From Syntrophobacterales bacterium (GTDB taxonomy: Bacteria > Desulfobacterota > Syntrophia > Syntrophales > UBA5619): DNA of 64,000 nt. The notes beneath the pieces are model-generated. The model was not told the origin of the DNA. It saw only the letters and a list, made by a program, of their open reading frames with translations, and made no database searches. The position numbers and the translations under genes were made by a program. Shown piece by piece: positions 1 to 64,000 of the stretch. How positions within the stretch are numbered: position 1 is the stretch's first letter; every line of letters begins with the position of its first letter. The DNA is taken from assembly GCA_019429105.1 (NCBI GenBank), contig JAHYJE010000006.1, forward strand, positions 1 to 64,000, written 5' to 3'.

Positions 1-172
1 CCAGCAGGTCGGTCGCGCTTTCCAGCCCGTCGGCAAACACCGCCTCGGAATGGCCGAAATGGCCGGACAGCAGCTTTACGACCATCAGAACTACATTGAT
101 CCAGAGACCGATAGTGATGGCCCTGCCGGCTATGCTGAAAGCCATCTGTCTTTTTACATTTTCTGATTCCAT
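1..172 (-). CDS. Cation diffusion facilitator (CDF) family transporter, N-terminal part
   Basis: The gene starts at 172 on the minus strand and runs off the left edge, so only about 57 residues are visible. They show a short polar N-terminus (MESENVKRQMAF), a first hydrophobic helix, and the motif HSEAVFADGLESATDLL, the typical TM2 signature of CDF exporters whose Asp/His residues bind zinc or other divalent metals. CDF proteins export Zn, Co, Fe or Cd from the cytoplasm by proton antiport in the inner membrane. Metal specificity cannot be judged from this piece. The family call is fairly firm although the protein is incomplete. Confidence 0.8.
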   Translation of the reverse strand, partial: MESENVKRQMAFSIAGRAITIGLWINVVLMVVKLLSGHFGHSEAVFADGLESATDLL

Positions 173-312
173 ATCCCGTTGCCTGAATTTTTTCCCCCTT
201 TACCATGTTTCCCGGCAGGCGGCCACATTATTCCATGCTCGGCGCCTGTAAAACGTTGAGGATGCAGGCAATGAGGGGAATTTTTTACTCTGACCCCAAA
301 ATTTACATCATC

Positions 313-465
313 GAGGAAATTGCAAAACTCTCACATTCTGTCATTCCCGCAATGATTTTAAGCGGGAAAACGAAGTTTAATGTTCATAATCTGGTTCTAA
401 CTGCTTGAAAAACCGTATTCCCGATAGAGACATTCGGGAATGACAAATGGTTTTGCAATTGGCTC
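313..465. repeat. Inverted-repeat (MITE-like) element, copy 1
   Basis: This 153-bp element has imperfect terminal inverted repeats (GAGGAAATTGCAAAAC at the left, GTTTTGCAATTGGCTC at the right) and inner arms around TCATTCCCG/CGGGAATGA. It matches the copies at 22352-22525 and 30005-30179 over most of its length but lacks about 24 bp near the right arm. No target-site duplication is visible, which suggests an older copy. It lies in the gap between the CDF gene and hipB. The stretch 173-312 holds nothing I can recognise. Confidence 0.85.
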
Positions 466-650
466 TGTAGGAAAAAAGGGGAAAATAAATCTATGCCCTC
501 TTTCACTTTTCCACTGCATTATTTATAGTGCTCAAAATATATTTATCGCTATTTGAGACTTATTTATAATGCGCTCTATTGACTTTTCCCAGATTTTGCG
601 TTAGGTCGTTTCTCTATGAAGACAGGGCAATCCACAGTAGGGGGTTTACC
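466..650 (+). promoter_or_regulatory. Probable hipBA promoter/operator region
   Basis: This AT-rich stretch upstream of hipB contains a TATAAT at 565-570 and a CTCAAA ... TTTGAG inverted pair. The words TTTATAGTGCTC and TTTATAATGCGCTC recur about 40 bp apart. HipB-type antitoxins usually repress their own operon through repeated operators, so these words are candidates. No good -35 box sits 17 bp upstream of the TATAAT, so the promoter call is weak. Confidence 0.3.
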
Positions 651-977
651 ATGCAGTTTGCAGCGATGCACGACAAGGCCATATTGGCCGAAATCGGCGA
701 ACGGGTCAGCCGGCAGAGGCTCAACCGCAACATTACACAGACGGACCTGGCGGCACAGGCAGGCGTGGCGCGAATCGTCGTCCAGCGCCTGGAGGGCGGT
801 CGCGGCTGCACCCTCGAAAATCTGGTCCGCATCATGCGGGCGCTGGGCCAACTGGAGCAGTTGGATGCCTTTTTCCAAGCCCCGGAACTGAGTCCCCTGC
901 AACTGGCCAAAATGCAGGGCCGCCGGCGCCAGCGCGCGGCAGTGAGGCGCGTGAAGCCTGTTGCAAAGGAGCCGTAG
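651..977 (+). CDS. hipB: HipB-like antitoxin, XRE-family repressor
   Basis: This 108-residue protein has a central helix-turn-helix of the XRE type (TQTDLAAQAGVARIVVQRLE) followed by a dimerising helix, and a basic C-terminal tail. In HipBA modules it binds and neutralises the HipA kinase and represses the operon. The ATG at 651 is preferred over an upstream in-frame start because AGGGGG lies just upstream and the protein then begins close to the HTH domain. The stop is 3 bp before the hipA start, so the two are probably co-transcribed and translationally coupled. Confidence 0.8.
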   Translation: MQFAAMHDKAILAEIGERVSRQRLNRNITQTDLAAQAGVARIVVQRLEGGRGCTLENLVRIMRALGQLEQLDAFFQAPELSPLQLAKMQGRRRQRAAVRRVKPVAKEP

Positions 978-980
978 CCC

Positions 981-2282
981 ATGGCCCAAGGGGTAAGAAA
1001 AGTCGATGTGGTCGAAGTTCGCCTCTGGGGGCAGTTGGTGGGCGCCTGTGCCTGGGACCATGACCGGGGCTATGGGACATTTGAATATCAACCGGCATTC
1101 GTGCGCCGCGGCCTGGAGATTGCGCCGCTGATGCTCCCCCTGCGCAGCGGGGTCTTTTCGTTTCCCGCGCTGAACAGAACGACCTTTTATGGTTTGCCGG
1201 GCTTGCTGGCCGACGCCCTGCCGGACAGATTCGGCAACCGCTTCATCGACCTCTGGCTGGCCCGCAAGGGACGGAGGGCCGACGACTTTACGCCGGTGGA
1301 GCGGCTCTGCTACATGGGCGCCCGGGGTATGGGCGCGCTGGAATTCAAACCGGCGCTGGGCGAGCGGGCGAGAAAGAGCGAACCGATCGAGGTCGCCGAG
1401 CTGACGCAGCTTGCCGCTGATATTCTCCGCCACCGCACGGACTGGGCCGTGCAACTGAAGGGGGAAAAGGCGCGCGCCCTGGGGACGATCGTCCGCGTCG
1501 GCACGTCCGCCGGAGGGCAGCGGGCCAAGGCGGTGATCGCCTGGCATCCCGCCACTCTGGAAGTCCGCTCCGGCCAGGTCCCGCCGCCCCCGGGTTTCGA
1601 GCCCTGGATCTTAAAGTTCGACGGCATGAACGATCAATCGCTGTGCGATCCCCAGGGTTTCTGCCGCGTTGAATATGCCTACCATCTGATGGCAACGGCC
1701 GCAGGCATCCGGATGATGCCCTGCCGTCTCCTGGAAGAGAACGGACGGGCGCATTTCATGACCCGGCGCTTTGACCGGACCCTTGATGGCGGGAAAATTC
1801 ACATGCAGTCCCTTTGCGCCCTGGCCCATTACGACTTTAATGCCGCCGGCGAATACGGCTATGAACAGGCCCTGGCGGTCATACAAAGGTTGAACCTGGG
1901 TCACCCGGCTATGCAGGAGATGTTTCGGCGCATGGCCTTCAACGTGGCGGCACGCAATCAGGACGACCATACGCGCAATATCGCCTTTTTATTGGATCAA
2001 AACGGTGTTTGGTCGCTTGCGCCCGCCTTCGATATCGTCTGGGCCTACAATCCGGCCGGTGCATGGACAAACCGCCATCAGATGAGCGTCAACGGGAAAA
2101 GGGACCATTTTACGAAGGCGGATGTTATGAGCGTTGCCCAGCAGTTCGGCATCAGGGGGGCCGAAGCCATCGTTGCGCAGGTTGAAGAAGCAGTCGCCCG
2201 CTGGCCCGAATATGCAAGAGAAGCAGGCGTGCCGGACAAGCTTGCGCGGCAGATCACGCCGACACACCGGCTGCTGCACTAA
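981..2282 (+). CDS. hipA: HipA-like serine/threonine kinase toxin
   Basis: At 433 residues this matches the usual HipA length of about 440. The N-terminal subdomain is followed by the P-loop-like GTSAGG motif near residue 174, the catalytic-loop motif NQDDHTRN near 326, and the metal-binding FDIV segment near 349. HipA kinases phosphorylate translation targets (GltX in E. coli) and cause growth arrest. AAGGAG at 965-970 supports the ATG at 981. All key kinase motifs are present, so the toxin is probably functional. The target in this organism is unknown. Confidence 0.88.
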   Translation: MAQGVRKVDVVEVRLWGQLVGACAWDHDRGYGTFEYQPAFVRRGLEIAPLMLPLRSGVFSFPALNRTTFYGLPGLLADALPDRFGNRFIDLWLARKGRRADDFTPVERLCYMGARGMGALEFKPALGERARKSEPIEVAELTQLAADILRHRTDWAVQLKGEKARALGTIVRVGTSAGGQRAKAVIAWHPATLEVRSGQVPPPPGFEPWILKFDGMNDQSLCDPQGFCRVEYAYHLMATAAGIRMMPCRLLEENGRAHFMTRRFDRTLDGGKIHMQSLCALAHYDFNAAGEYGYEQALAVIQRLNLGHPAMQEMFRRMAFNVAARNQDDHTRNIAFLLDQNGVWSLAPAFDIVWAYNPAGAWTNRHQMSVNGKRDHFTKADVMSVAQQFGIRGAEAIVAQVEEAVARWPEYAREAGVPDKLARQITPTHRLLH

Positions 2283-2285
2283 TAT

Positions 2286-2410
2286 GCGGGAAAGCAAAGC
2301 TTGATGTTCACAAAACGTATCTAATGTTCATAATCCAGTTTTTAACTATTTGAAATCATGGATGCCCGACAAAAGTATTCGAGCATGACACGGAGTTATG
2401 CAATTGTCTC
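2286..2410. repeat. Diverged member of the MITE-like repeat family
   Basis: Just after the hipA stop the sequence GCGGGAAAGCAAAGCTT and the following ATGTTCACA and ATGTTCATAATC words match the inner arm of the elements at 313, 22352 and 30005. It ends in TATGCAATTGTCTC, close to the family's terminal repeat. The spacing differs and the left terminal repeat is not visible, so this is a decayed or partial copy. It lies in the 252-bp gap before ileS. The segment 2286-2333 aligns well with a piece inside hsp20. Confidence 0.55.
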
Positions 2411-2534
2411 GCCTCATAACCAAACTGCAGCGTACTACCAAAGTCCGTTTTAAAACCACCTTGAAAGGATACGGGATATATGGTAGCCTGCCGCACTTTT
2501 AAGAAAGAATACTTGTGTTAAGGAGCGCTTTTAG

Positions 2535-5342
2535 ATGGATTACAAGGATACACTGAATCTGCCGCACACCGATTTCCCGATGAAGGCCAATCTCGCCAAA
2601 CGTGAGCCGGAAATGCTTGCCCGCTGGGACAAGATGCATATCTATGACCTGATCCGCCAGACATCCAAAGGTAGAAAGCCTTACATACTTCACGACGGGC
2701 CGCCCTACGCCAACGGCAGCATCCATCTCGGAACGGCGCTCAACAAGATCATCAAGGACGTGCTGGTGAAATCGAAAAATATGGCCGGATACGACAGCAT
2801 TTATGTCCCCGGCTGGGATTGCCACGGCCTGCCCATTGAACACCAGGTTGACAAGGAATTGGGCGAAAAGAAAGGAACCCTCTCCCAGACGGAAAAGCGG
2901 CGTTTCTGCCGCCAGTACGCCGAACGTTACGTTGATATTCAGCGGGAACAGTTCAAGCGGCTGGGGGTTTTCGGGGAGTGGGACAATCCCTACCTGACGA
3001 TGACCTACGATTACGAGGCGGCGACCGTAGCCGAGCTGGGGAAACTCTATCTGGGCGGCGGCGTTTATAAAGGCAAAAAGCCCGTTTACTGGTGCGCCTC
3101 CTGCAAGACGGCCCTGGCCGAGGCCGAGGTCGAGTATCAGGATCACAGCACTCCGTCGATCTACGTGAAATTCCCCGCTGTTTCCGATGTTTCCCTGCGC
3201 CGGCCGCAGCTCGCCGGCGAGCAGACGTCGGTCGTCATCTGGACGACGACCCCGTGGACAATCCCCGCCAACCTCGCGATTGCGCTCCATCCCGATTTTA
3301 TCTACATTGCCCTCAAGATCAGGGGGGAGGTGCTGATTTTTGCCAGAGAACTCCTCGACAACTGTCTGAGCGCCTTCGGTCTTGGCGGTGAGCCGTATGA
3401 AATTCTCGATGAGTTTCCCGGTTCTGCTCTGGAGGGACTGAAGTTCCGCCATCCGATTATCGACAGGGAGAGCCTTCTGATCCTCGCCCCGTTTGTCACC
3501 CTCGATACCGGCACCGGTTGCGTACATATCGCCCCCGGCCACGGCCAGGAGGATTATGAGATCGGGATGAAATACGGTCTGGAGAACTACGCCCCCGTGG
3601 ACGACGACGGAAAATTCACCAAGGATGTCAAGGATTTTGCCGGTCAGTTCGTCTTTTCCGCGAACGACGCGGTGATCGAAAAGCTCAAGGGCGCGGGCGC
3701 GCTCCTGGGCCGGGTGGAGATCAAGCATACCTATCCCCACTGCTGGCGCTGCAAGAACCCGATCATCTTCCGTTCCACGGAACAGTGGTTTGTCTCGATG
3801 GAGAAAAACGACCTGCGGAAAAAGACGCTGCAGGCGATCGACAACGTCAAATGGATTCCTGCGTGGGGACGGGACCGCATTTATGGAATGATCGAAAACC
3901 GTCCCGACTGGTGCATCTCCCGTCAGCGCCTCTGGGGCGTGCCGATTACAGTGTTTACCTGCAAGACGTGCGGGGAGCAGATGCTGAATCAGCCGATCGT
4001 TGACAACCTGGTGGCGCTTGTCCGCCAATACGGGGCGGATGTCTGGTTTGAACGCGAAGCTAAGGAGCTGCTGCCGGCGGGATGCGTCTGCCCCAAATGC
4101 GGCGGCGACGACTTCAAAAAGGAAACCGACATCCTCGATGTCTGGTTCGATTCCGGCGTCAGCCATGCCGCCGTCCTCGAAGGGCGGGACTATCTCAGCT
4201 CGCCTGCGGATATGTACCTTGAAGGCAACGATCAGCACCGGGGCTGGTTTCACTCCTCGCTTTTGGAGTCGGTGGCCTCCCGGGGACGCGCCCCGTACCG
4301 CAATGTCCTGACGCACGGTTTTGTCGTGGACGGCGACGGAAAGAAGATGTCGAAATCGGTGGGGAACGTGACCGACCCGCAAAAGATCATCGACAGCTAC
4401 GGGGCCGAGATCCTCCGGCTCTGGGTTGCCTCGGCGGACTACACCGAAGACATCAGGGTTTCCGAGGAGATTCTGAAGCGTTTGGTCGAGGCCTACCGGC
4501 GCATCCGCAACACGGGCCGCTTCATCCTCGGCAATATCTCGGATTTCCAGCCGGAGACGGACGCCGTCCCTTATGAAGACCTGGAGGAGATGGACCGCTG
4601 GATTCTGCACCGGCTGCAGGAGGTGATAAGCCGGGTGCGCGAAGCGTACGAACTCTACCAGTACCATCAGGTCTATACGACTTTGTACAATTTCTGCACC
4701 GTTGATCTCTCCTCTTTGTATCTGGACGTGCTGAAGGACCGTCTTTATACGTCGAAGACGGCATCCCGTCCGCGCCGCTCCGGACAGACGGCGATGCAGG
4801 AAATTCTGGGGGCGATGGCCCGGCTTCTGGCGCCGATTCTGACCTTTACGGCGGAAGAAATCTGGTTGGCCCTGCCGGAGCAGGCTGGCAAGCCGGAGAG
4901 CATCCATCTGACCGTTTTTCCGGAAGTGGACAGCGTGAAATTTCAACCGGAACTGGGCGAAAAATGGAAGAAACTCATCGCCGTAAAAAGCGAGGTTGCC
5001 CGGGCCATTGAGACGGCGCGTCAGAACAAGGTTGTCGGCCACTCTTTGGACGTCGCGGTCCTGATTGCCGCGCCGGATGACATTCGCCCGCTGCTTCAGG
5101 AAAATACCGAGAATTTGCGTGCATTTTTGATTGTCTCGGCGGTTGCCGTCGTTGAAGCCGCGGCAATTGAAAATGGCTATCAGAGTCCGGAAATTCCCGG
5201 GCTGGTCGTAGGCGTGAGTCGGGCGAAAGGAGTCAAGTGCGAACGCTGCTGGAACTACAGCGAGACGGTGGGCGAAAGCGCCGACCATCCGACGCTCTGT
5301 GTGCGGTGCGTAGGTAACGTCGGGCCTGGTGACGATAAATAA
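2535..5342 (+). CDS. ileS: Isoleucyl-tRNA synthetase
   Basis: This 935-residue class I aminoacyl-tRNA synthetase charges tRNA-Ile in the cytoplasm. The HIGH-type motif (SIHLG) is near residues 63-67 and KMSKS at about 604-608. The editing domain carries [16 protein letters not shown]-terminal zinc finger uses CERC near 902 and CVRC near 922, typical of the bacterial long form. AAGGAG just upstream supports the ATG at 2535. No T-box leader is visible upstream. The gene precedes lspA, a widespread arrangement. Length and motifs are complete. Confidence 0.97.
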
Positions 5343-5375
5343 GCGTTATCCGGTTAAGGAATTGCAAGGCCCGTG

Positions 5376-5497
5376 CCCTCACCCCGACCCTCTCCCGGTG
5401 GGAGAGGGAGGATTTTTATGCCCTCCCCCACCGGGAGTATTTTATATCCCTCTTTCGGAGGGAGGATTTTTATGCCCTCCCCCGGAGGGAGAGGTTG
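5376..5497. repeat. REP-like palindromic repeats between ileS and lspA
   Basis: The word GGAGGATTTTTATGCCCTCC occurs twice, at 5408 and 5461, and is flanked by CCCTCTCCCGG and CCGGAGGGAGAGG arms that can fold into hairpins. This is the GC-rich, intergenic, pyrimidine-strand type of short palindrome seen in many proteobacteria. It sits between co-directional ileS and lspA and might modulate readthrough or mRNA stability. Confidence 0.65.
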
Positions 5498-5574
5498 GTC
5501 GAAGGCCGGGCGGGGGTTTAAGAGGGAAAAGCTGGCAAGGTCTTTTTCCCTAACTCGGGCAGGAGGGGTTATCT

Positions 5575-6069
5575 TTGAACAAAAAAAATGGAATTTTTCT
5601 GACGATAGCGCTTCTGGTGGTTCTCCTCGATCAGGCGACAAAGGCATGGATTGTGTCGGCGATGCGCCTCCATGACTCTTATGCCGTAATAAACGGTTTC
5701 TTTAACATCACATCAGTAAGAAATCCCGGGGCCGCGTTTGGGTTTCTGGCCGGCGCCCCGCCGTTTTTCCGCACGGTGTTTTTTATTGCCATCACCATCG
5801 GGGCGATTCTGCTGATTCTCTACTATCTGCGGGTCAGCCTGATTGACGATTATCCCCTGATCATTTCTCTGGCGCTGATTTTTGCCGGGGCTGCCGGCAA
5901 TCTGATCGACCGGGTTCGCTTTGGGGAGGTGGTTGATTTTCTTGATTTTTACCTGGGAAACTACCACTGGCCGGCATTCAATGTCGCCGATTCGGCGATT
6001 ACCGTCGGCGCGTTTGCCATGATTATCGCCATGCTCCGGAGACGAAAAGGGCGAAATGATGCGCAATGA
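5575..6069 (+). CDS. lspA: Prolipoprotein signal peptidase (signal peptidase II)
   Basis: This 164-residue inner-membrane aspartyl protease removes signal peptides from diacylglyceryl-modified prolipoproteins. Four hydrophobic segments are visible. The conserved motifs are VRNPGAAFGF, GNLIDR (catalytic Asp near 112) and FNVADS (catalytic Asp near 138). The start is a TTG at 5575 with AGGAGGGG seven bases upstream; no ATG precedes the first membrane segment in frame. It lies downstream of ileS, separated by palindromic repeats, and 15 bp before trkH. Confidence 0.95.
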   Translation: MNKKNGIFLTIALLVVLLDQATKAWIVSAMRLHDSYAVINGFFNITSVRNPGAAFGFLAGAPPFFRTVFFIAITIGAILLILYYLRVSLIDDYPLIISLALIFAGAAGNLIDRVRFGEVVDFLDFYLGNYHWPAFNVADSAITVGAFAMIIAMLRRRKGRNDAQ

Positions 6070-6084
6070 ACGAACGGGGCAGGC

Positions 6085-7458
6085 ATGAAGGTTTTTTTGC
6101 AGATCAAAAGAGCCGTTTCCCGGCGGATGACGCCTCCCCGGATCTTTCTGCTCGGATTTGCCGCCGTGATTCTGATCGGGGCGGTTCTTCTCTGGCTGCC
6201 CTTTGCGGCGGGAAAAGAACGTCTGAGTTTTTTGGACGCGCTCTTTTCTTCGGCCTCCGCAGTCTGCGTAACCGGTCTTGCCGTTATCGATATCGGCAGC
6301 GATCTTTCCTTTGCCGGTCAGCTCGTGACACTGTTTCTTTTTCAAATCGGCGGCTTGGGAATAATAACCTTTTCCGTGGTCATCTTCGGGCTGTTGGGAC
6401 GGGGCGTTTCTTTCCGGGAAAGGGAACTGATTCAGAGCGCCTTTCTCTATGCCCCCCGGCGTGATTTTGTCCCTGTAATCAAAAAAGTCCTGAAATTTAC
6501 CTTTATTGCCGAGGCTGCCGGGGCGGTTATTTTGTTTATCCGCTTCCTTTTTGATTTCCCCCCCGCGACCGCCTTGTACCATGCCATCTACAATGCCGTT
6601 TCCGCCTTCAACAATTGCGGTTATTCGCTTTTTTCCGACAGCCTCGCCCGGTATCAGGGAGACTGGATTGTCAATTTCACGGTCATGGGGCTCATCATTC
6701 TCGGCGGCATAGGGTTCATGGTGCAGCAGGAGATCATCTTATACTACCGGGGCAAACTCAAAAGGCTTTCGCTGCATACCAAGCTTGTTCTCTTGACAAC
6801 GACGATGCTTATTTTTGCGGGCGCCTTCTTTTTTTATCTGTTTGAGGCACACAACGCCCTCAATGGCGTTTCCGGGCCGGCTGCTTTTCTTATTTCCCTT
6901 TTCCAATCCGTAACCTCGCGTACCGCGGGGTTCAGCACTGTGGCGATCGACCGTTTGACTAACGAAACGGTTCTGTTAATGATAATTTTGATGTTCATTG
7001 GCGCCTCTCCCGGTTCGACCGGCGGCGGCATCAAGACAACCAGTTTCACGCTGATGGTGCTGATGATCTGGAACCGCATGCGGGGGCGTTTCAATGTCAG
7101 CGTTTTCAACCGGCAGATTCCCCGGGAGATTCTGGGGCGCGCCATTTCGATCGTTTTTGCCGCATTTTTGCTGATCGGGATTGTTGTCTCGATCATGCTG
7201 TTCTTCGGGGGAGAAAATGCCCTGCCGCCCGAGGCGACCCGCCACCTTTTTATCGAGTACATATTTGAGACAGTTTCCGCATTCGGCACAGCCGGCCTTT
7301 CCATGGGAATAACGCCGGAAATGAGCAATATTCAGAAGGCAGCCATTATTGTAATAATGTTTGCAGGCCGGGTGGGGCCGCTGACGCTGGCCTTTTCCTG
7401 GTATTCCGAGGGAAAAAACGAAATCGAGTATGCTGAAGAGTCCGTTATGGTCGGTTAG
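6085..7458 (+). CDS. trkH: Trk/Ktr-type potassium uptake protein, pore subunit
   Basis: This 457-residue integral membrane protein has the four repeated pore regions of the Trk/Ktr family, seen as SAVCVTGLAV, SAFNNCGYSLF, SVTSRTAGFSTV and SAFGTAGLSMG. The glycine in each repeat lines the selectivity filter. Length is closer to KtrB/short TrkH than to the 483-residue E. coli TrkH. It imports K+ together with the cytoplasmic gating ring encoded by the next gene (7486). The operon lspA-trkH-trkA has gaps of only 15 and 27 bp. Confidence 0.92.
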   Translation: MKVFLQIKRAVSRRMTPPRIFLLGFAAVILIGAVLLWLPFAAGKERLSFLDALFSSASAVCVTGLAVIDIGSDLSFAGQLVTLFLFQIGGLGIITFSVVIFGLLGRGVSFRERELIQSAFLYAPRRDFVPVIKKVLKFTFIAEAAGAVILFIRFLFDFPPATALYHAIYNAVSAFNNCGYSLFSDSLARYQGDWIVNFTVMGLIILGGIGFMVQQEIILYYRGKLKRLSLHTKLVLLTTTMLIFAGAFFFYLFEAHNALNGVSGPAAFLISLFQSVTSRTAGFSTVAIDRLTNETVLLMIILMFIGASPGSTGGGIKTTSFTLMVLMIWNRMRGRFNVSVFNRQIPREILGRAISIVFAAFLLIGIVVSIMLFFGGENALPPEATRHLFIEYIFETVSAFGTAGLSMGITPEMSNIQKAAIIVIMFAGRVGPLTLAFSWYSEGKNEIEYAEESVMVG

Positions 7459-7485
7459 ACCGGTGAAAGAGGGGAGGGATTAGCG

Positions 7486-8136
7486 ATGCAGCAGCGGGTG
7501 GTTGTGATCGGTCTTGGTATCTTCGGTTTCAATATCGTGAAGGAGTTGTATGAAGGCGGTTTAGAGGTCATCGCCATCGACAAGGACAAGCAGGCCGTGC
7601 AGGCGGCAAGGGACTGCTCCACAAAGGCGATGGTCGCCGACGGCACAAACCGGGAGGTGATGGAGCAGATCGGCATCCAGGAGGACGACGTCGTCATCGT
7701 TTCGTTCGGCGAGGATCTCGCGGCCTCGACGCTGACCACCCTGCACCTCCGGCAGATGAAAATCCGGACGATCATCGTCAAGGCCCCGAACGAGGAACAC
7801 AAGCTGATTCTGGAAAAGGTCGGGGCGACGGAGGTGATGATTCCGGAGCGGGAGGTTGCCCACAAGGTCGCCAGAAGTATCATCTCGCCAAATGTCCTTG
7901 AATATTTGCCCCTTTCCGACGATTATGTAATCTCCGAGGTGGCCCCTCCCAATGAATTCTTTGGGAAAAGCATTGCCCAACTGCAATTGCGCTCACGTTA
8001 CCATGTCGAGGTTATCGCTATCAAGGATGTGCTTTCCGACAAACTGACCATGATCCCGAAGGCGGACTTCATCTTCAAGGACGGCGATGTGCTGGTTGTC
8101 GTCGGCAAGGAGGAAGAGATCAGGAAGATAAAGTAA
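7486..8136 (+). CDS. trkA: Trk/Ktr potassium uptake regulatory subunit, RCK domains
   Basis: The 216 residues contain one TrkA-N Rossmann domain (VIGLGIFG near residues 8-15, acidic IDKD after beta 2) and one TrkA-C domain (SEVAPPNEFFGKSIAQ onwards). This single N+C layout is like KtrA/KtrC rather than the duplicated E. coli TrkA. It binds nucleotides (NAD(H), ATP/ADP) and gates the TrkH pore encoded just upstream. An AGAGGGGAGGGAT stretch provides the ribosome binding site. Confidence 0.93.
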   Translation: MQQRVVVIGLGIFGFNIVKELYEGGLEVIAIDKDKQAVQAARDCSTKAMVADGTNREVMEQIGIQEDDVVIVSFGEDLAASTLTTLHLRQMKIRTIIVKAPNEEHKLILEKVGATEVMIPEREVAHKVARSIISPNVLEYLPLSDDYVISEVAPPNEFFGKSIAQLQLRSRYHVEVIAIKDVLSDKLTMIPKADFIFKDGDVLVVVGKEEEIRKIK

Positions 8137-8215
8137 CTGATCAGTTTTTGCTTTCCCGGATTCAATATCCAAACTCGGTCAACCGCCGCGCCCGCCGTTT
8201 TCCGCAAACGGAGAG

Positions 8216-8243
8216 GCATCCTCCTTGCAAAGTGCAAGGATGC
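8216..8243. terminator. Hairpin in the trkA / deacylase convergent gap
   Basis: TCCTTGCA, AAG and TGCAAGGA form an 8-bp stem with a 3-base loop, and GCATCC/GGATGC can extend it with a bulge. It lies 80 bp after trkA and about 40 bp beyond the converging gene's stop. There is no U tract on either strand, so it is only a possible bidirectional terminator. Confidence 0.35.
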
Positions 8244-8281
8244 TGCGGAGTGATTAAAAATCCTTGAATTCGTCATGATTA

Positions 8282-9913
8282 TCAAGCGGGATCGTCTGCT
8301 CGGGGGTGACGATCCGGCCTTGGGACCCCCTGCTTTTTCAATATCAGGCCTGCCAAAACGCCGGTTAATCTGCCGTCGCGCACGGCAATCTGTCCGTTTA
8401 CCGTTACCATCCGGATGCCTGTCGGGTACTGATGAGGATTGGCGAAGGTTGACCGGGCGGCGATTTTCGCCGGATCAAACAGCGCCAGATCGGCGATATA
8501 TCCGGAGCGGATGACGCCCCGGTCGGTCAGGCCAAGACGGCGCGCGGGCAGGCCGGTCATCTTGTAAACGGCCTTTTCCAGTGAAAGCAGTCCTCTTTCC
8601 CGAACGTAGTTTTCCAGAACCAGGGGGAAGGTTCCATACGAGCGGGGGTGGGTCATTCCCTCGGCCTTGGCGGCGGCAAGCGCCAGGCCGTCCGAACCGA
8701 CGGCAACGAAGTCGCTTTGCATGATGGACTCGACGTCGGTGGGAGAAAGCGAGAAAAAAGCGGCGTGGATGGAGCTGTCCTCCTGGAGGATGCGCAGCGC
8801 CGTCGCCTCGGGCGCCAGATTCCAAAAAGCGGCCGCATCGGCAAGGGTTTTCCCCGACAAAAAACGGAGTTTCTCGGAAGCGATTCCGGTAAACATGATT
8901 GTTGCGGCGTCGCCGCGCTCGGCGATCAGCTTTTTTATTGCCTCTGTAAGCTTCGGAATCAGCTTCGCGTCAGCAAGGCGTTTGCCGGTTTCCTGAGCGC
9001 CGCCGGCGAGTGCCCAGCCGGGAAGCAGTACGGAGAGGGTGGTCTCTGTGGCCTCATAGGGGTACTGATCGGCGCCGATGTCAATGCCTTGCCGTCTGGC
9101 CTCCGCTATCCTGTTCAGGGCTTCCTGGGCCCGGCCCCAATTTGCCTTTCCCAGCGCTTTCAGGTGGGAAACCTCGATGGCTGCGCCTGATTTTCTGCCG
9201 ATTTCGATAGCCTCATCAATTGCGGCAAACAGGGTTGTTCCTTCGCCCCGGATGTGGCTCGCGTAAAGCGCGTATTTCCGGGCGAGAACCAAGGCCAGTT
9301 CGATCAACTCCTCTGTGCCGGCGAAGCTGCCGGGCGGGTAGATCAGGCCTGAGGACATTCCCCACGCCCCTTGAGCGAGCATTTCTTCCAAAAGACGCTT
9401 CATCTCTCCCGTTTCCTGCCGGTCCGGCGGGCGATTTTCCATTCCCATAACCGCAATCCGCAACGCACCGTGCCCGACCAGCGGCGCCAGGTTCACGCCG
9501 ATGCCGCCTTTTTCGAGCTTATCGGCAAAACCCGCCAGATCGCTCCACTTGTTTCCGCCCTGGGGAAAAACGAACTCATGCATGGCGAGATACTCTTCGA
9601 GCATTCCCCTGCGATTTTCGGCGACAGGGAAAAAACCCAGGCCGCAATTGCCGGTCACGTCGAGGGTTACGCCCTGCAGCAGCTTGCTTTCGGCAAAAGG
9701 ATTCTCGAAGATATTGGCGTCGGTGTGGCTGTGAATATCGATAAAGCCCGGCGCCAGAACAAGGCCGACGTCTGCGACGACGACCGGGGCAGCGCCGCAC
9801 AATGCGGGGGCTATGTCCGCAATGCGGTCCCCGGCGACAGCGACGTCCGCTTCATACGGCGCCCCGCCGGTTCCGTCCACAACCGTAACTTTTTTGAACA
9901 GGAGATCGTACAT
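8282..9913 (-). CDS. N-acyl-D-amino-acid deacylase family amidohydrolase
   Basis: This 543-residue protein belongs to the D-aminoacylase branch of the amidohydrolase superfamily, which hydrolyses N-acyl-D-amino acids. The metal-binding HSHTD is at residues 61-65, with later YASHIRGEG and EVSHLKALGK histidine motifs and VGSDG carrying the catalytic Asp. The N- and C-terminal beta-sandwich segments (KKVTVVDGTG; TVNGQIAVRDG) are intact. It is the last gene of a minus-strand set with the proteins at 10110 and 11154, which suggests amino-acid or peptide breakdown. The exact substrate is not predictable. Confidence 0.85.
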   Translation of the reverse strand: MYDLLFKKVTVVDGTGGAPYEADVAVAGDRIADIAPALCGAAPVVVADVGLVLAPGFIDIHSHTDANIFENPFAESKLLQGVTLDVTGNCGLGFFPVAENRRGMLEEYLAMHEFVFPQGGNKWSDLAGFADKLEKGGIGVNLAPLVGHGALRIAVMGMENRPPDRQETGEMKRLLEEMLAQGAWGMSSGLIYPPGSFAGTEELIELALVLARKYALYASHIRGEGTTLFAAIDEAIEIGRKSGAAIEVSHLKALGKANWGRAQEALNRIAEARRQGIDIGADQYPYEATETTLSVLLPGWALAGGAQETGKRLADAKLIPKLTEAIKKLIAERGDAATIMFTGIASEKLRFLSGKTLADAAAFWNLAPEATALRILQEDSSIHAAFFSLSPTDVESIMQSDFVAVGSDGLALAAAKAEGMTHPRSYGTFPLVLENYVRERGLLSLEKAVYKMTGLPARRLGLTDRGVIRSGYIADLALFDPAKIAARSTFANPHQYPTGIRMVTVNGQIAVRDGRLTGVLAGLILKKQGVPRPDRHPRADDPA

Positions 9914-10044
9914 GGCCTCTGACCCTCAAGCCCAGTGGCTTTCTGCCGGAAGCGGCGCGTAAGTCGAATCCCGGAAACTACTACAATTACCCGATCATTT
10001 CACCGGAAAATATACATCAACTTATTGAAAGCATTGCATTAAAA

Positions 10045-10069
10045 TTCCCTCCCCTTGAAGAGGAGGGAA
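10045..10069 (-). terminator. Rho-independent terminator after the dehydrogenase-like gene
   Basis: TTCCCTCC and GGAGGGAA form an 8-bp stem with a 9-base loop, and on the minus strand it is followed by TTTTAAT. It lies about 40 bp beyond the stop of the gene at 10110-11117. The rest of the 196-bp gap holds no other feature I can see. Confidence 0.5.
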
Positions 10070-10109
10070 AGGGTGGGGATGGGTTTGCCGCTCTTTCCCG
10101 AACCCATGG

Positions 10110-11117
10110 TCACTGCCGGGCAAGCCAGGAAGAAATCACGCCGGCATCGAGCATGGTGCGCAGGCCGGCCGACGCCTGGACAATCCTTTTGACGGCATTT
10201 ACGGCCATTGCGCAGGTTGCCGTGTCTCCGGGGAGTCCGCCCTTGACCGTCACATCCAGGGGCGGTTCTCCAGCGATGAAGGTGCGGTCTTTCGGGTCGG
10301 GGTGCCCGAAATAGGCCTGAAGGTGGAGCGTGATGACGGCGTTTCCGGCGTGATATCCCTGACAGAGCTGATCGACGCCGCAGACCCGGCCTGGGGCAAT
10401 CTCAATGAACTGGCTGCGGAGCGTCTTCGTCGCCATCACGGGATAGACGCGCTCCTCGATCCTGTCGAGCGCAATCCCCAGCGCGGCGGCGATCAGTTGC
10501 ACGGATTCGGAGAACCCGACATGACGAATGGTCAGCTCCGCAACCTTCTTTTCGAACTCGGCGAGGTCGAGTCCCGCGCCGATTTTCTGCTGGAAGGGGA
10601 GCCTGCGGAGCGAGGCGTCCTGAAAACGCTCGATCAGTACCGAGTTAACCAGACTGCAGGCGCCGCTTATGAAAACAGGCAGGATATCCATCGCAAAGCC
10701 CGGATTGACGCCGGTGCCCAGAACGGCCAGCCCTTTTTCTTTCGCCTTTTCGTCAATCAGGCGCGACTCTTCGGGGCAGTTTTGAAAAGGGTAGGAGAGC
10801 TGTTCGCAGGTCGAAACGACGTGCCAGCCCGCCTCGAGGCAGGTGATAATCTGCGGCGTGATCCTTTTCAGCCAGGAACCGGTGCAGACGATTGCCACCC
10901 CCGGGACGGCTGCCGAATGCAGCGCCTCTGGAATGGTGGGCCTTACCATTACGCCCAGCGGGGGCAGGTCCAGAATCTCTCCCAAATCCCGGTTATTGTA
11001 CCCGGGGGCGATGTCGGCGGCCGCCGCGAGCCGCAAATTGGGCCGCCGGGATGCTATTTTCGCAATGAGCTGGCCTACGGGGCCAAGGCCGATAATGGCA
11101 ACGGGGATCTGGTTCAT
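10110..11117 (-). CDS. Dihydrodipicolinate reductase-like / 2,4-diaminopentanoate dehydrogenase family protein
   Basis: The 335 residues begin with a Rossmann fold (AIIGLGPVG, residues 8-16) of the DapB N-terminal type and continue with a family-specific C-terminal domain containing GTGVNPGFAMD. This layout is that of the NAD(P)H-dependent amine dehydrogenases related to 2,4-diaminopentanoate dehydrogenase of ornithine fermentation, not true DapB, which is shorter and has a different substrate motif. The true substrate is unknown. It is 36 bp downstream of the acyl-CoA synthetase gene and upstream of a D-aminoacylase, so an amino-acid fermentation role is a reasonable inference. Confidence 0.75.
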   Translation of the reverse strand: MNQIPVAIIGLGPVGQLIAKIASRRPNLRLAAAADIAPGYNNRDLGEILDLPPLGVMVRPTIPEALHSAAVPGVAIVCTGSWLKRITPQIITCLEAGWHVVSTCEQLSYPFQNCPEESRLIDEKAKEKGLAVLGTGVNPGFAMDILPVFISGACSLVNSVLIERFQDASLRRLPFQQKIGAGLDLAEFEKKVAELTIRHVGFSESVQLIAAALGIALDRIEERVYPVMATKTLRSQFIEIAPGRVCGVDQLCQGYHAGNAVITLHLQAYFGHPDPKDRTFIAGEPPLDVTVKGGLPGDTATCAMAVNAVKRIVQASAGLRTMLDAGVISSWLARQ

Positions 11118-11153
11118 TGATTTTCCTCCATTTTTTGTTTAAGCTTCTAAAAA

Positions 11154-13232
11154 TTACCGCAGCACGACAGTTGCATCGACCGCAACGGCGCCATCCGGGC
11201 CATAGAGCAGCGGGTTGATGTCAATTTCGCTGATTTGAGGGAAGGCCAGGCCGATCTCGCCCATGCGGACGATAATGCGGGCGAGCTCTTCCCGATCTAC
11301 CGGCGCTGAACCCCGAAAGCCGTCCAGCAGTTTCTGTCCGCGGATGCCGGCGATCATCTCCCGCGCCTCTCGCAGCGTCAGCGGGGCGACGGCAAAAACG
11401 GCATCCTCGTATAATTCCGCAGCGATGCCCCCGATGCCGCACATGACGCATGCCCCGAGCTGGGGATCGCGCAGGAGCCCCAGAATGAGTTCCACCTTGC
11501 CGGGGATCTGCTTCTGAAGCAGGACCTTGCCCCGATTTTCCATCTTTCGGTCAAGTTCGGCGAATTTTTCCCGGGCGGATTTTCCATCGGCGATGCCGAG
11601 GCGCACCAGGTCGAGTTCGGTCTTGTGGATGGCGCCGGGCAAGAGACCCTTCATGACAACCGGAAAACCAAATTCCGCCGCCCTCCCTTCGGCCTGCGCT
11701 GCCGAATTAACGACCGCCTCCAGGACGGTCGGGATTCCGCAGGCCGCCAGCAGTTGTTTCGAGAGATGCTCGTCAAGCGCCCCGGTTTCTGCGGTCATGA
11801 TTTTTTCTATTTTGGGGAGAATATTTACCGGTGAGACCTCCGGCGCTCCTTCGGGCAGGCGACGTTTGCGTATGGCCGCCCTCAGGCATTCGGCAGCCCG
11901 GCCGATCTCGGTAAAAACTGGAATTCCCGCAAAAAGCGCTTCCTTTTGGGTTTTTAAAACCAAATCCTGTTTTCCGACCAGCCAGGCGACAAGCGGTTTG
12001 CCGTGTTTTTTGATCAGGGCGGCAAAGGATGACAGATTGGACAGCATCCGGATATTCCCGGCGGACAGATGCAGAAAGACCGCGTCCACCCCCGGGTCGG
12101 CAAGGACAGCGGACAGGGCGAGGCCCTGAACGTCAACGCCCGAGCCGAGATGACTTTCAATAGCCGGCCACAAATCGACCGGGTTGGAAACGGGCATCCA
12201 GGACGGAAACAGTTTTTCCAGCTCCCGTTTTGTTTCCGGGGAAAAGTCGGCAAGGGCAAGTCCCTGTTCTTCAACAAAGTCAGTGGAGACGATCCCCGCC
12301 CCGCCGCTGAAGGTGAGAATGGCCGTTCTTTTCCCCCCCGCGGCCGGTTCCGTCAAGGCCAGGGAGCGACAGATATCGGCCATTTGCCGGAAGTCCGTTG
12401 CCTCTATAACCCCCGCCTGCCTCATCAGGCCGGAGACGATCCGGCGGTTTCCGGCAAGCGAGGCGGTGTGGCTCATCGCCGCTTCGGCCCCCTTTTCGCT
12501 TTTCCCCCCTTTGAGTACGACAATAGGTTTTGTACAGCAGCGCGCCAACTCCAGGAAACGTCTGCCGTCGGCAAAGGATTCAAGATACATCCCGATTACG
12601 TCCGTCTGGGGGTCGTCCATGAAATATTCAAGGATATCGCACTCATTTATGTCAACCTTATTTCCCAGCGAACATACTTTGGCAATACCGGTCAGGGCAT
12701 GGGTCATGATATCCACCAGAAAAACCGCGGAGAGCATGCCGCTCTGAACAACAAGGGAGACGCGGCCGGGAATCAGCAGGCCTTGCTGCTGCCATTCCGG
12801 CACCATGAAGGAAAAGATGTTGCTGCCTGCAACATCCACGAGACCCATGCAGTTCGGCCCCCAGATGCGAATCCCCGTGCGGGCCGCAATCTCCAGCAGC
12901 TCTGTCTGAAATTTCGCCCCCGCGGGACCCGTTTCGGCGAACCCCCCCGATTCAATCATTACGCCGGGTATCCCTTTGGCGGCGCACTTTTCCACCACCT
13001 CCGACACCTGGGAGGCCGGCACGAAGACTATCGCGAGATCGGCTTTGCCGGGAACATCCGTAACCGACGGATAGCAGGCCAGGCCTTCAATCTCCGCGTA
13101 ACGCGGATTGACCGGGTAGATTGGGCCTTTGTACCCCATCTGCAGATTCTTCACGATGGCGTTTCCGCCCTTTATCGGGTTGGAAGTTGCGCCGACGACG
13201 ATTACCCCGTCCGGGGTAAAAAAGTTTTTCAT
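11154..13232 (-). CDS. ADP-forming acyl-CoA synthetase, fused alpha-beta subunits
   Basis: At 692 residues this is the single-chain form of NDP-forming acetyl/acyl-CoA synthetase, which conserves thioester energy as ATP. The N-terminal CoA-binding domain starts GVIVVGATSNPIKGG. The phosphorylated histidine lies in MSHTASLAG (His255). The C-terminal ATP-grasp domain includes GFPVVMKGL and QLGACVMCGIGG. Such enzymes are common in anaerobes that ferment amino acids or fatty acids. A 43-codon reading frame ends one base into its start codon. The acyl substrate is not predictable from the sequence. Confidence 0.9.
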   Translation of the reverse strand: MKNFFTPDGVIVVGATSNPIKGGNAIVKNLQMGYKGPIYPVNPRYAEIEGLACYPSVTDVPGKADLAIVFVPASQVSEVVEKCAAKGIPGVMIESGGFAETGPAGAKFQTELLEIAARTGIRIWGPNCMGLVDVAGSNIFSFMVPEWQQQGLLIPGRVSLVVQSGMLSAVFLVDIMTHALTGIAKVCSLGNKVDINECDILEYFMDDPQTDVIGMYLESFADGRRFLELARCCTKPIVVLKGGKSEKGAEAAMSHTASLAGNRRIVSGLMRQAGVIEATDFRQMADICRSLALTEPAAGGKRTAILTFSGGAGIVSTDFVEEQGLALADFSPETKRELEKLFPSWMPVSNPVDLWPAIESHLGSGVDVQGLALSAVLADPGVDAVFLHLSAGNIRMLSNLSSFAALIKKHGKPLVAWLVGKQDLVLKTQKEALFAGIPVFTEIGRAAECLRAAIRKRRLPEGAPEVSPVNILPKIEKIMTAETGALDEHLSKQLLAACGIPTVLEAVVNSAAQAEGRAAEFGFPVVMKGLLPGAIHKTELDLVRLGIADGKSAREKFAELDRKMENRGKVLLQKQIPGKVELILGLLRDPQLGACVMCGIGGIAAELYEDAVFAVAPLTLREAREMIAGIRGQKLLDGFRGSAPVDREELARIIVRMGEIGLAFPQISEIDINPLLYGPDGAVAVDATVVLR

Positions 13233-13363
13233 TATTTCTCCTGCACAATTATCTTTTCGGCATCTTCAATCACAAGCTTGCCGCGCCCGCCTTCTACAGC
13301 AAACCCCTCAACGATGCAATGCTTTTCTGTTTTGGCTGGACCGGGAAAAACAAGAAACACCAT
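13232..13363 (-). CDS. Possible small protein coupled to the acyl-CoA synthetase
   Basis: A 43-residue frame starts at ATG 13363 and its TAA shares one base with the ATG of the synthetase gene (TAATG). The product (PGPAKTEKHCIVEGFAVEGG and a charged C-terminus) has ordinary amino-acid composition and resembles no family I recognise. Support comes only from the tight translational coupling; the ribosome binding site before 13363 is weak. It may be a leader peptide, a small subunit, or chance. The remaining gap to 13592 is AT-rich and presumably holds the divergent promoters. Confidence 0.3.
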   Translation of the reverse strand: MVFLVFPGPAKTEKHCIVEGFAVEGGRGKLVIEDAEKIIVQEK

Positions 13364-13592
13364 GGGCAAGTCGGAAAAGGCCCAAGACTAAAGTGCGCGG
13401 ACTGAATCTCTTAATAATTAATCGCTATAAGATGATTATTGTGATATAAAAATACATGGAATCAGCAAGATGGAGAGCAAGCCGCTGTCAAAAACATTAT
13501 AAAGAAACTTTATTCCGGAGACGAGCCGGGGCACAGGCAGATTCATTAAAAAGCAGTCACGGAAAAACAAATCTTTACCTTAGGAGGATTTC

Positions 13593-14471
13593 ATGGATGA
13601 TCTTAGGCCTTACCGCTCTTTCGTCAGTTACATAGATCGCAGCCGGGAGTACTACGCCGCCCAGGGCTACACCAGGCCTTACGCCTGGGCCCATCACGAA
13701 GAAGTCCCTTTTGCCCCGCTGCAAGAACCGCTCTCCGAATGCCGGGTGGGATTGGTGACAACAGCAGGCAGAACGTCGGCGGAGGGGCTGATCGGGGCTG
13801 GAGGGCGAATGCGTGGCCCCTACGCGGAGCCGGTGAACCCGCCGCCGAAAAATCTATACACCAACGATCTGTTTTGGGACAAGAATGCGACCCATACTGA
13901 GGATGTTGACAGTTTTCTGCCAATAAACCGCCTTGCCGAGCAAGCCGAAGCAGGCAGAATCGGGTCGGCTTCGCCCCGCTTCTACGGAGTCCCCACCGAT
14001 TACAGCCAGAAGCGAACAGCACAGGATGTCGCCCCCCGGATACTCGAGTGGTGCCGGGAGGATGGCCTCGCCGCCGTGATTCTGATGGCGCTTTGACCGG
14101 TTTGCCACCAGACCGTGAGTCTGGTAGCAAGGCACTTGGAGGCGAATGGCCTCCCCACGGTGGTCATGGGCTGCGCGCGGGACGTCGTTGAAGAGTGCGG
14201 CGTTGCCCGCTTCATGTTCACCGATTTTCCGCTGGGGAATCCCTGTGGAAAACCCTGGGACAAAGAGATGCAGCGCTCGATCGTCGGAAGTGCGCTCGAG
14301 CTGCTGGAGCGTGCCTGGATGCCGCGCACCACTGTCCAGACGCCGTTTCACTGGGAAAACGAAACATGGCGCGCTGCCTTCATGCGGGTGGACGACAGCA
14401 ACCGCGAGACGCTTGCCCGGGCAGGCGAGGAGCGGCGCCGCCTTCAGGCCGAAATCAAAAAAGTACGGTGA
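13593..14471 (+). CDS. Selenoprotein of the glycine/sarcosine/betaine/D-proline reductase subunit B family (Sec at UGA 14094-14096)
   Basis: The frame from ATG 13593 (AGGAGG upstream) reaches TGA at 14094 and then stays open in the same frame to TGA 14469-14471, giving 292 residues with Sec at 168. The context ILMAL-U-PVCHQTVSLVARHL is the UxxCxxT redox motif of PrdB/GrdB proteins, and conservation continues on both sides (VGLVTTAG before, NGLPTVVMGCARDVVE after). A hairpin with a GU-containing loop follows the UGA at the right distance. GrdB/PrdB proteins reduce amino-acid substrates; this short stand-alone form has no GrdA/PrdA partner nearby, so its substrate is unknown. A caller that stops at UGA would break the gene in two. 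Confidence 0.9.
14107..14125 (+). promoter_or_regulatory. Bacterial SECIS-like hairpin
   Basis: ACCAGAC and GTCTGGT form a perfect 7-bp stem with the loop CGUGA. The loop G and U fall 21 and 22 bases after the U of the UGA codon, close to the spacing of the essential loop G/U in the E. coli fdhF SECIS. This is the expected position for SelB binding in bacteria, where the element lies inside the coding sequence. Confidence 0.8.
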
Positions 14472-14485
14472 CTGAGGGAAAACCC

Positions 14486-15925
14486 ATGATTGAATCCCCG
14501 ACCCTGCCGCCGCTGATTGCCGCCCTGCTGAAAAGGGCGCGCCAGGAACACGGCGCCGGGAAGGTGGAGCTGCTGGAAACCCATATATCATGGGTGCTTC
14601 TGGCTGGCGACTATGCCTACAAAATCAAGAAGCCGGTAAAACTCCCTTTTGTGGACTACAGCAGCCTCAAGGCGCGCCGCGCCTTCTGCGAGGCGGAACT
14701 GATGCTAAATAGTCGTTATGCGCCCGATATCTACCTGGGGCTGGAGGCGATCGCAGGTACGCCTGCGGCGCCGCGCTTCGGCGAAACGCCAGCCATCGAG
14801 TGGGCAGTAAAGATGCGCCGCTTCGACGAGAAATGGCGCATGGACCACGTCTGCGCCCGGGGCGAGCTGACACCGGCCATAGTTTCCGACTTGGTGCAGA
14901 CCGTGGCGGCCTTTCATGCAGCCGCACAAAAAGCGCCGCCGGGAAGCCGTTTTGGCGAGGCAGATCAGGTGCTGGCGCTGGCTTTGGAAAACTTCGAGGA
15001 ACTGCGCTCTCTGCTCCCGACAGCAGAAGCGTTGTTAGCGAAGCTGGAAGGATGGACAAGAATTGAATTTGCAAGGCGCCAGACCAGCTTCGCCGCCCGC
15101 AAGAGAGCCGGGCACATCCGTGAGTGCCACGGCGACCTGCATTTGGGCAACATTGTCCTCCTTGACGGCAGAGCCGTCCCCTTCGACTGCATAGAATTCA
15201 ACGAAGATTTGCGCTGGGTCGATCAGGCAAGCGAGCTGGCCTTCACCTACGAGGATCTGCTCGACCACGGCCAACCCGGTCTTGCCAACTGGCTTATCAG
15301 CGAATGGCTGGCGGCAACCGGCGACTTCGAAGCCTTGGGGGTGCTGCCCTTTTACGCAGTTTACCGCGCCCTGGTGCGGGCCAAAGTGGCGGCGCTCGGC
15401 AGCAATGTTGCCGAGGCGTGTGAATATCTGGCGATGGCGACTCGCCTTTCTGCCCGCCCACAGCCAACCCTGGCCATCACCCACGGTCTTTCCGGTTCCG
15501 GCAAAACCACACTCTCATCCGCACTCCTGCTGGGCGATAAGACAGCCAATACGGTGCGCATCCGTTCCGATGTCGAAAGAAAGCGCCTGTTCGGTCTGGC
15601 GCCCGAGAACGTCGGCGGCAACATCTACACGGAAGAAGCGACGAACAGAACCTACCGCCGTCTGGAAAAACTGGCCGAAGACGCGCTGAGCGCCGGTTGG
15701 TCGGTAATCGTTGATGCGGCTTTCCTGCGGCGAATTCAAAGGGAACAATTTCGCAATTTGGCCGGTCGTCTGTACCTGTCTTTTAAAATCCTCGCCTGCG
15801 AGGCGCCCCCGGACGAGCTTTGCCGTCGCCTGCGGGCGCGCCAAAATGACGCTTCCGACGCAACGGTGGCCGTGCTGGAGCAGCAGCTAAAATTTGCCGA
15901 GGCGCTGACGGAAGAAGAAAGATAG
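14486..15925 (+). CDS. Bifunctional aminoglycoside-phosphotransferase-like / P-loop kinase protein
   Basis: This 479-residue protein joins two domains. The N-terminal half is an APH/choline-kinase-like fold with the catalytic motif CHGDLHLGN and the metal-binding FDCIEFN. The C-terminal half is a P-loop kinase with THGLSGSGKTT followed by an Asp-containing VDAAFLRR segment. This fused family is widespread, but the physiological substrates are unknown. The ATG at 14486 is chosen because it has a GAGGG ribosome binding site and starts at the conserved domain; it lies 14 bp after the selenoprotein gene. The C-terminus seems short for the family, which usually continues a little past the EEER end seen here. 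Confidence 0.85.
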   Translation: MIESPTLPPLIAALLKRARQEHGAGKVELLETHISWVLLAGDYAYKIKKPVKLPFVDYSSLKARRAFCEAELMLNSRYAPDIYLGLEAIAGTPAAPRFGETPAIEWAVKMRRFDEKWRMDHVCARGELTPAIVSDLVQTVAAFHAAAQKAPPGSRFGEADQVLALALENFEELRSLLPTAEALLAKLEGWTRIEFARRQTSFAARKRAGHIRECHGDLHLGNIVLLDGRAVPFDCIEFNEDLRWVDQASELAFTYEDLLDHGQPGLANWLISEWLAATGDFEALGVLPFYAVYRALVRAKVAALGSNVAEACEYLAMATRLSARPQPTLAITHGLSGSGKTTLSSALLLGDKTANTVRIRSDVERKRLFGLAPENVGGNIYTEEATNRTYRRLEKLAEDALSAGWSVIVDAAFLRRIQREQFRNLAGRLYLSFKILACEAPPDELCRRLRARQNDASDATVAVLEQQLKFAEALTEEER

Positions 15926-15978
15926 AAACACTTCCCGATTTGCTGTTGCTTTTAGCCGGATATTCTGTAAAAGGAGCC

Positions 15979-17196
15979 ATGAAAACTCTACGACAGACAG
16001 GCACAGGCGAAGGGAGCGAGGGAAAAGACGGCGGGAATGCTGCTGTTTATGCCATTGTCCTGTCGCAGTTCTGTTTTGCCTTCGGCATGAACATCGTAAT
16101 CTCCTTCATGCCCTTTTACATATTGGACATCAGCCAATACAGCCCTACCCGGACGATGATCTGGATCGGACTGATCATGGGGCTAAACTCCTTTGTTATG
16201 GCCGCCGTCGCCCCTTTCTGGGGAAGCCTGACCGCCAAATACAGTCCCAAACTAATGTACGAAAGGGTTTTCTTTGTAAGCGGCGTCATTACTCTGTTGA
16301 TGGGCTTTACGCGAAGCCTGCCGTTGATTTTGGCGCTCCGGATCTTCCAGGGCGTCTTGGGCGGCGCCTCCACTATCGGCATTTTTATGGTATCACGGCT
16401 TTCCCTCCGGGAAAAACTGGCCGGCAACCTTAGCTTGTTTCAGAATTCGATCACCGCCGGCCAACTGCTGGCTCCTCCGGTGGGCGCCTACGTTGTCGTG
16501 CACATGGGCTACACGGCGCCGTTTATCCTCTCGGCGGCTTTAATTTCCGTGAGCCTGCTGCTCTGCCATTTATACGTTTCCGGGATTGCCCCGAAACAAG
16601 AAGAAATTGAAGGTAAAACTTCATATAAGAAGCAAGTTATCTTCGGATGGGTGTTGAGCTTCATCGCCACTGTCAACCTGACGTTTCTGCCAGCCATTCT
16701 TCCCAACGTCCTGGCAGGATTTTCGCTGAAGGGCAATGACGCCCTCAAGGCTGCCGGGTTTGTAATGATGGGATATACTGCAACTGCGATTTTGGGGAAT
16801 TACCTGATCAGCAACCTGACGCCGCTGGCGAAGATCAAAAAAACAATAGTCGCGGCCTGCCTTTTCTCGGCTTTTTTACAAATAATCATGTACTTCGCCC
16901 CCGGGGTCTTCTCCTTTGCCGCGGTGCGGATGCTCCAGACAGGGGCGATCGCCGCCGTTATCTCGCTGGTTATGGCTGAATTTGCCGGGGGAGGAGGCGG
17001 GGCAAAAATCGGCTTCCTTAATTCCGCCCGTTTTGCCGGAAACGGCGCCGGTCCGCTTTTGGCCACCTCTGTGCTGGCCCGGGCAAACCTTTTGACCCTC
17101 TATATTGTCATCTCCCTGTCAACGGTTGGTTCGGTGCTGGCGTTCCTGTTCGCGGAGCGGCAGGTCGGCCGCACAACGGCAGCTAAAAATTCCTGA
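15979..17196 (+). CDS. MFS transporter
   Basis: The 405 residues show about twelve hydrophobic segments and the major facilitator pattern, with a hydrophilic N-terminus, the loop 2-3 region WGSLTAKYSPK and a central loop (GIAPKQEEIEGKTSYKK) separating two six-helix halves. The subgroup resembles drug:H+ antiporter-like efflux pumps. The ATG at 15979 follows AAGGAG at a spacing of only 2 bases, shorter than usual, so the exact start is uncertain. The substrate cannot be predicted. Confidence 0.8.
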   Translation: MKTLRQTGTGEGSEGKDGGNAAVYAIVLSQFCFAFGMNIVISFMPFYILDISQYSPTRTMIWIGLIMGLNSFVMAAVAPFWGSLTAKYSPKLMYERVFFVSGVITLLMGFTRSLPLILALRIFQGVLGGASTIGIFMVSRLSLREKLAGNLSLFQNSITAGQLLAPPVGAYVVVHMGYTAPFILSAALISVSLLLCHLYVSGIAPKQEEIEGKTSYKKQVIFGWVLSFIATVNLTFLPAILPNVLAGFSLKGNDALKAAGFVMMGYTATAILGNYLISNLTPLAKIKKTIVAACLFSAFLQIIMYFAPGVFSFAAVRMLQTGAIAAVISLVMAEFAGGGGGAKIGFLNSARFAGNGAGPLLATSVLARANLLTLYIVISLSTVGSVLAFLFAERQVGRTTAAKNS

Positions 17197-17207
17197 TTAG
17201 TTTTCCC

Positions 17208-18512
17208 TCAGCCGTTTATAAGAAGCGCCGAAATATCCATCACATTTGTGCCGGTGGGACCGGTTTTGACAAGGTCGCCGGTCTGTTCAAAAAAATGATA
17301 GGAGTCGTTCATAGACAGATACTGTTCAATGTTGAGATTGAGATTCTGCGCCTTTTCCCAGCTCTCCCGAGAGACTATCGCCCCGGCGGCGTCCGAATTG
17401 CCGTCGATCCCGTCCGTCCCCAGGCTGAAGAACGCAAAACGGGAAGCCCCGCGCAGCTCGTTGAGCACGGCAAGCGCCATCTCCTGATTGCGCCCTCCCT
17501 GTCCGTCGCCTTGAAGAGTCACCGTCGTCTCCCCACCGAAAAGCAACAGTACTGGCGGGGGAAAGGGCTGTCCCGTTGCCGCAATCTCCTCGCCGATGGC
17601 AACTATCGCCCGGGCCGCCTCCCTCGCCTCTCCGCGCAGGCGGGAAGTCATGATCCGGGCAGTTAAGCCCAGCCTTTCGGCATTCTCCTTGGCCTTCAGG
17701 AGGGCTTTAATGTTGCTGTCGATAATGAAGTGCTCTATCGGCGGGTTTTCGCTTTGCGGCGTATCCTCCAACTGTCCGGACAATCCCCGCTCAACAACCG
17801 TTCTGATGGCAGCCGGCGCCCCTTCCCAGAGGCGGTATTTTTTCAGGATCGCCTGCGCGTCGGCAAAGGTGGAACGATCAAAATACAAAGGTCCCGAGCC
17901 GATCGCCTCGAGATCGTCGCCGATCACATCCGAAACCACCAGGACAACTCCGCGCGCCCTGGTCAAGCGGCCCAGCCGTCCACCCTTGACCAGCGAGAGG
18001 TGCTTGCGAACGATGTTGATCTCTTCGATCGGAACGCCGCCCGCCAGGAGTCCCTTCGTCAGCGACTGCATATCCGCAAGCGAAATCGGGGGGACCGGTT
18101 TTTCGATAAGGGCGGAACTGCCCCCGGACAACACATAGATAAAAAAATCTTCCACCGCAAGCGCCGCCATTTTTTCCATCAGCATTTCCGCCGCGCGGAC
18201 GCTCTTTTGGGTCAGCACCGGATGCGAGCTCTCAAACACCTCAACGCCGTCGAGGAAGGCGGGATAGTTCGAGACAACAAAACCCTCCGCAAGCTTTTCC
18301 CCCAGCAACTCTTTTACCGCCCGCGCCGTCTCCACGGCGGCTTTCCCGCTGCCGAACAGATGCACCCCGCGTTCTTCGGGGATAACAAAATTTTTCCCTT
18401 CAATGCTCAGAACCCCCTGGGCAAATTTCAATTTCTCGCGCACCATATTGGCCGGCAGTGTTGCTGCAATAGTCTCTCTTACAATTGCCGTCATTATTTC
18501 TCTGCCGCTCAT
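17208..18512 (-). CDS. Glycerate 2-kinase, MOFRL family
   Basis: The 434 residues show the GckA/TtuD-type family signature: FGSGKAAVETA near the N-terminus, VLSGGSSALIEKP in the phosphate-binding region, HLSLVKGGRLGRL, and the C-terminal MOFRL domain with LLFGGETTVTL and LGTDGIDGNSDAAGA. It phosphorylates D-glycerate to 2-phosphoglycerate in glyoxylate, serine or sugar-acid breakdown. It converges with the MFS transporter gene, with stops only 11 bp apart. No partner enzyme such as tartronate semialdehyde reductase is adjacent. Confidence 0.9.
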   Translation of the reverse strand: MSGREIMTAIVRETIAATLPANMVREKLKFAQGVLSIEGKNFVIPEERGVHLFGSGKAAVETARAVKELLGEKLAEGFVVSNYPAFLDGVEVFESSHPVLTQKSVRAAEMLMEKMAALAVEDFFIYVLSGGSSALIEKPVPPISLADMQSLTKGLLAGGVPIEEINIVRKHLSLVKGGRLGRLTRARGVVLVVSDVIGDDLEAIGSGPLYFDRSTFADAQAILKKYRLWEGAPAAIRTVVERGLSGQLEDTPQSENPPIEHFIIDSNIKALLKAKENAERLGLTARIMTSRLRGEAREAARAIVAIGEEIAATGQPFPPPVLLLFGGETTVTLQGDGQGGRNQEMALAVLNELRGASRFAFFSLGTDGIDGNSDAAGAIVSRESWEKAQNLNLNIEQYLSMNDSYHFFEQTGDLVKTGPTGTNVMDISALLING

Positions 18513-18673
18513 ACTTCGCCTCCCCTTTCGGTTTTCGGTCGCTACTTTTTGCGAACCTTGCCATGAAAATAACGCCGCTTAGCGGTCATCGCTTGTTATC
18601 TTTAGCTGTTCAACAGCAAAGTCGGCGCCCTGGGGACTCGTTAGATACAGTTTCGGCAAGACCGACTTCTCCC

Positions 18674-20131
18674 TTATTTTTCTCGCTCGATCCCGCACAG
18701 GCACTTCGCTTTCTTCTGCTTCTGCTTCAGATTGATCAGCCGGGAAATCATGATCCGCTGGGCCTGGGGGGAGCCGGCGCCATGCATGGATTCCGTCAGG
18801 TACCCGACAGCCGCCGTTCCCAGGGTGATGTTTTCAATAAGCCGCAGTATTCTCAGACGGTGCTCGGTGGGAACATCCTGTTTTGTTTTCAGATATTTGT
18901 CCACCCATTTGCCCACCACCGGCGAGTGGAGATCCTGAGCGGAGGGACAGGTTGCCATCAGGCCGCCCGCGATGTCCTGGGAAAGTCTCGCTATTTCGTA
19001 AGGGAAGCGCGTGACATTCTGCTTGTGGACGTTGGCCAGCAGAACATCGACGAGATATGTGCCAGACGGCTCTTTGTGCCCCTCCGCTGCGCAGGCAATG
19101 CAGCCGCAGAAAAGGGTTTCGTTCAAGTGATTCATTTCGACGATCTTGTCCTTCACATGGGAGGCCTTTTCCACGCCGTTGTACTCGGCAATGGTCTGGG
19201 TCGCCCCGATCAGCACATCGCCGACCCCCACCTTGCACGCGTAGCTCTGGCGATGGTAAGCGGCAAAATTTTCCACGAGCTGGGTGGTAAATTCATGCTC
19301 CTTGTACAGGAAAACCCGCTCCCAGGGGACAAAAACCCTGTCGAAGACGATTAGCGCCTCGTGGCCGCCGTAATACATGTTGCCCCGATCGAAGGTCATA
19401 CCCTCGAGCTTGCGGGTATCGCAGGATTGCCGCCCGATGATGTAGGTTATACCTGCGGTATCGCTGGGAAGCGCGAAGGATACGGCATAATCCCTGTCTT
19501 CCTCCCGCATGGAGAGGGTTGGCATCACGATGAGCTCGTGGGAGTTTACCGCGCCGGTCTGGTGGAGCTTGGCGCCGCTTACCACGATCCCGTCTTTCCT
19601 CTCTTCCACGACATGCAGGAACATATCCGGATCGGGCTGCTGCGAGGGGGCGAGCGCGCGGTCGCCCTTGGGGTCGGTCATCGCGCCGGTGCAGACCAGG
19701 TCGTTTTCCTGAACGTACTCCAGATACGCCAGGAAGCGTTTGTTATAGACAGTCCCATACTTCGCATCGAGCTCATAGGTCGTGATCGACAGGGCGTTTA
19801 GAGCATCCATGCCGACGCAACGCTGAAAACAGCAGGCGGTGAGCGACCCCAAAAGACGCCCCATCTTGCTTTTTTTCACCAGGTCTTCGACGCTCTGGTG
19901 GATGTGGGTGAACCGGTTGATCCGGTTGCCGGTGAGGTGGGAAGTGGCCGTCATGATGTCTTCGTATTCGGGTTTGCGGGCGTTTTCGTAGGTGGCGGCG
20001 ACGGCGTTCATGGACGGTCGAATGATGGGATCATCAACGGGGTTTTCGACCTTCTTGCCAAACATGTAAACGTTCAACTTCAGTTTCCTGAGACTCTCCT
20101 CGTATTGACTTGCATTCATCATTTTGCCCAT
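18674..20131 (-). CDS. 4-hydroxyphenylacetate 3-hydroxylase superfamily protein, 4-hydroxybutyryl-CoA dehydratase type
   Basis: The 485 residues align in layout with AbfD, the [4Fe-4S]/FAD radical dehydratase that converts 4-hydroxybutyryl-CoA to crotonyl-CoA. The cluster ligands have counterparts at C101 and C105 (CCFQRCVGMDA), H293 and C299 (YHRQSYACKVG), close to the published AbfD ligands Cys99, Cys103, His292 and Cys299. Flavin monooxygenase members lack these cysteines, so the dehydratase/isomerase branch is favoured. No 4-hydroxybutyrate dehydrogenase or CoA transferase is adjacent, so the natural substrate could be another hydroxyacyl-CoA. Confidence 0.85.
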   Translation of the reverse strand: MGKMMNASQYEESLRKLKLNVYMFGKKVENPVDDPIIRPSMNAVAATYENARKPEYEDIMTATSHLTGNRINRFTHIHQSVEDLVKKSKMGRLLGSLTACCFQRCVGMDALNALSITTYELDAKYGTVYNKRFLAYLEYVQENDLVCTGAMTDPKGDRALAPSQQPDPDMFLHVVEERKDGIVVSGAKLHQTGAVNSHELIVMPTLSMREEDRDYAVSFALPSDTAGITYIIGRQSCDTRKLEGMTFDRGNMYYGGHEALIVFDRVFVPWERVFLYKEHEFTTQLVENFAAYHRQSYACKVGVGDVLIGATQTIAEYNGVEKASHVKDKIVEMNHLNETLFCGCIACAAEGHKEPSGTYLVDVLLANVHKQNVTRFPYEIARLSQDIAGGLMATCPSAQDLHSPVVGKWVDKYLKTKQDVPTEHRLRILRLIENITLGTAAVGYLTESMHGAGSPQAQRIMISRLINLKQKQKKAKCLCGIEREK

Positions 20132-20155
20132 ATTGTTGCTGGTTCGACAGTGCTT

Positions 20156-20824
20156 TTAGTTCATCGGGATGATGTCGGCATAGGCAAACCCTTCCCGTTC
20201 GACGATTTCGCCAACCGTGATCGGAATGGCCTTTCGGAACATCGGGCCGCCGACAACGACCGTGTGAATTTCTCCATTTTCTCCGCACAGGTCTGTTCCC
20301 TCCGGAAACTCCTTAAGCAACTCCCTCGTCCATTTCAGGCCTGCGTAACGAGCGGGTAATTTCTTGAGGTCTACACTGCTCAAGTACGCTTCCATGCCTC
20401 CGGCAAGCATCTGTTCGGCGAGTTCGTCCGTGGGAATCTTCCACAACGGAAAGACTGGTTCAATCCCAGTCCCCGTCAATTGTTTCTCACGATACCTGCG
20501 GATGTCCTCAAGAAACAAGTCTCCGAACGCAATCTGTTCAATCCCATTCGCCGTGCATTGGGTGACAAATTCACGCATGACGGCATCGGACTGATCGTTT
20601 GTACAGGGATCAGGGAAGTTGATGAGTTGGATTGGCAGGCAGACCGCCTCGGCCTGCCGATGCAATAATCTCGGTCGAGTTGCGTGCATGCAAACGCGGT
20701 CGTGTTTCTGGTTCATAACAGTGAACAGCCCCTGAAGGTCTGTCGCAGGGTCTTGCCGCAGCAGATGGAGCGCCCATGCGCTGTCCTTCCCGCTACTCCA
20801 ACTCAGTAGTGTTTTCTTTTTCAT
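20156..20824 (-). CDS. Dph6-like ATP-pyrophosphatase
   Basis: This 222-residue protein has the PP-loop SWSSGKDSAW at residues 8-17 that binds and adenylates with ATP, and the family segment VVVGGPMFRKAI near the C-terminus. It resembles the ATP-binding domain of diphthine-ammonia ligase. Bacteria lack diphthamide, so it probably amidates or thiolates another substrate, unknown here. It is 24 bp upstream of the AbfD-like gene on the same strand and may be co-transcribed with it. Confidence 0.85.
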   Translation of the reverse strand: MKKKTLLSWSSGKDSAWALHLLRQDPATDLQGLFTVMNQKHDRVCMHATRPRLLHRQAEAVCLPIQLINFPDPCTNDQSDAVMREFVTQCTANGIEQIAFGDLFLEDIRRYREKQLTGTGIEPVFPLWKIPTDELAEQMLAGGMEAYLSSVDLKKLPARYAGLKWTRELLKEFPEGTDLCGENGEIHTVVVGGPMFRKAIPITVGEIVEREGFAYADIIPMN

Positions 20825-20848
20825 TTCTTAGTGTCGAACGCCATGGAT

Positions 20849-20888
20849 CACTGGTTTTCAAAGAGCGCAGCGAGTTGAAAATCCAGTG
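20849..20888. repeat. 40-bp imperfect palindrome
   Basis: CACTGGTTTTCAA at the left and TTGAAAATCCAGTG at the right form an inverted repeat with one bulged base, around the core AGAGCGCAGCGAG. It starts 25 bp upstream of the Dph6-like gene and could be a REP-type element or a hairpin in that gene's leader. Confidence 0.5.
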
Positions 20889-21488
20889 CATCCATTTGTG
20901 TACGCCCTTATAGGTTACTCAGCATCGTGCCGACAAGCCAAACCGCCACTGCAGCAATGAGTGGCGGAATTCTATATCTGAATCCAAGAGCCCGAAAACT
21001 GCCCGCCAGTACCCCAGCACCCAATGTAGATATCCAAGGTTTGCAAAACCGTAGCCGAGCGTGGGCAAGAGTGGTGCACCTTGATTGGCGATTGTCACCT
21101 GCGCGCCAATCGGGTAGAGCATCGCAAGAGTGCTGAGCCATGGAAAGCTGGATCGTTCTTTTCTGCTGCCATAAATCTGTATGAACTCTTTCTGCCATCC
21201 GTGTGCAAATTCAGAAGGACCCGGATCGCAACCTTGCAGTTGCATTTCCGCGCTCATGAAACGCCAACCCTCCTATCCCATTACAAACCCGGGTGAGATA
21301 TCTCTAAATCTCTTGACAAACAAAATGCAAGCATTTATTTTACCGCTTCCGGATATCATGTCAAAATTAAGGTTATACGGATGATGGAGATCTCCACATG
21401 GTGTCAATTCCCCCTGCATTAATGCTGAAATTTGATGAGCAGCCTATAATATAATCAGGGCAATCACAACCACATAATCAGAATTGTA
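20889..21488. other. Gap with probable gene remnants
   Basis: No intact gene is recognisable in these 600 bases. On the minus strand a frame ending at 20908 gives RIPPLIAAVAVWLVG followed soon by a stop. This resembles the first membrane segment of isoprenylcysteine methyltransferase-like proteins, so it may be the stub of a broken gene. A TTGACA at 21313 followed 17 bases later by TATTTT looks like a promoter but no gene follows it directly. Confidence 0.3.
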
Positions 21489-21517
21489 TTGATATTGGGT
21501 CTGAATAGGGCTATATT
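21489..21517 (+). promoter_or_regulatory. Sigma70-type promoter of the DinJ/RelE module
   Basis: TTGATA at 21489-21494 and TATATT at 21512-21517 are separated by exactly 17 bases. The -10 ends 29 bases before the antitoxin ATG, which has GAAGGAGG as its ribosome binding site. Confidence 0.6.
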
Positions 21518-21546
21518 GTAGTTACAAAGATTGAAGGAGGGGCAAT

Positions 21547-21882
21547 ATGTCAGACACCATGATCCGCTCGAGGATAGACGCATCGTTAAAGATTGAGGCG
21601 CAGTCGCTTTTGGATGGGATGGGCCTTTCCATGAGCGAAGCCATCCGGCTTTTTCTTCACCAGGTAGTGGCGGAGAAGGGATTGCCTTTTCCCGTCAAGC
21701 TGTCGAAGGAGGCCGCCGAAGAACACGATCGCTGGTTCCGGCAACAGATCGAACCAGCCGTAGAAGAAGCGGACAAGCCTGGCACTGCTTTCATCCCGCA
21801 TGAACAGGTGCGCGGCAGATGGGATGCCAAACGTAAAGAACTGGCGCAACGCGTTGTTCCCATGCAGAGGAAACAGAATTGA
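21547..21882 (+). CDS. RelB/DinJ-family antitoxin
   Basis: The 111-residue protein starts with a ribbon-helix-helix domain (MIRSRIDASLKIEAQSLLDG, then MSEAIRLFLHQVV) typical of DinJ antitoxins, which bind DNA as dimers. The C-terminal half is charged and would wrap the toxin. It overlaps the toxin start by 4 bases (TTGA), so the two are translationally coupled. It probably represses its own promoter at 21489. It is longer than the 86-residue E. coli DinJ because of a basic C-terminal extension. Confidence 0.85.
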   Translation: MSDTMIRSRIDASLKIEAQSLLDGMGLSMSEAIRLFLHQVVAEKGLPFPVKLSKEAAEEHDRWFRQQIEPAVEEADKPGTAFIPHEQVRGRWDAKRKELAQRVVPMQRKQN

Positions 21883-22169
21883 TTCTGGAATGGCTTCCGA
21901 CGGCGCAACGGGATTTTGACGATCTTGTCGATTATATTGCCGCCGATCAGCCCCTTGCGGCTATCGAACAGGGTGATAAAATCGAAACACAGGTGTCGCT
22001 ACTCATAGACAAGCCACGGATGGGCAGACCAGGACGCGTAAAGGGAACACGAGAGCTCGTTGTCGTCAGGTCTCCTTTCATTGTTGTTTACCGCATTAAA
22101 GGAAAAACCATTCAAATCCTGCGCGTTCTTCATGGCGCCCAACAGTGGCCGAGGCGGTTTTCCCGATAA
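21879..22169 (+). CDS. RelE/ParE-family toxin
   Basis: The 96 residues have the RelE/ParE fold signature: an N-terminal helix pair (AQRDFDDLVDYIAADQP), GRPGRVKGTRELVV, and the C-terminal strand pair VYRIKGKTIQILRVLHGAQQWP. The IQILRVLHGAQ ending is typical of ParE-type toxins, which poison gyrase, more than of ribosome-dependent RelE nucleases; the target cannot be settled from sequence. The start is a TTG overlapping the antitoxin stop. The following 180 bases hold no gene I can recognise. Confidence 0.85.
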   Translation: MILEWLPTAQRDFDDLVDYIAADQPLAAIEQGDKIETQVSLLIDKPRMGRPGRVKGTRELVVVRSPFIVVYRIKGKTIQILRVLHGAQQWPRRFSR

Positions 22170-22351
22170 TATTCAATTCAATTAACTCTGGTGAATACCT
22201 CCCGACAACTAAGCAACTTAATTGCCGGGAGGGGATGTTGGCGGCGGAATTTGCAAGCCCGCCCACCGATTCGGTCAAAGGGTGCTCTCAAGGCTCAGAT
22301 AGCTTGGTTGACACAGCAAAAAAGCGAGTTCATTGTACTTTATAAACTTGT

Positions 22352-22525
22352 GAGCCAATTGCAAAACTATTTGTCATTCCCGAAAGCGGAGCTTAATGTA
22401 CACAATGCTTCTATCGGGAATACGGTTTTTCAAGCAGTTAGAACCAGATTATGAACATTAAACTTCGTTTTCCCGCTTAAAATGATTGCGGGAGTGACGA
22501 GAATGGGGAGTGTTGCAAATGCCTC
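22352..22525. repeat. Inverted-repeat (MITE-like) element, copy 2
   Basis: This 174-bp copy lies in the opposite orientation to the copies at 313 and 30005. Its ends are GAGCCAATTGCAAAAC and GTGTTGCAAATGCCTC, and the inner arms TCATTCCCG and CGGGAATACGG are present. No clear target duplication is seen. The right end abuts the stop codon of the phosphate transporter gene at 22527, so the element may have landed at, or trimmed, that gene's 3' end. Confidence 0.85.
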
Positions 22526-22526
22526 T

Positions 22527-23513
22527 TCAGAAACCGGAGCTGATTGCGTATGTTGCAGCCGAGATCAGGGCGGCGCAGGGGATCGTTAAAAGCCATGCCC
22601 AGAGGATTTGGCCTGCCACCCCCCAGCGCACGGCGGTTAAGCGGCGCAGGGAGCCCACCCCCATAATCGAGCCGGTGATCGTATGCGTGGTGCTTACCGG
22701 AATGCCGAGGCTCGAAGCGAGAAAAAGACTGACCGCCGCGCCGGATTCGGCGCAAAAACCGTCAACTGGTTTCAGCTTGGCGACCTTCTGCCCCATGGTC
22801 TTGACTATCCGCCAGCCGCCGGACATAGTGCCGAGGGCGATGGCGCCGTGACAGGAAAGGACGACCCAGAGGGGGATATAAAACTTGTCTCCCAGCAGAC
22901 CGGCGCTGAAGAGCAGACCGGCGATAATTCCCATGGTTTTCTGGGCGTCGTTGCCGCCGTGCCCCAAACTGTACAACGCCGCCGACAGAAGCTGCCCTTT
23001 ACGGAAGATATGATCAACCTGGGAGGGCGCCTTTTTCCGGAAGATCCAGTGCACGGCGCTGCCAAAAACAAGGCCCAGAATAAGGCCAAGGATGGGCGAA
23101 ATGAAGATAAAGGCAACGGTTGTAAGAATTCCCTTCCACAAAAGAGCGCTTGTGCCCGTTTTTACCAGAGCCGCACCGATCATACCCCCCATGAGGGCGT
23201 GGGAAGAGCTCGTCGGCAGACCCACGCGCCAGGTAATCAGATCCCAGGCGCAGGCGCCGATGAGGGTGGCGAAGATAATATGGGAATCCATAATGGCGAT
23301 ATCGACAATTCCCTTGCCGATCGTCCCGGCGACATGCAAACCGAAGAAAAGGAAGGCGACGAAATTAAAAAAGGCGGCCCAGACGACAGCCTGACGCGGG
23401 GTCAGGACGCGCGTCGAAACAATTGTGGCGATTGAGTTTGCGGAATCATGAAACCCGTTTAAAAAATCAAATCCCAGCGCCAGGGCGATCAGAAGCAGAA
23501 GACTCCAATCCAT
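22527..23513 (-). CDS. PiT-family inorganic phosphate transporter
   Basis: This membrane protein of about 328 residues has the duplicated PiT signature GFDFLNGFHDSANSIAT near the N-terminus and SLGHGGNDAQKTMG in the second half. It is a low-affinity phosphate symporter. The ATG at 23513 is preferred over an overlapping GTG at 23519 because AGGGGTGAT lies just ahead of it. It follows the PhoU-like gene with its start at that gene's stop, the usual DUF47-pit arrangement. The C-terminus ends directly at the repeat element. Confidence 0.92.
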   Translation of the reverse strand: MDWSLLLLIALALGFDFLNGFHDSANSIATIVSTRVLTPRQAVVWAAFFNFVAFLFFGLHVAGTIGKGIVDIAIMDSHIIFATLIGACAWDLITWRVGLPTSSSHALMGGMIGAALVKTGTSALLWKGILTTVAFIFISPILGLILGLVFGSAVHWIFRKKAPSQVDHIFRKGQLLSAALYSLGHGGNDAQKTMGIIAGLLFSAGLLGDKFYIPLWVVLSCHGAIALGTMSGGWRIVKTMGQKVAKLKPVDGFCAESGAAVSLFLASSLGIPVSTTHTITGSIMGVGSLRRLTAVRWGVAGQILWAWLLTIPCAALISAATYAISSGF

Positions 23514-23515
23514 TA

Positions 23516-24145
23516 TCACCCCTGTTTAATCAGAATGGAGGCGGCAATATTCGCCACATCCTCGCACTTGTCGAGCACAGTTTCCGCTTCCATGTAAATG
23601 TCTTTCCATTTGAGGACATGCATGGGATCGCTGGCATTCTCGAAAAGTTTGCTGAGAACCTCATCCCGTAACTGGTCGCCGAGATTCTCCAGCCGGTTTA
23701 CCTCGATGCAGCAGGTGGAAATCTTGGTTGACTGCTTCAAATCCCGCAGGCCTCGCACCGCTTTGGCAAGGTTGTCAACCGACCTCTCGATCAGCTCGGC
23801 AAATCTCATAAGATCTTCATTTTTTACGTCGTTGAGCTTGTAAAGAAGCATCCGGTTGGTTATTGCCTGAATCAGATCTATCACGCTGTCAAATTCATGG
23901 GCCAGCGAGTAGATGTCCTCACGGTCAAAAGGGGTGACAAAAGTCCGGTTCAGGCGGTCGATGATTTCATGCGTTACCGTATCGCAGTTCTCTTCGATGC
24001 AGTGCATCTTCTCGATTGCCTGATGGTCAAAGGTTCCGGCAGTCGCAAAATCACTGAAACAACGGGCAGCATCTATGGCATGGACGGCCATCTGATCGAA
24101 CAGATCGAAAAACAGGTATTCTTTGGGAAGCAGGCTGAATTTCAT
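23516..24145 (-). CDS. DUF47/PhoU-like phosphate transport regulator
   Basis: The 209 residues are nearly all helical with spaced acidic residues (EENCDTVTHEIIDRLNRTF, FDREDIYSLAHEFDSVIDL), the metal-binding PhoU-like three-helix bundle repeated twice. DUF47 proteins are encoded next to PiT transporters and modulate phosphate uptake. The stop overlaps the region of the transporter start, so translation is probably coupled. Confidence 0.92.
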   Translation of the reverse strand: MKFSLLPKEYLFFDLFDQMAVHAIDAARCFSDFATAGTFDHQAIEKMHCIEENCDTVTHEIIDRLNRTFVTPFDREDIYSLAHEFDSVIDLIQAITNRMLLYKLNDVKNEDLMRFAELIERSVDNLAKAVRGLRDLKQSTKISTCCIEVNRLENLGDQLRDEVLSKLFENASDPMHVLKWKDIYMEAETVLDKCEDVANIAASILIKQG

Positions 24146-24218
24146 CTATTTTCACCTAATTTTAATAAATGCTGAAGTAAAGGGGCAAAGACTCTTTCCT
24201 CGTTCCGCGGCCTTGTAT

Positions 24219-24256
24219 AGATGATTTTTCTTCGTGAGGCAAGAACAAAATCATCT
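24219..24256. terminator. Terminator-like hairpin after adenine deaminase
   Basis: AGATGATTTT and AAAATCATCT form a 10-bp stem extended by TTCTT/AAGAA around an 8-base loop. It lies 13 bp beyond the stop of the adenine deaminase gene and upstream of the DUF47 gene, so it would separate the two minus-strand units. A T-rich run follows it only on the plus strand, so function is likely but not certain. Confidence 0.5.
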
Positions 24257-24268
24257 TGTTTTTTCCCA

Positions 24269-26002
24269 TCAGACGTCGGCAAAAATCGCAACGTGACGAA
24301 AGAGATTCACGTCAACAAGCCCCCGGTCGGTCAAGCGGAGTTCCGGGATAACCGGCAGGGCAAGGAAGGACAGGGCCATAAACGGTTCGGGAAGCCCCGA
24401 CCCCAGTTCGTGGGCCGCGCGGCGCAGCTCCTGCCAGCTTGCGGCAACCTCGGCAAGCGGGGCATTTGCCATAAGCCCGGCGATCGGCAGCGCCAGACTG
24501 GCCAGAACCTTACCCTGGCAGACGGCAGTCATGCCGCCATTCATTTTTTCTATCGCCTTGACGGCTGCAAACATCTCTTCGTCGTCGCAGCCGACAACGA
24601 TTATGTTGTGGGAATCATGGGCAACCGAGGAGGCAAGCGCCCCTTTTTTCAGGCCAAAGCCGCTGACAAAGCCGAGCCCGATATTGCCCGTGCGCTGATG
24701 CCTTTCCAAGACGGCCAGCTTGAGGATATCCCGGCCGACATCGGAAACGACTTTCCTGCCTGCAATTTTCGGAGCGACGAGCATCTGTCTGGTCAATATC
24801 TGCTCCGGAATCAGACCGATCACCCTGATTTTGCCCGCCGCCTCCGGAACGGCAAGGGCGCCCGGTGCAAACGGCCGGATATTTATCTGCCCCATCTTTC
24901 CCGTTTGAGCCTTGGCGGCCGGCGCTGTTGTTTCGACCGGCAATTCCCCCCGGGGAAACACAATCCGCCCTGCCTTGACGACACTGCGGATGCAAAGGGG
25001 CGCAAGCGACGAAAGGATCAGCAGATCGGCTTTGTATCCCGGGGCAACGGCGCCGAGGTCGCGCCTGCCGAAGTAACGGGCCGTGTTGCAGGTAACCATC
25101 CGAATCGCAGAAACAGGCTCCAGCCCTTCTTCCACCGCCAGGTTGACAAGGTGGTCGAGGTGGCCCTGCGCGAGCAGGTCATGGGGATGTAAATCATCGG
25201 TAGCAAGGGAAAAATGGCAAATGTTATCTTTATTTACGAGGGGCAGCAGGGTCTTGAGATTCTTCGCCAGCGTCCCCTGACGGATCATGATGTGCATTCC
25301 CAAGCGCAGTTTCTCGCGCGCCTCGGCAAGATCGCTGCATTCGTGATCGGAGTGGATGCCGGCGGCTATGTAGGCGTTCAGGTCCCGGCCGGAAAGACGC
25401 GGTGCGTGGCCGTCGCAGACGGCGCCGCCAAAGGCAAGCAATTTTTCCAGCGCCTCCTTGTCCCCATTTATGACTCCCGGATAATTCATCATCTCGGCCA
25501 GGCCAAGTACCCGCTTATGCCGACGCAACGTTTGCAGAGCGGCGGCAGAAAGAACGGCCCCGGATGTCTCCAGGCCGGTCGCCGGAACGCAGGACGGAAG
25601 CATAAAATAGATATCGACGGGAAGCCGCCGCGCGGCAGCCATCATGAACCGTATCCCTTCAATTCCCATCACGTTGGCTATTTCATGCGGATCGGCGATA
25701 ATCGCCGTTGTCCCATGTTTTATAACGGCTTTCGCCAGCTCCTGCGGGGAAAGCATCGTGCTTTCCAGATGCATGTGGGCGTCGATGAATCCCGGCGTGA
25801 TATAACAGCCGGTCGCGTCAATCATCCGGGCGCCTTCGTAGCTGCCAACACCGGCGATCATGCCGTCGTACACCGCGACATCGGCAGTTATGATCTCGCC
25901 GGAAAATACATTGACAACCCGGCCCCCCTTCAGAACGAGGTCCGGTTCCTTAAGTCCACGGGCCACGCCGATCAGATTTCTCAGCCGTTCGAGCTTTTTC
26001 AT
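24269..26002 (-). CDS. ade: Adenine deaminase
   Basis: The 577-residue amidohydrolase converts adenine to hypoxanthine in purine salvage. The metal-binding site shows GFIDAHMHLESTM, then DPHEIANVMG, FSLATDDLHPHDLL and a C-terminal domain with AHDSHNIIVVGCDDE, all typical of the AdeC/Ade family. Of two close ATGs, the one at 26002 is preferred because GAAGAGG lies six bases ahead of it; using 26008 would leave no spacing. Length is normal for the family. Confidence 0.93.
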   Translation of the reverse strand: MKKLERLRNLIGVARGLKEPDLVLKGGRVVNVFSGEIITADVAVYDGMIAGVGSYEGARMIDATGCYITPGFIDAHMHLESTMLSPQELAKAVIKHGTTAIIADPHEIANVMGIEGIRFMMAAARRLPVDIYFMLPSCVPATGLETSGAVLSAAALQTLRRHKRVLGLAEMMNYPGVINGDKEALEKLLAFGGAVCDGHAPRLSGRDLNAYIAAGIHSDHECSDLAEAREKLRLGMHIMIRQGTLAKNLKTLLPLVNKDNICHFSLATDDLHPHDLLAQGHLDHLVNLAVEEGLEPVSAIRMVTCNTARYFGRRDLGAVAPGYKADLLILSSLAPLCIRSVVKAGRIVFPRGELPVETTAPAAKAQTGKMGQINIRPFAPGALAVPEAAGKIRVIGLIPEQILTRQMLVAPKIAGRKVVSDVGRDILKLAVLERHQRTGNIGLGFVSGFGLKKGALASSVAHDSHNIIVVGCDDEEMFAAVKAIEKMNGGMTAVCQGKVLASLALPIAGLMANAPLAEVAASWQELRRAAHELGSGLPEPFMALSFLALPVIPELRLTDRGLVDVNLFRHVAIFADV

Positions 26003-26168
26003 CGCCATCCTCTTCGTTTACGAAGATAGACCCTCTGCGCAAACAACGCTCCGGAGAAAGGGCTTCCCAAGGATTTGTCTAACCGATGGGGCAGTTAAGC
26101 ACGATTTTGTCTGTCTGCCAATGCCAAATATTCACGCATCTCTTTCCGCGCGTAAAATTAAGACCGGC

Positions 26169-27863
26169 CTAAGCCCTGGCCATCGTAAACGGCTGTTTGC
26201 GAATCGAGTAGCGGCCCGCGTTTGCCAGTACCTTGCCGACAAACTGCTCGGGCACATCCACCAGCGTATGATCGTACTGGATGTAAATCTTGCCGAGCTG
26301 CGAGCCGGGGATATCGGCCTGATAGGAAAGCGCGCCCACCACATCCGCCGGGCGAATGCCGTGCGTTTTGCCGATGTTCATCGAAAGGCTTACCATCCCC
26401 GCTTCCCGGGAAGCCTTTTTGTCTTCCCGCGACAGCGTTGTCCGCGACCCGCTCCGGGAATCAGCGCGCTCGGCCGGGCGCTCTCGCCGCAACGGAGTTC
26501 TCCGGCCAGGCCGTTCGGCGCCGGAGCGCTCCCGGGAAATCTCAATAACGTCCGCAACCGGGGCAACCGGGCGCATCTTTTCATCGGCCCGGGCAATCTT
26601 GATGGCAACGGCGGCCAGATCAAGCGGGTCGGCACCTTCCGCCACGAGCTTTTCGACAATCACGCGCTCCTGCTTGCAGCGGCCGCGCTTCAGCCAGAAC
26701 AACAATTTTTCCACAAGCTCACCCTGGCGGCGGGCCATAATTTCTTCGACGCCGGGCAATGTTGATTTTGTCAGCGTCTGGTGGATAAAGGCTTCCACAT
26801 TGTGCAGGCGGCGCTTCTCCGAGGGTGTTACCAGCGTAATGGCTATGCCCGTGTGGCCGGCGCGCCCCGTGCGACCGACTCGATGGATATAAATCTCGGG
26901 ATCTTCAGACAAATCGTAGTTAAAAACGTGGGAAATGCCTTCAATATCGAGGCCGCGCGCGGCAACGTCAGTCGCTACCAGCACCTTGATCTGGCCGGCG
27001 CGGAAGCGGTTCAGCGTACTCTCGCGGGATTCCTGACTCAAGTCGCCGTTCAGGGCCTCGGAGGCAAACCCGCGATTGGTCAGTTCCGCCGCCAGATCCC
27101 GAGTTCCCAGTTTCGTACGGGCAAAAATCAGGGCGGAGGTTATCTCTTCCACCTCAAAGAGGCGGGTGAGCGCGGCTGTCTTGTCGGAGTGATTCACGAG
27201 ATAATAGCGCTGCTCGATGGCGGCAACCGTCATCTGTTCGCGCCCGATCGTGACTGATTGCGGGTCGTGCATGTACTTTTTGGCAAGCTTGCGGATAGGG
27301 GCTGGCAGGGTAGCCGAGAATAAAGAAGTCTGGTGCTCAGTCGGAATGGCGGAAAGCAGGGCCTCGATATCTTCAATAAATCCCATCGAAAGCATTTCAT
27401 CGGCTTCATCGAGAACGACGGTACCGACCTCGCTCAGGTTAAGGGCGCCGCGATTGAGCAGATCCAAAAGCCGTCCGGGCGTCCCGACAACAACGTCAAC
27501 ACCCCGTTTTAATTGGCTTAGCTGTTTTTCATAAGAGGCGCCCCCATAAATCGCGACAACCCGTACCTTGCAGAATTGTCCGAGACCGATCATCGCCTCC
27601 GCCACCTGCAGAGCCAGTTCGCGGGTCGGGGCCACAACAAGGGCCTGCGGGAGGCGACTGCCCATTTGCAAATTGTTAAGGATGGGAATGGCAAAGGCGG
27701 CGGTTTTGCCGGTGCCGGTCTGCGCCTGGCCGATAGCATCAATGCCGGCCAGCATGAGGGGAATAATTCCCTCCTGAATGGGGGTGGGCTCGGTATAGCC
27801 AAGCGCGGAAACCGCCTGCGTAAGTTCGGGGCGCAGGTTTAGATCAATAAATTGTGAAGTCAT
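26169..27863 (-). CDS. deaD: DEAD-box ATP-dependent RNA helicase with DbpA-type C-terminal domain
   Basis: The 564 residues show the Q motif and AQTGTGKT (47-54), PTRELA, DEAD, SAT, and HRVGRTGRAG in order, so the helicase core is complete. A basic, Arg/Glu-rich linker (RERSGAERPGRRTPLRRERP) leads to a C-terminal RNA-binding domain with VSLSMNIGKTHGIRPADVVGAL, the DbpA RNA-binding fold. This is the DeaD/CsdA layout, linked to ribosome assembly and RNA decay in the cold. The gene stands alone, with a long upstream gap. Confidence 0.92.
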   Translation of the reverse strand: MTSQFIDLNLRPELTQAVSALGYTEPTPIQEGIIPLMLAGIDAIGQAQTGTGKTAAFAIPILNNLQMGSRLPQALVVAPTRELALQVAEAMIGLGQFCKVRVVAIYGGASYEKQLSQLKRGVDVVVGTPGRLLDLLNRGALNLSEVGTVVLDEADEMLSMGFIEDIEALLSAIPTEHQTSLFSATLPAPIRKLAKKYMHDPQSVTIGREQMTVAAIEQRYYLVNHSDKTAALTRLFEVEEITSALIFARTKLGTRDLAAELTNRGFASEALNGDLSQESRESTLNRFRAGQIKVLVATDVAARGLDIEGISHVFNYDLSEDPEIYIHRVGRTGRAGHTGIAITLVTPSEKRRLHNVEAFIHQTLTKSTLPGVEEIMARRQGELVEKLLFWLKRGRCKQERVIVEKLVAEGADPLDLAAVAIKIARADEKMRPVAPVADVIEISRERSGAERPGRRTPLRRERPAERADSRSGSRTTLSREDKKASREAGMVSLSMNIGKTHGIRPADVVGALSYQADIPGSQLGKIYIQYDHTLVDVPEQFVGKVLANAGRYSIRKQPFTMARA

Positions 27864-28186
27864 TTTCTTCCTTTCGTCTTGTTGTCCAGAATCACCGGGT
27901 TCGACATCCCGGATAATACTGGATGGTTACGAGACTCTTGTTTCAATGACTCCGCAATGCTCTTGCCAACACCAGGCCTTCCTCGCGGAAGAAACCCGCC
28001 CAACAAAAATGCCCGACCGTCGGTGCGCCGGGCTAATACCTCGGAATTTTCAAAACAACGTCCCAATGCAATGGATCTTCTACTATGCCGGGTCTTCAAA
28101 AAACAACTCCGACGAGCGGGTGTATATGGGGAATGCCCCTGTTTGTCAAGGGAATTGTTAAAGACGGCGTCAGGGCGGACAGCTTG
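27864..28186. other. Leader region of the helicase gene, no gene recognised
   Basis: These 323 bases lie between the start of the DEAD-box helicase and the SNF2 remnant. I see no coding signal that fits a family. The gap is long enough to carry the helicase promoter and a long 5' leader, as found for deaD/csdA genes, but no specific element is visible. Confidence 0.3.
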
Positions 28187-28891
28187 TCAATCGGAAACTT
28201 CCCTTTCCTTGCTCGCCGCCAAGGCGCCCTGCGCCCCCTTTGAAGCTTTTAGATTTGCCGGAGGGACCAACCCAAACAAACCGAAAAGTTCCTTGCTGGA
28301 AAGTTTTGATTTCAGGTCCAGCGAAACATTGTTTACCAACTCGTCGAAGAGCAACTGTTTTTCCGCCAATATTTTTTCGATTCTTTCCTCGATTGTATCT
28401 TCTATCGTGTATTTGTAAATGTGAACGGGAAAGGCTTGGCCCAGACGGTGCGCTCTGCCCTCGGCCTGAAGCTCGACGGCAGGATTCCACCAGCGATCAA
28501 AATGAAAAACATACGAAGCATCCTGGAGGTTAAGCCCTTGTCCCCCGGCCCGGAGCTCCCGGCCCGGGTTGAACCTTGGCGATTTTTCACCATCTTTCAA
28601 GGATGTTACAAATTCCAGAATTGAGGCAAGATCATCTTCCCGATTTTCGAGGGGCGTGCCTGTAAGCGCCCAGGCCCTCGCTCGCTGCAATAGTTTACGT
28701 TTACGGCTTATTTCTACATCCCGATTTTTTATTTTTTGAGCTTCATCGAGGATGACAACGTCCCACACGCGGCGACGGGGTGGGGATTGAGAATTGCTCG
28801 TACAATCAGAGCGAAAGGTTTCATATGCCAGTACTCGCGGGAAAGCTGACGAAAAGACCATTTTTCGTTGCGGTTTCACCGCTCTGATCAA
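28187..28891 (-). pseudogene. SNF2-family helicase remnant with internal deletion
   Basis: The frame contains the Walker B segment VVILDEAQKIKNRD and motif III (ALTGTPLENREDDLASILEFV), then jumps directly to motifs V and VI (AGGQGLNLQDASYVFHFDRWWNP, EGRAHRLGQ) and a normal-looking C-terminus. The Walker A region and the whole segment between motifs III and V are missing, an in-frame deletion of several hundred residues. SNF2 ATPases of this type occur in defence loci. The product cannot be an active helicase. It lies next to other broken defence genes. Confidence 0.85.
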
Positions 28892-29170
28892 GGAGATAAA
28901 TATCCCGTGCGAATTCCTGACGTGAATAATCCTTGGATTGCCCAGGCAATAAGGTTAGCAATAAAGTCGCTCATCCTGTTCGAACATTTTTACGCCCGAC
29001 GCCTTTGCCATCTCCAAAATCTCTTCGATGAATGTTCGACTGGCAACATAGTTTTCGCAGTCGAAATTCCATCCCTACCGGGTATTGCTAAATTGTTGTT
29101 TGAGGGCGGCGATTGCCTGTTCGGCAGATTCAATCGTTTTCTTCAAGTCGCGAAGGTTGCCTGCCTGCAT
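28892..29170 (-). pseudogene. Short coding remnants of unknown genes
   Basis: Two short stretches look protein-coding on the minus strand but in different frames and without starts. One is NLRDLKKTIESAEQAIAAL, ending in a stop at about 29088. The other is DCENYVASRTFIEEILEMA and KMFEQDERLYC with an early stop. I do not recognise the parent families. They fit the general decay between the SNF2 and Res remnants. Confidence 0.4.
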
Positions 29171-29818
29171 TCATGCCCACCTCTTTTCGTCACCATTGAA
29201 CACGGCGCAAGGGCGGCCCTGCTCTGTAAGGGCATCCGGCAAGACATGAGGAAATTTGATGTGCCTCAGGTGGCAGCGATATTTGCGACCGCCGCACCAT
29301 TGGACGGCGGCCTCTTTCTTGGCCAGGACGATGGGATATTCCATCTGGTTGCGGGCCTTCGGCTCAAGCATGAAGATTGCCGCTGCCGTTTCGGCCACAA
29401 AGGCCGGCTGATATTCGAGATGGTCGGCGCCGATCCGGTAAAGGATATGGAACTGGCCTTTGGCGGGCTTGATCCATTTATCGGCATCGCGATCGAGGAG
29501 CACGGCCAGCTTGCGTTCCGCTTCCGAATCGAATTTTTGCACTGGATAAAGGCAGCGAGTGAACCCGTTGAAGAGGTATTCGGCCATGTTGCTTTTGTCT
29601 GAGGGCGACGCCCGATAATCGAGCGGCGGCTCCGCGACGTTATAGGTATAGGCGCTTTCCTTGAGCTCCGTATAACCCTTGCTGACGACCGACTCATATC
29701 CGGCAGCATCCTCCCAGGAATGGGCCTGCATCTGCGAGTGGATGAACCGGGCAATGTCCCGCTGATAGCAGCGCAGCACCTTGCGGGTGACCACGGCCGG
29801 TTCCTTGACGAAGCCGTC
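29171..29818 (-). pseudogene. C-terminal fragment of a type III restriction enzyme Res subunit
   Basis: The segment from VKEPAVVTRKVLRCYQRDI through FNGFTRCLYPVQKFDSEAE, KPAKGQFHILYRIGAD, YQPAFVAETAAAIFMLEPKA and KEAAVQWC matches the C-terminal nuclease part of type III Res or DEAD/DEAH restriction helicases. The PD-(D/E)XK-like acidic and Lys residues (VAE, MLEPKA) can be seen. The helicase part is absent. The fragment is fused in frame to the end of a YhcG-type nuclease at about 29818, so a deletion joined the two genes. Confidence 0.8.
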
Positions 29819-30004
29819 GGTATCGTTTTTATCTGTGCAAAGGATCAGACCCGGGGACGGATTATCATCGGCTACCCGCCGTTCCCGATCGAAATAATTC
29901 ACGTAGAGCTGAATTTGACCGATATCCTGATGCGTGAGCTTGCCGACTTTGAGATCGATCAAAACGAAGCATTTGAGAACCGTATGGTAAAAAACCAGAT
30001 CGAT

Positions 30005-30179
30005 GAGGCAATTGCAAAACTCCCCATTCTTGTCATTCCCGCAACGATTCTGAGCGGGAAAACGAAGTTTAATGTTCATAATCTGGTTCTAACTGCTTGA
30101 AAAAACCATATTCCCGATAGAGACATTGTGTACATTAAGCTCCGCTTTCGGGAATGACAAATGGTTTTGCAATTGGCTC
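30005..30179. mobile_element. Inverted-repeat (MITE-like) element, copy 3, with target duplication
   Basis: This 175-bp element has terminal repeats GAGGCAATTGCAAAAC and GTTTTGCAATTGGCTC and is flanked by the 4-bp direct repeat CGAT at 30001-30004 and 30180-30183. The interrupted nuclease gene reads correctly when the element and one CGAT are removed, which proves insertion. No transposase is encoded, so it must have been moved in trans. It is nearly identical in layout to the copies at 313 and 22352. Confidence 0.9.
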
Positions 30180-30371
30180 CGATGTAAAAATGATCTCCGT
30201 CCAATGTGATCCGTTGCTGTCGGGCTATAAAGGCGAAGCCCCTTCCCAGCTCCAGCAGGAAGGCCTGCAAGTTGTTGATCAGCGCCTGCTCAAGCTCTGA
30301 CTCGACCAGTTTCGGCGACGCGGGAAGACCTAGAAACTCTATGACCACCGGATCTTTGAACACATCGGGAG

Positions 30372-30453
30372 ATTCATCACGCACTGCGTGATGAATTCGG
30401 GAGGTGCCCTGCGACAAACCCTGCAAAGATTTGCCACGCAGTGCGTGATGAAT
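30372..30453. repeat. Two copies of a short palindrome inside the nuclease remnant
   Basis: CACGCACTGCGTGATGAAT at 30378-30396 and CACGCAGTGCGTGATGAAT at 30435-30453 differ by one base. The first is part of a 25-base near-palindrome starting ATTCATCACG at 30372. In the protein they give the repeated word IHHAL/IHHAV. They look like small mobile or expanding palindromes within the coding region. Confidence 0.6.
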
Positions 30454-30627
30454 CTCCACTGGCAGGAGAGCAGGATATTCGACATAAAACTGCCGAAACC
30501 AGCGCAGGTTTGTCCCCGAATAACCGGATCCGAAATCCGCAGTCAGCAACGAAGCGAGTTCTTCAAGGAGCGTCTCGCCATACCCGGCCTTGACTTGATT
30601 GTCTCGCGCGGTTGCCGGGATGCGCTG

Positions 30628-31425
30628 TCACTCGAGCGCCACGACTGCGTCCACCGTCAGCTCGTACTCCTCGTTCTCGTTGAGGTCGTGCACCCGAACC
30701 TTCTCGACCTCAAACTCGCCGAGGACGGCAAGCAACTGGGACTCGTAGAGAACCTTGACATCCGATCGCTTGAGCGGCGCCCGGAAGTCGTCTTTGGCCT
30801 CAGGCTGCTTGTAGGGACTCATGAATACTACGCGCCCCGTGTGCTCCGTTAGCGCGAGCGCGAGCTTGACTGACCGCTCGCCGCGGTCGAGGATGAGCAC
30901 GCGGCGGTCTTTGAGCTCGTCAGGGTTGGGTTCCTGCCGATAGACGCCCTTGCCCACAAGGGCGTCGAACCCTTCCACGATTGTCGGCGGCAGCTCGCAC
31001 GACTGCCTGACCGTGCCGGGCGCGGGCGCCTCCGGCGTCTCGCCGCGCCGGCCCTCTCGCCAGGACTTGATGGCCTCGTGAAGCGCATCGGCAGCCAGGT
31101 TGGAGCAGTGCATTTTGATGGGGGGGAGTCCGTCGAGCGCGTCCGCCACGTTGCCGCGCGAAACCTGCATCGCCTCATCGAGGGTCATTCCCCGGACGAG
31201 CTCCGTGGTCATGCTGGATGTGGCAACGGCCGAACCGCAACCAAACGTCTGGAATTTGATGTCCGCAATGCGGTCATCCTTAACTTGAATGTACATGTAC
31301 ATGAGATCGCCGCAGACGGGATTGCCTACCTTTCCCACCGCGACGTCGGGCCCCTCCAAAGTGCCGACGTTCCGGGGGTTGCGGAAATGATCGAGAGTTT
31401 TTTCCGAATATTGAGTTGATTTCAT
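30628..31425 (-). CDS. IscU/NifU-like Fe-S scaffold fused to a thioredoxin-reductase-like domain
   Basis: Residues 1-125 are an IscU-type scaffold with the three cluster cysteines in GNPVCGD (C38), FGCGSAVA (C63) and HCSNLA (C107). Residues from about 145 to 265 resemble the NAD(P)-binding domain of thioredoxin reductase (LVGKGVYR, KDRRVLILDRGERSVKLALAL, VKVLYESQLLAVLG, TVDAVVALE) but lack both the GxGxxG motif and the redox CxxC. The fused domain may be a docking or sensor module. The ATG directly follows the stop of the NifS-like gene, so the two are one operon. The scaffold half looks functional. Confidence 0.8.
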   Translation of the reverse strand: MKSTQYSEKTLDHFRNPRNVGTLEGPDVAVGKVGNPVCGDLMYMYIQVKDDRIADIKFQTFGCGSAVATSSMTTELVRGMTLDEAMQVSRGNVADALDGLPPIKMHCSNLAADALHEAIKSWREGRRGETPEAPAPGTVRQSCELPPTIVEGFDALVGKGVYRQEPNPDELKDRRVLILDRGERSVKLALALTEHTGRVVFMSPYKQPEAKDDFRAPLKRSDVKVLYESQLLAVLGEFEVEKVRVHDLNENEEYELTVDAVVALE

Positions 31426-32613
31426 TTAGCTTTCTCCCTTGAGTTTCTTGTCCATATCGTAGAGCGGCGAAAGCGAGCGCAGCCTCGCAACAATGCCCGG
31501 CAGCGTCTCCAGCACACGCTCGACATCCTCGGACTTGCTCCAGCGCCCGAAGGTGAACTCGAGCGATCCGTGCGCCTCCTCGTGCAGCAGCCCGCAGGAG
31601 AGCAGCGTATGCGATGGTTCAAGCGTCTTGGACGAACAGGCCGACCCGGTCGAGACGGACACGCCCCTGTCCTTGAGGGACAAAAGCAACGACTCGCCCT
31701 CGACGGCCTCGAACCGAAAGTGGGCGTTATTGGGCAGCCTCTCTGTCGGATGCCCGTTTAAGTGCGAGTCCGGAATGGCCGCAAGCACCTCCCTGATCAG
31801 CCGGTCGCGCAGCGGCAGCATCCGCGCCACGTCGTCGGCCATCTCACGCGCCATGATATCCGCGGCCTCGGCCATGCCCACGATGGCGGGCATGTTCTCG
31901 CCGCCGGAACGGAGACCGCGCTCCTGTCCGCCGCCGATGATGACGGGGGCAACATTCACGCCTTTGCGGACGTAAAGAGCGCCCAGACCCTTGGGGCCGT
32001 AGATGTCGTTGGAGGAAAGCGTCAGCAGATCTACGCCGACTTCGCGCATATCGATGGGGACAAGGCCCTCGGCCGCGACAGCATCTACATGCAGCGCGAT
32101 GCCGGAGCCCTTGAGCAGGGCGGCGATTTCCCCGATGGGTTGAACGGTGCCGATCTCGCTGCTGGCCCACCCCACGGAAACGAGCAGCGTCTCATCCTTG
32201 AGGCGCGCCCGGAGCTTCGCGGGGTTCACCCGTCCGAACTGGTCAACGGGAACCCGGGTAACCTTGAAACCCTGTTTCTCAAGCGCCTTGGCGAGGTTGT
32301 GCACGGAGATGTGCTCTACCTCGGCGATAACTACGTGGTCGCCCTTGCGGCGGTTGCGGGCGGCATAGCCCAAGAGCGCGAGGTTATTTGATTCGGTCGC
32401 GCCCCCCGTGAAGATAATCTCGTCCTTCTCGGCGCCAATGAACCGGGCAACGCGCTCGCGCGAGCGCTCGAGCGCCTCCGTCGCCTCGTCTCCATCCTCG
32501 TGCAGCGAATTCGGATTCCCGAACCGCTCGGTGAACCACGGCAGCATGGCCTGGACGACCCGGGGGTCAACAGGCTTCGAGGACTGGTAGTCCAGATAAA
32601 CGTTTGCCGGCAT
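31426..32613 (-). CDS. NifS/IscS-like cysteine desulfurase homologue lacking the PLP lysine
   Basis: The 395 residues follow the class V aminotransferase fold of cysteine desulfurases throughout (DYQSSKPVDPRVV, GGATESNNLAL, EVEHISV, GENMPAIVG). The active-site Cys loop STGSACSSKTLEPSH is intact (C326), as are H101 and D177. But the PLP Schiff-base Lys, normally in HKIYGPKG, is replaced: residues 202-203 are N-D (SSNDIYGPKGLG). The PLP-contact Gln (A180 in HVDAVA), the Asn of NNEIG (SSEIG here) and the substrate-binding Arg (E352 in SLEFTFGR) are also changed. It is unlikely to work as a normal PLP desulfurase. ATG 32613 has a GGGAGAAA site. Confidence 0.85.
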   Translation of the reverse strand: MPANVYLDYQSSKPVDPRVVQAMLPWFTERFGNPNSLHEDGDEATEALERSRERVARFIGAEKDEIIFTGGATESNNLALLGYAARNRRKGDHVVIAEVEHISVHNLAKALEKQGFKVTRVPVDQFGRVNPAKLRARLKDETLLVSVGWASSEIGTVQPIGEIAALLKGSGIALHVDAVAAEGLVPIDMREVGVDLLTLSSNDIYGPKGLGALYVRKGVNVAPVIIGGGQERGLRSGGENMPAIVGMAEAADIMAREMADDVARMLPLRDRLIREVLAAIPDSHLNGHPTERLPNNAHFRFEAVEGESLLLSLKDRGVSVSTGSACSSKTLEPSHTLLSCGLLHEEAHGSLEFTFGRWSKSEDVERVLETLPGIVARLRSLSPLYDMDKKLKGES

Positions 32614-32690
32614 TAAACTTTTCTCCCTATCACTCCGAAGCGGCTTACAACCAAAAAGACCCCCGTGGGGGCGGTTCGAGACCGCCCTGC

Positions 32691-33053
32691 TTAGAACCAC
32701 ATGGCGGCATCGGCATCCAGCGCCAGATCGTTCAGCGTCCCCGCTCCCACAACCTTCGCGCCCGGGATGAGTTCAACCTTGTCCCAGCCGAGCATTTGCT
32801 TGGAGGCCTCGCATACAAGGACTTCGACGCCCATCTGCATCGTCTTGTCGAGCATCACCTTCACTGTGGGAAACGATCCCATCTTGATGGCCTCGGCAGC
32901 GCCCGGCCTCATTATCTTTATCCCCATGCCAAGATAGTAAACCTTGGCCTTCAATCCCATCGCCACGGCGGTCTGGGCCAGCACCAGGGGCGAGTACTGC
33001 CGCTCGGGCGCATCCGTCGTCTGCACATACAGAATAAATTTTTCGTCAGCCAT
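32691..33053 (-). CDS. DsrE-family sulfur-relay protein
   Basis: The 120-residue protein has the DsrE/TusD-type alpha/beta fold: FILYVQTTDAPERQYSPLVLAQTAVAMG, VYYLGMGI and a conserved cysteine at position 81 in VEVLVCEASKQMLG. Related proteins carry persulfide sulfur between TusA and downstream acceptors. The ATG at 33053 is chosen because AAGGAG lies nine bases upstream; a longer upstream frame has no such site. It sits between the TusA-like and NifS-like genes on the same strand. Confidence 0.85.
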   Translation of the reverse strand: MADEKFILYVQTTDAPERQYSPLVLAQTAVAMGLKAKVYYLGMGIKIMRPGAAEAIKMGSFPTVKVMLDKTMQMGVEVLVCEASKQMLGWDKVELIPGAKVVGAGTLNDLALDADAAMWF

Positions 33054-33095
33054 TTCTTTTCGCTCCTTATATTCAATCTGAAAAACGCTCAAAGG

Positions 33096-33338
33096 TCACT
33101 TCAAGCGTTTTATGAGAAAGCGCATATGGTCGTCATACTTTTCGAAACTTACGACCTCGTGGCCCGTGCGCTTGGCAAACCGCTTGAGATCCTCTTCGGC
33201 CGCAGGATCGTCGGTGACGACCTCCAGCACCTGTCCCACATCGATCTGGTCGATGTTGGTCCGTGTCTGCAGGAGCGGCTCCGGACAATAGAGCCCTATG
33301 CAATCCAATGTCTGATCGGGTTTGATATCGTTAGCCAC
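33096..33338 (-). CDS. TusA/SirA-family sulfur carrier
   Basis: At 80 residues this has the TusA length and the hallmark CPEPLLQTR motif, with the persulfide-carrying cysteine at position 18 (another Cys at 13). It would accept sulfur from a desulfurase and pass it on. The start is a GTG at 33338 preceded by GGGGAG. It appears to be the first gene of an operon TusA-DsrE-NifS-IscU with gaps of 42, 77 and 0 bp. Confidence 0.88.
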   Translation of the reverse strand: MANDIKPDQTLDCIGLYCPEPLLQTRTNIDQIDVGQVLEVVTDDPAAEEDLKRFAKRTGHEVVSFEKYDDHMRFLIKRLK

Positions 33339-33430
33339 TCCCCAGCCCTCCCCAAATGCTGATTTAATAACGCCTTGCTTTCACTCGGTTTGGAATATAG
33401 GGACGCTGTTTTTGCTTGTCAAGGTATATT

Positions 33431-34501
33431 TTAAAACGTGAAAGATGCGGAGATCGCTCCGAAATTCTGCACTTTCTTCTGGGTTTTAAATTCTTTCGTG
33501 CGCTGAACCAGCGAATAGGTGATTTTGAAGCGGTGGATGATCATGCCTATACCGCCGACCAGATCGGCAACAAACGGCTGTCTGGCGACGCTGTGACTGT
33601 CTTGAAAAGTATTCCCGTCGAGCAGGATGTTCCGGGCAACGGCGCTCCCATCGACCGCGAAGAAAAGGTGGATGCCGAAACGCTGGAAAGGGCTGAAAAA
33701 CCGGGGGTTTGCATCATCGACCGGGGCATTGCCGTCGGCTCCCGTCCGGATCAGATACGTCCCGAAATCGTTCGGAAGGTTCCAGCCGAAACGCAACTGG
33801 CCGCCCAGATTGATTCCTGTGTAGGCGTTTCCGATGGTAACCCCCATGTGGGGAATGCAGTCGAACCCGAGTCTTGTGGAGCTTCCGGTGCTGAATACTT
33901 TCCATTTGCGTTCGAAATAAATGTTCAAGATGGGTTCGTCGCGAAGCTGATGAGACCAACCCTGGGGATCTACAGAATCTATCCAGTGGTGGATTTCCTT
34001 CTGGCAGTCTTCTGCGTAGGAATGGCGTCCGACAATCCCCAGAGCGAATTCTATCGTGTCCATCTGCCGCGAGTTCTTGCTGTGCAGTCCCAGCCCCAGG
34101 TAGGTGATCCCGGCATAGGGCCGGTCGTCCGGGAGCAGTTCGCTTTGCTCCTTGTCCGCCGGCGTGTAGATGTTCTGTCCCAGGGAGACGGAAACCGAGC
34201 GCTGCTCCCCCTCATCGTTCACGAAAGGCACGCCTTCAATGAAGCGGCGCATCCACAAGGGCAGACCGGCCACCTCCCGGTAATTAGCAAGGTCCCGGGA
34301 AATCCAGGAGAGCTTCGTCCCATGCGTGTAATAGCGGTCGTTGTTGTCGAAACTAAAAAGGTCGTTTTCCAGATAGAGAGTCAGGGTGTCCGACCGCCCG
34401 GCCGCTCCTTCTCCTGCAAGCGCCGGCTTTGGCGGAAAACAGATGAGGAAAAGGACAGCCGCCAGAATAAGACTTTGTTTTATTTCACAAAAATCTTTCA
34501 T
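33431..34501 (-). CDS. LpxR-like outer-membrane lipid A deacylase (DUF2219)
   Basis: The 356-residue precursor starts with a signal peptide (hydrophobic SLILAAVLFLICFP, cleavage near ALA-GE). The mature part has family motifs LTLYLENDLFSFDNNDRYYTHGTKLSW and LLPDDRPYAGITYLGLG, and ends in F as outer-membrane barrels do. LpxR removes the 3'-acyloxyacyl group of lipid A. The start overlaps the stop of the preceding dinB gene by 4 bases. This is the last gene of the cysK-dinB-lpxR run. Confidence 0.88.
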   Translation of the reverse strand: MKDFCEIKQSLILAAVLFLICFPPKPALAGEGAAGRSDTLTLYLENDLFSFDNNDRYYTHGTKLSWISRDLANYREVAGLPLWMRRFIEGVPFVNDEGEQRSVSVSLGQNIYTPADKEQSELLPDDRPYAGITYLGLGLHSKNSRQMDTIEFALGIVGRHSYAEDCQKEIHHWIDSVDPQGWSHQLRDEPILNIYFERKWKVFSTGSSTRLGFDCIPHMGVTIGNAYTGINLGGQLRFGWNLPNDFGTYLIRTGADGNAPVDDANPRFFSPFQRFGIHLFFAVDGSAVARNILLDGNTFQDSHSVARQPFVADLVGGIGMIIHRFKITYSLVQRTKEFKTQKKVQNFGAISASFTF

Positions 34502-35742
34502 GGCAAATCAGATGAATCCTCGGTGTTTTTTCGGGGTAAAGCAAGAATGGCAAGAGCGTTATTTTTCCCCCCCGAGCGGTCTTCTTCCTTTTTAACCAGC
34601 GAGGCAAAGGTTATCATTGTAGAACCATGCCTGCTTCGTATCTTATCCATGGCCCTGTCTATCAGATCGTTTTTATAGCTCTTGGGCTTTTCTTCAACTT
34701 GATCAAAAAGCGACAACTGCACCGCAGGGCATTCTTCATCAAATCCCGAAAGACTGATTCCGATTAACCTTACCGGGCGGCGACTGCTCCAGTTTTGCTC
34801 AAGCAGGAGGCGCCCTGCCTGGTATATTTCCCTGGTGGCGTAAGTTGCAGAAACGGCTGTCTGCCTGCTCACGACATTAAAATCGGAATACTTCAACGTA
34901 ATCTGGATGGTCCGACCCTTTTTGCCATGCCTCCGTGCATCCCGGCCCACAGCGTCAGCAAGGTTCATCAGAACGATTTTTGCCTGTTCAATGTCCGAAA
35001 TATCCTCCGGCAAGGTTGTTGAGCGGCCGATTGACTTCATCTCATCGGCCTGACGAGGGAGAACCGGCGAATTGTCAATCCCCCGGGCGTGCAGATATAT
35101 ATCCTTGCCAGCTTTTCCCAAAGCCTTGACGAGGAGGTTCATATCAGCTCCCGCAACCGCGCCGATCGTTCGCATTCCCAACCTGTTCAACTTCTCGGCG
35201 GTTTTACTGCCCACGCCGTACATCTCTTTTACCGGAAGCGGCCAGAGCTTTGTGGGGATATCGTTCTCCCATATTTCCGTTATTCCCAGGGGCTTTTTCA
35301 TTTCGGCCGCCATTTTTGCAAGAAACTTGTTTTCAGCGATGCCGATTGAGCACCACAGGCCGAGTCGGTCCTTGATTTCCGCCATTATCCGGCGAGCCGC
35401 CGCCAACGGTTCGCCAAAAAGTCCCTCGCACCCGGTCATATCGAGCCATCCCTCATCGATGCTGTTCTGCTCCATAACCGGCGTATAATTCAACAGCAGG
35501 CTCATGACCTCGTTTGATTTTTCCTCATAGAAATGGTGATCGGGAGGCGTCAGCATGATTTTCGGACAAAGCTTCAGGGCCTCGTGCAGCACCATGGCCG
35601 TCTTGACGCCATATGCCCTTGCTTCATAGTTTGCCGCCAGAATGATCCCCCTGCGTTTTTCCGGATCACCGGCCACAGCCGCGGGGTTGCCGATGAGCGA
35701 AGGATTCCTCGTCATTTCGCAACTTATGAAAAATGCATTCAT
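34498..35742 (-). CDS. dinB: DNA polymerase IV (Y-family), start codon unresolved
   Basis: The 414 residues from ATG 35742 have the Y-family core: AANYEARAYGVKTAM, IDEGWLDMTGC with catalytic Asp-Glu, GIAENKFLAKMAAEMKKP, the helix-hairpin-helix region MYGVGSKTAEKLNRLG and a C-terminal little finger. However, the conserved RVIFLVDMNAFF segment with the first metal-binding Asp begins upstream of this ATG, and the frame up to the in-frame stop at 35791-35793 holds no ATG, GTG or TTG. An ATC at 35770-35772 after AAGGGG is the best alternative start. The marked start is therefore a minimum. Either a rare start codon is used or the gene has lost its start. Confidence 0.8.
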   Translation of the reverse strand: MNAFFISCEMTRNPSLIGNPAAVAGDPEKRRGIILAANYEARAYGVKTAMVLHEALKLCPKIMLTPPDHHFYEEKSNEVMSLLLNYTPVMEQNSIDEGWLDMTGCEGLFGEPLAAARRIMAEIKDRLGLWCSIGIAENKFLAKMAAEMKKPLGITEIWENDIPTKLWPLPVKEMYGVGSKTAEKLNRLGMRTIGAVAGADMNLLVKALGKAGKDIYLHARGIDNSPVLPRQADEMKSIGRSTTLPEDISDIEQAKIVLMNLADAVGRDARRHGKKGRTIQITLKYSDFNVVSRQTAVSATYATREIYQAGRLLLEQNWSSRRPVRLIGISLSGFDEECPAVQLSLFDQVEEKPKSYKNDLIDRAMDKIRSRHGSTMITFASLVKKEEDRSGGKNNALAILALPRKNTEDSSDLP

Positions 35743-35790
35743 ATCGACAAGAAATATAACTCTGCGCGTGATACACCCCTTGCAGCAAAA

Positions 35791-36702
35791 TTATTCAAAA
35801 AGCTTGGTGCTTAAGTATTTTTCGCCCCTGTCGGGAAAGAGGGTGACAATATTTATTTTTTTGCCGGGCGTGCGCTTAACTTTTTTAGCCACCTCCAACG
35901 TAGCCACCATTGCCGCGCCGCTGGACATGCCTACAAAGATGCCTTCCTGCTTGATTATTTCCCGCGCCATCGCAAAAGCCGCCTCGGTTTCAACCTGGAT
36001 TATCTGATCGAGTTTTGCTTTGTCGTAGATTGCCGGGACAATCGCCTCCTCCATATTTTTCAAGCCCTGGATATAATGGCCGAGCGTAGGCTCGGCGCTG
36101 ACAATCTTCACGTCCGGACTGCAGAACTTTCGCAATCCCGCGCCAACGCCCATCAACGTCCCGGATGTGCCGATTGACGCCACAAAATAATCAACCTGCC
36201 CGCCTAACTGATCATGAATCTCCTGGGCGGTGGTTTCGTAGTGGGCGGCCTTGTTGTACTCATTGGAAAACTGATCCGGCATGAAATATTTTTCGGGATA
36301 TTGTTTAACCAATTCCCGTGCTTTTAAAATGGCACCGTCGGTGCCCTTCTTCCCCGGCGTCAATGTTATTTTTGCCCCGAAGGCCGCAATCATCTTGCGC
36401 CGCTCCACCGAAACCGCATCGCTCATCACAATTTCCACCTGGTAGCCCTTGATGGCGCCGATCATGGCAATGGCAATTCCCGTGTTGCCGCTGGTTGGCT
36501 CAATAATGATTTTCTCCTTTGTCAGCTCGCCGCTTTTTCCCGCCTGTTCAATCATCCGCAAGGCGATCCGGTCTTTAACGCTGCCGCCGGGGTTTACTCC
36601 CTCTATCTTGGCATAAATATTTACACTTTTGGGATTGGGATTTAATCTGTTGATGGCAACAAGCGGCGTTTTGCCAATGGTTTCCAGAATATTTTTATGC
36701 AT
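35791..36702 (-). CDS. Cysteine synthase (O-acetylserine sulfhydrylase family)
   Basis: The 303-residue fold type II PLP enzyme has the lysine motif NPGGSVKDR (Lys43), the phosphate/Asn loop PTSGNTGIA, and GTSGTLMGVG near the PLP phosphate. It makes cysteine from O-acetylserine or O-phosphoserine and sulfide. CysK and CysM cannot be told apart reliably here. Its TAA stop is in the same frame as dinB, which continues directly downstream. Other sulfur genes lie about 2.5 kb away but in a different unit. Confidence 0.92.
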   Translation of the reverse strand: MHKNILETIGKTPLVAINRLNPNPKSVNIYAKIEGVNPGGSVKDRIALRMIEQAGKSGELTKEKIIIEPTSGNTGIAIAMIGAIKGYQVEIVMSDAVSVERRKMIAAFGAKITLTPGKKGTDGAILKARELVKQYPEKYFMPDQFSNEYNKAAHYETTAQEIHDQLGGQVDYFVASIGTSGTLMGVGAGLRKFCSPDVKIVSAEPTLGHYIQGLKNMEEAIVPAIYDKAKLDQIIQVETEAAFAMAREIIKQEGIFVGMSSGAAMVATLEVAKKVKRTPGKKINIVTLFPDRGEKYLSTKLFE

Positions 36703-37191
36703 AATTTACCTAACCCTCTGTAATTTTCGGGAACAGCCCATAAACCTCCGGCAAATTACCCGCCCCTGACGATAATATGCATTTTTACGCCCGGCGCGCA
36801 GCTGCTGAACAATATAAAATTAAAGAATGACAGTCAATCTTAATTTTCCTTCACTTCCCTTTTCCCCAATTGAGAGTCCTCTTGCTTGGGCAGCGCAGCA
36901 GACATGAGCAGCGCGTTCTTCAGCGAGAGGCGAGCGAAGTAAATCAAATATCTGAATCATTAACTCGGGGGGCGGCGCGTCAAGAACACGAGAAGAAAAT
37001 CCGTGGCAAGCGAATCGGCAAGTACGAAGTTTCCGGCAGCTTCAGGCTGCGGCGCACCGTGGGCGGTTTCAGCGGCAGATCACGGGCCGTTTCCGTCTGA
37101 TTTATGATTTGCCCGAAACGAAAACAGCATGCCCTCATTAATCTACGAAAGTCAGGCGGGGAGCTATTCAGAAATTGCTCCTCAGCCTTCT
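36703..37191. other. Gap with a possible toxin remnant
   Basis: No intact gene is seen in these 489 bases. Two short plus-strand stretches, HEKKIRGKRIGKYEVSGSFRL and GRFRLIYDLPETKT in another frame, faintly recall RelE-type toxins, so this may be a decayed toxin gene. An AGGC/GCCT and GGAGC/GCTCC nested inverted repeat at 37154-37188 just beyond the carboxyltransferase stop might act as its terminator, though no T run follows. Confidence 0.3.
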
Positions 37192-38835
37192 TTAAAATTT
37201 GAAATTTCCAAATTTTGATTCATCTATCGGTTTAAGCAGAGAAACTTCGAAAGCCGTCGCCAAGGCATTTCGACATTCCTTCAAAGGAAGCGTGCCATCC
37301 TGAAAAAGTCTGGCTTCGAGAAAAAAAGGGTGGGCCTCATTGGAGTATTTATCGACCATCATCTGTTCGAATTTACCTGCATCTTCTTCATCCATCTCCC
37401 GACCGTCTTTCCTTGCATTGACGCGTTCGAGACTTGTCAGGATGGAACCGGCGGTACGACCGGACATAACTGACGTTCTTGCTCTCATGGTGTGAAAAAT
37501 AAACCGGGGATCATACGCCCTGCCACACATGCCGTAATTGGCGGCGCCATGATCGGGACCGATCACCCATTGAATCTTGGGAACGTTGGCACAGGCGCAT
37601 GCCCGCACCATATCAGAGCCATACTTTCCGATCCCCGCATATTCCTGCTGGCTACCCACCATGTAACCCGGGGATGCCTGTATATAGAGAATCGGTATCT
37701 TTTGGGTGGAACAGCGAACGACCCATTCGGCAGCCTTGCGGGCGGATTCCGCAAAGATAACGCCATTGGCGTTGCTGGCGACGATCCCAACGGGCAGTCC
37801 TTTGAGATATATACGTCCACAGATAATGTTATCGCCACGCCCGGGAGCGTACTCCTTCTTGTACTCGCTGAAATAGCTGTCATCTGCGATAGAAACGATA
37901 ACCTCCCGCGCATTGATTCCCCGGTACGTATCTTTGGGCAGGATTTCATAGAGCCTCTCGATGGGAACCTTAGGTTCATTTATTTCCCTTCTCTCGATCC
38001 ATAATTTCTGTTTCGGTTCTTGAGAAAGCAACTCCCTGAGTTTCTCGATTCCCTCGTCCTGGGTGCGCACAAAATGATCGGCCCCTCCGGAGATGCCGGT
38101 ATGAACCTTTGCGCCCCCGAGATCTTCCATAGACACGATTTCGCCTATAGCTGATTTGACCATCGGCGGCCCCCCCAGAAAAGCATGGGACATCTGGTCA
38201 ATCATAATGGATTCGCAGGCAAGATAAACGATATATGCGCCGCCGGCAGTATTGCCGCCCGTGCTGAGAGTGTACTGTTTCAGCCCTTTGGCGGACATCC
38301 TGCTCATATTGAAGAAAATCCTGCCAAATTGCCCTTTCCCCGGGAAAACTCTTGCCTGCATCGGCAGAAAGCCCCCCGCAGAATCTGCAATGTAAACACA
38401 GGGTATTCCGGCTTCATCGGCTATATCCTGGGCCCGCAGATGCTTTTTGGCAGTGATAGGATAATAGGCGCCGGCCTTTACCCTGCTGTCATTGGCAATG
38501 ACCATCACCCAGTTGCCGTGAACCTTGCCCAGACCTGTTACCACCCCGGCAGCAGGAACATCCCTTGCCGTCTCATAATTAATGCCGAAGCCTGCGCCTC
38601 TGCTCAGTTCCATGAATTGAGTCCCCGGATCGATCAGTTGCTCTATGAGCTGCCTCACTGGCTTCTTTCCCTGTTTCACAAGACGGTCGATCTGTTCCTG
38701 CCCCCCCGGGTTACGCGCAATCTCCCACATGGCATAGAGTTTCTCTTCTTCCGCCAGCCAGTGATCCCGATTCTCCAGAAAAGCCATCTCCTTCTTTTGC
38801 GCGCGCATTGTCTGCCTGTCATTATTGTCAGCCAA
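37192..38835 (-). CDS. Acyl-CoA carboxylase carboxyltransferase subunit (MccB/PccB type)
   Basis: The 547 residues form the two crotonase-like halves of biotin-dependent carboxyltransferases. Family segments include PCVYIADSAGGFLPMQARVFP, STGGNTAGGAYIVYLACES, AFLGGPPMVKSAIGEIVSMEDLGG, and IPILYIQASPGYMVGSQQEYAGIGKYG. It is closest in pattern to methylcrotonyl-CoA carboxylase beta subunits. The TTG at 38835 is preferred because AAAGGA lies upstream. No biotin carboxylase or biotin carrier gene is in the window, so the partners must be elsewhere or it acts as a decarboxylase component. It is the last gene of the catabolic block beginning at 45537. Confidence 0.88.
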   Translation of the reverse strand: MADNNDRQTMRAQKKEMAFLENRDHWLAEEEKLYAMWEIARNPGGQEQIDRLVKQGKKPVRQLIEQLIDPGTQFMELSRGAGFGINYETARDVPAAGVVTGLGKVHGNWVMVIANDSRVKAGAYYPITAKKHLRAQDIADEAGIPCVYIADSAGGFLPMQARVFPGKGQFGRIFFNMSRMSAKGLKQYTLSTGGNTAGGAYIVYLACESIMIDQMSHAFLGGPPMVKSAIGEIVSMEDLGGAKVHTGISGGADHFVRTQDEGIEKLRELLSQEPKQKLWIERREINEPKVPIERLYEILPKDTYRGINAREVIVSIADDSYFSEYKKEYAPGRGDNIICGRIYLKGLPVGIVASNANGVIFAESARKAAEWVVRCSTQKIPILYIQASPGYMVGSQQEYAGIGKYGSDMVRACACANVPKIQWVIGPDHGAANYGMCGRAYDPRFIFHTMRARTSVMSGRTAGSILTSLERVNARKDGREMDEEDAGKFEQMMVDKYSNEAHPFFLEARLFQDGTLPLKECRNALATAFEVSLLKPIDESKFGNFKF

Positions 38836-38899
38836 ATCCCAGCATCCTTTCTTCAATCAAGAAATAAACAAGATGTTTTCCCGTTTCGAGCATTGCAGA

Positions 38900-39361
38900 T
38901 TAGGGTTTTTTCCCGCACAATACCTTAATAATGCAGGTAACGAGAAGTTCCCCTTTCTGATTTCTTATCGCATGTTTCGTGTTCAGGACGCCCCGCGTCT
39001 TGTCTTTCTCCGTTATATCAATGACCTCCACTTCACAGTATATAGTATCGCCGATCCTCGTTGGCGCGGTAAAACGCACCTTGTCCATCCCGTAGAACGC
39101 TATAAACGACTCCGGCAGATAACCCGAATATGGTCCCAGACGAAACGGCAGCGCCATGCCAATGCTCAGGGTAAGCATTCCATGGGCAACCCTCTCCCGG
39201 AACGGCCCTCTTCCCGCATAAGTCATATCGGTATGGAGCGGATGCCAATCGCCGGTTATTCCGGCGAAATTGACAATATCGGTTTCGGTTACAGTGCGAC
39301 CGGGCGAAACCATCTTTTCGCCAACGGAATAGTCCTCAAGATACCGGTACTCTTTGCCCAT
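38900..39361 (-). CDS. MaoC-like (R)-enoyl-CoA hydratase / dehydratase
   Basis: The 153 residues show the MaoC hot-dog fold with the catalytic pair in NFAGITGDWHPLHTD (Asp and His of hydratase 2 motif), then GRGPFRERVAHGMLTLSIG. It would hydrate or dehydrate acyl-CoA intermediates. It is 64 bp upstream of the carboxyltransferase gene and 105 bp downstream of the acyl-CoA synthetase, all on the minus strand. Confidence 0.88.
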   Translation of the reverse strand: MGKEYRYLEDYSVGEKMVSPGRTVTETDIVNFAGITGDWHPLHTDMTYAGRGPFRERVAHGMLTLSIGMALPFRLGPYSGYLPESFIAFYGMDKVRFTAPTRIGDTIYCEVEVIDITEKDKTRGVLNTKHAIRNQKGELLVTCIIKVLCGKKP

Positions 39362-39466
39362 TCAGCCCCTCCCTTTTTTATAACCCTTACATTCCGTTTC
39401 TCCGCCATTTGCCACAGACACTTCCTAAATGGAAACAAAAAAACAAAATGGGCGGCTACCGTCGGA

Positions 39467-41083
39467 TTACAGTTCCTTGAGCTTGTTTTTCATGATCTTC
39501 CCGGTTTTGGTCATGGGCATCTCTTCAAGAAACTGTATGGCCCGCGGATAAGCATGGGCTTCGAGTTTTCCCTTCACATGTTCGCGAATGCTTTCCTCCA
39601 GTGCCAAGTCCGCCTTGAAACCCGGGTGGGGAACAATAAAGGCCTTGACTATCTGTCCCCTCACCGGATCCGGAACCCCCAGGACGCAAACCATGGCCAC
39701 TGCCTTATGTGTCATCAGGCATTCCTCAATCTCTCCCGGTCCGATTCTATATCCGCCGCTTTCGATAAGATCGTCGGCCCGGCCGGCAAACCAAAAATAG
39801 CCGTCTTGGTCTTTCCGCCCCAGATCGCCGGTTTTCAGCCATTTCCCGGCGAATTTTTCCCTCGTTGCTTCAGGATTGTTCCAATATTCGAGGAACATAA
39901 CGGGGTCGGGACATCTGACGGCAATTTCTCCCACTTCCCCGACGGCTGCCCTCCTTCCCGCTGCATCGAGAATTTCCACATGATGACCGGGCACAGCCTT
40001 TCCGATCGATCCTTTGACAATCGGCATCACTCCGGAGCAGAAACCAACGACCAGATCGCATTCGGTCTGTCCATAATGCTCGTTGAGCTCCACGCCCAGG
40101 TTTTCCGCACTCCACCGGTACAACTCCTCGCCCATTGTTTCGCCGCCGGCAGTAACCGATCGCAGGCGTATGTTGTACCTTTCGCGCACATTTTTTACCT
40201 TGTTCATCATCATCCGGAGAACCGTGGGGACAACCATCAGATTTCGCACCGAATATTTTTCCATGATGGAAAAAACCCTTTCCGGGTCGAACTTGGCGGG
40301 GCGGAAAGCCAGCACAGGCACGCCGTGATGCAGGGAGGGAAATAGCGCGTCAAACGATCCGCCGATGTATGCCCAGTCCAGTGGCGTATACAGAAGATCG
40401 CCGTTCTGTGGAAAGAGATTGTGGTAAAATTCGAATCCGGGCAGGATCCCGAGAAGCAGACGGTGAGCATGCAGAGTTCCCTTGGGTTGCCCCGTGGTCC
40501 CTGATGTATAAATGATAAGGGCCGGATCATCGGGACGAGTTATTTCCGGGGTAAAATCATCGGTTTCTGCCTTTAAGCTTCCCCAGAAATTCAGTACGCC
40601 TTCGCCGCCGCCTTCTTCACCCACAACAATGACCAGCTTCAATTCCTTCAAACCGTCTCTGATTTCCCGGATCTTTGCCAAATTTTCGCTGTTCGTTATC
40701 AATACCCTGGTTGCGCTGTCCCGGAGTCGGTACTCGATGGCCATCTGGCCAAAAAGCGTCAACAACGGCAAGGCAATGCCCCCAAGTTTGTAAACAGCGA
40801 CATGGGAAATCAGTGTTTCCGGACACTGGGGAAGCAAAATCCCCACCCGGTCGCCTTTTTCCAGACCTTTTGCCTTTAAAACATTGGCCAATCTATTAGA
40901 CAGTGATTTAATATCCTGGAATGAATATCGCCGCTCTTTCTCTTCGGGATCAACATATATGAGGGCAAGCCGCTCGGGACCATCCGCCCATTTATCGCAG
41001 ACATCCACGCCGATATTATATGTTTCGGGAATATTCCATCTGAAATTTCGGCACAGATCGTCGTATGTCCTGCCTTCAAGCAT
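39467..41083 (-). CDS. AMP-forming acyl-CoA synthetase
   Basis: This adenylate-forming enzyme of about 538 residues activates a carboxylic acid to its CoA thioester. Core motifs are IIYTSGTTGQPKGTLHAHR (ATP-binding loop), NEHYGQTECDLVVG, WLKTGDLGRKDQDGYFWFAGR and the C-terminal catalytic lysine in MPMTKTGKIMKNKL. Pattern and length fit medium-chain or aryl-CoA ligases of the acetyl-CoA synthetase-like branch. ATG 41083 has GAGG eight bases upstream and is preferred over GTG 41092. The substrate is probably that of the adjacent TRAP transporter. Confidence 0.9.
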   Translation of the reverse strand: MLEGRTYDDLCRNFRWNIPETYNIGVDVCDKWADGPERLALIYVDPEEKERRYSFQDIKSLSNRLANVLKAKGLEKGDRVGILLPQCPETLISHVAVYKLGGIALPLLTLFGQMAIEYRLRDSATRVLITNSENLAKIREIRDGLKELKLVIVVGEEGGGEGVLNFWGSLKAETDDFTPEITRPDDPALIIYTSGTTGQPKGTLHAHRLLLGILPGFEFYHNLFPQNGDLLYTPLDWAYIGGSFDALFPSLHHGVPVLAFRPAKFDPERVFSIMEKYSVRNLMVVPTVLRMMMNKVKNVRERYNIRLRSVTAGGETMGEELYRWSAENLGVELNEHYGQTECDLVVGFCSGVMPIVKGSIGKAVPGHHVEILDAAGRRAAVGEVGEIAVRCPDPVMFLEYWNNPEATREKFAGKWLKTGDLGRKDQDGYFWFAGRADDLIESGGYRIGPGEIEECLMTHKAVAMVCVLGVPDPVRGQIVKAFIVPHPGFKADLALEESIREHVKGKLEAHAYPRAIQFLEEMPMTKTGKIMKNKLKEL

Positions 41084-41108
41084 TGGCGCCACCTCATTGA
41101 AAACTGGG

Positions 41109-41885
41109 TTAATGTTTTTTTGCCTTCATGTTTTCCAATTTCTTTGCGACAAAAATCTTTTGTTCATTGGCATTGATGCAACTGTGTAAATGAGCGGCTT
41201 CCAGCTCCAGAATCTGTTCAAAGCTCGAATGCATACCCTGGTCGATGGCGATGCGGGACAATTTCATTGACAGAGCGGAGCGGCAGTTGATCAGCCGGCA
41301 AATATCGAATGCATGCCTCAAAAGCCCCTCGCGTTTTACGACGCTGTTGACAAGTCCAATGGCAAGAGCCTCCGCCGCATCCACAAGTCTGCCGGTAAAA
41401 ATCAGTTCCTTGGCTTTTCCCAGGCCAACAATCTGGGTAATCAACTTGGTGCCGGCAGTGGTAACCGTGAGCCCCACCCCCGTTTCAGGAAATCCGAAAA
41501 AGGCATCGTCCGAGGCGACACGAATATCGCAACTCAGGGCAAATTCAAGACCGCCGCCGACTGCATAGCCATTGATTGCGCCAATCAATGGTTTCCCCAT
41601 CCCGAGAACCACCCTCTGAACATCCTGCAATGCATCGATCTCCTCAGCCCATTGTTCAAAGCTTTTTCCTGAAGATGTCTCTTTCAGATCTTCGCCTGCG
41701 CAAAATGATTTCCCGGCGCCGGTCAGTATTACGGAGCGAACATCCTTGTCCTGCTGAGCGCTCTGCAAATGCCGTATTAGTCCCTTCAGGAGCGCTTCGT
41801 TGATTGCATTGAGGCGGCGCGGTCTATTGAATGTAATGATTCCCACGTTTTCTTTTTTTTCATAAAGAACAGCTTGATTTTCCAT
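41109..41885 (-). CDS. Enoyl-CoA hydratase/isomerase family protein
   Basis: The 258-residue crotonase-fold protein contains the oxyanion-hole segments GAGKSFCAGEDLKE and AINGYAVGGGLEFALSCDIRVAS, and FGFPETGVGLTV. The two catalytic Glu positions of classical hydratases appear as NGYAVGGGLEFALSCD and PETG; the first is not a clear Glu, so isomerase, hydratase or hydrolase activity are all possible. It lies 26 bp upstream of the acyl-CoA synthetase gene and follows the TRAP permease. Confidence 0.88.
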   Translation of the reverse strand: MENQAVLYEKKENVGIITFNRPRRLNAINEALLKGLIRHLQSAQQDKDVRSVILTGAGKSFCAGEDLKETSSGKSFEQWAEEIDALQDVQRVVLGMGKPLIGAINGYAVGGGLEFALSCDIRVASDDAFFGFPETGVGLTVTTAGTKLITQIVGLGKAKELIFTGRLVDAAEALAIGLVNSVVKREGLLRHAFDICRLINCRSALSMKLSRIAIDQGMHSSFEQILELEAAHLHSCINANEQKIFVAKKLENMKAKKH

Positions 41886-41909
41886 TAAATGGTTCCTTTC
41901 CTGTCGGGC

Positions 41910-43211
41910 TTATTTTATAAAAATGTTTACCAGAACCAATGCAAATTCGGGAACGTAGGTAACTGCCAGGATTATCGGCAGCGCTCCAAAAATCATGAAA
42001 CAGGCAGCTGGTTTTATATATTCATGCAACGGCACATTGCCGCCGATCAACCCCGCCAGATAGAGCATGGGGGCACAGGGAGGGGTTATGTTCCCCAGGG
42101 ATAAATTGGTGACGGAAATTGCCGCAAAATGGATTGGATCTATTCCCGCTGATTTGGCAATCGGAAGCAGGATGGCCGCGGCAAGAATATTGCCGGAAAT
42201 GTCGTCCACCAGCATGCCCATCAGCAGCAAAATGACATTCAACATCAGAAGTATCATCCATTTGTCTGTTGTAACACTGAAAATCAACTCGGTGAGCTGC
42301 TGTGGAATCTGGTAGGTAACCATGATTCTGCTGACCATAAGAATAAAGAATAACAGAACCATGACCACGCCCGATGTCACCATTGAACTCTTGATATTGG
42401 CCGCCACGCCTTTCAGGGTCATGGTCCGGTAGAAGAAAAAACCTACCAGTACTGCATAGACTGCCGACATGCCGGCTGCTTCGGTGGGTGTAAAGACCCC
42501 GCCGTAGATGCCGCCGAGCACCAGGACGGGCATGAACAGCGACAGGCTCGCATGCCGGGTGGATCGCCCGATCTCTATTGCCGTCTGCCTCATGCCCATC
42601 TTTTCAGCCACCTTCAGCGTCTTCATACGCCGGCTCAATACGAGGTTGACCACACAGTAGGCAATCATCATTAAAATTCCCGGTATCAATGTGCTTAAGA
42701 ACGCGGCAAGGATGGATATCTGGGCCGTCATTGCAAAGACGATCATCGGAATGCTGGGGGGAATCAGCAAGGAAAGCATGGAAGAGGCCGCCACCAGTCC
42801 GGTTGAATAGCCTCTTGAGTAACCGTTATTGACCATTTCCGGTATCATGACTGAGCCGATGGCGGCAATAGCCGCGGATGCCGACCCCGAAATGGCGCCG
42901 AAAATGGCGCATGACACCACGCACACCATCCCCATCCCCCCTTTGATCCGCCCCAGAAAAGACATGGCAAAGGAGATAAGACGCCGGGAAATATCAGCGT
43001 CCCTCATCAGCCCGCCCGCCATGATAAAAAGGGGAAGTGCCAGCAGCGTATAGGATTCAAGGTTGCGAAAAGCCGAGGGTATGGCAAACCGCGGATCGAG
43101 GCCAGCAATGGCCATTATGGCAAATCCACCCAGACCGAATGCAAAACCCACAGGCACCCCGAGCAACATGATCAGAACAGCTAAAACCATTATGGCGATA
43201 ACTACAGTCAT
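41910..43211 (-). CDS. dctM: TRAP transporter large permease, DctM family
   Basis: The 433 residues contain about twelve membrane segments with the DctM signature regions MLLGVPVGFAFGLGG, AIFGAISGSASAAIAAIGSVMIP and TPPCAPMLYLAG. It forms the Na+-coupled channel of a tripartite ATP-independent periplasmic transporter for organic acids. The start overlaps the dctQ stop by 4 bases. Confidence 0.93.
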   Translation of the reverse strand: MTVVIAIMVLAVLIMLLGVPVGFAFGLGGFAIMAIAGLDPRFAIPSAFRNLESYTLLALPLFIMAGGLMRDADISRRLISFAMSFLGRIKGGMGMVCVVSCAIFGAISGSASAAIAAIGSVMIPEMVNNGYSRGYSTGLVAASSMLSLLIPPSIPMIVFAMTAQISILAAFLSTLIPGILMMIAYCVVNLVLSRRMKTLKVAEKMGMRQTAIEIGRSTRHASLSLFMPVLVLGGIYGGVFTPTEAAGMSAVYAVLVGFFFYRTMTLKGVAANIKSSMVTSGVVMVLLFFILMVSRIMVTYQIPQQLTELIFSVTTDKWMILLMLNVILLLMGMLVDDISGNILAAAILLPIAKSAGIDPIHFAAISVTNLSLGNITPPCAPMLYLAGLIGGNVPLHEYIKPAACFMIFGALPIILAVTYVPEFALVLVNIFIK

Positions 43212-43744
43212 AGCACACCTCCGGGCGTGGCTTCAAAGCCGTGGATTGCGGTGCCTGAATGTTTGATTACATTGGCAAAACTGTATATGGTCATGAAGAA
43301 GGCGCCGAAAAGCATGCTGCCGACGCTGTATATCCGCGGCCACCACAGACCGGGGGTCTTTTCTCCGCTGCCATATATCCAAAGACAATATTTAGCGGAA
43401 TGGTAGAGAAACAGAAGGCAAACCAAGAGGCTCAGTCCCCAGGTGATTGATTTTATTACCGCACGGGAGCGATCCGAGTGAAACAGCAGACCCGCCATAT
43501 CGCCTTGTACATGAACATCCCCTTTTGTTCCAAGGATTGCACCGAGAAAATAGACCCACACGGCAATTAATCTGGAAAGTTCCTCCAGACCGAAAAGCGG
43601 CGCCTTGAAAATGTATCGCAGAACAACCTGCAGCACAACTGTCAAAGTGACCATCACCCCCCCCGTGACAATGAGCCAGGTCGTGCCTTTATCAATAAAA
43701 TTGTCTGCGGCCATGAACATTCGATTGATTTTCCTGATTGCCAT
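43208..43744 (-). CDS. dctQ: TRAP transporter small permease, DctQ family
   Basis: The 178-residue protein has four hydrophobic helices and the DctQ pattern (FIDKGTTWLIVTGGVMVTL, LEELSRLIAVWVYFLGAILG, KGDVHVQGDMAG). It pairs with DctM in the inner membrane. It overlaps dctM by 4 bases and is separated from dctP by a hairpin. Confidence 0.9.
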   Translation of the reverse strand: MAIRKINRMFMAADNFIDKGTTWLIVTGGVMVTLTVVLQVVLRYIFKAPLFGLEELSRLIAVWVYFLGAILGTKGDVHVQGDMAGLLFHSDRSRAVIKSITWGLSLLVCLLFLYHSAKYCLWIYGSGEKTPGLWWPRIYSVGSMLFGAFFMTIYSFANVIKHSGTAIHGFEATPGGVL

Positions 43745-43771
43745 GATTCACTCCAATCTATGTTTGAAAAT

Positions 43772-43795
43772 AAGGGTCGGTTTGACCCGACCCTT
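43772..43795 (-). terminator. Hairpin between dctP and dctQ
   Basis: AAGGGTCGG and CCGACCCTT form a perfect 9-bp stem with a 6-base loop; on the minus strand it is followed by ATTTT. In this 98-bp gap it may act as a partial terminator or RNA-stabilising hairpin so that the binding protein is made in excess over the permease. A second small inverted repeat (CTATTC/GAATAG) lies at the dctP stop. Confidence 0.5.
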
Positions 43796-43842
43796 TTGGT
43801 TGGGTACTGGCAGCCCATTTTCACTATTCGGTCGGTGAATAG

Positions 43843-44880
43843 CTAATCGGCAATTTTTGTTGCATGCGCCTTGATCTTATCCATCAAAACGGACCCCAGC
43901 AGTTCTTCCTGAATAATCGGCCAGGCTTTGGCGCGAACCAATTTTGCAGCAGTTTTCCATTCCTGATCATTTACCTCGTACACTTTAACGCCGGCATCAG
44001 TCAGTTTTTTCTTGAATTCCATTTCATCTTTCTCTGCCGCAAGCGCCTGATCCGCCATTACCTTATCTGCCGCGCTGCTTAGTATCGCCTTGTCTTCCTT
44101 CGACAGGGAGTCCCAGAGCTTTTTGTTCATGGTCAAAAACCAATATTCAAAACAGTCGCGAGTCGCCACCCAGTAAGACAGCGCGTCGCGCATCACATAC
44201 GCCTCGACAGCCGGGCATGCGGAACGGGCATCAACAACGCCGGTCTGAAGTGCCGTAAAGGTTTCCGAGTAAGCGATCGGGGTGGAAATAAATCCCAATT
44301 TCGGCACATAAACCTCGAAAATGCGAATTGGCGGCACACGCATTTTGATGCCCGAATAGTCCTGAGGAACCTTGGCAACCTTGGTGATGCGCTTGCTGTA
44401 GGCCATACCGTCCCAGGCGTTTAAGTAAATCCCCAATACCTTCAAGCCGATCTGGGAATAGAGGTCATCAAAGATCGGGGTAAGCCAACCATTTGACCCG
44501 ATGGCCGCACGCGCCTCATCCCACGTGGAAAAAAGATACGGCATGAACATCAGGTTGGTTCTGGGATCATAAGAGGTGGAGCCGGCGTTGAGACCGATCT
44601 CCAGCGTCCCCATGCGGTTGGCTTCAATTTGCTCCATCCAGTCGCCTAATGACCCCGATGGGAAATAGGTGATGTTAATCCTGCCGCCGGATTTATCGGA
44701 CACAATCTTTGCAAACTGCTTGCTCCTGGCGGCTGCGGGATGATCTTCGGCAATTCCCTGGCTTATCTTCCATTTGTATGATTTACACTGGGCGCTGCTA
44801 TCTAAAAAGAGCACCAGCGCCAGACATCCCAAGACTGATAAAACCGCGACGACCTTTTTTTGTCCAAAAAGCTTATTCAT
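43843..44880 (-). CDS. dctP: TRAP transporter substrate-binding protein, DctP family
   Basis: The 345-residue precursor has a signal peptide (KKVVAVLSVLGCLALVLFL) and the DctP fold: ISQGIAEDHPAAARSKQFAKIV, GRINITYFPSGSLGDWMEQIE, and YSGIKMRVPPIRIFEVYVPKLG with the conserved Arg that binds the substrate carboxylate. It captures an organic acid in the periplasm. It lies 96 bp downstream of the TetR gene, with a GGAGGGG ribosome binding site. The ligand is not predictable. Confidence 0.93.
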   Translation of the reverse strand: MNKLFGQKKVVAVLSVLGCLALVLFLDSSAQCKSYKWKISQGIAEDHPAAARSKQFAKIVSDKSGGRINITYFPSGSLGDWMEQIEANRMGTLEIGLNAGSTSYDPRTNLMFMPYLFSTWDEARAAIGSNGWLTPIFDDLYSQIGLKVLGIYLNAWDGMAYSKRITKVAKVPQDYSGIKMRVPPIRIFEVYVPKLGFISTPIAYSETFTALQTGVVDARSACPAVEAYVMRDALSYWVATRDCFEYWFLTMNKKLWDSLSKEDKAILSSAADKVMADQALAAEKDEMEFKKKLTDAGVKVYEVNDQEWKTAAKLVRAKAWPIIQEELLGSVLMDKIKAHATKIAD

Positions 44881-44976
44881 TTTCCCCTCCTTAATTTGGT
44901 GTGAAATTTTTATTTACTTTCTGTCTCCTTTCGGATCATCACCCCCTCCCTGACGTTCCTCCCGTCAATTTGCCGC

Positions 44977-45537
44977 TTATGACCTTGCCAAACCCTTTAG
45001 AATAAAATCTGAATAGAAATCCGCAACTGCCTCCTTGGAAAGACGCCCCGAACGATTGAACCAGGAGCAAATGGCGGTGCACATGGACAAGATGCCGTAA
45101 GAAATCACTTTTAAATCTGAAACGGAAAAAACGCCTTCGGCTATCCCTTCTTCAAGAACCCCCTGAATTTGTTTTTCATATTCATCTCGCATCTGCATAA
45201 TTTCCTGGTAATTCCTGGCAGTCAGCCCCCGAAGCTCACTATCCGCAATAATCGCCTCTTTCTGCCGTTCGATATGAAAGATAATATGGCAATATATGGC
45301 TGCCTGCATTTTTTCGCGGGCGCCTTTCGCTGAAGCCAGTCGTTCCTTCAGCAAGTCCTGGAGTTCGATCATGGTCGTTCTGAAAATATCCAATAAAATT
45401 TCTTCCTTTGTCGAATAATGATGATAGATGCTTGACTTTCGGATACCTGCTGCATTTGCGATGGCACTCATGCTGGTTGCATAGTAGCCTTTTTTATAGA
45501 AAAGCCTTACCGCCACCTTTTTTATTTTGTCTTTCAT
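44977..45537 (-). CDS. TetR/AcrR-family transcriptional regulator
   Basis: The 186 residues start with the TetR HTH (RLFYKKGYYATSMSAIANAAGIRKSSIYHHYSTKEEIL), followed by an all-helical ligand-binding domain that looks like those of acyl-CoA-responsive regulators. It is the first gene of the minus-strand catabolic block and probably controls it, with an acyl-CoA or the substrate acid as inducer. A perfect TetR-type palindrome lies 186 bp upstream. Confidence 0.9.
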   Translation of the reverse strand: MKDKIKKVAVRLFYKKGYYATSMSAIANAAGIRKSSIYHHYSTKEEILLDIFRTTMIELQDLLKERLASAKGAREKMQAAIYCHIIFHIERQKEAIIADSELRGLTARNYQEIMQMRDEYEKQIQGVLEEGIAEGVFSVSDLKVISYGILSMCTAICSWFNRSGRLSKEAVADFYSDFILKGLARS

Positions 45538-45722
45538 AATTTCACCCCGCCGCTGTTTATTTTATATTGCTGCCCCGGCTCCGCCACAAAGCCCCATCCC
45601 GCTGACTGAGAGGAACCCCGCCATTCCTCCACACATTCGAAAAAGGCGCCGACATTTTGATATTTCATATAAATTATTTGTATAAAGCGTATTAATGTTG
45701 GTTAATTATGTGTCTTTTATCT

Positions 45723-45736
45723 ACCGACCGGTCGGT
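45723..45736. promoter_or_regulatory. TetR-type operator
   Basis: ACCGACCGGTCGGT is a perfect 14-bp palindrome with the CGACCGGTCG core typical of operators of TetR regulators of fatty-acid and aromatic metabolism. It lies in the 444-bp gap between the divergent tetR and hsp20 genes. It is the only full copy seen; the sequence ATTCGGTCGGTGAAT near the dctP stop resembles half of it. The rest of the gap shows only the plus-strand promoter at 45861. Confidence 0.7.
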
Positions 45737-45860
45737 CAGTTGATTGGAAAATATATTAATTATTTATGGCTGTCAAGAAAATTTTTAAGGCCTCGGCCTC
45801 TGGTTTCTGCAATCGGCCTTCTAATCGTCTCTTGCCAATATTTTGCTGTCAATATTTTGC

Positions 45861-45889
45861 TTGACGGCATATTCATCGGTGCATATTAT
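45861..45889 (+). promoter_or_regulatory. Sigma70-type promoter for hsp20-lon
   Basis: TTGACG at 45861-45866 and TATTAT at 45884-45889 are separated by exactly 17 bases and lie 93 bp before the hsp20 ATG. No CIRCE or obvious sigma32 sequence was noticed. Confidence 0.6.
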
Positions 45890-45981
45890 CTGAAAGGGCT
45901 GGGGAAAACTTTTTGGATATATCGTCTCCAAATGTTTTATCGGGAAGGGTAAGGGGGATTTAAAAAAAACGGGAGTCCGAG

Positions 45982-46482
45982 ATGGATTACATCAAGATCA
46001 GATTTGTCGATAACCAGGAGGGCGCCGAGTATAACCTCTTCAGAACAGTCGAAGAGATGCTCAACCATGCCCAGCCGAGATTCGCATTTTCCAAGCAAAG
46101 GTGGCGGCCCCACGTGGACATCTATGAGACCGGCAACGAGATCTTTATAATTGCCGAAATCGCCGGTATTCAGAGCGAGGGTATCGATTTGGAGATATCC
46201 CCTCGCTCTCTCAAGATAGCGGGAAAGCGAAGCTTAATGTTCACACAGCGAAGCTTGATGTTCATGGACTGCGAGGAGTCGCCGGAAAAGGAAAGCGGCT
46301 GTTATTGCCTTGCGGAAATACCCTCCGGCCATTTTGAGCGTACCATTGTCCTGCCGGTTACGATCGACGCGGCAACAGCTAAAACAGTTTACAAAGACGG
46401 CCTTCTGAAAATCAGCCTGACCAAAAAATCACAAGCGGAAATCAGCAGGATAACTGTCAAAGTTCAAGGTAATCATCTGTAA
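45982..46482 (+). CDS. Small heat-shock protein, Hsp20/alpha-crystallin family
   Basis: The 166 residues contain an alpha-crystallin domain: PHVDIYETGNEIFIIAEIAG, the strand LEISPRSLKIAGKR, FERTIVLPVTIDAATAKTVY and the GLLKISL motif. These chaperones hold unfolding proteins. The loop after LKIAGKR contains an unusual repeated word, RSLMFTQRSLMFM, encoded by a sequence that matches the window's repeat element. It is followed 86 bp later by lon, and the two share a promoter, which fits a protein-quality-control operon. Confidence 0.9.
   Translation: MDYIKIRFVDNQEGAEYNLFRTVEEMLNHAQPRFAFSKQRWRPHVDIYETGNEIFIIAEIAGIQSEGIDLEISPRSLKIAGKRSLMFTQRSLMFMDCEESPEKESGCYCLAEIPSGHFERTIVLPVTIDAATAKTVYKDGLLKISLTKKSQAEISRITVKVQGNHL
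46219..46265 (+). repeat. In-frame fragment of the MITE-like repeat family inside hsp20
   Basis: GCGGGAAAGCGAAGCTT followed by AATGTTCACA, then GCGAAGCTTGATGTTCATG, matches 2286-2333 at roughly 40 of 48 bases and the inner arm of the elements at 313, 22352 and 30005. The unit GCGAAGCTT(A/G)ATGTTCA occurs twice in tandem. It adds the residues KRSLMFTQRSLMFM to the beta5-beta6 loop of the chaperone without breaking the frame. Confidence 0.7.
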
Positions 46483-46568
46483 CATATCAGGATTTAATAG
46501 GAAAACATCACAGGCCAAGGGCTGGCAGTCTAAGGCCAAAACAAACTGAACAGTAAAGAGAGGCGCCA

Positions 46569-48926
46569 ATGTCGCAAAAACAACCGGAGGAGTTAAAGAT
46601 CGCCGGCATCCCGGAGATACTTCCCATATTGCCCATGTCCGGTGTCTTTGTGTTTCCGAAAATGCTCATCCCGCTGGAGATCACCGGGGATTCGGCAACC
46701 AGTCTGATCGATGAGGCGATGACCGGCAGCCGGATGCTCGGCATGATCATGGTTAAAAAAACGGACGAGAATCTCGAACTTCCCAACAAAAAAGAATATT
46801 TTTACGATACGGGAACGAGCGTCTCCATACTCAAAATGGCCAGGACCGCCGACAGCAAGACCCAGCTCCTGCTGCAGGGAGTAGGCCGGTTCCGTCTGAC
46901 AGAAATGCTGGAGGGCAAACCATATCTGCACGGACGCATCGAGGTTCTCGAAGATTCGGGAACCAAAGACCTCGAGGTCGAGGCCCTGATGGTTAATCTC
47001 GTCAGCCTCTTTGACCGGATCGTTAAACTGTCGCCCCTGCTGCCCCAGGAGTTCGGAACAATGGCGAAAGCGATTGCCGAGCCGGGCGTTCTTGCCGACG
47101 TAATCGCCTCCGTCATCAATGTTTCCATCGAGGAAAAACAAAAGATCCTCGACATCCTGGATGTAAAGGGGAGACTGCGCGAGGTAACGCGGTTAGTCAA
47201 CCACCAGGTGGAGATCCTTGAGCTGGGCAACAAGATCCAGAACGAGGTAAAGGGCGACATGGACAAAAGCCAGCGGGAGTATTTCCTCCGCCAGCAGTTG
47301 GGCGCCATCCGCAAGGAACTCGGAGAGACCGACGACGAGAAGGTCGAGGTTGAAGAATATCGGGCCAAAATAGAAAAAAAACACCTCCCGGAAGAGGCGA
47401 AAAAGGAGGCGGAGCGCGAACTCGCCCGCTTGACCCGGATGCACCCCTCCTCGGCGGAATACACGGTATCGGCGACCTATCTGGACTGGCTCACCGAACT
47501 TCCCTGGAATGAGCATACCGAAGACAACAGCGACATCAAGGCCTCCCGACGGATTCTCGACGAGGACCATTACGGGCTGGAAAAGGCGAAAAAGAGGATA
47601 ATCGAGTACCTTGCCGTTCGCAAGCTGAAGCCGGATACGAAAGGGCCGATTCTTTGCTTCGCCGGTCCTCCCGGAACGGGCAAGACGTCTCTTGGGCATT
47701 CCATCGGCCGCGCTCTGGGTCGCAAATTCATTCGCATCTCGCTCGGCGGCCTGCATGACGAGGCGGAGATACGCGGCCACCGGCGCACCTATGTGGGGGC
47801 GCTTCCCGGCCGGGTCATTCAGGGAATCAGGCAGGCGCAGTCCAATAACCCCGTCTTCATGCTCGACGAGATCGACAAGGTCGGAAATGACTTCCGGGGC
47901 GATCCCTCCTCCGCGCTGCTGGAGGTTCTTGACCCGGAGCAGAACTTTTCCTTCACCGATCACTACCTGAACGTCCCTTTCGATTTGTCGCACGTGATGT
48001 TCATCGCAACGGCCAACATGCTGGAGACGATTCCGCCGGCCCTGCGCGACCGCTTGGAGGTTATCGAACTGCCCGGCTATACGATAGACGAAAAAATAAG
48101 AATCGCCGAGCGCTACCTGATCCCGCGACAGAGGGAGGCCAACGGTTTGCAACCGGAACAGATCCGAATCACGAGAGGCGCGGTAACCAACATTATAACC
48201 GGCTATACGCGGGAGGCGGGCCTCCGGAACGTGGAGAGGGAACTTGCCGCGATCTGCCGGGGCGTGGCCAGCCGGATTGCCGAGGGCAAAACGGAAAAGA
48301 CAACTGTTACGGCGGGCGATCTGCACAAATTCCTCGGCCCGGTGCGAATAAACGGCGAGGCCGCCCTGCGGACAGCCAAACCGGGGGTCGTCATGGGGCT
48401 TGCCTGGACACCCTCCGGCGGGGATGTGCTCTTCGTGGAGGCAACGGCAATGAAGGGCAAGGGCGGACTGACCCTGACCGGTCAATTGGGCGACGTGATG
48501 AAGGAATCGGCAACCGCGGCGCTGAGTTTTATCCGCTCCAACGCAGAGGCAATCGGGGTCCCGGATAATTACTTTTCCGAGAGGGATATCCATATCCATG
48601 TCCCCTCCGGGGCTACACCAAAAGACGGGCCCTCGGCCGGGGTTACCATGATGACGGCCCTGACCTCGCTGGCAACGAATCGCCCCGTCAAAAAAAATCT
48701 CGCGATGACCGGGGAAATCACGCTCCGGGGAACTGTTCTGCCGATTGGCGGGATCAAGGAAAAGGTTCTTGCCGCCCACCGGGCCGGGGTAAAGATCATC
48801 ATCATGCCCAAATGGAACAGGAAGGATCTGGAGGATATCCCCGCCAAGGTGCGCCGGGAGATAACCTTTCATTTCGTGGACGACATGCTGGAGGTTCTGC
48901 GCATTGCCCTGGAAAAGACGCCTTAA
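46569..48926 (+). CDS. lon: Lon protease
   Basis: The 785-residue ATP-dependent protease degrades misfolded and regulatory proteins. Order of parts: N-terminal substrate domain (LPILPMSGVFVFPKM), AAA+ module with GPPGTGKTSLG near residue 365 and FMLDEIDKVG, and the C-terminal proteolytic domain with the Ser-Lys dyad (Ser about 689 in KDGPSAGVTM, Lys about 732 in GGIKEKVLAA). Length matches the E. coli protein (784). It follows hsp20 in the same orientation. Confidence 0.97.
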   Translation: MSQKQPEELKIAGIPEILPILPMSGVFVFPKMLIPLEITGDSATSLIDEAMTGSRMLGMIMVKKTDENLELPNKKEYFYDTGTSVSILKMARTADSKTQLLLQGVGRFRLTEMLEGKPYLHGRIEVLEDSGTKDLEVEALMVNLVSLFDRIVKLSPLLPQEFGTMAKAIAEPGVLADVIASVINVSIEEKQKILDILDVKGRLREVTRLVNHQVEILELGNKIQNEVKGDMDKSQREYFLRQQLGAIRKELGETDDEKVEVEEYRAKIEKKHLPEEAKKEAERELARLTRMHPSSAEYTVSATYLDWLTELPWNEHTEDNSDIKASRRILDEDHYGLEKAKKRIIEYLAVRKLKPDTKGPILCFAGPPGTGKTSLGHSIGRALGRKFIRISLGGLHDEAEIRGHRRTYVGALPGRVIQGIRQAQSNNPVFMLDEIDKVGNDFRGDPSSALLEVLDPEQNFSFTDHYLNVPFDLSHVMFIATANMLETIPPALRDRLEVIELPGYTIDEKIRIAERYLIPRQREANGLQPEQIRITRGAVTNIITGYTREAGLRNVERELAAICRGVASRIAEGKTEKTTVTAGDLHKFLGPVRINGEAALRTAKPGVVMGLAWTPSGGDVLFVEATAMKGKGGLTLTGQLGDVMKESATAALSFIRSNAEAIGVPDNYFSERDIHIHVPSGATPKDGPSAGVTMMTALTSLATNRPVKKNLAMTGEITLRGTVLPIGGIKEKVLAAHRAGVKIIIMPKWNRKDLEDIPAKVRREITFHFVDDMLEVLRIALEKTP

Positions 48927-48938
48927 AAATCCGGCAGG

Positions 48939-48964
48939 TAGGGGCAATTCATGAATCGCCCCTA
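48939..48964 (+). terminator. Hairpin after lon
   Basis: TAGGGGC and GCCCCTA form a 7-bp stem enclosing the palindrome ATTCATGAAT. It lies 12 bp after the lon stop and 30 bp before the maf start. The word is of the GGGGC-TTCA-GCCCC REP type rather than a classical U-tract terminator. A related GC-rich hairpin lies at 53695. Confidence 0.5.
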
Positions 48965-48994
48965 TTTGATGTCAACAACATGGAAGGAAAGCGA

Positions 48995-49596
48995 ATGGGG
49001 ATTGTAATCCCGCATCACATCATCCTGGCCTCGGCCTCGCCTCGCCGCATAGAGTTGCTGAAGCTTGCGGGACTCTCTTTTGACGTCATCCCCGCCGATA
49101 TTGAAGAGGCCCCCCGCCCGGGCGAGGCGCCGGATAAGCATGTTTTCGGCTCGCCGCCGAAAAGGCCCTGTTTGTCGCTGCCAAAAAGCCCGATTGTCTC
49201 GTTATCGGCGCCGATACGATCGTCTTTCTCGACGGGGAAATTCTCGGGAAACCTGCCAACCGGGAAGAGGCGCAAAAAACCATGGCCAAATTGAGCGGCC
49301 AAACTCACGAGGTGTTCACCGGCTTTTGCGTGGCGCAGATTGATCGGGGAATAAGGATTTGCGAGGCAGTGCGTTCAGCGGTAACCTTCCGGGAAATAAC
49401 CCCGGACGAGATCTACTGGTACGCAGGCACGCCGGAGCCGTATGACAAGGCCGGCGCCTACGCCGCCCAGGGAATAAGCGCCTCGTTTATCAGGAAAATA
49501 AACGGTTCCTATACAAATGTTATCGGTTTACCCCTGTGCGAGGTTGTCGAAAAGCTGAAAACGGTCGGGGCGATTGATTTTTCACGGGACAGTTGA
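48995..49596 (+). pseudogene. maf: Maf-type nucleotide pyrophosphatase with a frameshift
   Basis: Frame one gives the Maf start (HHIILASASPRRIELLKLAG, then FDVIPADIEEAPRPGEAPDKHV) up to about 49144. The rest (RLAAEKALFVAAKKPDCL, IGADTIVFLDGEILGKP, ETHEVFTG-like QTHEVFTGFCV and YDKAGAYAAQG) is read in the frame starting CGG 49147. One base is missing in the TTTT run at 49143-49146. Maf enzymes hydrolyse dTTP/UTP and modified nucleotides. All motifs are otherwise intact, so the break is recent or a sequencing error. Confidence 0.85.
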
Positions 49597-49628
49597 ACGG
49601 AGCGTAAGGTTTGCATGGAAAAACAGCG

Positions 49629-50330
49629 ATGAGCGTCAAGGAAAATATCAGGCAGATCAGGGAGGTAATTGCGGATGCGGCGGCGAGAAGCGGCCGTTCC
49701 TCCTCCGCGGTACGCCTGATGGCGGTAACGAAAACGGTCGATGACGAGAGGATTATCGAAGCAATCGAGGCCGGCGTTGATATAATCGGCGAAAACTACC
49801 TGCAGGAGGCAAAACGCAAAATCGCCTCCCTTGGCAAGTCTCTGGAATGGCACATGATCGGGCATCTGCAGACGAACAAGGCCCGTTTCGCGACAGGCCT
49901 CTTCGAGATGATCCATTCGGTTGACCGGATAGAGCTGGCCCGTGAGCTCGACCGACGCGCCGCAGTGGCCGGTTTGACCATAAAGATACTGATTGAGGTG
50001 AACGTCGCCGGAGAGGCGACAAAAAGTGGGGCGCCCTTCGCCGAGGCGAGCGCCCTCGTTCACGCCGTCGCTGTCCTGCCCAATCTGTCGCTCCAGGGAC
50101 TTATGGCAATGCCCCCCTATTGCGACGATCCGGAGGAGGCAAGACCATTTTTCCGCAAACTTCGCGGATTGCGGGAGGAGATAGAAGCAGAGAAAATACC
50201 CCGGGTGGAAATGAAGGAGCTTTCCATGGGAATGAGCGGTGATTACGCCGTCGCGATCGAGGAAGGAGCAACGATCGTGCGGCTCGGCCAGGCTATCTTT
50301 GGGGAACGTCCCCCACGACAACCAAAATAA
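49629..50330 (+). CDS. yggS: YggS-family PLP homeostasis protein
   Basis: The 233 residues form the alanine-racemase-like TIM barrel that binds pyridoxal phosphate: the lysine lies in RLMAVTKTVDDERI, followed by GENYLQEAKRKI, EWHMIGHLQTNKAR, HSVDRIELA, and the phosphate-binding MGMSGDYAVAIEEGATIVRLG. YggS proteins buffer PLP rather than catalyse a reaction. ATG 49629 is preferred over an upstream TTG because it gives the usual family length. It is 32 bp after maf. Confidence 0.95.
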   Translation: MSVKENIRQIREVIADAAARSGRSSSAVRLMAVTKTVDDERIIEAIEAGVDIIGENYLQEAKRKIASLGKSLEWHMIGHLQTNKARFATGLFEMIHSVDRIELARELDRRAAVAGLTIKILIEVNVAGEATKSGAPFAEASALVHAVAVLPNLSLQGLMAMPPYCDDPEEARPFFRKLRGLREEIEAEKIPRVEMKELSMGMSGDYAVAIEEGATIVRLGQAIFGERPPRQPK

Positions 50331-50342
50331 GGAGAATGAAAA

Positions 50343-50849
50343 ATGAATAAAAAAGCTTTCTACACAATCAGTTATGGCATTTACATAGTCGCTTCCGGGA
50401 AGGACGGGAAATTCAACGGCCAGATCGCCAATACCGTTTTTCAGGTCACCTCGGAGCCCGCCACCGTTGCGGTAAGCATCAATAAACAGAATTACACCCA
50501 CGAGCTAATCACTGCCAGCGGCAAATTCACCGTTTCGGCGCTGGACGAGGAAGCGCCAATGACAATGATCGGTCGTTTCGGCTTCAAGTCCGGCAAAGAG
50601 ATAGATAAATTTGAGGGCATCGGGATAAAAACCGGCGCAACCGGCATCCCTGTCGTCACCGAACACGCCGTTGCCTTTATTGAGGCCGAGGTAATAGGCT
50701 CAATGGACTGCGGCACCCACACTATTTTTCTCGGTAATGTGAGCGAGTCCGATGTACTTAGTAGCGCGGCGCCGATGACCTACGCCTATTACCAGAAAAT
50801 CAAGGGCGGCAAGGCCCCCAAAACCGCGCCCACCTATCAGGCGCCCTGA
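50343..50849 (+). CDS. Flavin reductase-like FMN-binding protein
   Basis: The 168-residue split-barrel protein (YGIYIVASGKDGKFNGQIANT, VAVSINKQNYTHELI, FTVSALDEEAPM, HAVAFIEAEVIGSMDCGTHTIFLG) belongs to the flavin reductase/FMN-binding family common in strict anaerobes, where homologues are fused to or work with rubredoxin in oxygen or NO detoxification. It lies 12 bp after yggS with AAGGAGAATG as ribosome binding site. Its electron partner is not in the window. Confidence 0.88.
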   Translation: MNKKAFYTISYGIYIVASGKDGKFNGQIANTVFQVTSEPATVAVSINKQNYTHELITASGKFTVSALDEEAPMTMIGRFGFKSGKEIDKFEGIGIKTGATGIPVVTEHAVAFIEAEVIGSMDCGTHTIFLGNVSESDVLSSAAPMTYAYYQKIKGGKAPKTAPTYQAP

Positions 50850-51093
50850 CCGTGCAGCCGGCAATTGCTAAAAGAGATGACTTTCTGGAATTGACTTTCG
50901 GGACAATAGCCGGCGGGAAGATTAATTTCTTGACATGAACGGATTAGACAGATATTTTGCGGGCATGGGTGATCACCCTAACACCTGTAATTAGTTGACC
51001 ACGCTATCGCTCCTTTGGCCTTCCCCGATTGCGTGGAGTAAAGGGGGTGTAGCGGTTGGTCTTCATTTTAATGGTCAACAAGGGGAAAATTGC
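50850..51093. other. Intergenic region with a 12-bp palindrome
   Basis: No gene is recognised. GGGTGATCACCC at 50967-50978 is a perfect palindrome about 115 bp before the MBL-fold gene and could be a regulator site. I see no clear promoter boxes. Confidence 0.3.
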
Positions 51094-51954
51094 ATGTTGA
51101 TTCGCTGCTGGGGCGCCAGAGGTTCGGTCCCTGTTTCGGGAAGTGATTATGTCCGGTATGGAGGAGACACCGCCTGCATTGAGGTGAGGACGAAGCAGGG
51201 CAGCATCGTCATCATCGACGCCGGAACGGGCATCAGGAGGCTGGGGAATCTCCTGCTGTCCGAAAAGAAGCATGCTTACACGATGATTTTTACCCACGTC
51301 CACTGGGATCACATCATCGGTTTTCCTTTTTTCAAACCAATTTTCGAAAGGAAAGTAAAGATTTCCATCATGGGTTGTCCTTTTCAAATCCCCGCCTTCC
51401 GGGAGACTCTTGCCACAATCATGAATGAGCCATATTTCCCGGTAAATATCGAAAATATAAAGGCAAAAGTAGATTTCACCAATTTTTGTCGAGGAAAAAT
51501 CCAGATAGATGGGATGACTATAGCCGTCATCCCGCTGAGCCATCCCAATGGCGGTTTGGGATTCCGTTTCGAGGAAGATGGCCGTTCTTTTGTCTATCTC
51601 ACGGACAATGAACTCGGCTATCGTCATCCGGGAGGGATGAAATACGCCGATTACGCAGCCTTTTCCAAAGATGCGGACATCCTCGTCCACGATGCCGAAT
51701 ACCTCCCCGCGGAATACGCGACAACAAGGAAGTGGGGACATTCCACTTATAAGGACGCAGTGAGACTCGCTCTTGACGCCAAGGCGGCCAGTCTGGGATT
51801 GTTTCACCACAACCAGGACAGAAAAGACGACGATCTGGACATGATTGTCGAAGATTGCCAAAAAATGGTTGATGGAAAGAATATTCGCTGCTTCGCGGTG
51901 AACCAGTATATGGAGATTAGTCTGGCAAAAGAAGATAAAAGGATCAGCCCTTGA
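51094..51954 (+). CDS. MBL-fold metallo-hydrolase
   Basis: The 286 residues have the metallo-beta-lactamase fold with the metal-binding THVHWDHIIG motif, IPLSHPNGG, a TDNEL segment and VHDAEYLP, plus a final GLFHHNQDRKDDDLD. The start CWGARGSVPVSG is typical of a subgroup related to RNase Z-like and cyclic-nucleotide phosphodiesterase enzymes. The substrate is unknown. AAGGGGA precedes the ATG at 51094. The next gene overlaps it by 4 bases. Confidence 0.88.
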   Translation: MLIRCWGARGSVPVSGSDYVRYGGDTACIEVRTKQGSIVIIDAGTGIRRLGNLLLSEKKHAYTMIFTHVHWDHIIGFPFFKPIFERKVKISIMGCPFQIPAFRETLATIMNEPYFPVNIENIKAKVDFTNFCRGKIQIDGMTIAVIPLSHPNGGLGFRFEEDGRSFVYLTDNELGYRHPGGMKYADYAAFSKDADILVHDAEYLPAEYATTRKWGHSTYKDAVRLALDAKAASLGLFHHNQDRKDDDLDMIVEDCQKMVDGKNIRCFAVNQYMEISLAKEDKRISP

Positions 51955-52799
51955 GGGCGGATGGAGACTTTGGAATTTTGCCGGATCCGATAGTCGATTT
52001 CCATACCCATCTTTTCCCGGACCGCCTCTCCGACGCCATTCGCCGCCAGTTTGTCGTGGATTATGGTTGGAGCGTTCTGCATGATTTGTACTGGCGCGAA
52101 ACCGTTGAGTATCTCCGGGAGCATGGCGTCGGCCCAATCATTTATTCCAACTACGCCCACAAAAAGGGTGTTGCCCGCGGTCTGAACGACTGGAATGTAA
52201 ATATCCTCGAAAAATTGGATAATGTTTACTGCTTTGCCGCCTGCCACCCGGAAGATGACGACGGATTGGCAAGGGCCGCTGAGCTGCTGTCCCATCCGCG
52301 GATAATCGGATTCAAGCTCCAACTGCTCGTGCAGCGCTTCTACCCCGATGACGAGCGGCTCTTCCCGCTGTACGAACTGGTCATGGAAAGGAAAAAACGT
52401 CTGCTTTTCCACGTCGGAACCGGCCCGGTCGGAAACGAGTTTGTCGGCATTGCCCCTTTCCGGAGGCTTTTGGCCCGTTATCCGGAGCTGCCGGCGAATA
52501 TCGCCCACATGGGGGGTCTCGAATACGCTCAATTCGGGGCGCTTTTGGACGACCATCCGGCGCTTTATCTGGACACAGCCTTCTCTTTTCTGGCCGGGGC
52601 CGGGTTAATGTTTGATCTCGGCAATGATTTTCTCGAAACCCATAAGGAGCGGATTCTCTACGGCTCGGATTTTCCGAATGTGATCCTGCCGCGGGAGGAA
52701 GAGATCAACACGCTTTTGGGCCTGGGCCTTTCCCCGGAATTCTACAACGCTGTTTTCCGGGACAACGGCCTCGCCCTTCTCCAACAAACAGGTTCATGA
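51951..52799 (+). CDS. Amidohydrolase-family protein (amidohydrolase 2 type)
   Basis: The 282-residue TIM-barrel protein begins with the metal site VDFHTHLFPDRL, has FHVGTGPVGNEFVG, NIAHMGGLE and ends with ILYGSDFPN, the pattern of ACMSD-like amidohydrolases and decarboxylases. The start is a TTG overlapping the MBL gene's TGA (TTGA), with AAAGGA eight bases upstream. The coupling suggests the two hydrolases act on the same pathway, unknown at present. Confidence 0.85.
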   Translation: MRADGDFGILPDPIVDFHTHLFPDRLSDAIRRQFVVDYGWSVLHDLYWRETVEYLREHGVGPIIYSNYAHKKGVARGLNDWNVNILEKLDNVYCFAACHPEDDDGLARAAELLSHPRIIGFKLQLLVQRFYPDDERLFPLYELVMERKKRLLFHVGTGPVGNEFVGIAPFRRLLARYPELPANIAHMGGLEYAQFGALLDDHPALYLDTAFSFLAGAGLMFDLGNDFLETHKERILYGSDFPNVILPREEEINTLLGLGLSPEFYNAVFRDNGLALLQQTGS

Positions 52800-52849
52800 T
52801 ACTGGGATTCTGGCGGATTTAACGGTTGAGGCAATCCTGATATTCTCTT

Positions 52850-53635
52850 TTATTTCTGACAGTTCGGGCAAAACCACGTTCCCCGCCCGCCCAGCTTTAT
52901 CCGCTCGATTTTGCCGCCGCAACGGTTGCAGGCAGCGCCTTCACGCGAATAAACTTCGAGATTTTCCTGGTTTTTGCCGCTTTTCCCGAAAAGGTCGCGC
53001 CAGTCGGAAACGGTTGTCCCCCGGCACTCGACGGCCCGGCTGAGAATCGCCTTTGCCTCCCTTTTGACCTTCCCCCATTCCCGAAGCGTGACCCTGCTTG
53101 CCGGCCGGCGTGGGTCAATCCCCGCTGCGAACAGAATCTCGCAGGCGTAGATGTTGCCGATTCCCGCGATTGCGCGTTGATCCATCAAAAATGATTTTAC
53201 CGGCATCTGCCGTTTTCTGGATATTTCCCACAAGGTGCGTGCCGGGATTCCCTTGAGGGGGTCATTGGCAAGCGCTGGCGCCTTTTCCTCCGGCCGCACG
53301 CAAAAGGTCCCAAAACGGCGTGGATCAATCAAAAGCAACGTCCCTTTGGTAAAATAAATGGCCAGGCGGGAGTACGCGGGGAAGGGGGGAGAAACCTGTT
53401 CCGGCAGGTAGAGGAGCCGGCCGGTCATCCGCAGGTGCAGTGTCGCCGTCAGGCCGCCCTCCAGGTTCAGGTCAATAAACTTTCCCCGTCTTTTAACTGA
53501 AAGAAACTTCCGCCCCGACAGCTCAGGCTCTTTTCCCAGCAGTGAATCAAGAATCTCGATCCGGAGGATTTTCTCCCCTGTTGCAACCTGGTCAAGCTGG
53601 CGGCAGAGGGTCTCCACCTCGGGCAGTTCCGGCAT
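52850..53635 (-). CDS. mutM: Formamidopyrimidine-DNA glycosylase
   Basis: The 261-residue enzyme excises 8-oxoguanine and nicks the strand. The N-terminal PELPEVET gives catalytic Pro2 and Glu3, which fixes the start at ATG 53635. The Lys of KRRGKFI (Lys52) corresponds to the catalytic Lys of the family. The zinc finger near the C-terminus is ACNRCGGKIER and FCPNCQK. The protein is complete. Confidence 0.96.
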   Translation of the reverse strand: MPELPEVETLCRQLDQVATGEKILRIEILDSLLGKEPELSGRKFLSVKRRGKFIDLNLEGGLTATLHLRMTGRLLYLPEQVSPPFPAYSRLAIYFTKGTLLLIDPRRFGTFCVRPEEKAPALANDPLKGIPARTLWEISRKRQMPVKSFLMDQRAIAGIGNIYACEILFAAGIDPRRPASRVTLREWGKVKREAKAILSRAVECRGTTVSDWRDLFGKSGKNQENLEVYSREGAACNRCGGKIERIKLGGRGTWFCPNCQK

Positions 53636-53694
53636 TTTCAATCCTCATAAAAGCGGGGCGGTTCCGGACGCGACAAGGCGCGCCCCTACAATAA

Positions 53695-53714
53695 GGGCGG
53701 TTTGCGAGCCGCCC
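53695..53714. terminator. GC-rich hairpin between thiM and mutM
   Basis: GGGCGG and CCGCCC pair around TTTGCGAG; on the minus strand TTATTGT follows. It may terminate thiM transcription. The nearby GGGGCGG and GCGCGCCCC words suggest a small REP-type cluster like that after lon. Confidence 0.45.
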
Positions 53715-53761
53715 CAACTTCGTTTTCATCCTTCTTTTTGACGACTGAACGCCATAAGGGT

Positions 53762-54568
53762 TTAATAATTATCACTGCTAATTGAAAATACGGACGCAAT
53801 TTGCTCGGCAGAAAGTACATACAGGGCGTCAAGGAAATTGAGCTGGAGGCTGCCCGGCCCCTGCGAACGAGAGGCCGCAAGCTCGCCGGCAATTCCCATA
53901 ACCGCCATTGCCTCCGCGGCGGCGAGAAAGGGGTCGGCGGTTACCGCGGCAAAGGCCCCGCAGAGGGCGCTTGCCGTACAGCCGAGACCGGTCACCCGCG
54001 TCATCAGCGGATGGCCATTTTTAGTCATGATCACGCCGGCCGGGCCGATGGTGTAGTCTGTAGCCCCGCTGATGCAAACAACGGAACCGGATTGCTTTTG
54101 CAGCTCGCGGCCGATTGCCACCGCCTCTTCGGAGGAGGCGGTGCTGTCCACTCCCTTGGTTTTGCTGCCGGCATCCAAAAGAGCCATGATTTCCGACGCG
54201 TTTCCACGAATGATCTCGGGGGGAATGGCCCGGATCAGTTCGCGCGCCGTCGCGGTGCGATAGGCGGTCGCGCCGGCGCCGACCGGGTCAAGAACGATCG
54301 GAATCCCTTTTTTGCGCGCTGCCTCTGCCGCCTTAAACATCGAGAGCACCCAATTTTCGCTCAGGGTGCCGATGTTGATGACCAGGGCGGAGGCAATCCC
54401 GACAATCTCTTCCACCTCCCGCACGGAATGCGCCATGACCGGCGAGGCGCCGATGGCAAGCAGGGCGTTGGCCGTATTGTTCATCACTACATAGTTCGTT
54501 ATGTTGTGGACAACCGGCCCTTTTGACCGGATTGCCTGTACCGCCGTCCAGATTGAAGAAGGCGTCAT
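53762..54568 (-). CDS. thiM: Hydroxyethylthiazole kinase
   Basis: The 268-residue ribokinase-like enzyme phosphorylates hydroxyethylthiazole in thiamine salvage. Family motifs are GPVVHNITNYVVMNNTANALLAIG, PIVLDPVGAGATAYRT, RGNASEIMAL, and the anion-hole/catalytic GLGCTASALCGAF, in which Cys is conserved. No TPP riboswitch was found upstream. Confidence 0.95.
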   Translation of the reverse strand: MTPSSIWTAVQAIRSKGPVVHNITNYVVMNNTANALLAIGASPVMAHSVREVEEIVGIASALVINIGTLSENWVLSMFKAAEAARKKGIPIVLDPVGAGATAYRTATARELIRAIPPEIIRGNASEIMALLDAGSKTKGVDSTASSEEAVAIGRELQKQSGSVVCISGATDYTIGPAGVIMTKNGHPLMTRVTGLGCTASALCGAFAAVTADPFLAAAEAMAVMGIAGELAASRSQGPGSLQLNFLDALYVLSAEQIASVFSISSDNY

Positions 54569-55030
54569 AAGTTCAAGTTACTCCTTTTTTCTCTTTATCG
54601 GAATGATCTTCCCGCTGCTCGTGAATAACGATATCGGTTATCATTGTCAAGGGCAAATTCGGCCGTTGCGATTCGCCGTTGCGATGCTTTTGACATTGCC
54701 CGCCATTTGCGATAGACTCGCGCACCAGATTTGACCGAGGAAAAACCAATAGCCAGACTGCAATCAAAAAGTTTTCCCACAGATGGTGCAAAAAACGGGG
54801 TCAGAGACTTCTCAAATATCAATTGACAAGCCAAAATGGTTGCCATACTTTCCCACCACGATAATTTTGTTCTGTCCGCAACAGGCGGAAAGTGGCGGGT
54901 TTTCCATTTTCATTCTTCATTTGAGATCATGTCCTTGCATGGAGAACAAAATTTTTCTCCCACTTCAAGCGGGGAACTTGATTGATGGTAAGCGGGGATA
55001 ACCGTTCTTCCGGCTTGTACAGGATACGAT
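54569..55030. other. Gap without a recognised gene
   Basis: These 462 bases between thiM and the HigB-like gene show no coding signal that fits a family. I looked on the minus strand for the thiamine-box core words of a TPP riboswitch and did not find them. It is the border between the housekeeping genes and the defence/mobile region. Confidence 0.35.
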
Positions 55031-55319
55031 GTGGCATGGGATGTAAAAGCAAAGCGGAAGGTGCAAAAAACAGGTCGATAAACTTCCCAGGAATGTCAGG
55101 GATGCGCTGAACGTCCTGTTGGCCGCCATACGGCAGGAGGGACCCACGAGGCATGAATGGCCGAATTATGGAAGCTTGGCCGAAAACATCCACCATTGTC
55201 ATTTGAAGAAAGGGCACCCGACTTATGTTGCGGTTTGGGAAGTCATAGATAAGAAAATTAAATTGATTGAGGTGCTATATGCCGGGACTCACGAAAAATC
55301 ACCCTACCAAAAGCATTGA
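55031..55319 (+). pseudogene. HigB/RelE-like toxin with a frameshift
   Basis: The first part starts at GTG 55031 (AGGA six bases upstream) and reads MAWDVKAKRKVQK. The rest, in the +1 frame, reads QVDKLPRNVRDALNVLLAAI, HHCHLKKGHPTYVAVWEV and IKLIEVLYAGTHEKSPYQKH, the usual toxin core and C-terminus. The shift falls in the A6 run at 55065-55070; five A would restore the frame. It overlaps the downstream antitoxin gene by 41 bases. Transcriptional slippage on the A run is possible but not shown. Confidence 0.7.
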
Positions 55320-55638
55320 AATCCGTTTCATCGGGCCCTTTGAAAAGAGAGATCAGGCTGTTCAACGTCTGAAACCCTTAGGCTTTGTCGATGCTTCCGA
55401 AGCAGAATATGTATCTTGGCGGGAACTGTTTTCCGAGTATTCCGATGAGGAAATGCCGGGCTCCTGCTTGCGTGGCGCTCGTTTCAAGGAGTCGCTCACG
55501 CAGCAGCAGTTGGCCGATAGGATCGGAATCCCGCAGCGGCATATCTCTATGATGGAGACCGGGAAACGTCCCATCGGCAAGGAGATGGCCAAGCGCTTGG
55601 GGAAGGCCCTGAACATCAACTACAAGGTGTTTTTGTAG
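55279..55638 (+). CDS. XRE-family antitoxin, partner of the HigB-like toxin
   Basis: The 119-residue protein has a C-terminal helix-turn-helix (SLTQQQLADRIGIPQRHISMMETGKRPIG) preceded by a segment that would hold the toxin. The toxin-first order and overlapping genes are typical of HigBA modules. ATG 55279 follows GAGGTG. It is intact although the toxin frame is broken, so it may now act only as a regulator. Confidence 0.8.
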   Translation: MPGLTKNHPTKSIEIRFIGPFEKRDQAVQRLKPLGFVDASEAEYVSWRELFSEYSDEEMPGSCLRGARFKESLTQQQLADRIGIPQRHISMMETGKRPIGKEMAKRLGKALNINYKVFL

Positions 55639-55731
55639 GAAGAATATCGGGGATAGGGAGGCCACCTGACAAGTCGGATATCCTGGCCGGTTTCCCCGTT
55701 TAACCAACCAGGACGCCACAGGAGGCGCAGC

Positions 55732-56053
55732 GTGAAATACATTTCGGCAGATGAGTTAAAGCAGCATTGGGAAATCCTGGATTTCGAGCTTGAAATATAT
55801 TCGCGAGGGGCTTCCCGCTTATGATCAATTGGGCCTGAGGACAATTACTGATTACGAGGTAGCGTACGAGAAAGAAGAAACTATTGATGAATTTCGCAAA
55901 CGGCTTTTTCTTAGAGAAAGTAAGCATCAATCCCGGAGAGCAGAAAAGAATAATTCCGCCGAGTACGCGATAAACGCACGTCGCCTGATTAATGCAGGTC
56001 TGCTGGATAGCAAATTACCGCCACCAGAATTATATGACGTCGAAAAAGTATGA
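55732..56053 (+). pseudogene. Frameshifted small protein of unknown function
   Basis: From GTG 55732 (GGAGG upstream) the frame reads KYISADELKQHWEILDFEL and then stops; the continuation, KYIREGLPAYDQLGLRTITDY through FRKRLFLRESKHQSRRAEKN, is in the +1 frame from about 55790. One extra base near 55792 explains the break. The W-x-I-x-D-F-E-L ... GL-P-Y pattern recalls a short protein family seen in syntrophic deltaproteobacteria, with no assigned function. Confidence 0.5.
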
Positions 56054-56121
56054 CAGCGAGTAGAAAAAAGGGCCATAGCTGAGTATGATCAGCAACCATC
56101 ATTCCCGGTGGTTCCTCCTGG

Positions 56122-56277
56122 TGTGATAACCGAATTTTTACCACCCTGAGCGCTCCTTACCCTCCTCCCTAAATGGTCGGTAAATACCCAACCCCTTTAG
56201 CAGGAGATCAACGGCTCCGGGTGGTCAATTTTCGGTTATCACTACCCCCTTCTTCTGGTCAATTTTCGGTTATCACA
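56122..56277. mobile_element. IS21-type remnant: terminal repeats without transposase
   Basis: TGGTCAATTTTCGGTTATCAC is present twice in tandem (56222-56242 and 56256-56276) and once inverted and diverged (GTGATAACCGAATTTTTACC at 56123). Outer ends are TGTGATAACC and GGTTATCACA, with the TG...CA tips and multiple 20-base subterminal repeats typical of IS21-family elements. Only 156 bp remain and no istA/istB is present. No target duplication is seen. The right end lies inside the 3' end of abiEii. Confidence 0.7.
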
Positions 56278-57107
56278 ACCATTACCCAGCGCACCTTGAA
56301 AAAAATCTGCCGGTGCCGGGCTACACGGTTGAACAACTCCGGATCGGTTGTGGCCTGAGCCGCAACACCTTTCCTGATCAGGCACCATAGGTCGTAGTAA
56401 TGTCGGGACAGCCTGACCCGGCGCGGCTTATCGGCGGGGCGAAAGCCCTCCTCATGTAGAAGCATCGCTTTCTCCCAGAATGTCCGCTCGGCCGCCACCG
56501 TTTTCAAGGCAAAGGCGCTGTAACCCAGCAGATCAGGAAACGCCTCCGCCAGGTAGGGTTGAATAATCGGGTTTTCGACCGGCTCCGTTTCTGAGCGGGC
56601 TCCCAGTTCAATTTTGACGACCGGCCTCACATAACCAACGCTGCCGGTAAAAACGGACGGATAGTGGAAAAGAAGCGTCTGCTGATCCGGGTCTTCCTCC
56701 TGGTCCGCAGGCGTCAGCCGCCAGTCCATGCCATCGGGGAGCATTTCGCTAAAGCGACTCTCCAAAGCCGGCCCAAGTTCCGCCTCAATACGACGGCTGC
56801 ATTCCTTGACCAGCCTCTTCTGCTGTTTCCCGCTGAGGGTATCGCCACCGAAACCGAGGTGCCCCCGGTCGATGACCACGTCGATATCCTCGGAAAACCG
56901 GGAGATCAGCCGCCAGCCTTTGGATAGGGATGTCCCGCCCTTGAAGGTCAGGTATTTCCCCCATTGCTGTAAACCGAACAGCTCTCTCAGTGTCCAGCAG
57001 ACCCAGAAATCCTTCTCGATGATCGCCGGGATCAGGCCGAGTCGCTGTTGTCCCTCTTCACAGAGAAGCCGTCGACGTTCAGCGGGAAGTCGCAGGAATG
57101 CATTCAT
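56259..57107 (-). CDS. abiEii: AbiEii-family nucleotidyltransferase toxin, 3' end replaced by the IS remnant
   Basis: The 282 residues contain the AbiEii motifs: AIIEKDFWVCWTLRELFG, the nucleotidyltransferase core FKGGTSLSKGW and SEDIDVVIDRG, and the helical ALKTVAAERTFWEKAMLLHEEG and SRHYYDLWCLI. Type IV toxin-antitoxin toxins of this family block growth, and AbiE aborts phage infection. After HRQIFFKVRW the last residues (VMVVITEN) and the stop codon come from the IS21-type repeat, so the normal C-terminus is lost. The gene overlaps the end of abiEi by 29 bases. Activity is uncertain. Confidence 0.8.
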   Translation of the reverse strand: MNAFLRLPAERRRLLCEEGQQRLGLIPAIIEKDFWVCWTLRELFGLQQWGKYLTFKGGTSLSKGWRLISRFSEDIDVVIDRGHLGFGGDTLSGKQQKRLVKECSRRIEAELGPALESRFSEMLPDGMDWRLTPADQEEDPDQQTLLFHYPSVFTGSVGYVRPVVKIELGARSETEPVENPIIQPYLAEAFPDLLGYSAFALKTVAAERTFWEKAMLLHEEGFRPADKPRRVRLSRHYYDLWCLIRKGVAAQATTDPELFNRVARHRQIFFKVRWVMVVITEN

Positions 57108-57720
57108 GATGACAATCCCCCTCCGGCCCGGCAACGCGCCGCAGGATGGAGGCTATCCAGGCCGGGGCGTAGCGGATGTCTTGAAGGAGTTGTTTCCTGT
57201 CATCATCGGAAAGCCGCTTTTGCAGGCGGGCTACAATCGCATCATCCACGTACCGCTGACTGATATGGCGCAGGGCCTGAATGACCAGGCCGCTTAACCG
57301 CCCGGCGGTTGCCATGGCGCGAGGGGTCGTGTGTTTGAGAATGATGACCTGCTTGCCAATTTGCACCCGTCGCGCCGGTCCATCCGTGAGGAAAACGATC
57401 TTCATCGGCACCTGATCGGAAAGCCCCAGCAGGTTGGCGGCATAGCCCCCGGAAGGCTGAAGAAGGATATTATCTCGTCCCTTCAGGGCTTTCACTATGG
57501 CATCGGTCGTGGGAGAAAGGAGGCCGAGATCCGGATCAGTGCGCGGGTAATCGTACAACCCGCGGGCCAGGCGGCGTAGGGTTCCTTTTTTCGATAGACG
57601 GTGCAGCACCAAGTCTACGGCCTGCCGGCTCCCAAGGTCGAGAAAAGCACCTGGGGTGACGACGGAACCCTTACCACGTCCATATATACGACTTAGTATT
57701 TTTGAATCAATGCTTTGCAT
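57079..57720 (-). CDS. abiEi: AbiEi-family antitoxin and autorepressor
   Basis: The 213-residue protein begins with a winged-helix domain (ILSRIYGRGKGSVVTPGAF, VLHRLSKKGTLRRLARGLYDYPR) and continues with the AbiEi C-terminal domain (RRVQIGKQVIILKHTTPRAMATAGR). AbiEi antagonises AbiEii and represses its own operon by binding inverted repeats upstream. It lies first in the operon and a fitting inverted repeat is found at 57739. Confidence 0.85.
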   Translation of the reverse strand: MQSIDSKILSRIYGRGKGSVVTPGAFLDLGSRQAVDLVLHRLSKKGTLRRLARGLYDYPRTDPDLGLLSPTTDAIVKALKGRDNILLQPSGGYAANLLGLSDQVPMKIVFLTDGPARRVQIGKQVIILKHTTPRAMATAGRLSGLVIQALRHISQRYVDDAIVARLQKRLSDDDRKQLLQDIRYAPAWIASILRRVAGPEGDCHHECIPATSR

Positions 57721-57738
57721 GACAGATCCACATCAATA

Positions 57739-57772
57739 TTTGTAAGGAGAAATAGCATCTATTTCTTACAAA
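57739..57772. promoter_or_regulatory. Candidate AbiEi operator
   Basis: TTTGTAA-GGA-GAAATAG and CTATTTC-TTACAAA form a 14-bp-arm inverted repeat around CAT, 19 bp upstream of the abiEi start. AbiEi proteins are known to bind inverted repeats in their promoters. A second small pair, AAGTG and CACTT, lies just beyond. Confidence 0.6.
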
Positions 57773-57937
57773 AACAAGTGCTATATCACTTAAAATAAAG
57801 GGGCAAGACACCAACTCCGACATGCTAAACACCACATTTTTATTGAAATCCACTTTTTGGAAAAATGTATTTTTGTAGCAGAGTGCTTTTGGTAATGCGC
57901 AAGGGCGTGGCGAAAAATTGCGAACACCAAAAAACTC

Positions 57938-57972
57938 TTGACAACATAGTTCTTTATCGTATGATGCATCAT
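57938..57972 (+). promoter_or_regulatory. Promoter and overlapping palindrome of the restriction-modification operon
   Basis: TTGACA at 57938-57943 and TATGAT at 57960-57965 are 16 bases apart. The palindrome ATGATGCATCAT at 57961-57972 covers the -10 box. This would let the XRE protein encoded at 58025 control the operon. The rest of the gap 57773-57937 is AT-rich without recognised genes. Confidence 0.6.
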
Positions 57973-58024
57973 CTGATAGATTACTTGTTATTGTTCATTT
58001 GATTAATATGCATGGAGACCGCAT

Positions 58025-58273
58025 TTGATAACCCAAACTGACATTCCACGTTTAATACGCAATCTTCGAGAACAAACCGGACTCACCCAGGAAAAATTTG
58101 CCACGAAACTCGGCGTAACCCTCCCGACTATCAACCGCTGGGAGAGCGGACGGGCCAAGCCGTCGCCGCTGGCTATGCAAAAGGTTGAGGAGCTGCTGCG
58201 CAGCATGGGAGACAAAAACAAAAATCCCCTATCTGAATTCTTCGAAAAAAAAAGAGTTGTAACGGACGTTTGA
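58025..58273 (+). CDS. XRE-family regulator of the restriction-modification operon
   Basis: The 82-residue protein is mostly a helix-turn-helix (IRNLREQTGLTQEKFATKLG, TLPTINRWESGRAKPSPLAM) and a short tail. It has the size of restriction-modification control proteins. The start is TTG 58025 with GGAG nine bases upstream. It lies 25 bp before the methyltransferase-nuclease gene and probably acts on the palindrome at 57961. Confidence 0.8.
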   Translation: MITQTDIPRLIRNLREQTGLTQEKFATKLGVTLPTINRWESGRAKPSPLAMQKVEELLRSMGDKNKNPLSEFFEKKRVVTDV

Positions 58274-58298
58274 TGTTTTATGAACGGAAGGAGTCTTA

Positions 58299-61067
58299 GT
58301 GACCAGCAAATTGACTAGGGAAATTATTGACCGCGTCTTTAAAGAGCCAGGGATCAAATATGAGCTTACAGAGTTTGAGAGCCTTGGCAAGCCTATCCAT
58401 GAAATCCTCACCGTTTATCCTAAGACGGCCGAAACAGGGCGCGATGCAGGCAAAACAAAATACTATCTGAAGAGCTTCATCCCCTTTCCCTCGGGAAATG
58501 AGGAAGCTCAGGTTTACGTGGAAGGTGGCAAATCAACCCCGGAGGAGATTGTGCGCCAACTCTGGGTCTATAAGCTGATACACCAATACGGCTATAGGAA
58601 CGACGAGATTGATCTTGAAAAAAGCGTTCAATTCGGGACGGAAGTAGGAACCAAGGCTGCGGACATCATCGTTTATACCGATGTTAGCAAGGAAACACCC
58701 AAAATCATCGTCGAGTGCAAAAAACCGAAACGCAAGGACGGCATTGAACAGCTCAAAAGCTACATGAATGCCAAGGGCGCGCCGGTAGCCGTCTGGTCCA
58801 ACGGGAGCGACAGCATCATCCTCTACCGCCCCTACCCGAAAGAATTTGATGATACCCTCTTCGATATTCCCAAGCGCGGTCAGGAACCCAAAGACGTTCT
58901 TGAAGCAAAGAAAACCCTGCTCCAACTGAGGCGGGAATTCAATTTCAAAAAGATCATCCAGGACCTTGAAGAACTCGTCCTTGCCGACAGCGGTAAGGAT
59001 GAATTCAACGAAATTTTCAAGCTCATCTTCGCCAAGATCTGGGATGAGAAAGAGGCCCAGGAGAAACGGAAGGACAAGGTCGTGGAGTTCAGCAAATCCC
59101 TCGATCCTGACATCACCTATGACCGTATCAATTCGCTCTTCCATAGTGCTGCGGAAGAATGGCCAGGCATATTCAAGGAAGGCGAGGATATCGAACTGAC
59201 CAAACGCCACCTGCAAGTCTGCGTTGGACCCATCGAGGGCGTACGTCTCATGGGTTCTAACCTGCGCGTCATGGATGACGCTTTTGAGTATCTTCTTCCC
59301 ACGGAGGCTAAAAAGAAAAAGGGGCAGTTTTTCACGCCCCGTCATGTGGTTGAGATGTGTGTGCGGATGCTGAACCCTAAACCGGATGAATATGTCTTGG
59401 ACCCGGCCTGCGGGTCAGGTGGATTTCTGCTGCATGCCATGGACTGGTGCTATCCTGCTCATGACCACGACGCTCGGGAATTGCGCAAATTCAAATATGC
59501 CTCAAAATATCTCTGGGGGATCGATTTCGAGACCAGGGCCGCCAAGACATCGCGTGCCCTAATGCTCATTGCTGGCGATGGTCACACCAACATCTTCGGC
59601 CCGGATGTGAGCAGTCTCGATCCCAAGACGTGGTATGAGACGGCCTCGGGCCAAGCATTCATGCACGGACTGCGGCAGGGAAAATTGACGGTTAAAAAGA
59701 TCCCCGAAACGGAGACTCTCCGGGACGACGATCATGCCTGGGAATATTTCGAGGATTTGAAGTTCGACGTGATCCTCACCAATCCCCCTTTCGCAGGGGA
59801 GATGAAGGATCGCAAGATGCTCGCCCATTACGAATTGGCCAGGCCTGCCCTCAAACGGGCCAGGGACAAGGCTGCCAAGGAGGAACGAGACGTCCTGTTC
59901 ATCGAACGAGTTCTGAAGATGCTCAGCCCCGGGGGACGGGCTGCCATTGTCCTTCCACAGGGGAAGTTCAACAATTCCTCTCTCGCCTTCATACGGGAGT
60001 GGATTCTTAAAAACGCGCGCCTTCTCGCTGTGGTGGGTCTGCACCCCAATACCTTCAAGCCACACACAGGAACCAAGACATCGGTTCTGTTCTTCCAGAA
60101 ATACACCAAAGAACAGCTTTCCGGCATTGCAGCGGTGAAACAGGCCGTAGCAGGTGATTGTCCGGACTATCCGGCTGAGATTCGGGCTCTCCTCGAACAG
60201 CATCATGGAGAAGAAGACGTCCCGGATGAAGCCATTCCTGATCCGGTGGCCGATCTGATTGCGGAGAGCTTCGGCGAACCAGAGCCCGATGCGGAATCCG
60301 TCGCGGATGCCGAGACCGATCCAACGGAGGGGGCCATCTCCATCGCTGCCGAAGAACGTCCGCCATACACCACCCGCGATGCGCAGGAGGCTGCCGAAGA
60401 CCGTCTTCGCGATTTGCGCGCGGCATTGATTCGCGCCAAGAGTCGGCTAATCGATCTGGACAGCGATCTGGAGGCCTTGAACGCAAAACAGGCGCAGGAA
60501 ATTGAAGCGATCACGGCGCAGTGGAAAGGCGAAAAAAAGGCTTTGAATGACCGCCTCAAGAAAATCAGAGAAGAATACAAGGCGGCAACCAAGTTGTTCC
60601 AGGATAAGCAAAAAACCAAAAAGAAGGCGCTCAAGGCTGAGATCAAACAGTTAGAAAAAGAGGTCCCGCAGGCGCAATTCACCCTCAAACTCCTCAGCAC
60701 CCGAGGCAAGCTGGAACTGGTTCTCGACGATCCAGAATTGATCGGAACATTGAAAGAACGCTGGATTGCCGCTGAAGTAGCGAAAAGGCTCGACTACCCG
60801 ATTTTCATGGCCGTGAGCGAACGCGGCGGTAAAAACAACTCAGGCGATTATGACTTCTTAGTTGATGAGAACGGCAGCCTTGTGGAGTTTCCGGACGGCC
60901 ATCCCCAGGAAGGCCAGCTTGTGGTGGACCAGGACCTGGTAAACTATGACCTGAAAGCGGAAGACCTGTCCAACGCGGATGAGATTCCCGAGGAGAAGCT
61001 TTGTGTAGCAGAGGCATTCATCCGCTTTGCCCAGGAAAAAGGATTTGATTTCTGGAGGGCAGACTGA
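58299..61067 (+). CDS. Nuclease-N6-adenine methyltransferase fusion (type I-like / type IIB-like RM subunit)
   Basis: The 922 residues combine several parts. About 1-150 is an HsdR-like PD-(D/E)XK domain with AADIIVYTD and IIVECKKPKRKDG. About 300-620 is a gamma-class methyltransferase with GQFFTPRHVVEMCVRML, motif I DPACGSGGF (Asp 368) and motif IV NPPF (495). An acidic linker with many Glu/Asp follows, then a long coiled coil of about 110 residues, and a C-terminal domain with RLDYPIFMAVSERGG. HsdM is usually about 500 residues without a nuclease; the fusion is closer to BcgI-type systems. The specificity gene overlaps by 1 base. No HsdR helicase is in the window, though one could follow. 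Confidence 0.85.
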   Translation: MTSKLTREIIDRVFKEPGIKYELTEFESLGKPIHEILTVYPKTAETGRDAGKTKYYLKSFIPFPSGNEEAQVYVEGGKSTPEEIVRQLWVYKLIHQYGYRNDEIDLEKSVQFGTEVGTKAADIIVYTDVSKETPKIIVECKKPKRKDGIEQLKSYMNAKGAPVAVWSNGSDSIILYRPYPKEFDDTLFDIPKRGQEPKDVLEAKKTLLQLRREFNFKKIIQDLEELVLADSGKDEFNEIFKLIFAKIWDEKEAQEKRKDKVVEFSKSLDPDITYDRINSLFHSAAEEWPGIFKEGEDIELTKRHLQVCVGPIEGVRLMGSNLRVMDDAFEYLLPTEAKKKKGQFFTPRHVVEMCVRMLNPKPDEYVLDPACGSGGFLLHAMDWCYPAHDHDARELRKFKYASKYLWGIDFETRAAKTSRALMLIAGDGHTNIFGPDVSSLDPKTWYETASGQAFMHGLRQGKLTVKKIPETETLRDDDHAWEYFEDLKFDVILTNPPFAGEMKDRKMLAHYELARPALKRARDKAAKEERDVLFIERVLKMLSPGGRAAIVLPQGKFNNSSLAFIREWILKNARLLAVVGLHPNTFKPHTGTKTSVLFFQKYTKEQLSGIAAVKQAVAGDCPDYPAEIRALLEQHHGEEDVPDEAIPDPVADLIAESFGEPEPDAESVADAETDPTEGAISIAAEERPPYTTRDAQEAAEDRLRDLRAALIRAKSRLIDLDSDLEALNAKQAQEIEAITAQWKGEKKALNDRLKKIREEYKAATKLFQDKQKTKKKALKAEIKQLEKEVPQAQFTLKLLSTRGKLELVLDDPELIGTLKERWIAAEVAKRLDYPIFMAVSERGGKNNSGDYDFLVDENGSLVEFPDGHPQEGQLVVDQDLVNYDLKAEDLSNADEIPEEKLCVAEAFIRFAQEKGFDFWRAD

Positions 61068-62422
61068 TGGCTGTTTTGAATGAAGTGCCGTTATCTCGCG
61101 TTCAAGAATTCGGCAGGACAGATGCAGAATATTTTAAGCCAACCTATGAAGCTTCTTTTAGGCGCGTGTCGTTTTGTCAGGGTGAAAAGATTGCTCGGCT
61201 TGCCAATATTACCGATGGTATTCACGCATCGCCGGAAATCACGGAAAATGGCATTCGTTATATCTCTGCAAAATGTGTTAAAGACAACGAATTTGTAATA
61301 AACGGCTGTATAAACATCAGCCAAAAGCAACATGAAGCCAACCCAAGAACTCAGCTGAGGGCAGGCGACGTCATAATCACAACTGTGGGAACAATCGGAA
61401 ATGTGGCCGTAGTTGATGAAGACATTACGCCCTGTAATTGTGACAGACACGTTGGAATCATTAGAATTAAAGAACCAAACGATTTCTCACCTTTCTATCT
61501 TTCCACATTCCTAAATTCCAAGTATGGGCAGTTTCAGTCACTTCGGGAATCTGCAGGCAATGTTCAGTTAAACCTTTACATAAAAAACATAGGACACATA
61601 GTAGTACCGCGATTGGGGGATGCAGAATTAGAGATCGCTGAGCTCACCAGAACTGCATATCTGATGAGGAGAAAATCGAAAACCATCTACACTCAAGCCC
61701 GTAAACTTCTTGAATCGGAGCTCGGACTGGACAAACTACTTTTCCAGAAGCCGGTTGGCTACACGGCACGGTTCAGCGAGCTCAATCAGTCGCTCCGGTC
61801 GGATGCACAGCATTATCAACCAAGGTTCGTGCAACTCTTCTCGCACTTGGCTGCTTTTCCAATAAGGCGGGTTCGTGAAATCCGTACGGTCAACCGTCGG
61901 GGGCTACAGCCGATATATGTCAGTAATGGACCGGTGGATGTGGTCAACAGCCAACATCTTGGGCCAAAACACGTTGATTATGATGGACTGCAAAGGACCA
62001 GCGAAATGGCATTCGCTTCATCCATAGAAGGGCACATCCGAAACAATGACCTTCTTATCTACACGACCGGAGCATACATTGGTCGAACAAACGTCTATCT
62101 GCGCAATACACCTGCACTTGCAAGCAACCACGTCAATATTTTGCGTCTGATCCCTGAAATTGACGCCGCCTACATGGCGCTGGTTTTTCAATCTATTATT
62201 GGACAGTTTCAAACTCAGAAACACGCGCGAGGAAGCGCACAGGCCGAACTATACCCCATGGACATTGACCGCTTCATCGTTCCGCTATTGGACCCGACAA
62301 AGCAGAGAACCATAGGCGATTTGGTGCGTGAGAGTTTGTTAAAACAAAAGGAATCCAACGCGCTGCTCGCACAAGCCAAAACCCGGGTGGAACAACTCAT
62401 CGAGGAGGCGGTGAAGTCATGA
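61067..62422 (+). CDS. hsdS: Type I-like restriction-modification specificity subunit
   Basis: The 451 residues contain two target-recognition domains in tandem, each followed by a conserved helix. TRD1 has IRYISAKCVKDNEF and QLRAGDVIITTVGTIGN; TRD2 has NNDLLIYTTGAYIGR and GSAQAELYPMDIDRFIVPLL. Such subunits determine the DNA sequence recognised. It overlaps the methyltransferase gene by 1 base and rhuM by 4 bases, so all are translated together. Confidence 0.9.
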   Translation: MAVLNEVPLSRVQEFGRTDAEYFKPTYEASFRRVSFCQGEKIARLANITDGIHASPEITENGIRYISAKCVKDNEFVINGCINISQKQHEANPRTQLRAGDVIITTVGTIGNVAVVDEDITPCNCDRHVGIIRIKEPNDFSPFYLSTFLNSKYGQFQSLRESAGNVQLNLYIKNIGHIVVPRLGDAELEIAELTRTAYLMRRKSKTIYTQARKLLESELGLDKLLFQKPVGYTARFSELNQSLRSDAQHYQPRFVQLFSHLAAFPIRRVREIRTVNRRGLQPIYVSNGPVDVVNSQHLGPKHVDYDGLQRTSEMAFASSIEGHIRNNDLLIYTTGAYIGRTNVYLRNTPALASNHVNILRLIPEIDAAYMALVFQSIIGQFQTQKHARGSAQAELYPMDIDRFIVPLLDPTKQRTIGDLVRESLLKQKESNALLAQAKTRVEQLIEEAVKS

Positions 62423-63465
62423 GCAAAGACCTGACATCCGGTGATGGCAGGATATCCGGCAAGGGCCAGTTTCTCGTCTATGAAACGGAAGACGGCCAGG
62501 TCAAAATTGACGTGCGGCTGGAGGATGAGACGGTGTGGCTCACCCAACAACACATGGTCGAACTTTTCCAAAGCTCACAGCAGAACGTTAGCCATCACGT
62601 TCGCTCCATTTACGAGGAAGGCGAACTGGCCCCGGAGTCAACTCACAAAAAATATTTGTCGGTTCGGCGGGAGGGGAACCGGGATGTAAAACGCCTGCTG
62701 GATTATTACAATTTGGATATGATTATCTCCGTGGGCTACCGCGTGAAAAGCCATGTGGCCACCCGTTTCCGCATCTGGGCGACCCAGCGTCTGCGGGAAT
62801 TCATCATCAAAGGCTTTGTGCTGGATGACGAACGCCTGAAAAATCCAGACCAGCCGTTCGACTATTTTGACGAGTTGATGCGCCGCATTCAGGACATTCG
62901 CACCTCCGAGCGGCGCTTCTATCAGAAAATCACCGATATCTATGCCACGAGCATCGACTACGACCCTACCCTGGAGATCAGCATCGACTTTTTCAAAACC
63001 GTCCAGAATAAAATGCACTGGGCCATTACCGGCAAGACGGCGGCGGAAATTATCCATGGGCGGGCCAACAGCGACAGGCCCAACATGGGTTTGACTAGTT
63101 GGCGCGGTTCCAAGGTTCGTAAACAGGACGTGACCATTGCCAAAAACTACCTCACCGAGCAGGAGCTGCTGGCCCTGAACAATCTGGTGGAGCAATACCT
63201 GATCTTCGCCGAAGGCCAGGCCATGCGGCGCATCCCCATGCACATGGCGGACTGGATCAAGAAATTGGATGCCTTCCTGGAAGTCAACGACCGCGATATT
63301 CTTTCGCACGCCGGAACGATTTCACACGAAATGGCCAAGGAGTTAGCTGAAGGCGAATACGAGAAGCTCAATCAGAAGCGGATTCGGCAATATGACCGTC
63401 TCGACGGTGATTTTGATAAAACCATCAAGCGATTGACGAATGGCAAATGGGGAAATAAAACATGA
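62419..63465 (+). CDS. rhuM: RhuM-family protein
   Basis: The 348-residue protein matches the RhuM pattern throughout: TEDGQVKIDVRLEDETVWLTQ, SSQQNVSHHVRSIYEEGELA, LDYYNLDMIISVGYRVKSH and RFRIWATQRLREFIIKGFVLDDERLKNP. RhuM was named as a Salmonella virulence factor but is often encoded inside restriction-modification loci; its biochemical role is unknown. A HTH-like N-terminal part suggests DNA binding. It is coupled on both sides by 4-base overlaps. Confidence 0.92.
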   Translation: MSKDLTSGDGRISGKGQFLVYETEDGQVKIDVRLEDETVWLTQQHMVELFQSSQQNVSHHVRSIYEEGELAPESTHKKYLSVRREGNRDVKRLLDYYNLDMIISVGYRVKSHVATRFRIWATQRLREFIIKGFVLDDERLKNPDQPFDYFDELMRRIQDIRTSERRFYQKITDIYATSIDYDPTLEISIDFFKTVQNKMHWAITGKTAAEIIHGRANSDRPNMGLTSWRGSKVRKQDVTIAKNYLTEQELLALNNLVEQYLIFAEGQAMRRIPMHMADWIKKLDAFLEVNDRDILSHAGTISHEMAKELAEGEYEKLNQKRIRQYDRLDGDFDKTIKRLTNGKWGNKT

Positions 63466-63641
63466 ACCTATCGGGCGATGACAAGCTGCTCCTCGAAGAA
63501 CTTTGCGGACAGAACGGCGTAAGCCATCAAAAAGTACTAAAACTTCTGGAAACGGTTTACGAATACGAATTCAAAGACCGGCGGACCGGCGTTTACGATG
63601 CGTTGCGGGAGATTCTCAAGTGCAAGCCTTCACCGGTGTAG
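63462..63641 (+). CDS. Small DNA-modification-system-associated protein
   Basis: The 59-residue protein (MNLSGDDKLLLEELCGQNG, VYEYEFKDRRTGVYDAL, ILKCKPSPV) starts in an ATGA overlap with rhuM. Short proteins of this type occur in restriction-modification operons and are annotated as modification-system associated; their role is unknown. Confidence 0.8.
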   Translation: MNLSGDDKLLLEELCGQNGVSHQKVLKLLETVYEYEFKDRRTGVYDALREILKCKPSPV

Positions 63642-63652
63642 GAGGAACCGTC

Positions 63653-64000
63653 ATGAACAGCGATAGCGACATTGACCGTTTCGTAAAAGACCCCAGTCTG
63701 TTGATCGAACTTTGCCGCAATGTCATTGACGAAATTGTGGAAACACCTTCCAGTGCGGATACCGCAGAAAAAGAGGCGCAGCTGCTCATCATCGCCCGGA
63801 CGATTGATAGATTGGAGAGGTCCAAGGTAGCAGTACCGGATGTTTTTCGAGCGGAAAAAACGAAGCTCGCGGCGGCAATAGAAGTTCAATCCGAATCTGT
63901 TCGAGCTCTCAGCGATCTTGCAGCTGGCTTCGAGGGGATTGTCAAAGAATTGAAGGGTCGCCTTGAAAGGCACACGTCTCCAGGTATGACTCGAAGGTCA
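63653..64000 (+). CDS. Protein of unknown function, incomplete at the window edge
   Basis: The frame starts at ATG 63653 with GTAGGAGGAA as ribosome binding site and is open for 116 codons to the end of the window. The visible part is helical and charged (FVKDPSLLIELCRNVIDEIV, EKEAQLLIIARTIDRLERSK, AGFEGIVKELKGRLERH). I recognise no domain. It is 11 bp after the small associated protein, so it belongs to the same operon. Confidence 0.75.
   Translation, partial: MNSDSDIDRFVKDPSLLIELCRNVIDEIVETPSSADTAEKEAQLLIIARTIDRLERSKVAVPDVFRAEKTKLAAAIEVQSESVRALSDLAAGFEGIVKELKGRLERHTSPGMTRRS

Follow-up and report, generated by a model that had tools for sequence, protein, structure and literature searches.

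A stand-alone GrdB/PrdB-like selenoprotein from a Syntrophales genome, probably a partner-free selenoreductase

The gene at 13593-14471 of the window (the whole 64,000-nucleotide stretch of DNA analysed) is predicted to encode a 292-residue selenoprotein of the GrdB/PrdB superfamily, and the evidence as a whole is best explained, with a probability of about 0.68, by a selenocysteine (Sec) reductase which acts on an electrophilic small molecule without partner subunits. On evidence that is comparative throughout, its status as a selenoprotein is close to certain, because the TGA codon is shared among relatives, Cys homologues exist, the sel genes are present and the hairpin downstream is preserved, as codon-level conservation and compensatory changes show.

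The gene, its in-frame UGA and the downstream hairpin

The window corresponds to contig C6 in a draft genome of 3.1 Mb (95 contigs, rated 100% complete), whose nearest named relatives are Syntrophales and Deltaproteobacteria MAGs. The relevant features are as follows.

13582-13587, forward strand: Shine-Dalgarno sequence AGGAGG; most orthologues have AGGAGG or GGAGG motifs ahead of the start
13593-14471, forward strand: predicted stand-alone PrdB/GrdB-like selenoprotein, 292 amino acids; matches TIGR04483 at 4.7e-26, under its cut-off
14094-14096, forward strand: in-frame UGA, predicted Sec168, motif U-P-V-C-H-Q-T; TGA in 80 of the 80 best homologues, Cys in two alphaproteobacterial ones
14107-14125, forward strand: SECIS-like hairpin of 7 bp with loop CGUGA; fold z -3.2, covariation and reduced synonymous variation

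From the ATG at 13593 to the TGA at 14469-14471 the gene runs in a single frame, with the TGA at 14094-14096 as its sole interruption, and the translation around Sec168 reads ALUPVCHQTVSLVARHLE. A preliminary description of this DNA had proposed a 292-residue protein with the motif U-P-V-C-H-Q-T at the UGA, both of which were found again, and had expected automatic annotation to split the gene, as standard gene calling indeed does (13593-14096, 167 amino acids, and 14115-14471, 118 amino acids). Its view that family similarity continues in one frame through the UGA is borne out by 24 orthologous loci (own copy included) among 297 relatives, each with exactly one TGA at the same codon and, for the other loci, 51-84% identity to the protein.

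A wider GTDB scan used two conserved peptide patterns, one of which had the motif in its Cys version, and hence was not biased against Cys. TGA occupies the Sec168 codon in all of the 80 best by score of 272 relatives, a set that under-represents Cys forms of the rarer and more distant kinds, owing to the two-peptide search and the ranking. These 80 homologues all run through the TGA rather than ending there, and derive from at least six phyla: Thermodesulfobacteriota, Actinomycetota (Acidimicrobiia), SAR324, Myxococcota, Pseudomonadota (Alpha-, Beta- and Gammaproteobacteria) and Chloroflexota. Cys aligns with the UGA in plasmid-borne homologues of Roseomonas haemaphysalidis (46% identity) and Haematobacter massiliensis (43%). 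A few copies deviate in their number of TGA codons, with three in frame in one relative of the same family (G004:C47:49018-49845) and two in the G144 and G278 copies; these are either multi-Sec forms or decayed genes.

All four genes of the selenocysteine machinery are present in the source genome, namely selA (594.9 bits), selB (343.8 bits), the tRNA-Sec gene selC (77.1 bits) and selD. Neither refuting condition named in the preliminary description, a lack of this machinery or homologues ending at the UGA, was observed. The selD gene (G000:C38:6060-6983) holds one in-frame TGA of its own, and SelD here is probably a selenoprotein itself. Among 18 further carrier genomes of other lineages, SelB scores above cut-off in 17 and is found as a fragment in the 18th.

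The hairpin consists of a left arm (14107-14113), the loop CGUGA (14114-14118) and a right arm (14119-14125), placing a conserved, GU-looped SECIS-like element directly 3' of the UGA. Its first base is the 11th after the UGA, with 10 bases between, in agreement with the preliminary description. The UGA and the following 37 nt fold with -17.1 kcal/mol (z -3.2), the strongest downstream fold among the 19 TGA-split open frames of the window, each defined by a TGA flanked in the same frame by two open stretches of 80 codons or more. All seven stem pairs are kept in 70 of 87 sequences and 14 more lack one pair, while three stem pairs show compensatory double changes (C-G/T-A; G-C/A-T; A-T/T-A/G-C). 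Codon choice within the hairpin is restricted, with entropies of 0.29 bits at His172 (0.89 at other conserved His codons), 0.10 bits at Gln173 (0.74-0.96 at other conserved Gln codons) and 0.46 bits at Leu177 (1.79-2.28 at other conserved Leu codons). Eight Acidimicrobiia hairpin variants carry the GU-less loop GAUCG, and a scan of the window at Rfam gathering thresholds gave no match. SelB and Sec-tRNA would read the UGA, helped by this hairpin.

That the UGA might instead be a true stop, a sequencing error or the mark of a pseudogene gains something from the draft state of the genome in its 95 contigs and from the homologues, which are mostly MAG-derived. The chance of this is practically negligible, the reading being effectively refuted by the same TGA in 80 of the 80 best homologues and the existence of Cys forms, and further opposed by the covariation of the hairpin, the sel machinery and the conservation of the protein 3' of the UGA.

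Relation to PrdB and GrdB, and the missing partners

The preliminary label of a GrdB/PrdB-type protein holds at the level of the superfamily and is refined at the level of the family, since the protein is neither GrdB nor PrdB and falls in its own clade, where U-P-V-C replaces U-G-T-C. Identity as D-proline reductase PrdB or glycine reductase GrdB was rejected on scores, motif and clade together. The PrdB model TIGR04483 gives 91.7 bits (E 4.7e-26) against an equivalog cut-off of 300, the GrdB-type models give 30-43 bits, with 32-37 bits in the comparison with TIGR01917 and TIGR01918, which falls short of membership, and Pfam PF07355 (GRDB) gives 19.7 bits against a gathering threshold of 22, although 32 of 51 family members match PF07355 at E <= 0.01 (best 3.6e-11). 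U-G-T-C was read in four PrdB and one GrdH from annotated plasmids. In a maximum-likelihood tree the UPVC clade stands on a long branch away from PrdB and GrdB (support 100/100) with the Cys members nested inside it, while long branches make the placing of GrdH and of a second copy from the same genome unsure.

Compared with PrdB (TIGR04483), the protein is homologous over residues 40-254 and shares the Sec-bearing UxxC motif and the His after it, but it reads U-P-V-C-H-Q rather than U-G-T-C-H-R and carries N- and C-terminal extensions (292 versus 238-242 amino acids). With GrdB, GrdF and GrdH (PF07355, TIGR01918) the C-terminal half aligns, the Sec site included, whereas the N-terminal half of GrdB is missing (292 versus about 430 amino acids). 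Also close are proteins named by NCBI as "glycine/sarcosine/betaine reductase selenoprotein B family protein" (for example WP_207415257.1 and WP_035710215.1), of equal length and 43-46% identical, with CP[VI]CHQT at the site, Cys replacing Sec.

PrdB pairs with a PrdA-type protein and GrdB works with GrdE and GrdA, none of which is found in the source genome. In proline and glycine reductases the amine is activated through Schiff-base formation with a carbonyl group, pyruvoyl or similar, a step that is not available to this protein because it has no pyruvoyl partner. PF09338, the GrdE/PrdA pyruvoyl family, is absent from the source genome, the PrdA proprotein included, and from 32 other carriers (33 of 33), and PF04723 (GrdA) from all 15 carrier genomes tested, the source genome being 100% complete and completeness being unstated for carriers outside its phylum; known Enterococcus, Ligilactobacillus and Peptoclostridium records, run as positive controls, were detected in both searches. 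The earlier remark that no other Grd/Prd subunit lies near the gene can thus be widened to the whole genome for GrdE/PrdA and GrdA, and the view that this is not a normal amino-acid reductase agrees with the missing pyruvoyl partner.

A role as the Sec subunit of a genuine proline/glycine-type reductase, with the gene for the pyruvoyl partner at another locus, would fit with PrdB as the best family model and with a Sec site homologous to the PrdB/GrdB active site. It is very improbable and largely refuted, given the absence of PF09338 and PF04723 in these genomes, a score far under the PrdB cut-off, the UPVC motif and the separate clade. The UPVC clade is accordingly regarded, with high confidence, as a separate, partner-free family of the GrdB/PrdB superfamily.

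Most copies of the gene stand alone, and clustering of gene neighbourhoods for a universal partner found none outside Acidimicrobiia and no context conserved across phyla. One of the largest first-pass neighbour clusters turned out to be an antisense ORF spuriously called across the gene and was discarded. In 25 Acidimicrobiia loci (within L103-L142), drawn from two divergent subgroups, the gene is paired with one for an alpha/beta-hydrolase weakly similar to 3-oxoadipate enol-lactonase, which either overlaps its end or follows within approximately 100 bases. Various acyl-CoA genes lie near the Syntrophales loci in no fixed arrangement.

Several further observations concern the surroundings. 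A second PrdB-like selenoprotein gene of the same genome (G000:C14:34009-34629; L076:8467-9786, minus strand) encodes 439 amino acids with one TGA, the motif UPNCTRA and a C-terminal extension of about 180 amino acids of no recognised family; it scores under all GrdB/PrdB cut-offs and adjoins a ClC-type chloride channel. In the window, a TrkH/TrkA-like potassium transport pair, identified by eye, lies at 6085-8136, 5.5-7.5 kb upstream of the gene, and the Roseomonas Cys form has TrkA/TrkG and a chloride channel just upstream (L161:2426-5738); the recurrence of such neighbours is possibly a coincidence. A 2,4-diaminopentanoate dehydrogenase-like protein (10110-11117, reverse strand; 233 bits, with the cut-off at 400) and an amidohydrolase resembling D-aminoacylase (8282-9913, reverse strand) hint at unusual amino-acid breakdown nearby.

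Predicted structure, proposed mechanism and rival functions

A model predicted from a 51-sequence alignment (pLDDT 92.3, pTM 0.91) places Sec168 between a strand (161-165) and a helix (169-184), so that in the model Sec168 would sit at a helix start, a usual position for a nucleophile. Invariant or near-invariant residues are Y13, D15, R18, W32, D104, P110, G132, Y137, P169, H172, Q173, R180, E200, P213, G215 and W254. Structure searches with two AlphaFold models (pLDDT 79.6 and 92.3) gave no PDB match at E <= 0.001, and a sequence-profile search gave no credible relative with a solved structure.

The Sec168 selenolate, by analogy with GrdB and PrdB, would make the same chemical attack as in those enzymes, and since there is no pyruvoyl partner to activate an amine, the substrate itself must be electrophilic. 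Disulfides and peroxides are candidates, as are compounds with a polarised C-X or C-O bond beside a carbonyl or acyl group. Resolution of the adduct by Cys171 would then yield a selenenylsulfide, from which a general dithiol donor, for example thioredoxin, would regenerate the enzyme. The protein would thus be a one-subunit, thiol-driven selenoreductase rather than an amino-acid-fermenting enzyme. This reductase mechanism is given an even chance. In remote members (L043, L044, L047 and related loci) the motif is U-P-L-D-H-Q, in which Sec is kept and Asp stands for Cys171, so that some of the wider family do without the Sec-Cys resolving pair; a selenoether, not a selenenylsulfide, may be the shared intermediate.

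Those remote members are what would be expected of a partner-free selenoenzyme with a selenoether as its key intermediate, whose reaction would be the reductive removal of a leaving group from carboxylates or carboxylate derivatives, dehalogenase-like or C-O/C-S cleaving and resembling that of FarB. In FarB of fluoroacetate-reducing Synergistota, the Sec of a GrdB-family protein is likewise proposed to attack a carbon, that of the C-F bond of fluoroacetate, and not an amine (PMC10838667), and some copies have acyl-CoA, dehalogenase-like or alpha/beta-hydrolase genes in their vicinity. FarB, however, is a GrdB homologue that works with FarE and the glycine reductase A/C system (PMC10838667), whereas FarE- and GrdA-type proteins are absent here, and the acyl-CoA neighbours vary by lineage and are of a kind common in these genomes, which leaves this function unlikely. 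Somewhat unlikely too is a general thiol or peroxide redox protein with a thioredoxin- or peroxiredoxin-like protective role, in place of a metabolic enzyme. The UxxC motif would suit such a role, as would the mostly single-gene transcription units in many phyla, lineages of oxic water included; yet no thioredoxin-fold or other PDB match was obtained, and invariance at many positions beyond the motif suggests a pocket for a specific substrate. A partner-free Sec reductase of an electrophilic small molecule is retained as the preferred reading.

Marine "PrdB" proteins and significance

Among the known selenoprotein families of the Sargasso Sea, "proline reductase PrdB" with Sec in UxxC ranked third in abundance, with 42 genes (PMC1088965), and the GOS survey recorded 235 Sec members of "PrdB" (PMC2398784), a name that a 2026 review retains under D-proline reductase (PMC13188914). 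These survey proteins resemble the UPVC clade in being marine, pfam07355-related and bearing Sec in UxxC, and differ in having been named as a D-proline reductase subunit (PMC1088965, PMC2398784). Because genomes of marine Acidimicrobiia and SAR324 carry the UPVC form without PF09338, the abundant Sec "PrdB" proteins of the ocean probably belong, in large part, to the UPVC clade, as judged from marine genomes rather than from the survey reads. The clade occurs in marine, lake and sediment lineages, those of surface ocean and lake water included, and its different active-site motif and missing partners make "proline reductase" a probable misnomer for a large part of the data.

It was already known that the superfamily holds selenoproteins, and FarB was all that a literature search for a stand-alone family of PrdB- or GrdB-like proteins brought up. 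What appears to be new is the recognition of a partner-free clade separate from PrdB, together with its retention of Sec and its spread across phyla. On balance, and by a slight preference, it may constitute its own class of selenoenzyme, a single-subunit, pyruvoyl-free Sec reductase present also in lineages of oxic water, which would take in many ocean "PrdB" proteins and be unrelated to proline. As a single gene of approximately 292 amino acids, with Sec almost always in preference to Cys across phyla, it offers a tractable target for a new selenium-dependent reaction.

What the first reader, a model, noticed from the sequence alone, without database searches (positions are those of the whole stretch)
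30628..33338. Sulfur-handling operon built around a NifS-like protein that lacks its PLP lysine
Four adjacent minus-strand genes encode TusA-like, DsrE-like, NifS-like and IscU-fusion proteins. In the NifS-like protein the PLP Lys (HK in IscS) is replaced by N202-D203; the PLP-contact Gln is A180, NNE is SSE and the substrate Arg is E352. The catalytic Cys326 loop, His101 and Asp177 remain. All four active-site changes in an otherwise well-conserved, intact gene suggest a new role, such as a persulfide relay or scaffold that receives sulfur from TusA/DsrE and passes it to IscU. Residue changes are read directly; the function is inference.
Basis: partly seen in the sequence, partly recalled or inferred. 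Interest (0 to 1): 0.82.

Follow-up and report, generated by a model that had tools for sequence, protein, structure and literature searches.

The report
PLP-less IscS partner in iron-sulfur operon
A four-gene operon carries a cysteine-desulfurase look-alike that has lost the residues for its cofactor but kept its sulfur-handling cysteine; it belongs to a broad family already known from one archaeon, and here sits with two sulfur carriers and an iron-sulfur scaffold fused to half of a reductase.

Summary
In detail: four adjacent minus-strand genes encode TusA, DsrE, a NifS/IscS-like protein and an IscU fusion, and the stated residue changes are there. The central surprise, loss of the PLP lysine, is not new: Archaeoglobus fulgidus IscS2 (55% identical) has the same SSNDIYGPKG, is reported to lack desulfurase activity, and lends its cysteine to IscU's cluster. 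I find a large clade of such proteins in archaea and several bacterial phyla; Lys and Gln are lost together, the substrate Arg nearly always, while Cys326 is kept wherever readable. New, as far as my searches went: (1) the recurrent tusA-(dsrE)-iscS-iscU setting; (2) the IscU tail is the NAD(P)H half of a thioredoxin-reductase-like flavoprotein, degenerate here, complete and fused in Methanoperedens/ANME-2, a separate gene in two loci; (3) superoxide-reductase, rubrerythrin or flavodiiron genes near 23 of 114 loci. Best reading: a desulfurase-dead IscS that positions IscU and offers Cys326 as persulfide acceptor or cluster ligand, sulfur probably brought by TusA/DsrE. Sulfur direction is inferred. 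New variant of a known kind.

The parts
33394..33422 (-). promoter-like site TTGACA-17-TATATT upstream of tusA
   Evidence: 11 of 12 matches; 2 such sites found in 30300-33700 against a mean of 0.8 in shuffles; consensus match only
33096..33338 (-). TusA-like sulfur carrier, 80 aa, GTG start, Cys18 in CPEP
   Evidence: the Cys18 column is Cys in 81 of 81 same-strand TusA ORFs of the surveyed loci
32691..33053 (-). DsrE-like sulfur carrier, 120 aa, single Cys81
   Evidence: Cys81 is Cys in 60 of 60 same-strand DsrE ORFs of the surveyed loci
32659..32672 (-). terminator-like hairpin between dsrE and the iscS-like gene; possible attenuation point
   Evidence: 5-pair stem and T run; 2 such sites found in the region, 3.7 expected in shuffles, so weak
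31426..32613 (-). PLP-less IscS/NifS-like protein, 395 aa: N202-D203 for HK, A180 for Gln, E352 for Arg; Cys326, His101, Asp177 kept
30628..31425 (-). IscU-fusion, 265 aa; ATG follows the iscS-like stop codon directly
31054..31413 (-). IscU (NifU_N) domain with ligands C38, D40, C63, H106, C107
   Evidence: coordinates; ligand columns conserved in 82 to 85 of 85 IscU ORFs, the rest gaps; model matches 4eb5_C with Z 22.8
30631..30987 (-). C-terminal domain (residues 147-265): NAD(P)H half of a thioredoxin-reductase-like flavoprotein, without the Gly-rich loop and without an FAD domain
   Evidence: searches (TIGR01292, residues 172-261, E 7.1e-8; mean pLDDT 84.0; 2zbw_A Z 18.0, rmsd 2.3, 118 residues), alignment A1

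Best explanation
This is an A. fulgidus IscS2-type, PLP-free, desulfurase-dead IscS in an operon for iron-sulfur cluster assembly on IscU. It dimerises and docks IscU as ordinary IscS does. It cannot take sulfur from cysteine. Its Cys326 loop either receives sulfane sulfur from the neighbouring carriers TusA (Cys18) and DsrE (Cys81) and passes it to IscU, or ligates the nascent cluster while sulfide supplies the sulfur; I favour the first. The tail on IscU descends from an NAD(P)H-dependent flavoprotein that in other lineages is complete and probably supplies electrons to reduce the persulfide; in this lineage the tail has lost its cofactor motifs and probably serves as a docking or dimer surface. 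Shown: sequence changes, clade, gene neighbourhood, predicted fold of the tail, conserved cysteines and IscU ligands. Inferred: absence of PLP in this very protein, dimer and docking, direction of sulfur flow, electron donor role of the complete flavoproteins, role of the tail.
For: Best structure match is the A. fulgidus protein with identical SSNDIYGPKG; it has A, D, L and C at sites 180, 203, 352 and 326. Its lack of activity and its Cys ligation are reported in PMC7585200 (passages). The 58 no-Lys proteins in the tree form one side of a branch, SH-aLRT 93, with the eight trait columns masked. Cys326 is kept in 169 of 169 readable Asp-type sequences (2 gaps); Gln180 in 0 of 174, Arg352 in 1 of 169. 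Of 61 distinct loci with enough flank, IscU lies within 6 kb on the same strand in 51, TusA in 49, DsrE in 37, the tail in 29, all four in 18. A search by the tail alone, blind to the lysine, gave 74 loci (the window's own among them) with the tail fused to IscU; in the 68 where the site was read, the IscS has N-D (65) or N-E (3), never Lys. The carrier cysteines are invariant in the ORFs found. A full flavoprotein is fused to IscU in 7 loci and is a separate neighbour in 2.
Against: No spectra or assays of this protein exist here. TusA and DsrE could belong to a different pathway; DsrE was missed in 24 of 61 loci. The genome also holds an ordinary iscS-iscU pair and another Lys-type NifS, so the module need not be the main Fe-S source. 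In 14 of 114 loci no IscU was seen although flank was there, and 39 IscU are plain, without tail. A terminator-like hairpin lies between dsrE and the iscS-like gene. Two lysines, K109 and K329 close after Cys326, are conserved in the no-Lys set but not in Lys-type proteins. The tree is a quick one without bootstrap.
Confidence: 0.6

Rival explanations
1. Pure structural and ligand role as proposed for A. fulgidus: the IscS-like protein never carries sulfane sulfur; it holds IscU and lends Cys326 as a cluster ligand while free sulfide supplies sulfur. TusA and DsrE serve another step.
For: A. fulgidus report cited in PMC7585200. Sulfide can feed IscU without IscS in anaerobic E. coli (PMC13015791, abstract), and Methanococcus maripaludis uses sulfide as sulfur donor (PMC10500019, passages). 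DsrE was found in only 37 of 61 loci.
Against: TusA is within 6 kb on the same strand in 49 of 61 loci and its Cys18 is invariant in the 81 ORFs found, which points to a sulfane-sulfur donor in the same process.
Confidence: 0.27
2. Sulfur flows the other way or the protein regulates: the dead IscS titrates IscU or active IscS, or hands sulfur to TusA for tRNA thiolation.
For: E. coli IscS binds IscU and TusA, both as sulfur acceptors, at distinct sites (PMC2854127, abstract start in the search listing). The genome has a Lys-type iscS-iscU pair.
Against: A dead enzyme cannot originate sulfur from cysteine. The order tusA-dsrE-iscS-iscU recurs across phyla, which favours one joint task with IscU.
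Confidence: 0.07
3. The protein binds PLP after all through another lysine, such as K329 beside Cys326 or K109, and has a different PLP reaction.
For: K109 is Lys in 171 of 174 and K329 in 169 of 172 no-Lys sequences, and neither is conserved in Lys-type ones.
Against: Gln180 and Arg352 are lost too. A. fulgidus IscS2 has the same CSSKTL and is reported inactive. K208 of GPKG is Arg, Gln or His in 53 of 174.
Confidence: 0.04
4. Decaying pseudo-enzyme without function.
For: Several active-site residues are lost, and 17 of 20 relatives of the same genus or family have no close copy.
Against: Intact frame, one clade over many phyla, Cys326 kept throughout and recurrent neighbourhood.
Confidence: 0.01

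Closest known systems
Archaeoglobus fulgidus IscS2 (probable cysteine desulfurase 2; PDB 4EB5, 4EB7, 4HVK; 4R5F carries Lys at the Asp site)
   Same: Same Lys to Asp in SSNDIYGPKG, Gln to Ala, Arg lost (Leu), Cys loop kept, solved with IscU; 209 of 378 aligned residues identical
   Different: Af keeps NNE. Its solved IscU chain is 153 aa and matches only the IscU domain. Its gene neighbourhood was not examined here
Methanosarcina acetivorans IscS1/IscU1 (MA0808/MA0807)
   Same: IscS1 lacks the catalytic lysine and is clustered with IscU1; the cluster has four more genes of unknown function (PMC7585200)
   Different: IscU1 is 24.2 kDa; its extension and the four genes were not examined here, and no role is shown
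ISC and MIS minimal systems (IscS-IscU, MisS-MisU)
   Same: Core of a desulfurase-fold protein and an IscU-type scaffold (PMC12192291 and PMC10653786, passages)
   Different: These are described with an active cysteine desulfurase; here it lacks the catalytic residues, with TusA and DsrE genes added and a tail on IscU
Thioredoxin-reductase-like flavoproteins, including ferredoxin-NADP reductases of that fold
   Same: The IscU tail has the predicted fold of their NAD(P)H domain; full-length IscU fusions in ANME-2/Methanoperedens match TIGR01292 (two scanned), and the one searched against the PDB (P0005) also matches FNR chains such as 6gas
   Different: The window's tail lacks the FAD domain and Gly-rich loop; the thioredoxin-reductase CxxC was not found in the full-length fused or IscU-adjacent copies either

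Membership tests
A. fulgidus IscS2-type PLP-less IscS | Asp in place of the PLP lysine in SSND[ILM]YGPKG | tested here: met
A. fulgidus IscS2-type PLP-less IscS | falls in one clade with A. fulgidus IscS2, trait columns masked | tested here: met
   58 no-Lys rows, one change, SH-aLRT 93 (quick tree, no bootstrap)
A. fulgidus IscS2-type PLP-less IscS | catalytic-loop Cys kept and IscU as partner gene | tested here: met
A. fulgidus IscS2-type PLP-less IscS | no PLP, no desulfurase activity, Cys ligates the IscU cluster | not testable with these tools
   needs purified protein
Cysteine desulfurase IscS/NifS (active enzyme) | PLP-binding lysine, PLP-contact Gln, substrate Arg | tested here: not met
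   D203, A180, E352; NCBIfam NifS 467.4 bits is under its cut-off 530.75 and IscS 393.4 under 643.2
IscU/NifU scaffold | NifU_N domain with Cys38, Asp40, Cys63, His106, Cys107 | tested here: met
Thioredoxin reductase / TrxR-like FNR | FAD domain, Gly-rich NAD(P)H loop, (TrxR) CxxC | tested here: not met
   only the NAD(P)H half is present, and GGGNSA of P0005 reads DRGERS here
TusA | CPxP with active Cys | tested here: met
DsrE family | DsrE family match with conserved Cys | tested here: met

The most novel reading that the evidence does not exclude
A cysteine-independent iron-sulfur assembly route, found in Asgard archaea, Bathyarchaeota, methane-oxidising archaea and several anaerobic bacterial lineages: sulfane sulfur moves TusA to DsrE to the Cys326 of a dead IscS to IscU, is reduced there by a fused or neighbouring NAD(P)H flavoprotein (shrunk to a docking half-domain in the window's lineage), and serves to rebuild clusters when anaerobes meet oxygen.
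Probability: 0.3. Interest if true: 0.8.

Novelty: new variant of a known kind. Interest (0 to 1): 0.58.

Why it matters
The A. fulgidus protein could be taken for an oddity. Here it is one member of a broad clade with a recurrent partner set; the tail-fused form was found by a lysine-blind search in 84 of 195 sampled genomes of an Asgard MAG's phylum (fusion to IscU checked in 70 of the 84). That gives a concrete, testable picture of how anaerobes may feed IscU without, or beside, cysteine desulfuration: sulfur carriers in front, a persulfide or ligand cysteine in the middle, and in some lineages a flavoprotein as electron donor. The window's lineage, in which both the desulfurase and the flavoprotein part have lost their cofactor motifs, is a clean case for studying pseudo-enzymes as assembly platforms.

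Tried and rejected
Rejected: local mutation or pseudogene. Rejected: K208 of GPKG as substitute PLP lysine, since it is Arg, Gln or His in 53 of 174. Rejected as an overstatement: that genomes with this protein lack all desulfurases. A canonical HK pattern (exact matches, so a lower bound) was found in 30 of 44 genomes tried. In the other 14 the best match to a canonical IscS is the no-Lys protein in 14 of 14, but one of them shows a SufS-like SGHKICGPTG (L247). Of three Bathyarchaeota records titled 'chromosome', two hold a gene with 453 or 381 bits to the SufS model (cut-off 475.1) and one only a fragment that matches its first 95 positions.

Left open: TrxR or FNR as the ancestor of the IscU tail. 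PDB and NCBIfam scores put TrxR first, but no CxxC was seen in the full-length fused or adjacent copies; that FNRs of this fold lack the CxxC is recalled, not from a call. Led nowhere: papers on the combined gene set. No title or abstract start listed by searches describes a tusA-dsrE-iscS-iscU cluster or an IscU-flavoprotein fusion (one search listed 20 of 25 papers, and I did not open them; subscription journals are mostly not held).

Four loci (L107, L110, L139, L150) held no IscS-like ORF with the motif, L154 was dropped as a copy of L111, and 114 were counted. Neighbour counts use single-sequence phmmer from the window (and P0005), so TusA, DsrE and tail counts are lower bounds. In one search, 84 genomes had a match at E 2.5e-18 or better; I looked at 70 of the 84 (30 loci given, 40 fetched). 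Of the 74 fused loci, six gave no reading: three without IscS in the stretch (L266, L267, L291), two cut short (L281, L292), one where the script matched another stretch (L204). The oxidative-stress neighbours have only a weak control: no such gene near the Lys-type loci, which span only about 4 kb each; six of the nine flavodiiron genes lie on the other strand.
Full report
What is there. Four genes run on the minus strand: tusA-like (33096-33338), dsrE-like (32691-33053), iscS/nifS-like (31426-32613) and an iscU-fusion (30628-31425). Gaps are 42 and 77 bases, and the iscU ATG follows the iscS-like stop codon directly; purine-rich stretches like ribosome sites precede the starts. A promoter-like site, 11 of 12 matches, lies at 33422-33394 before tusA; a weak terminator-like hairpin lies between dsrE and iscS. 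Family matches are clear for all four.

The residues. In a wider, de-duplicated alignment, 171 sequences have Asp and 3 Glu at the lysine site. Gln180 occurs in 0 of these 174 and Arg352 in 1 of 169, while Cys326 is Cys in all 169 readable Asp-type sequences and His101 is His in 170 of 171. The 25 HK-type sequences keep Gln, Arg, NNE and His. At a 90% threshold in each set, the sites that differ between the sets are 103 (Ser against Ala), 180, 202 and 203. K329, three residues after Cys326, and K109 are conserved only in the no-Lys set; K329 may tune the cysteine, which is a guess.

Known relative. The best match in the PDB is A. fulgidus IscS2 (4EB5, E 3.1e-142), with the same SSNDIYGPKG; 4R5F has Lys at that place. 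PMC7585200 (passages and section 5) states that A. fulgidus IscS lacks desulfurase activity because Asp replaces the lysine, that it gives a cysteine ligand to the cluster in IscU, and that M. acetivorans IscS1 also lacks the lysine. Of the original A. fulgidus papers, Marinoni 2012 and Pagnier 2014 are not held and Yamanaka 2013 was not asked for; I saw only their titles in a reference list.

One clade, many lineages. Record titles name Bathyarchaeota, Asgard groups, Methanoperedens and ANME-2, Thermoplasmata, Nitrososphaerota, WOR-3 and Stahlbacteria, Aminicenantes, Eisenbacteria, Nitrospinota and deltaproteobacteria. On a tree of 88 sequences with the trait columns masked, the 58 no-Lys rows lie on one side of one branch (SH-aLRT 93), A. 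fulgidus IscS2 among them; the window protein sits in a 23-row subclade (SH-aLRT 100) with Asgard, WOR-3, Stahlbacteria, Aminicenantes and deltaproteobacterial sequences among others. The half-domain fusion almost matches that subclade: two changes on the tree; L068, whose IscU reading frame is only 72 aa, would account for one. The window's genome is a relative of Syntrophaceae and Syntrophobacterales MAGs (contig lengths of L130, L132 and L135 equal those of G005, G009 and G004). Within its own genus and family the gene is patchy: a 78% match in 3 of 20 relatives.

Neighbourhood, with and without bias. Of 61 distinct loci with over 900 bases before and 1000 after, TusA is within 6 kb on the same strand in 49, IscU in 51, DsrE in 37, the IscU tail in 29 and all four in 18. 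Because that set was chosen by the N-D motif, I also searched by the IscU tail alone: 395 genomes of the window's phylum gave 4 with a match at E 3.7e-31 or better, the window's own among them, and 35 genomes with weak matches only (1.7e-7 or worse); 195 of an Asgard MAG's phylum gave 84 at E 2.5e-18 or better. In 74 loci with the tail fused to IscU, the neighbouring IscS site could be read in 68: N-D in 65, N-E in 3, Lys in none. TusA was seen in 32 of the 40 loci fetched with longer flanks, DsrE in 16. So the tail implies lysine loss in every readable case. The reverse does not hold: among motif-chosen loci, 39 IscU are plain and 2 have a separate flavoprotein, against 29 half-domain and 7 full fusions.

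The tail. It scores as the NAD(P)H part of thioredoxin reductase (TIGR01292, E 7.1e-8). The AlphaFold model (mean pLDDT 84.0, pTM 0.52, so domain placement is unsure) matches 4eb5_C with Z 22.8 in the IscU half and thioredoxin-reductase-like 2zbw_A with Z 18.0, rmsd 2.3 over 118 residues in the tail. The former Gly-rich loop keeps one invariant glycine (G182) in 28 aligned fusions. In seven ANME-2/Methanoperedens-type loci IscU is fused to a whole flavoprotein, 425-446 aa in all (Pfam run on six of the seven), with Gly-rich motifs in place in the one I read (P0005). In L060 and L089 a separate flavoprotein gene follows IscU. None of these nine shows a CxxC(D/E) motif. This series suggests an electron donor that became fused and, in the window's lineage, lost its chemistry. 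The order of events is inferred.

Sulfur carriers and scaffold. The active cysteines are invariant where the ORFs were found: DsrE Cys81 in 60 of 60, TusA Cys18 in 81 of 81, and IscU C38, D40, C63, H106, C107 in all non-gap rows of 85. So the scaffold looks fit to hold a cluster and the carriers to hold sulfane sulfur. In E. coli, IscS binds TusA and IscU at distinct sites (PMC2854127, abstract start in the listing), so a dead IscS could meet both. Which way sulfur goes is not shown by any search here.

Setting. Desulfoferrodoxin (SOR), rubrerythrin or flavodiiron protein genes lie within 5 kb in 23 of 114 loci: SOR in 11 and rubrerythrin in 7, all on the operon's strand, flavodiiron protein in 9, six of them on the other strand. 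In the window's family relatives L130 and L132 SOR lies upstream of tusA, close by. This hints at building or repairing clusters under oxygen stress in anaerobes; the control is weak. The window's genome also has an ordinary iscS-iscU pair, another HK-type NifS and a SufBD-like gene, so the module is an addition there.

Verdict. What goes beyond print, as far as the listings of searches reach, is the recurrent operon, the lysine-blind link with the IscU tail, the flavoprotein series and the oxidative-stress setting. I rate it a new variant of a known kind.

Noticed in passing
L097:1587-3170 (-): IscU of Candidatus Sifarchaeum marinoarchaea carries an insert with Intein_splicing and LAGLIDADG_3 matches, placed at NPVC/CGDLM, beside the cluster-ligand cysteine.
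   Followed up: partly
L244 and L245 (genomes G459, G467): Two IscS-like proteins from Asgard genomes have Arg in place of the PLP lysine (AHRIHGPKG) but keep Gln180 and Arg352; they lie outside the no-Lys clade.
   Followed up: no
L026 and L033 (same order as the window): IscS-like proteins with Pro (GNPFYGPKG) or Thr (PHTIHGPKG) at the lysine site; single cases.
   Followed up: no
L130, L132 and nine other loci: Desulfoferrodoxin genes stand near the operon on the same strand; rubrerythrin in 7 loci and flavodiiron protein in 9.
   Followed up: partly
L118, L102, L085 and nine others: A heavy-metal P-type ATPase gene recurs within 5 kb of the operon, 12 of 114 loci.
   Followed up: no
window 35791-36702 (-): An ORF that reads like cysteine synthase lies about 2.5 kb upstream of the operon, beyond a DinB-like ORF and another ORF; by reading only, no family search was run.
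   Followed up: no
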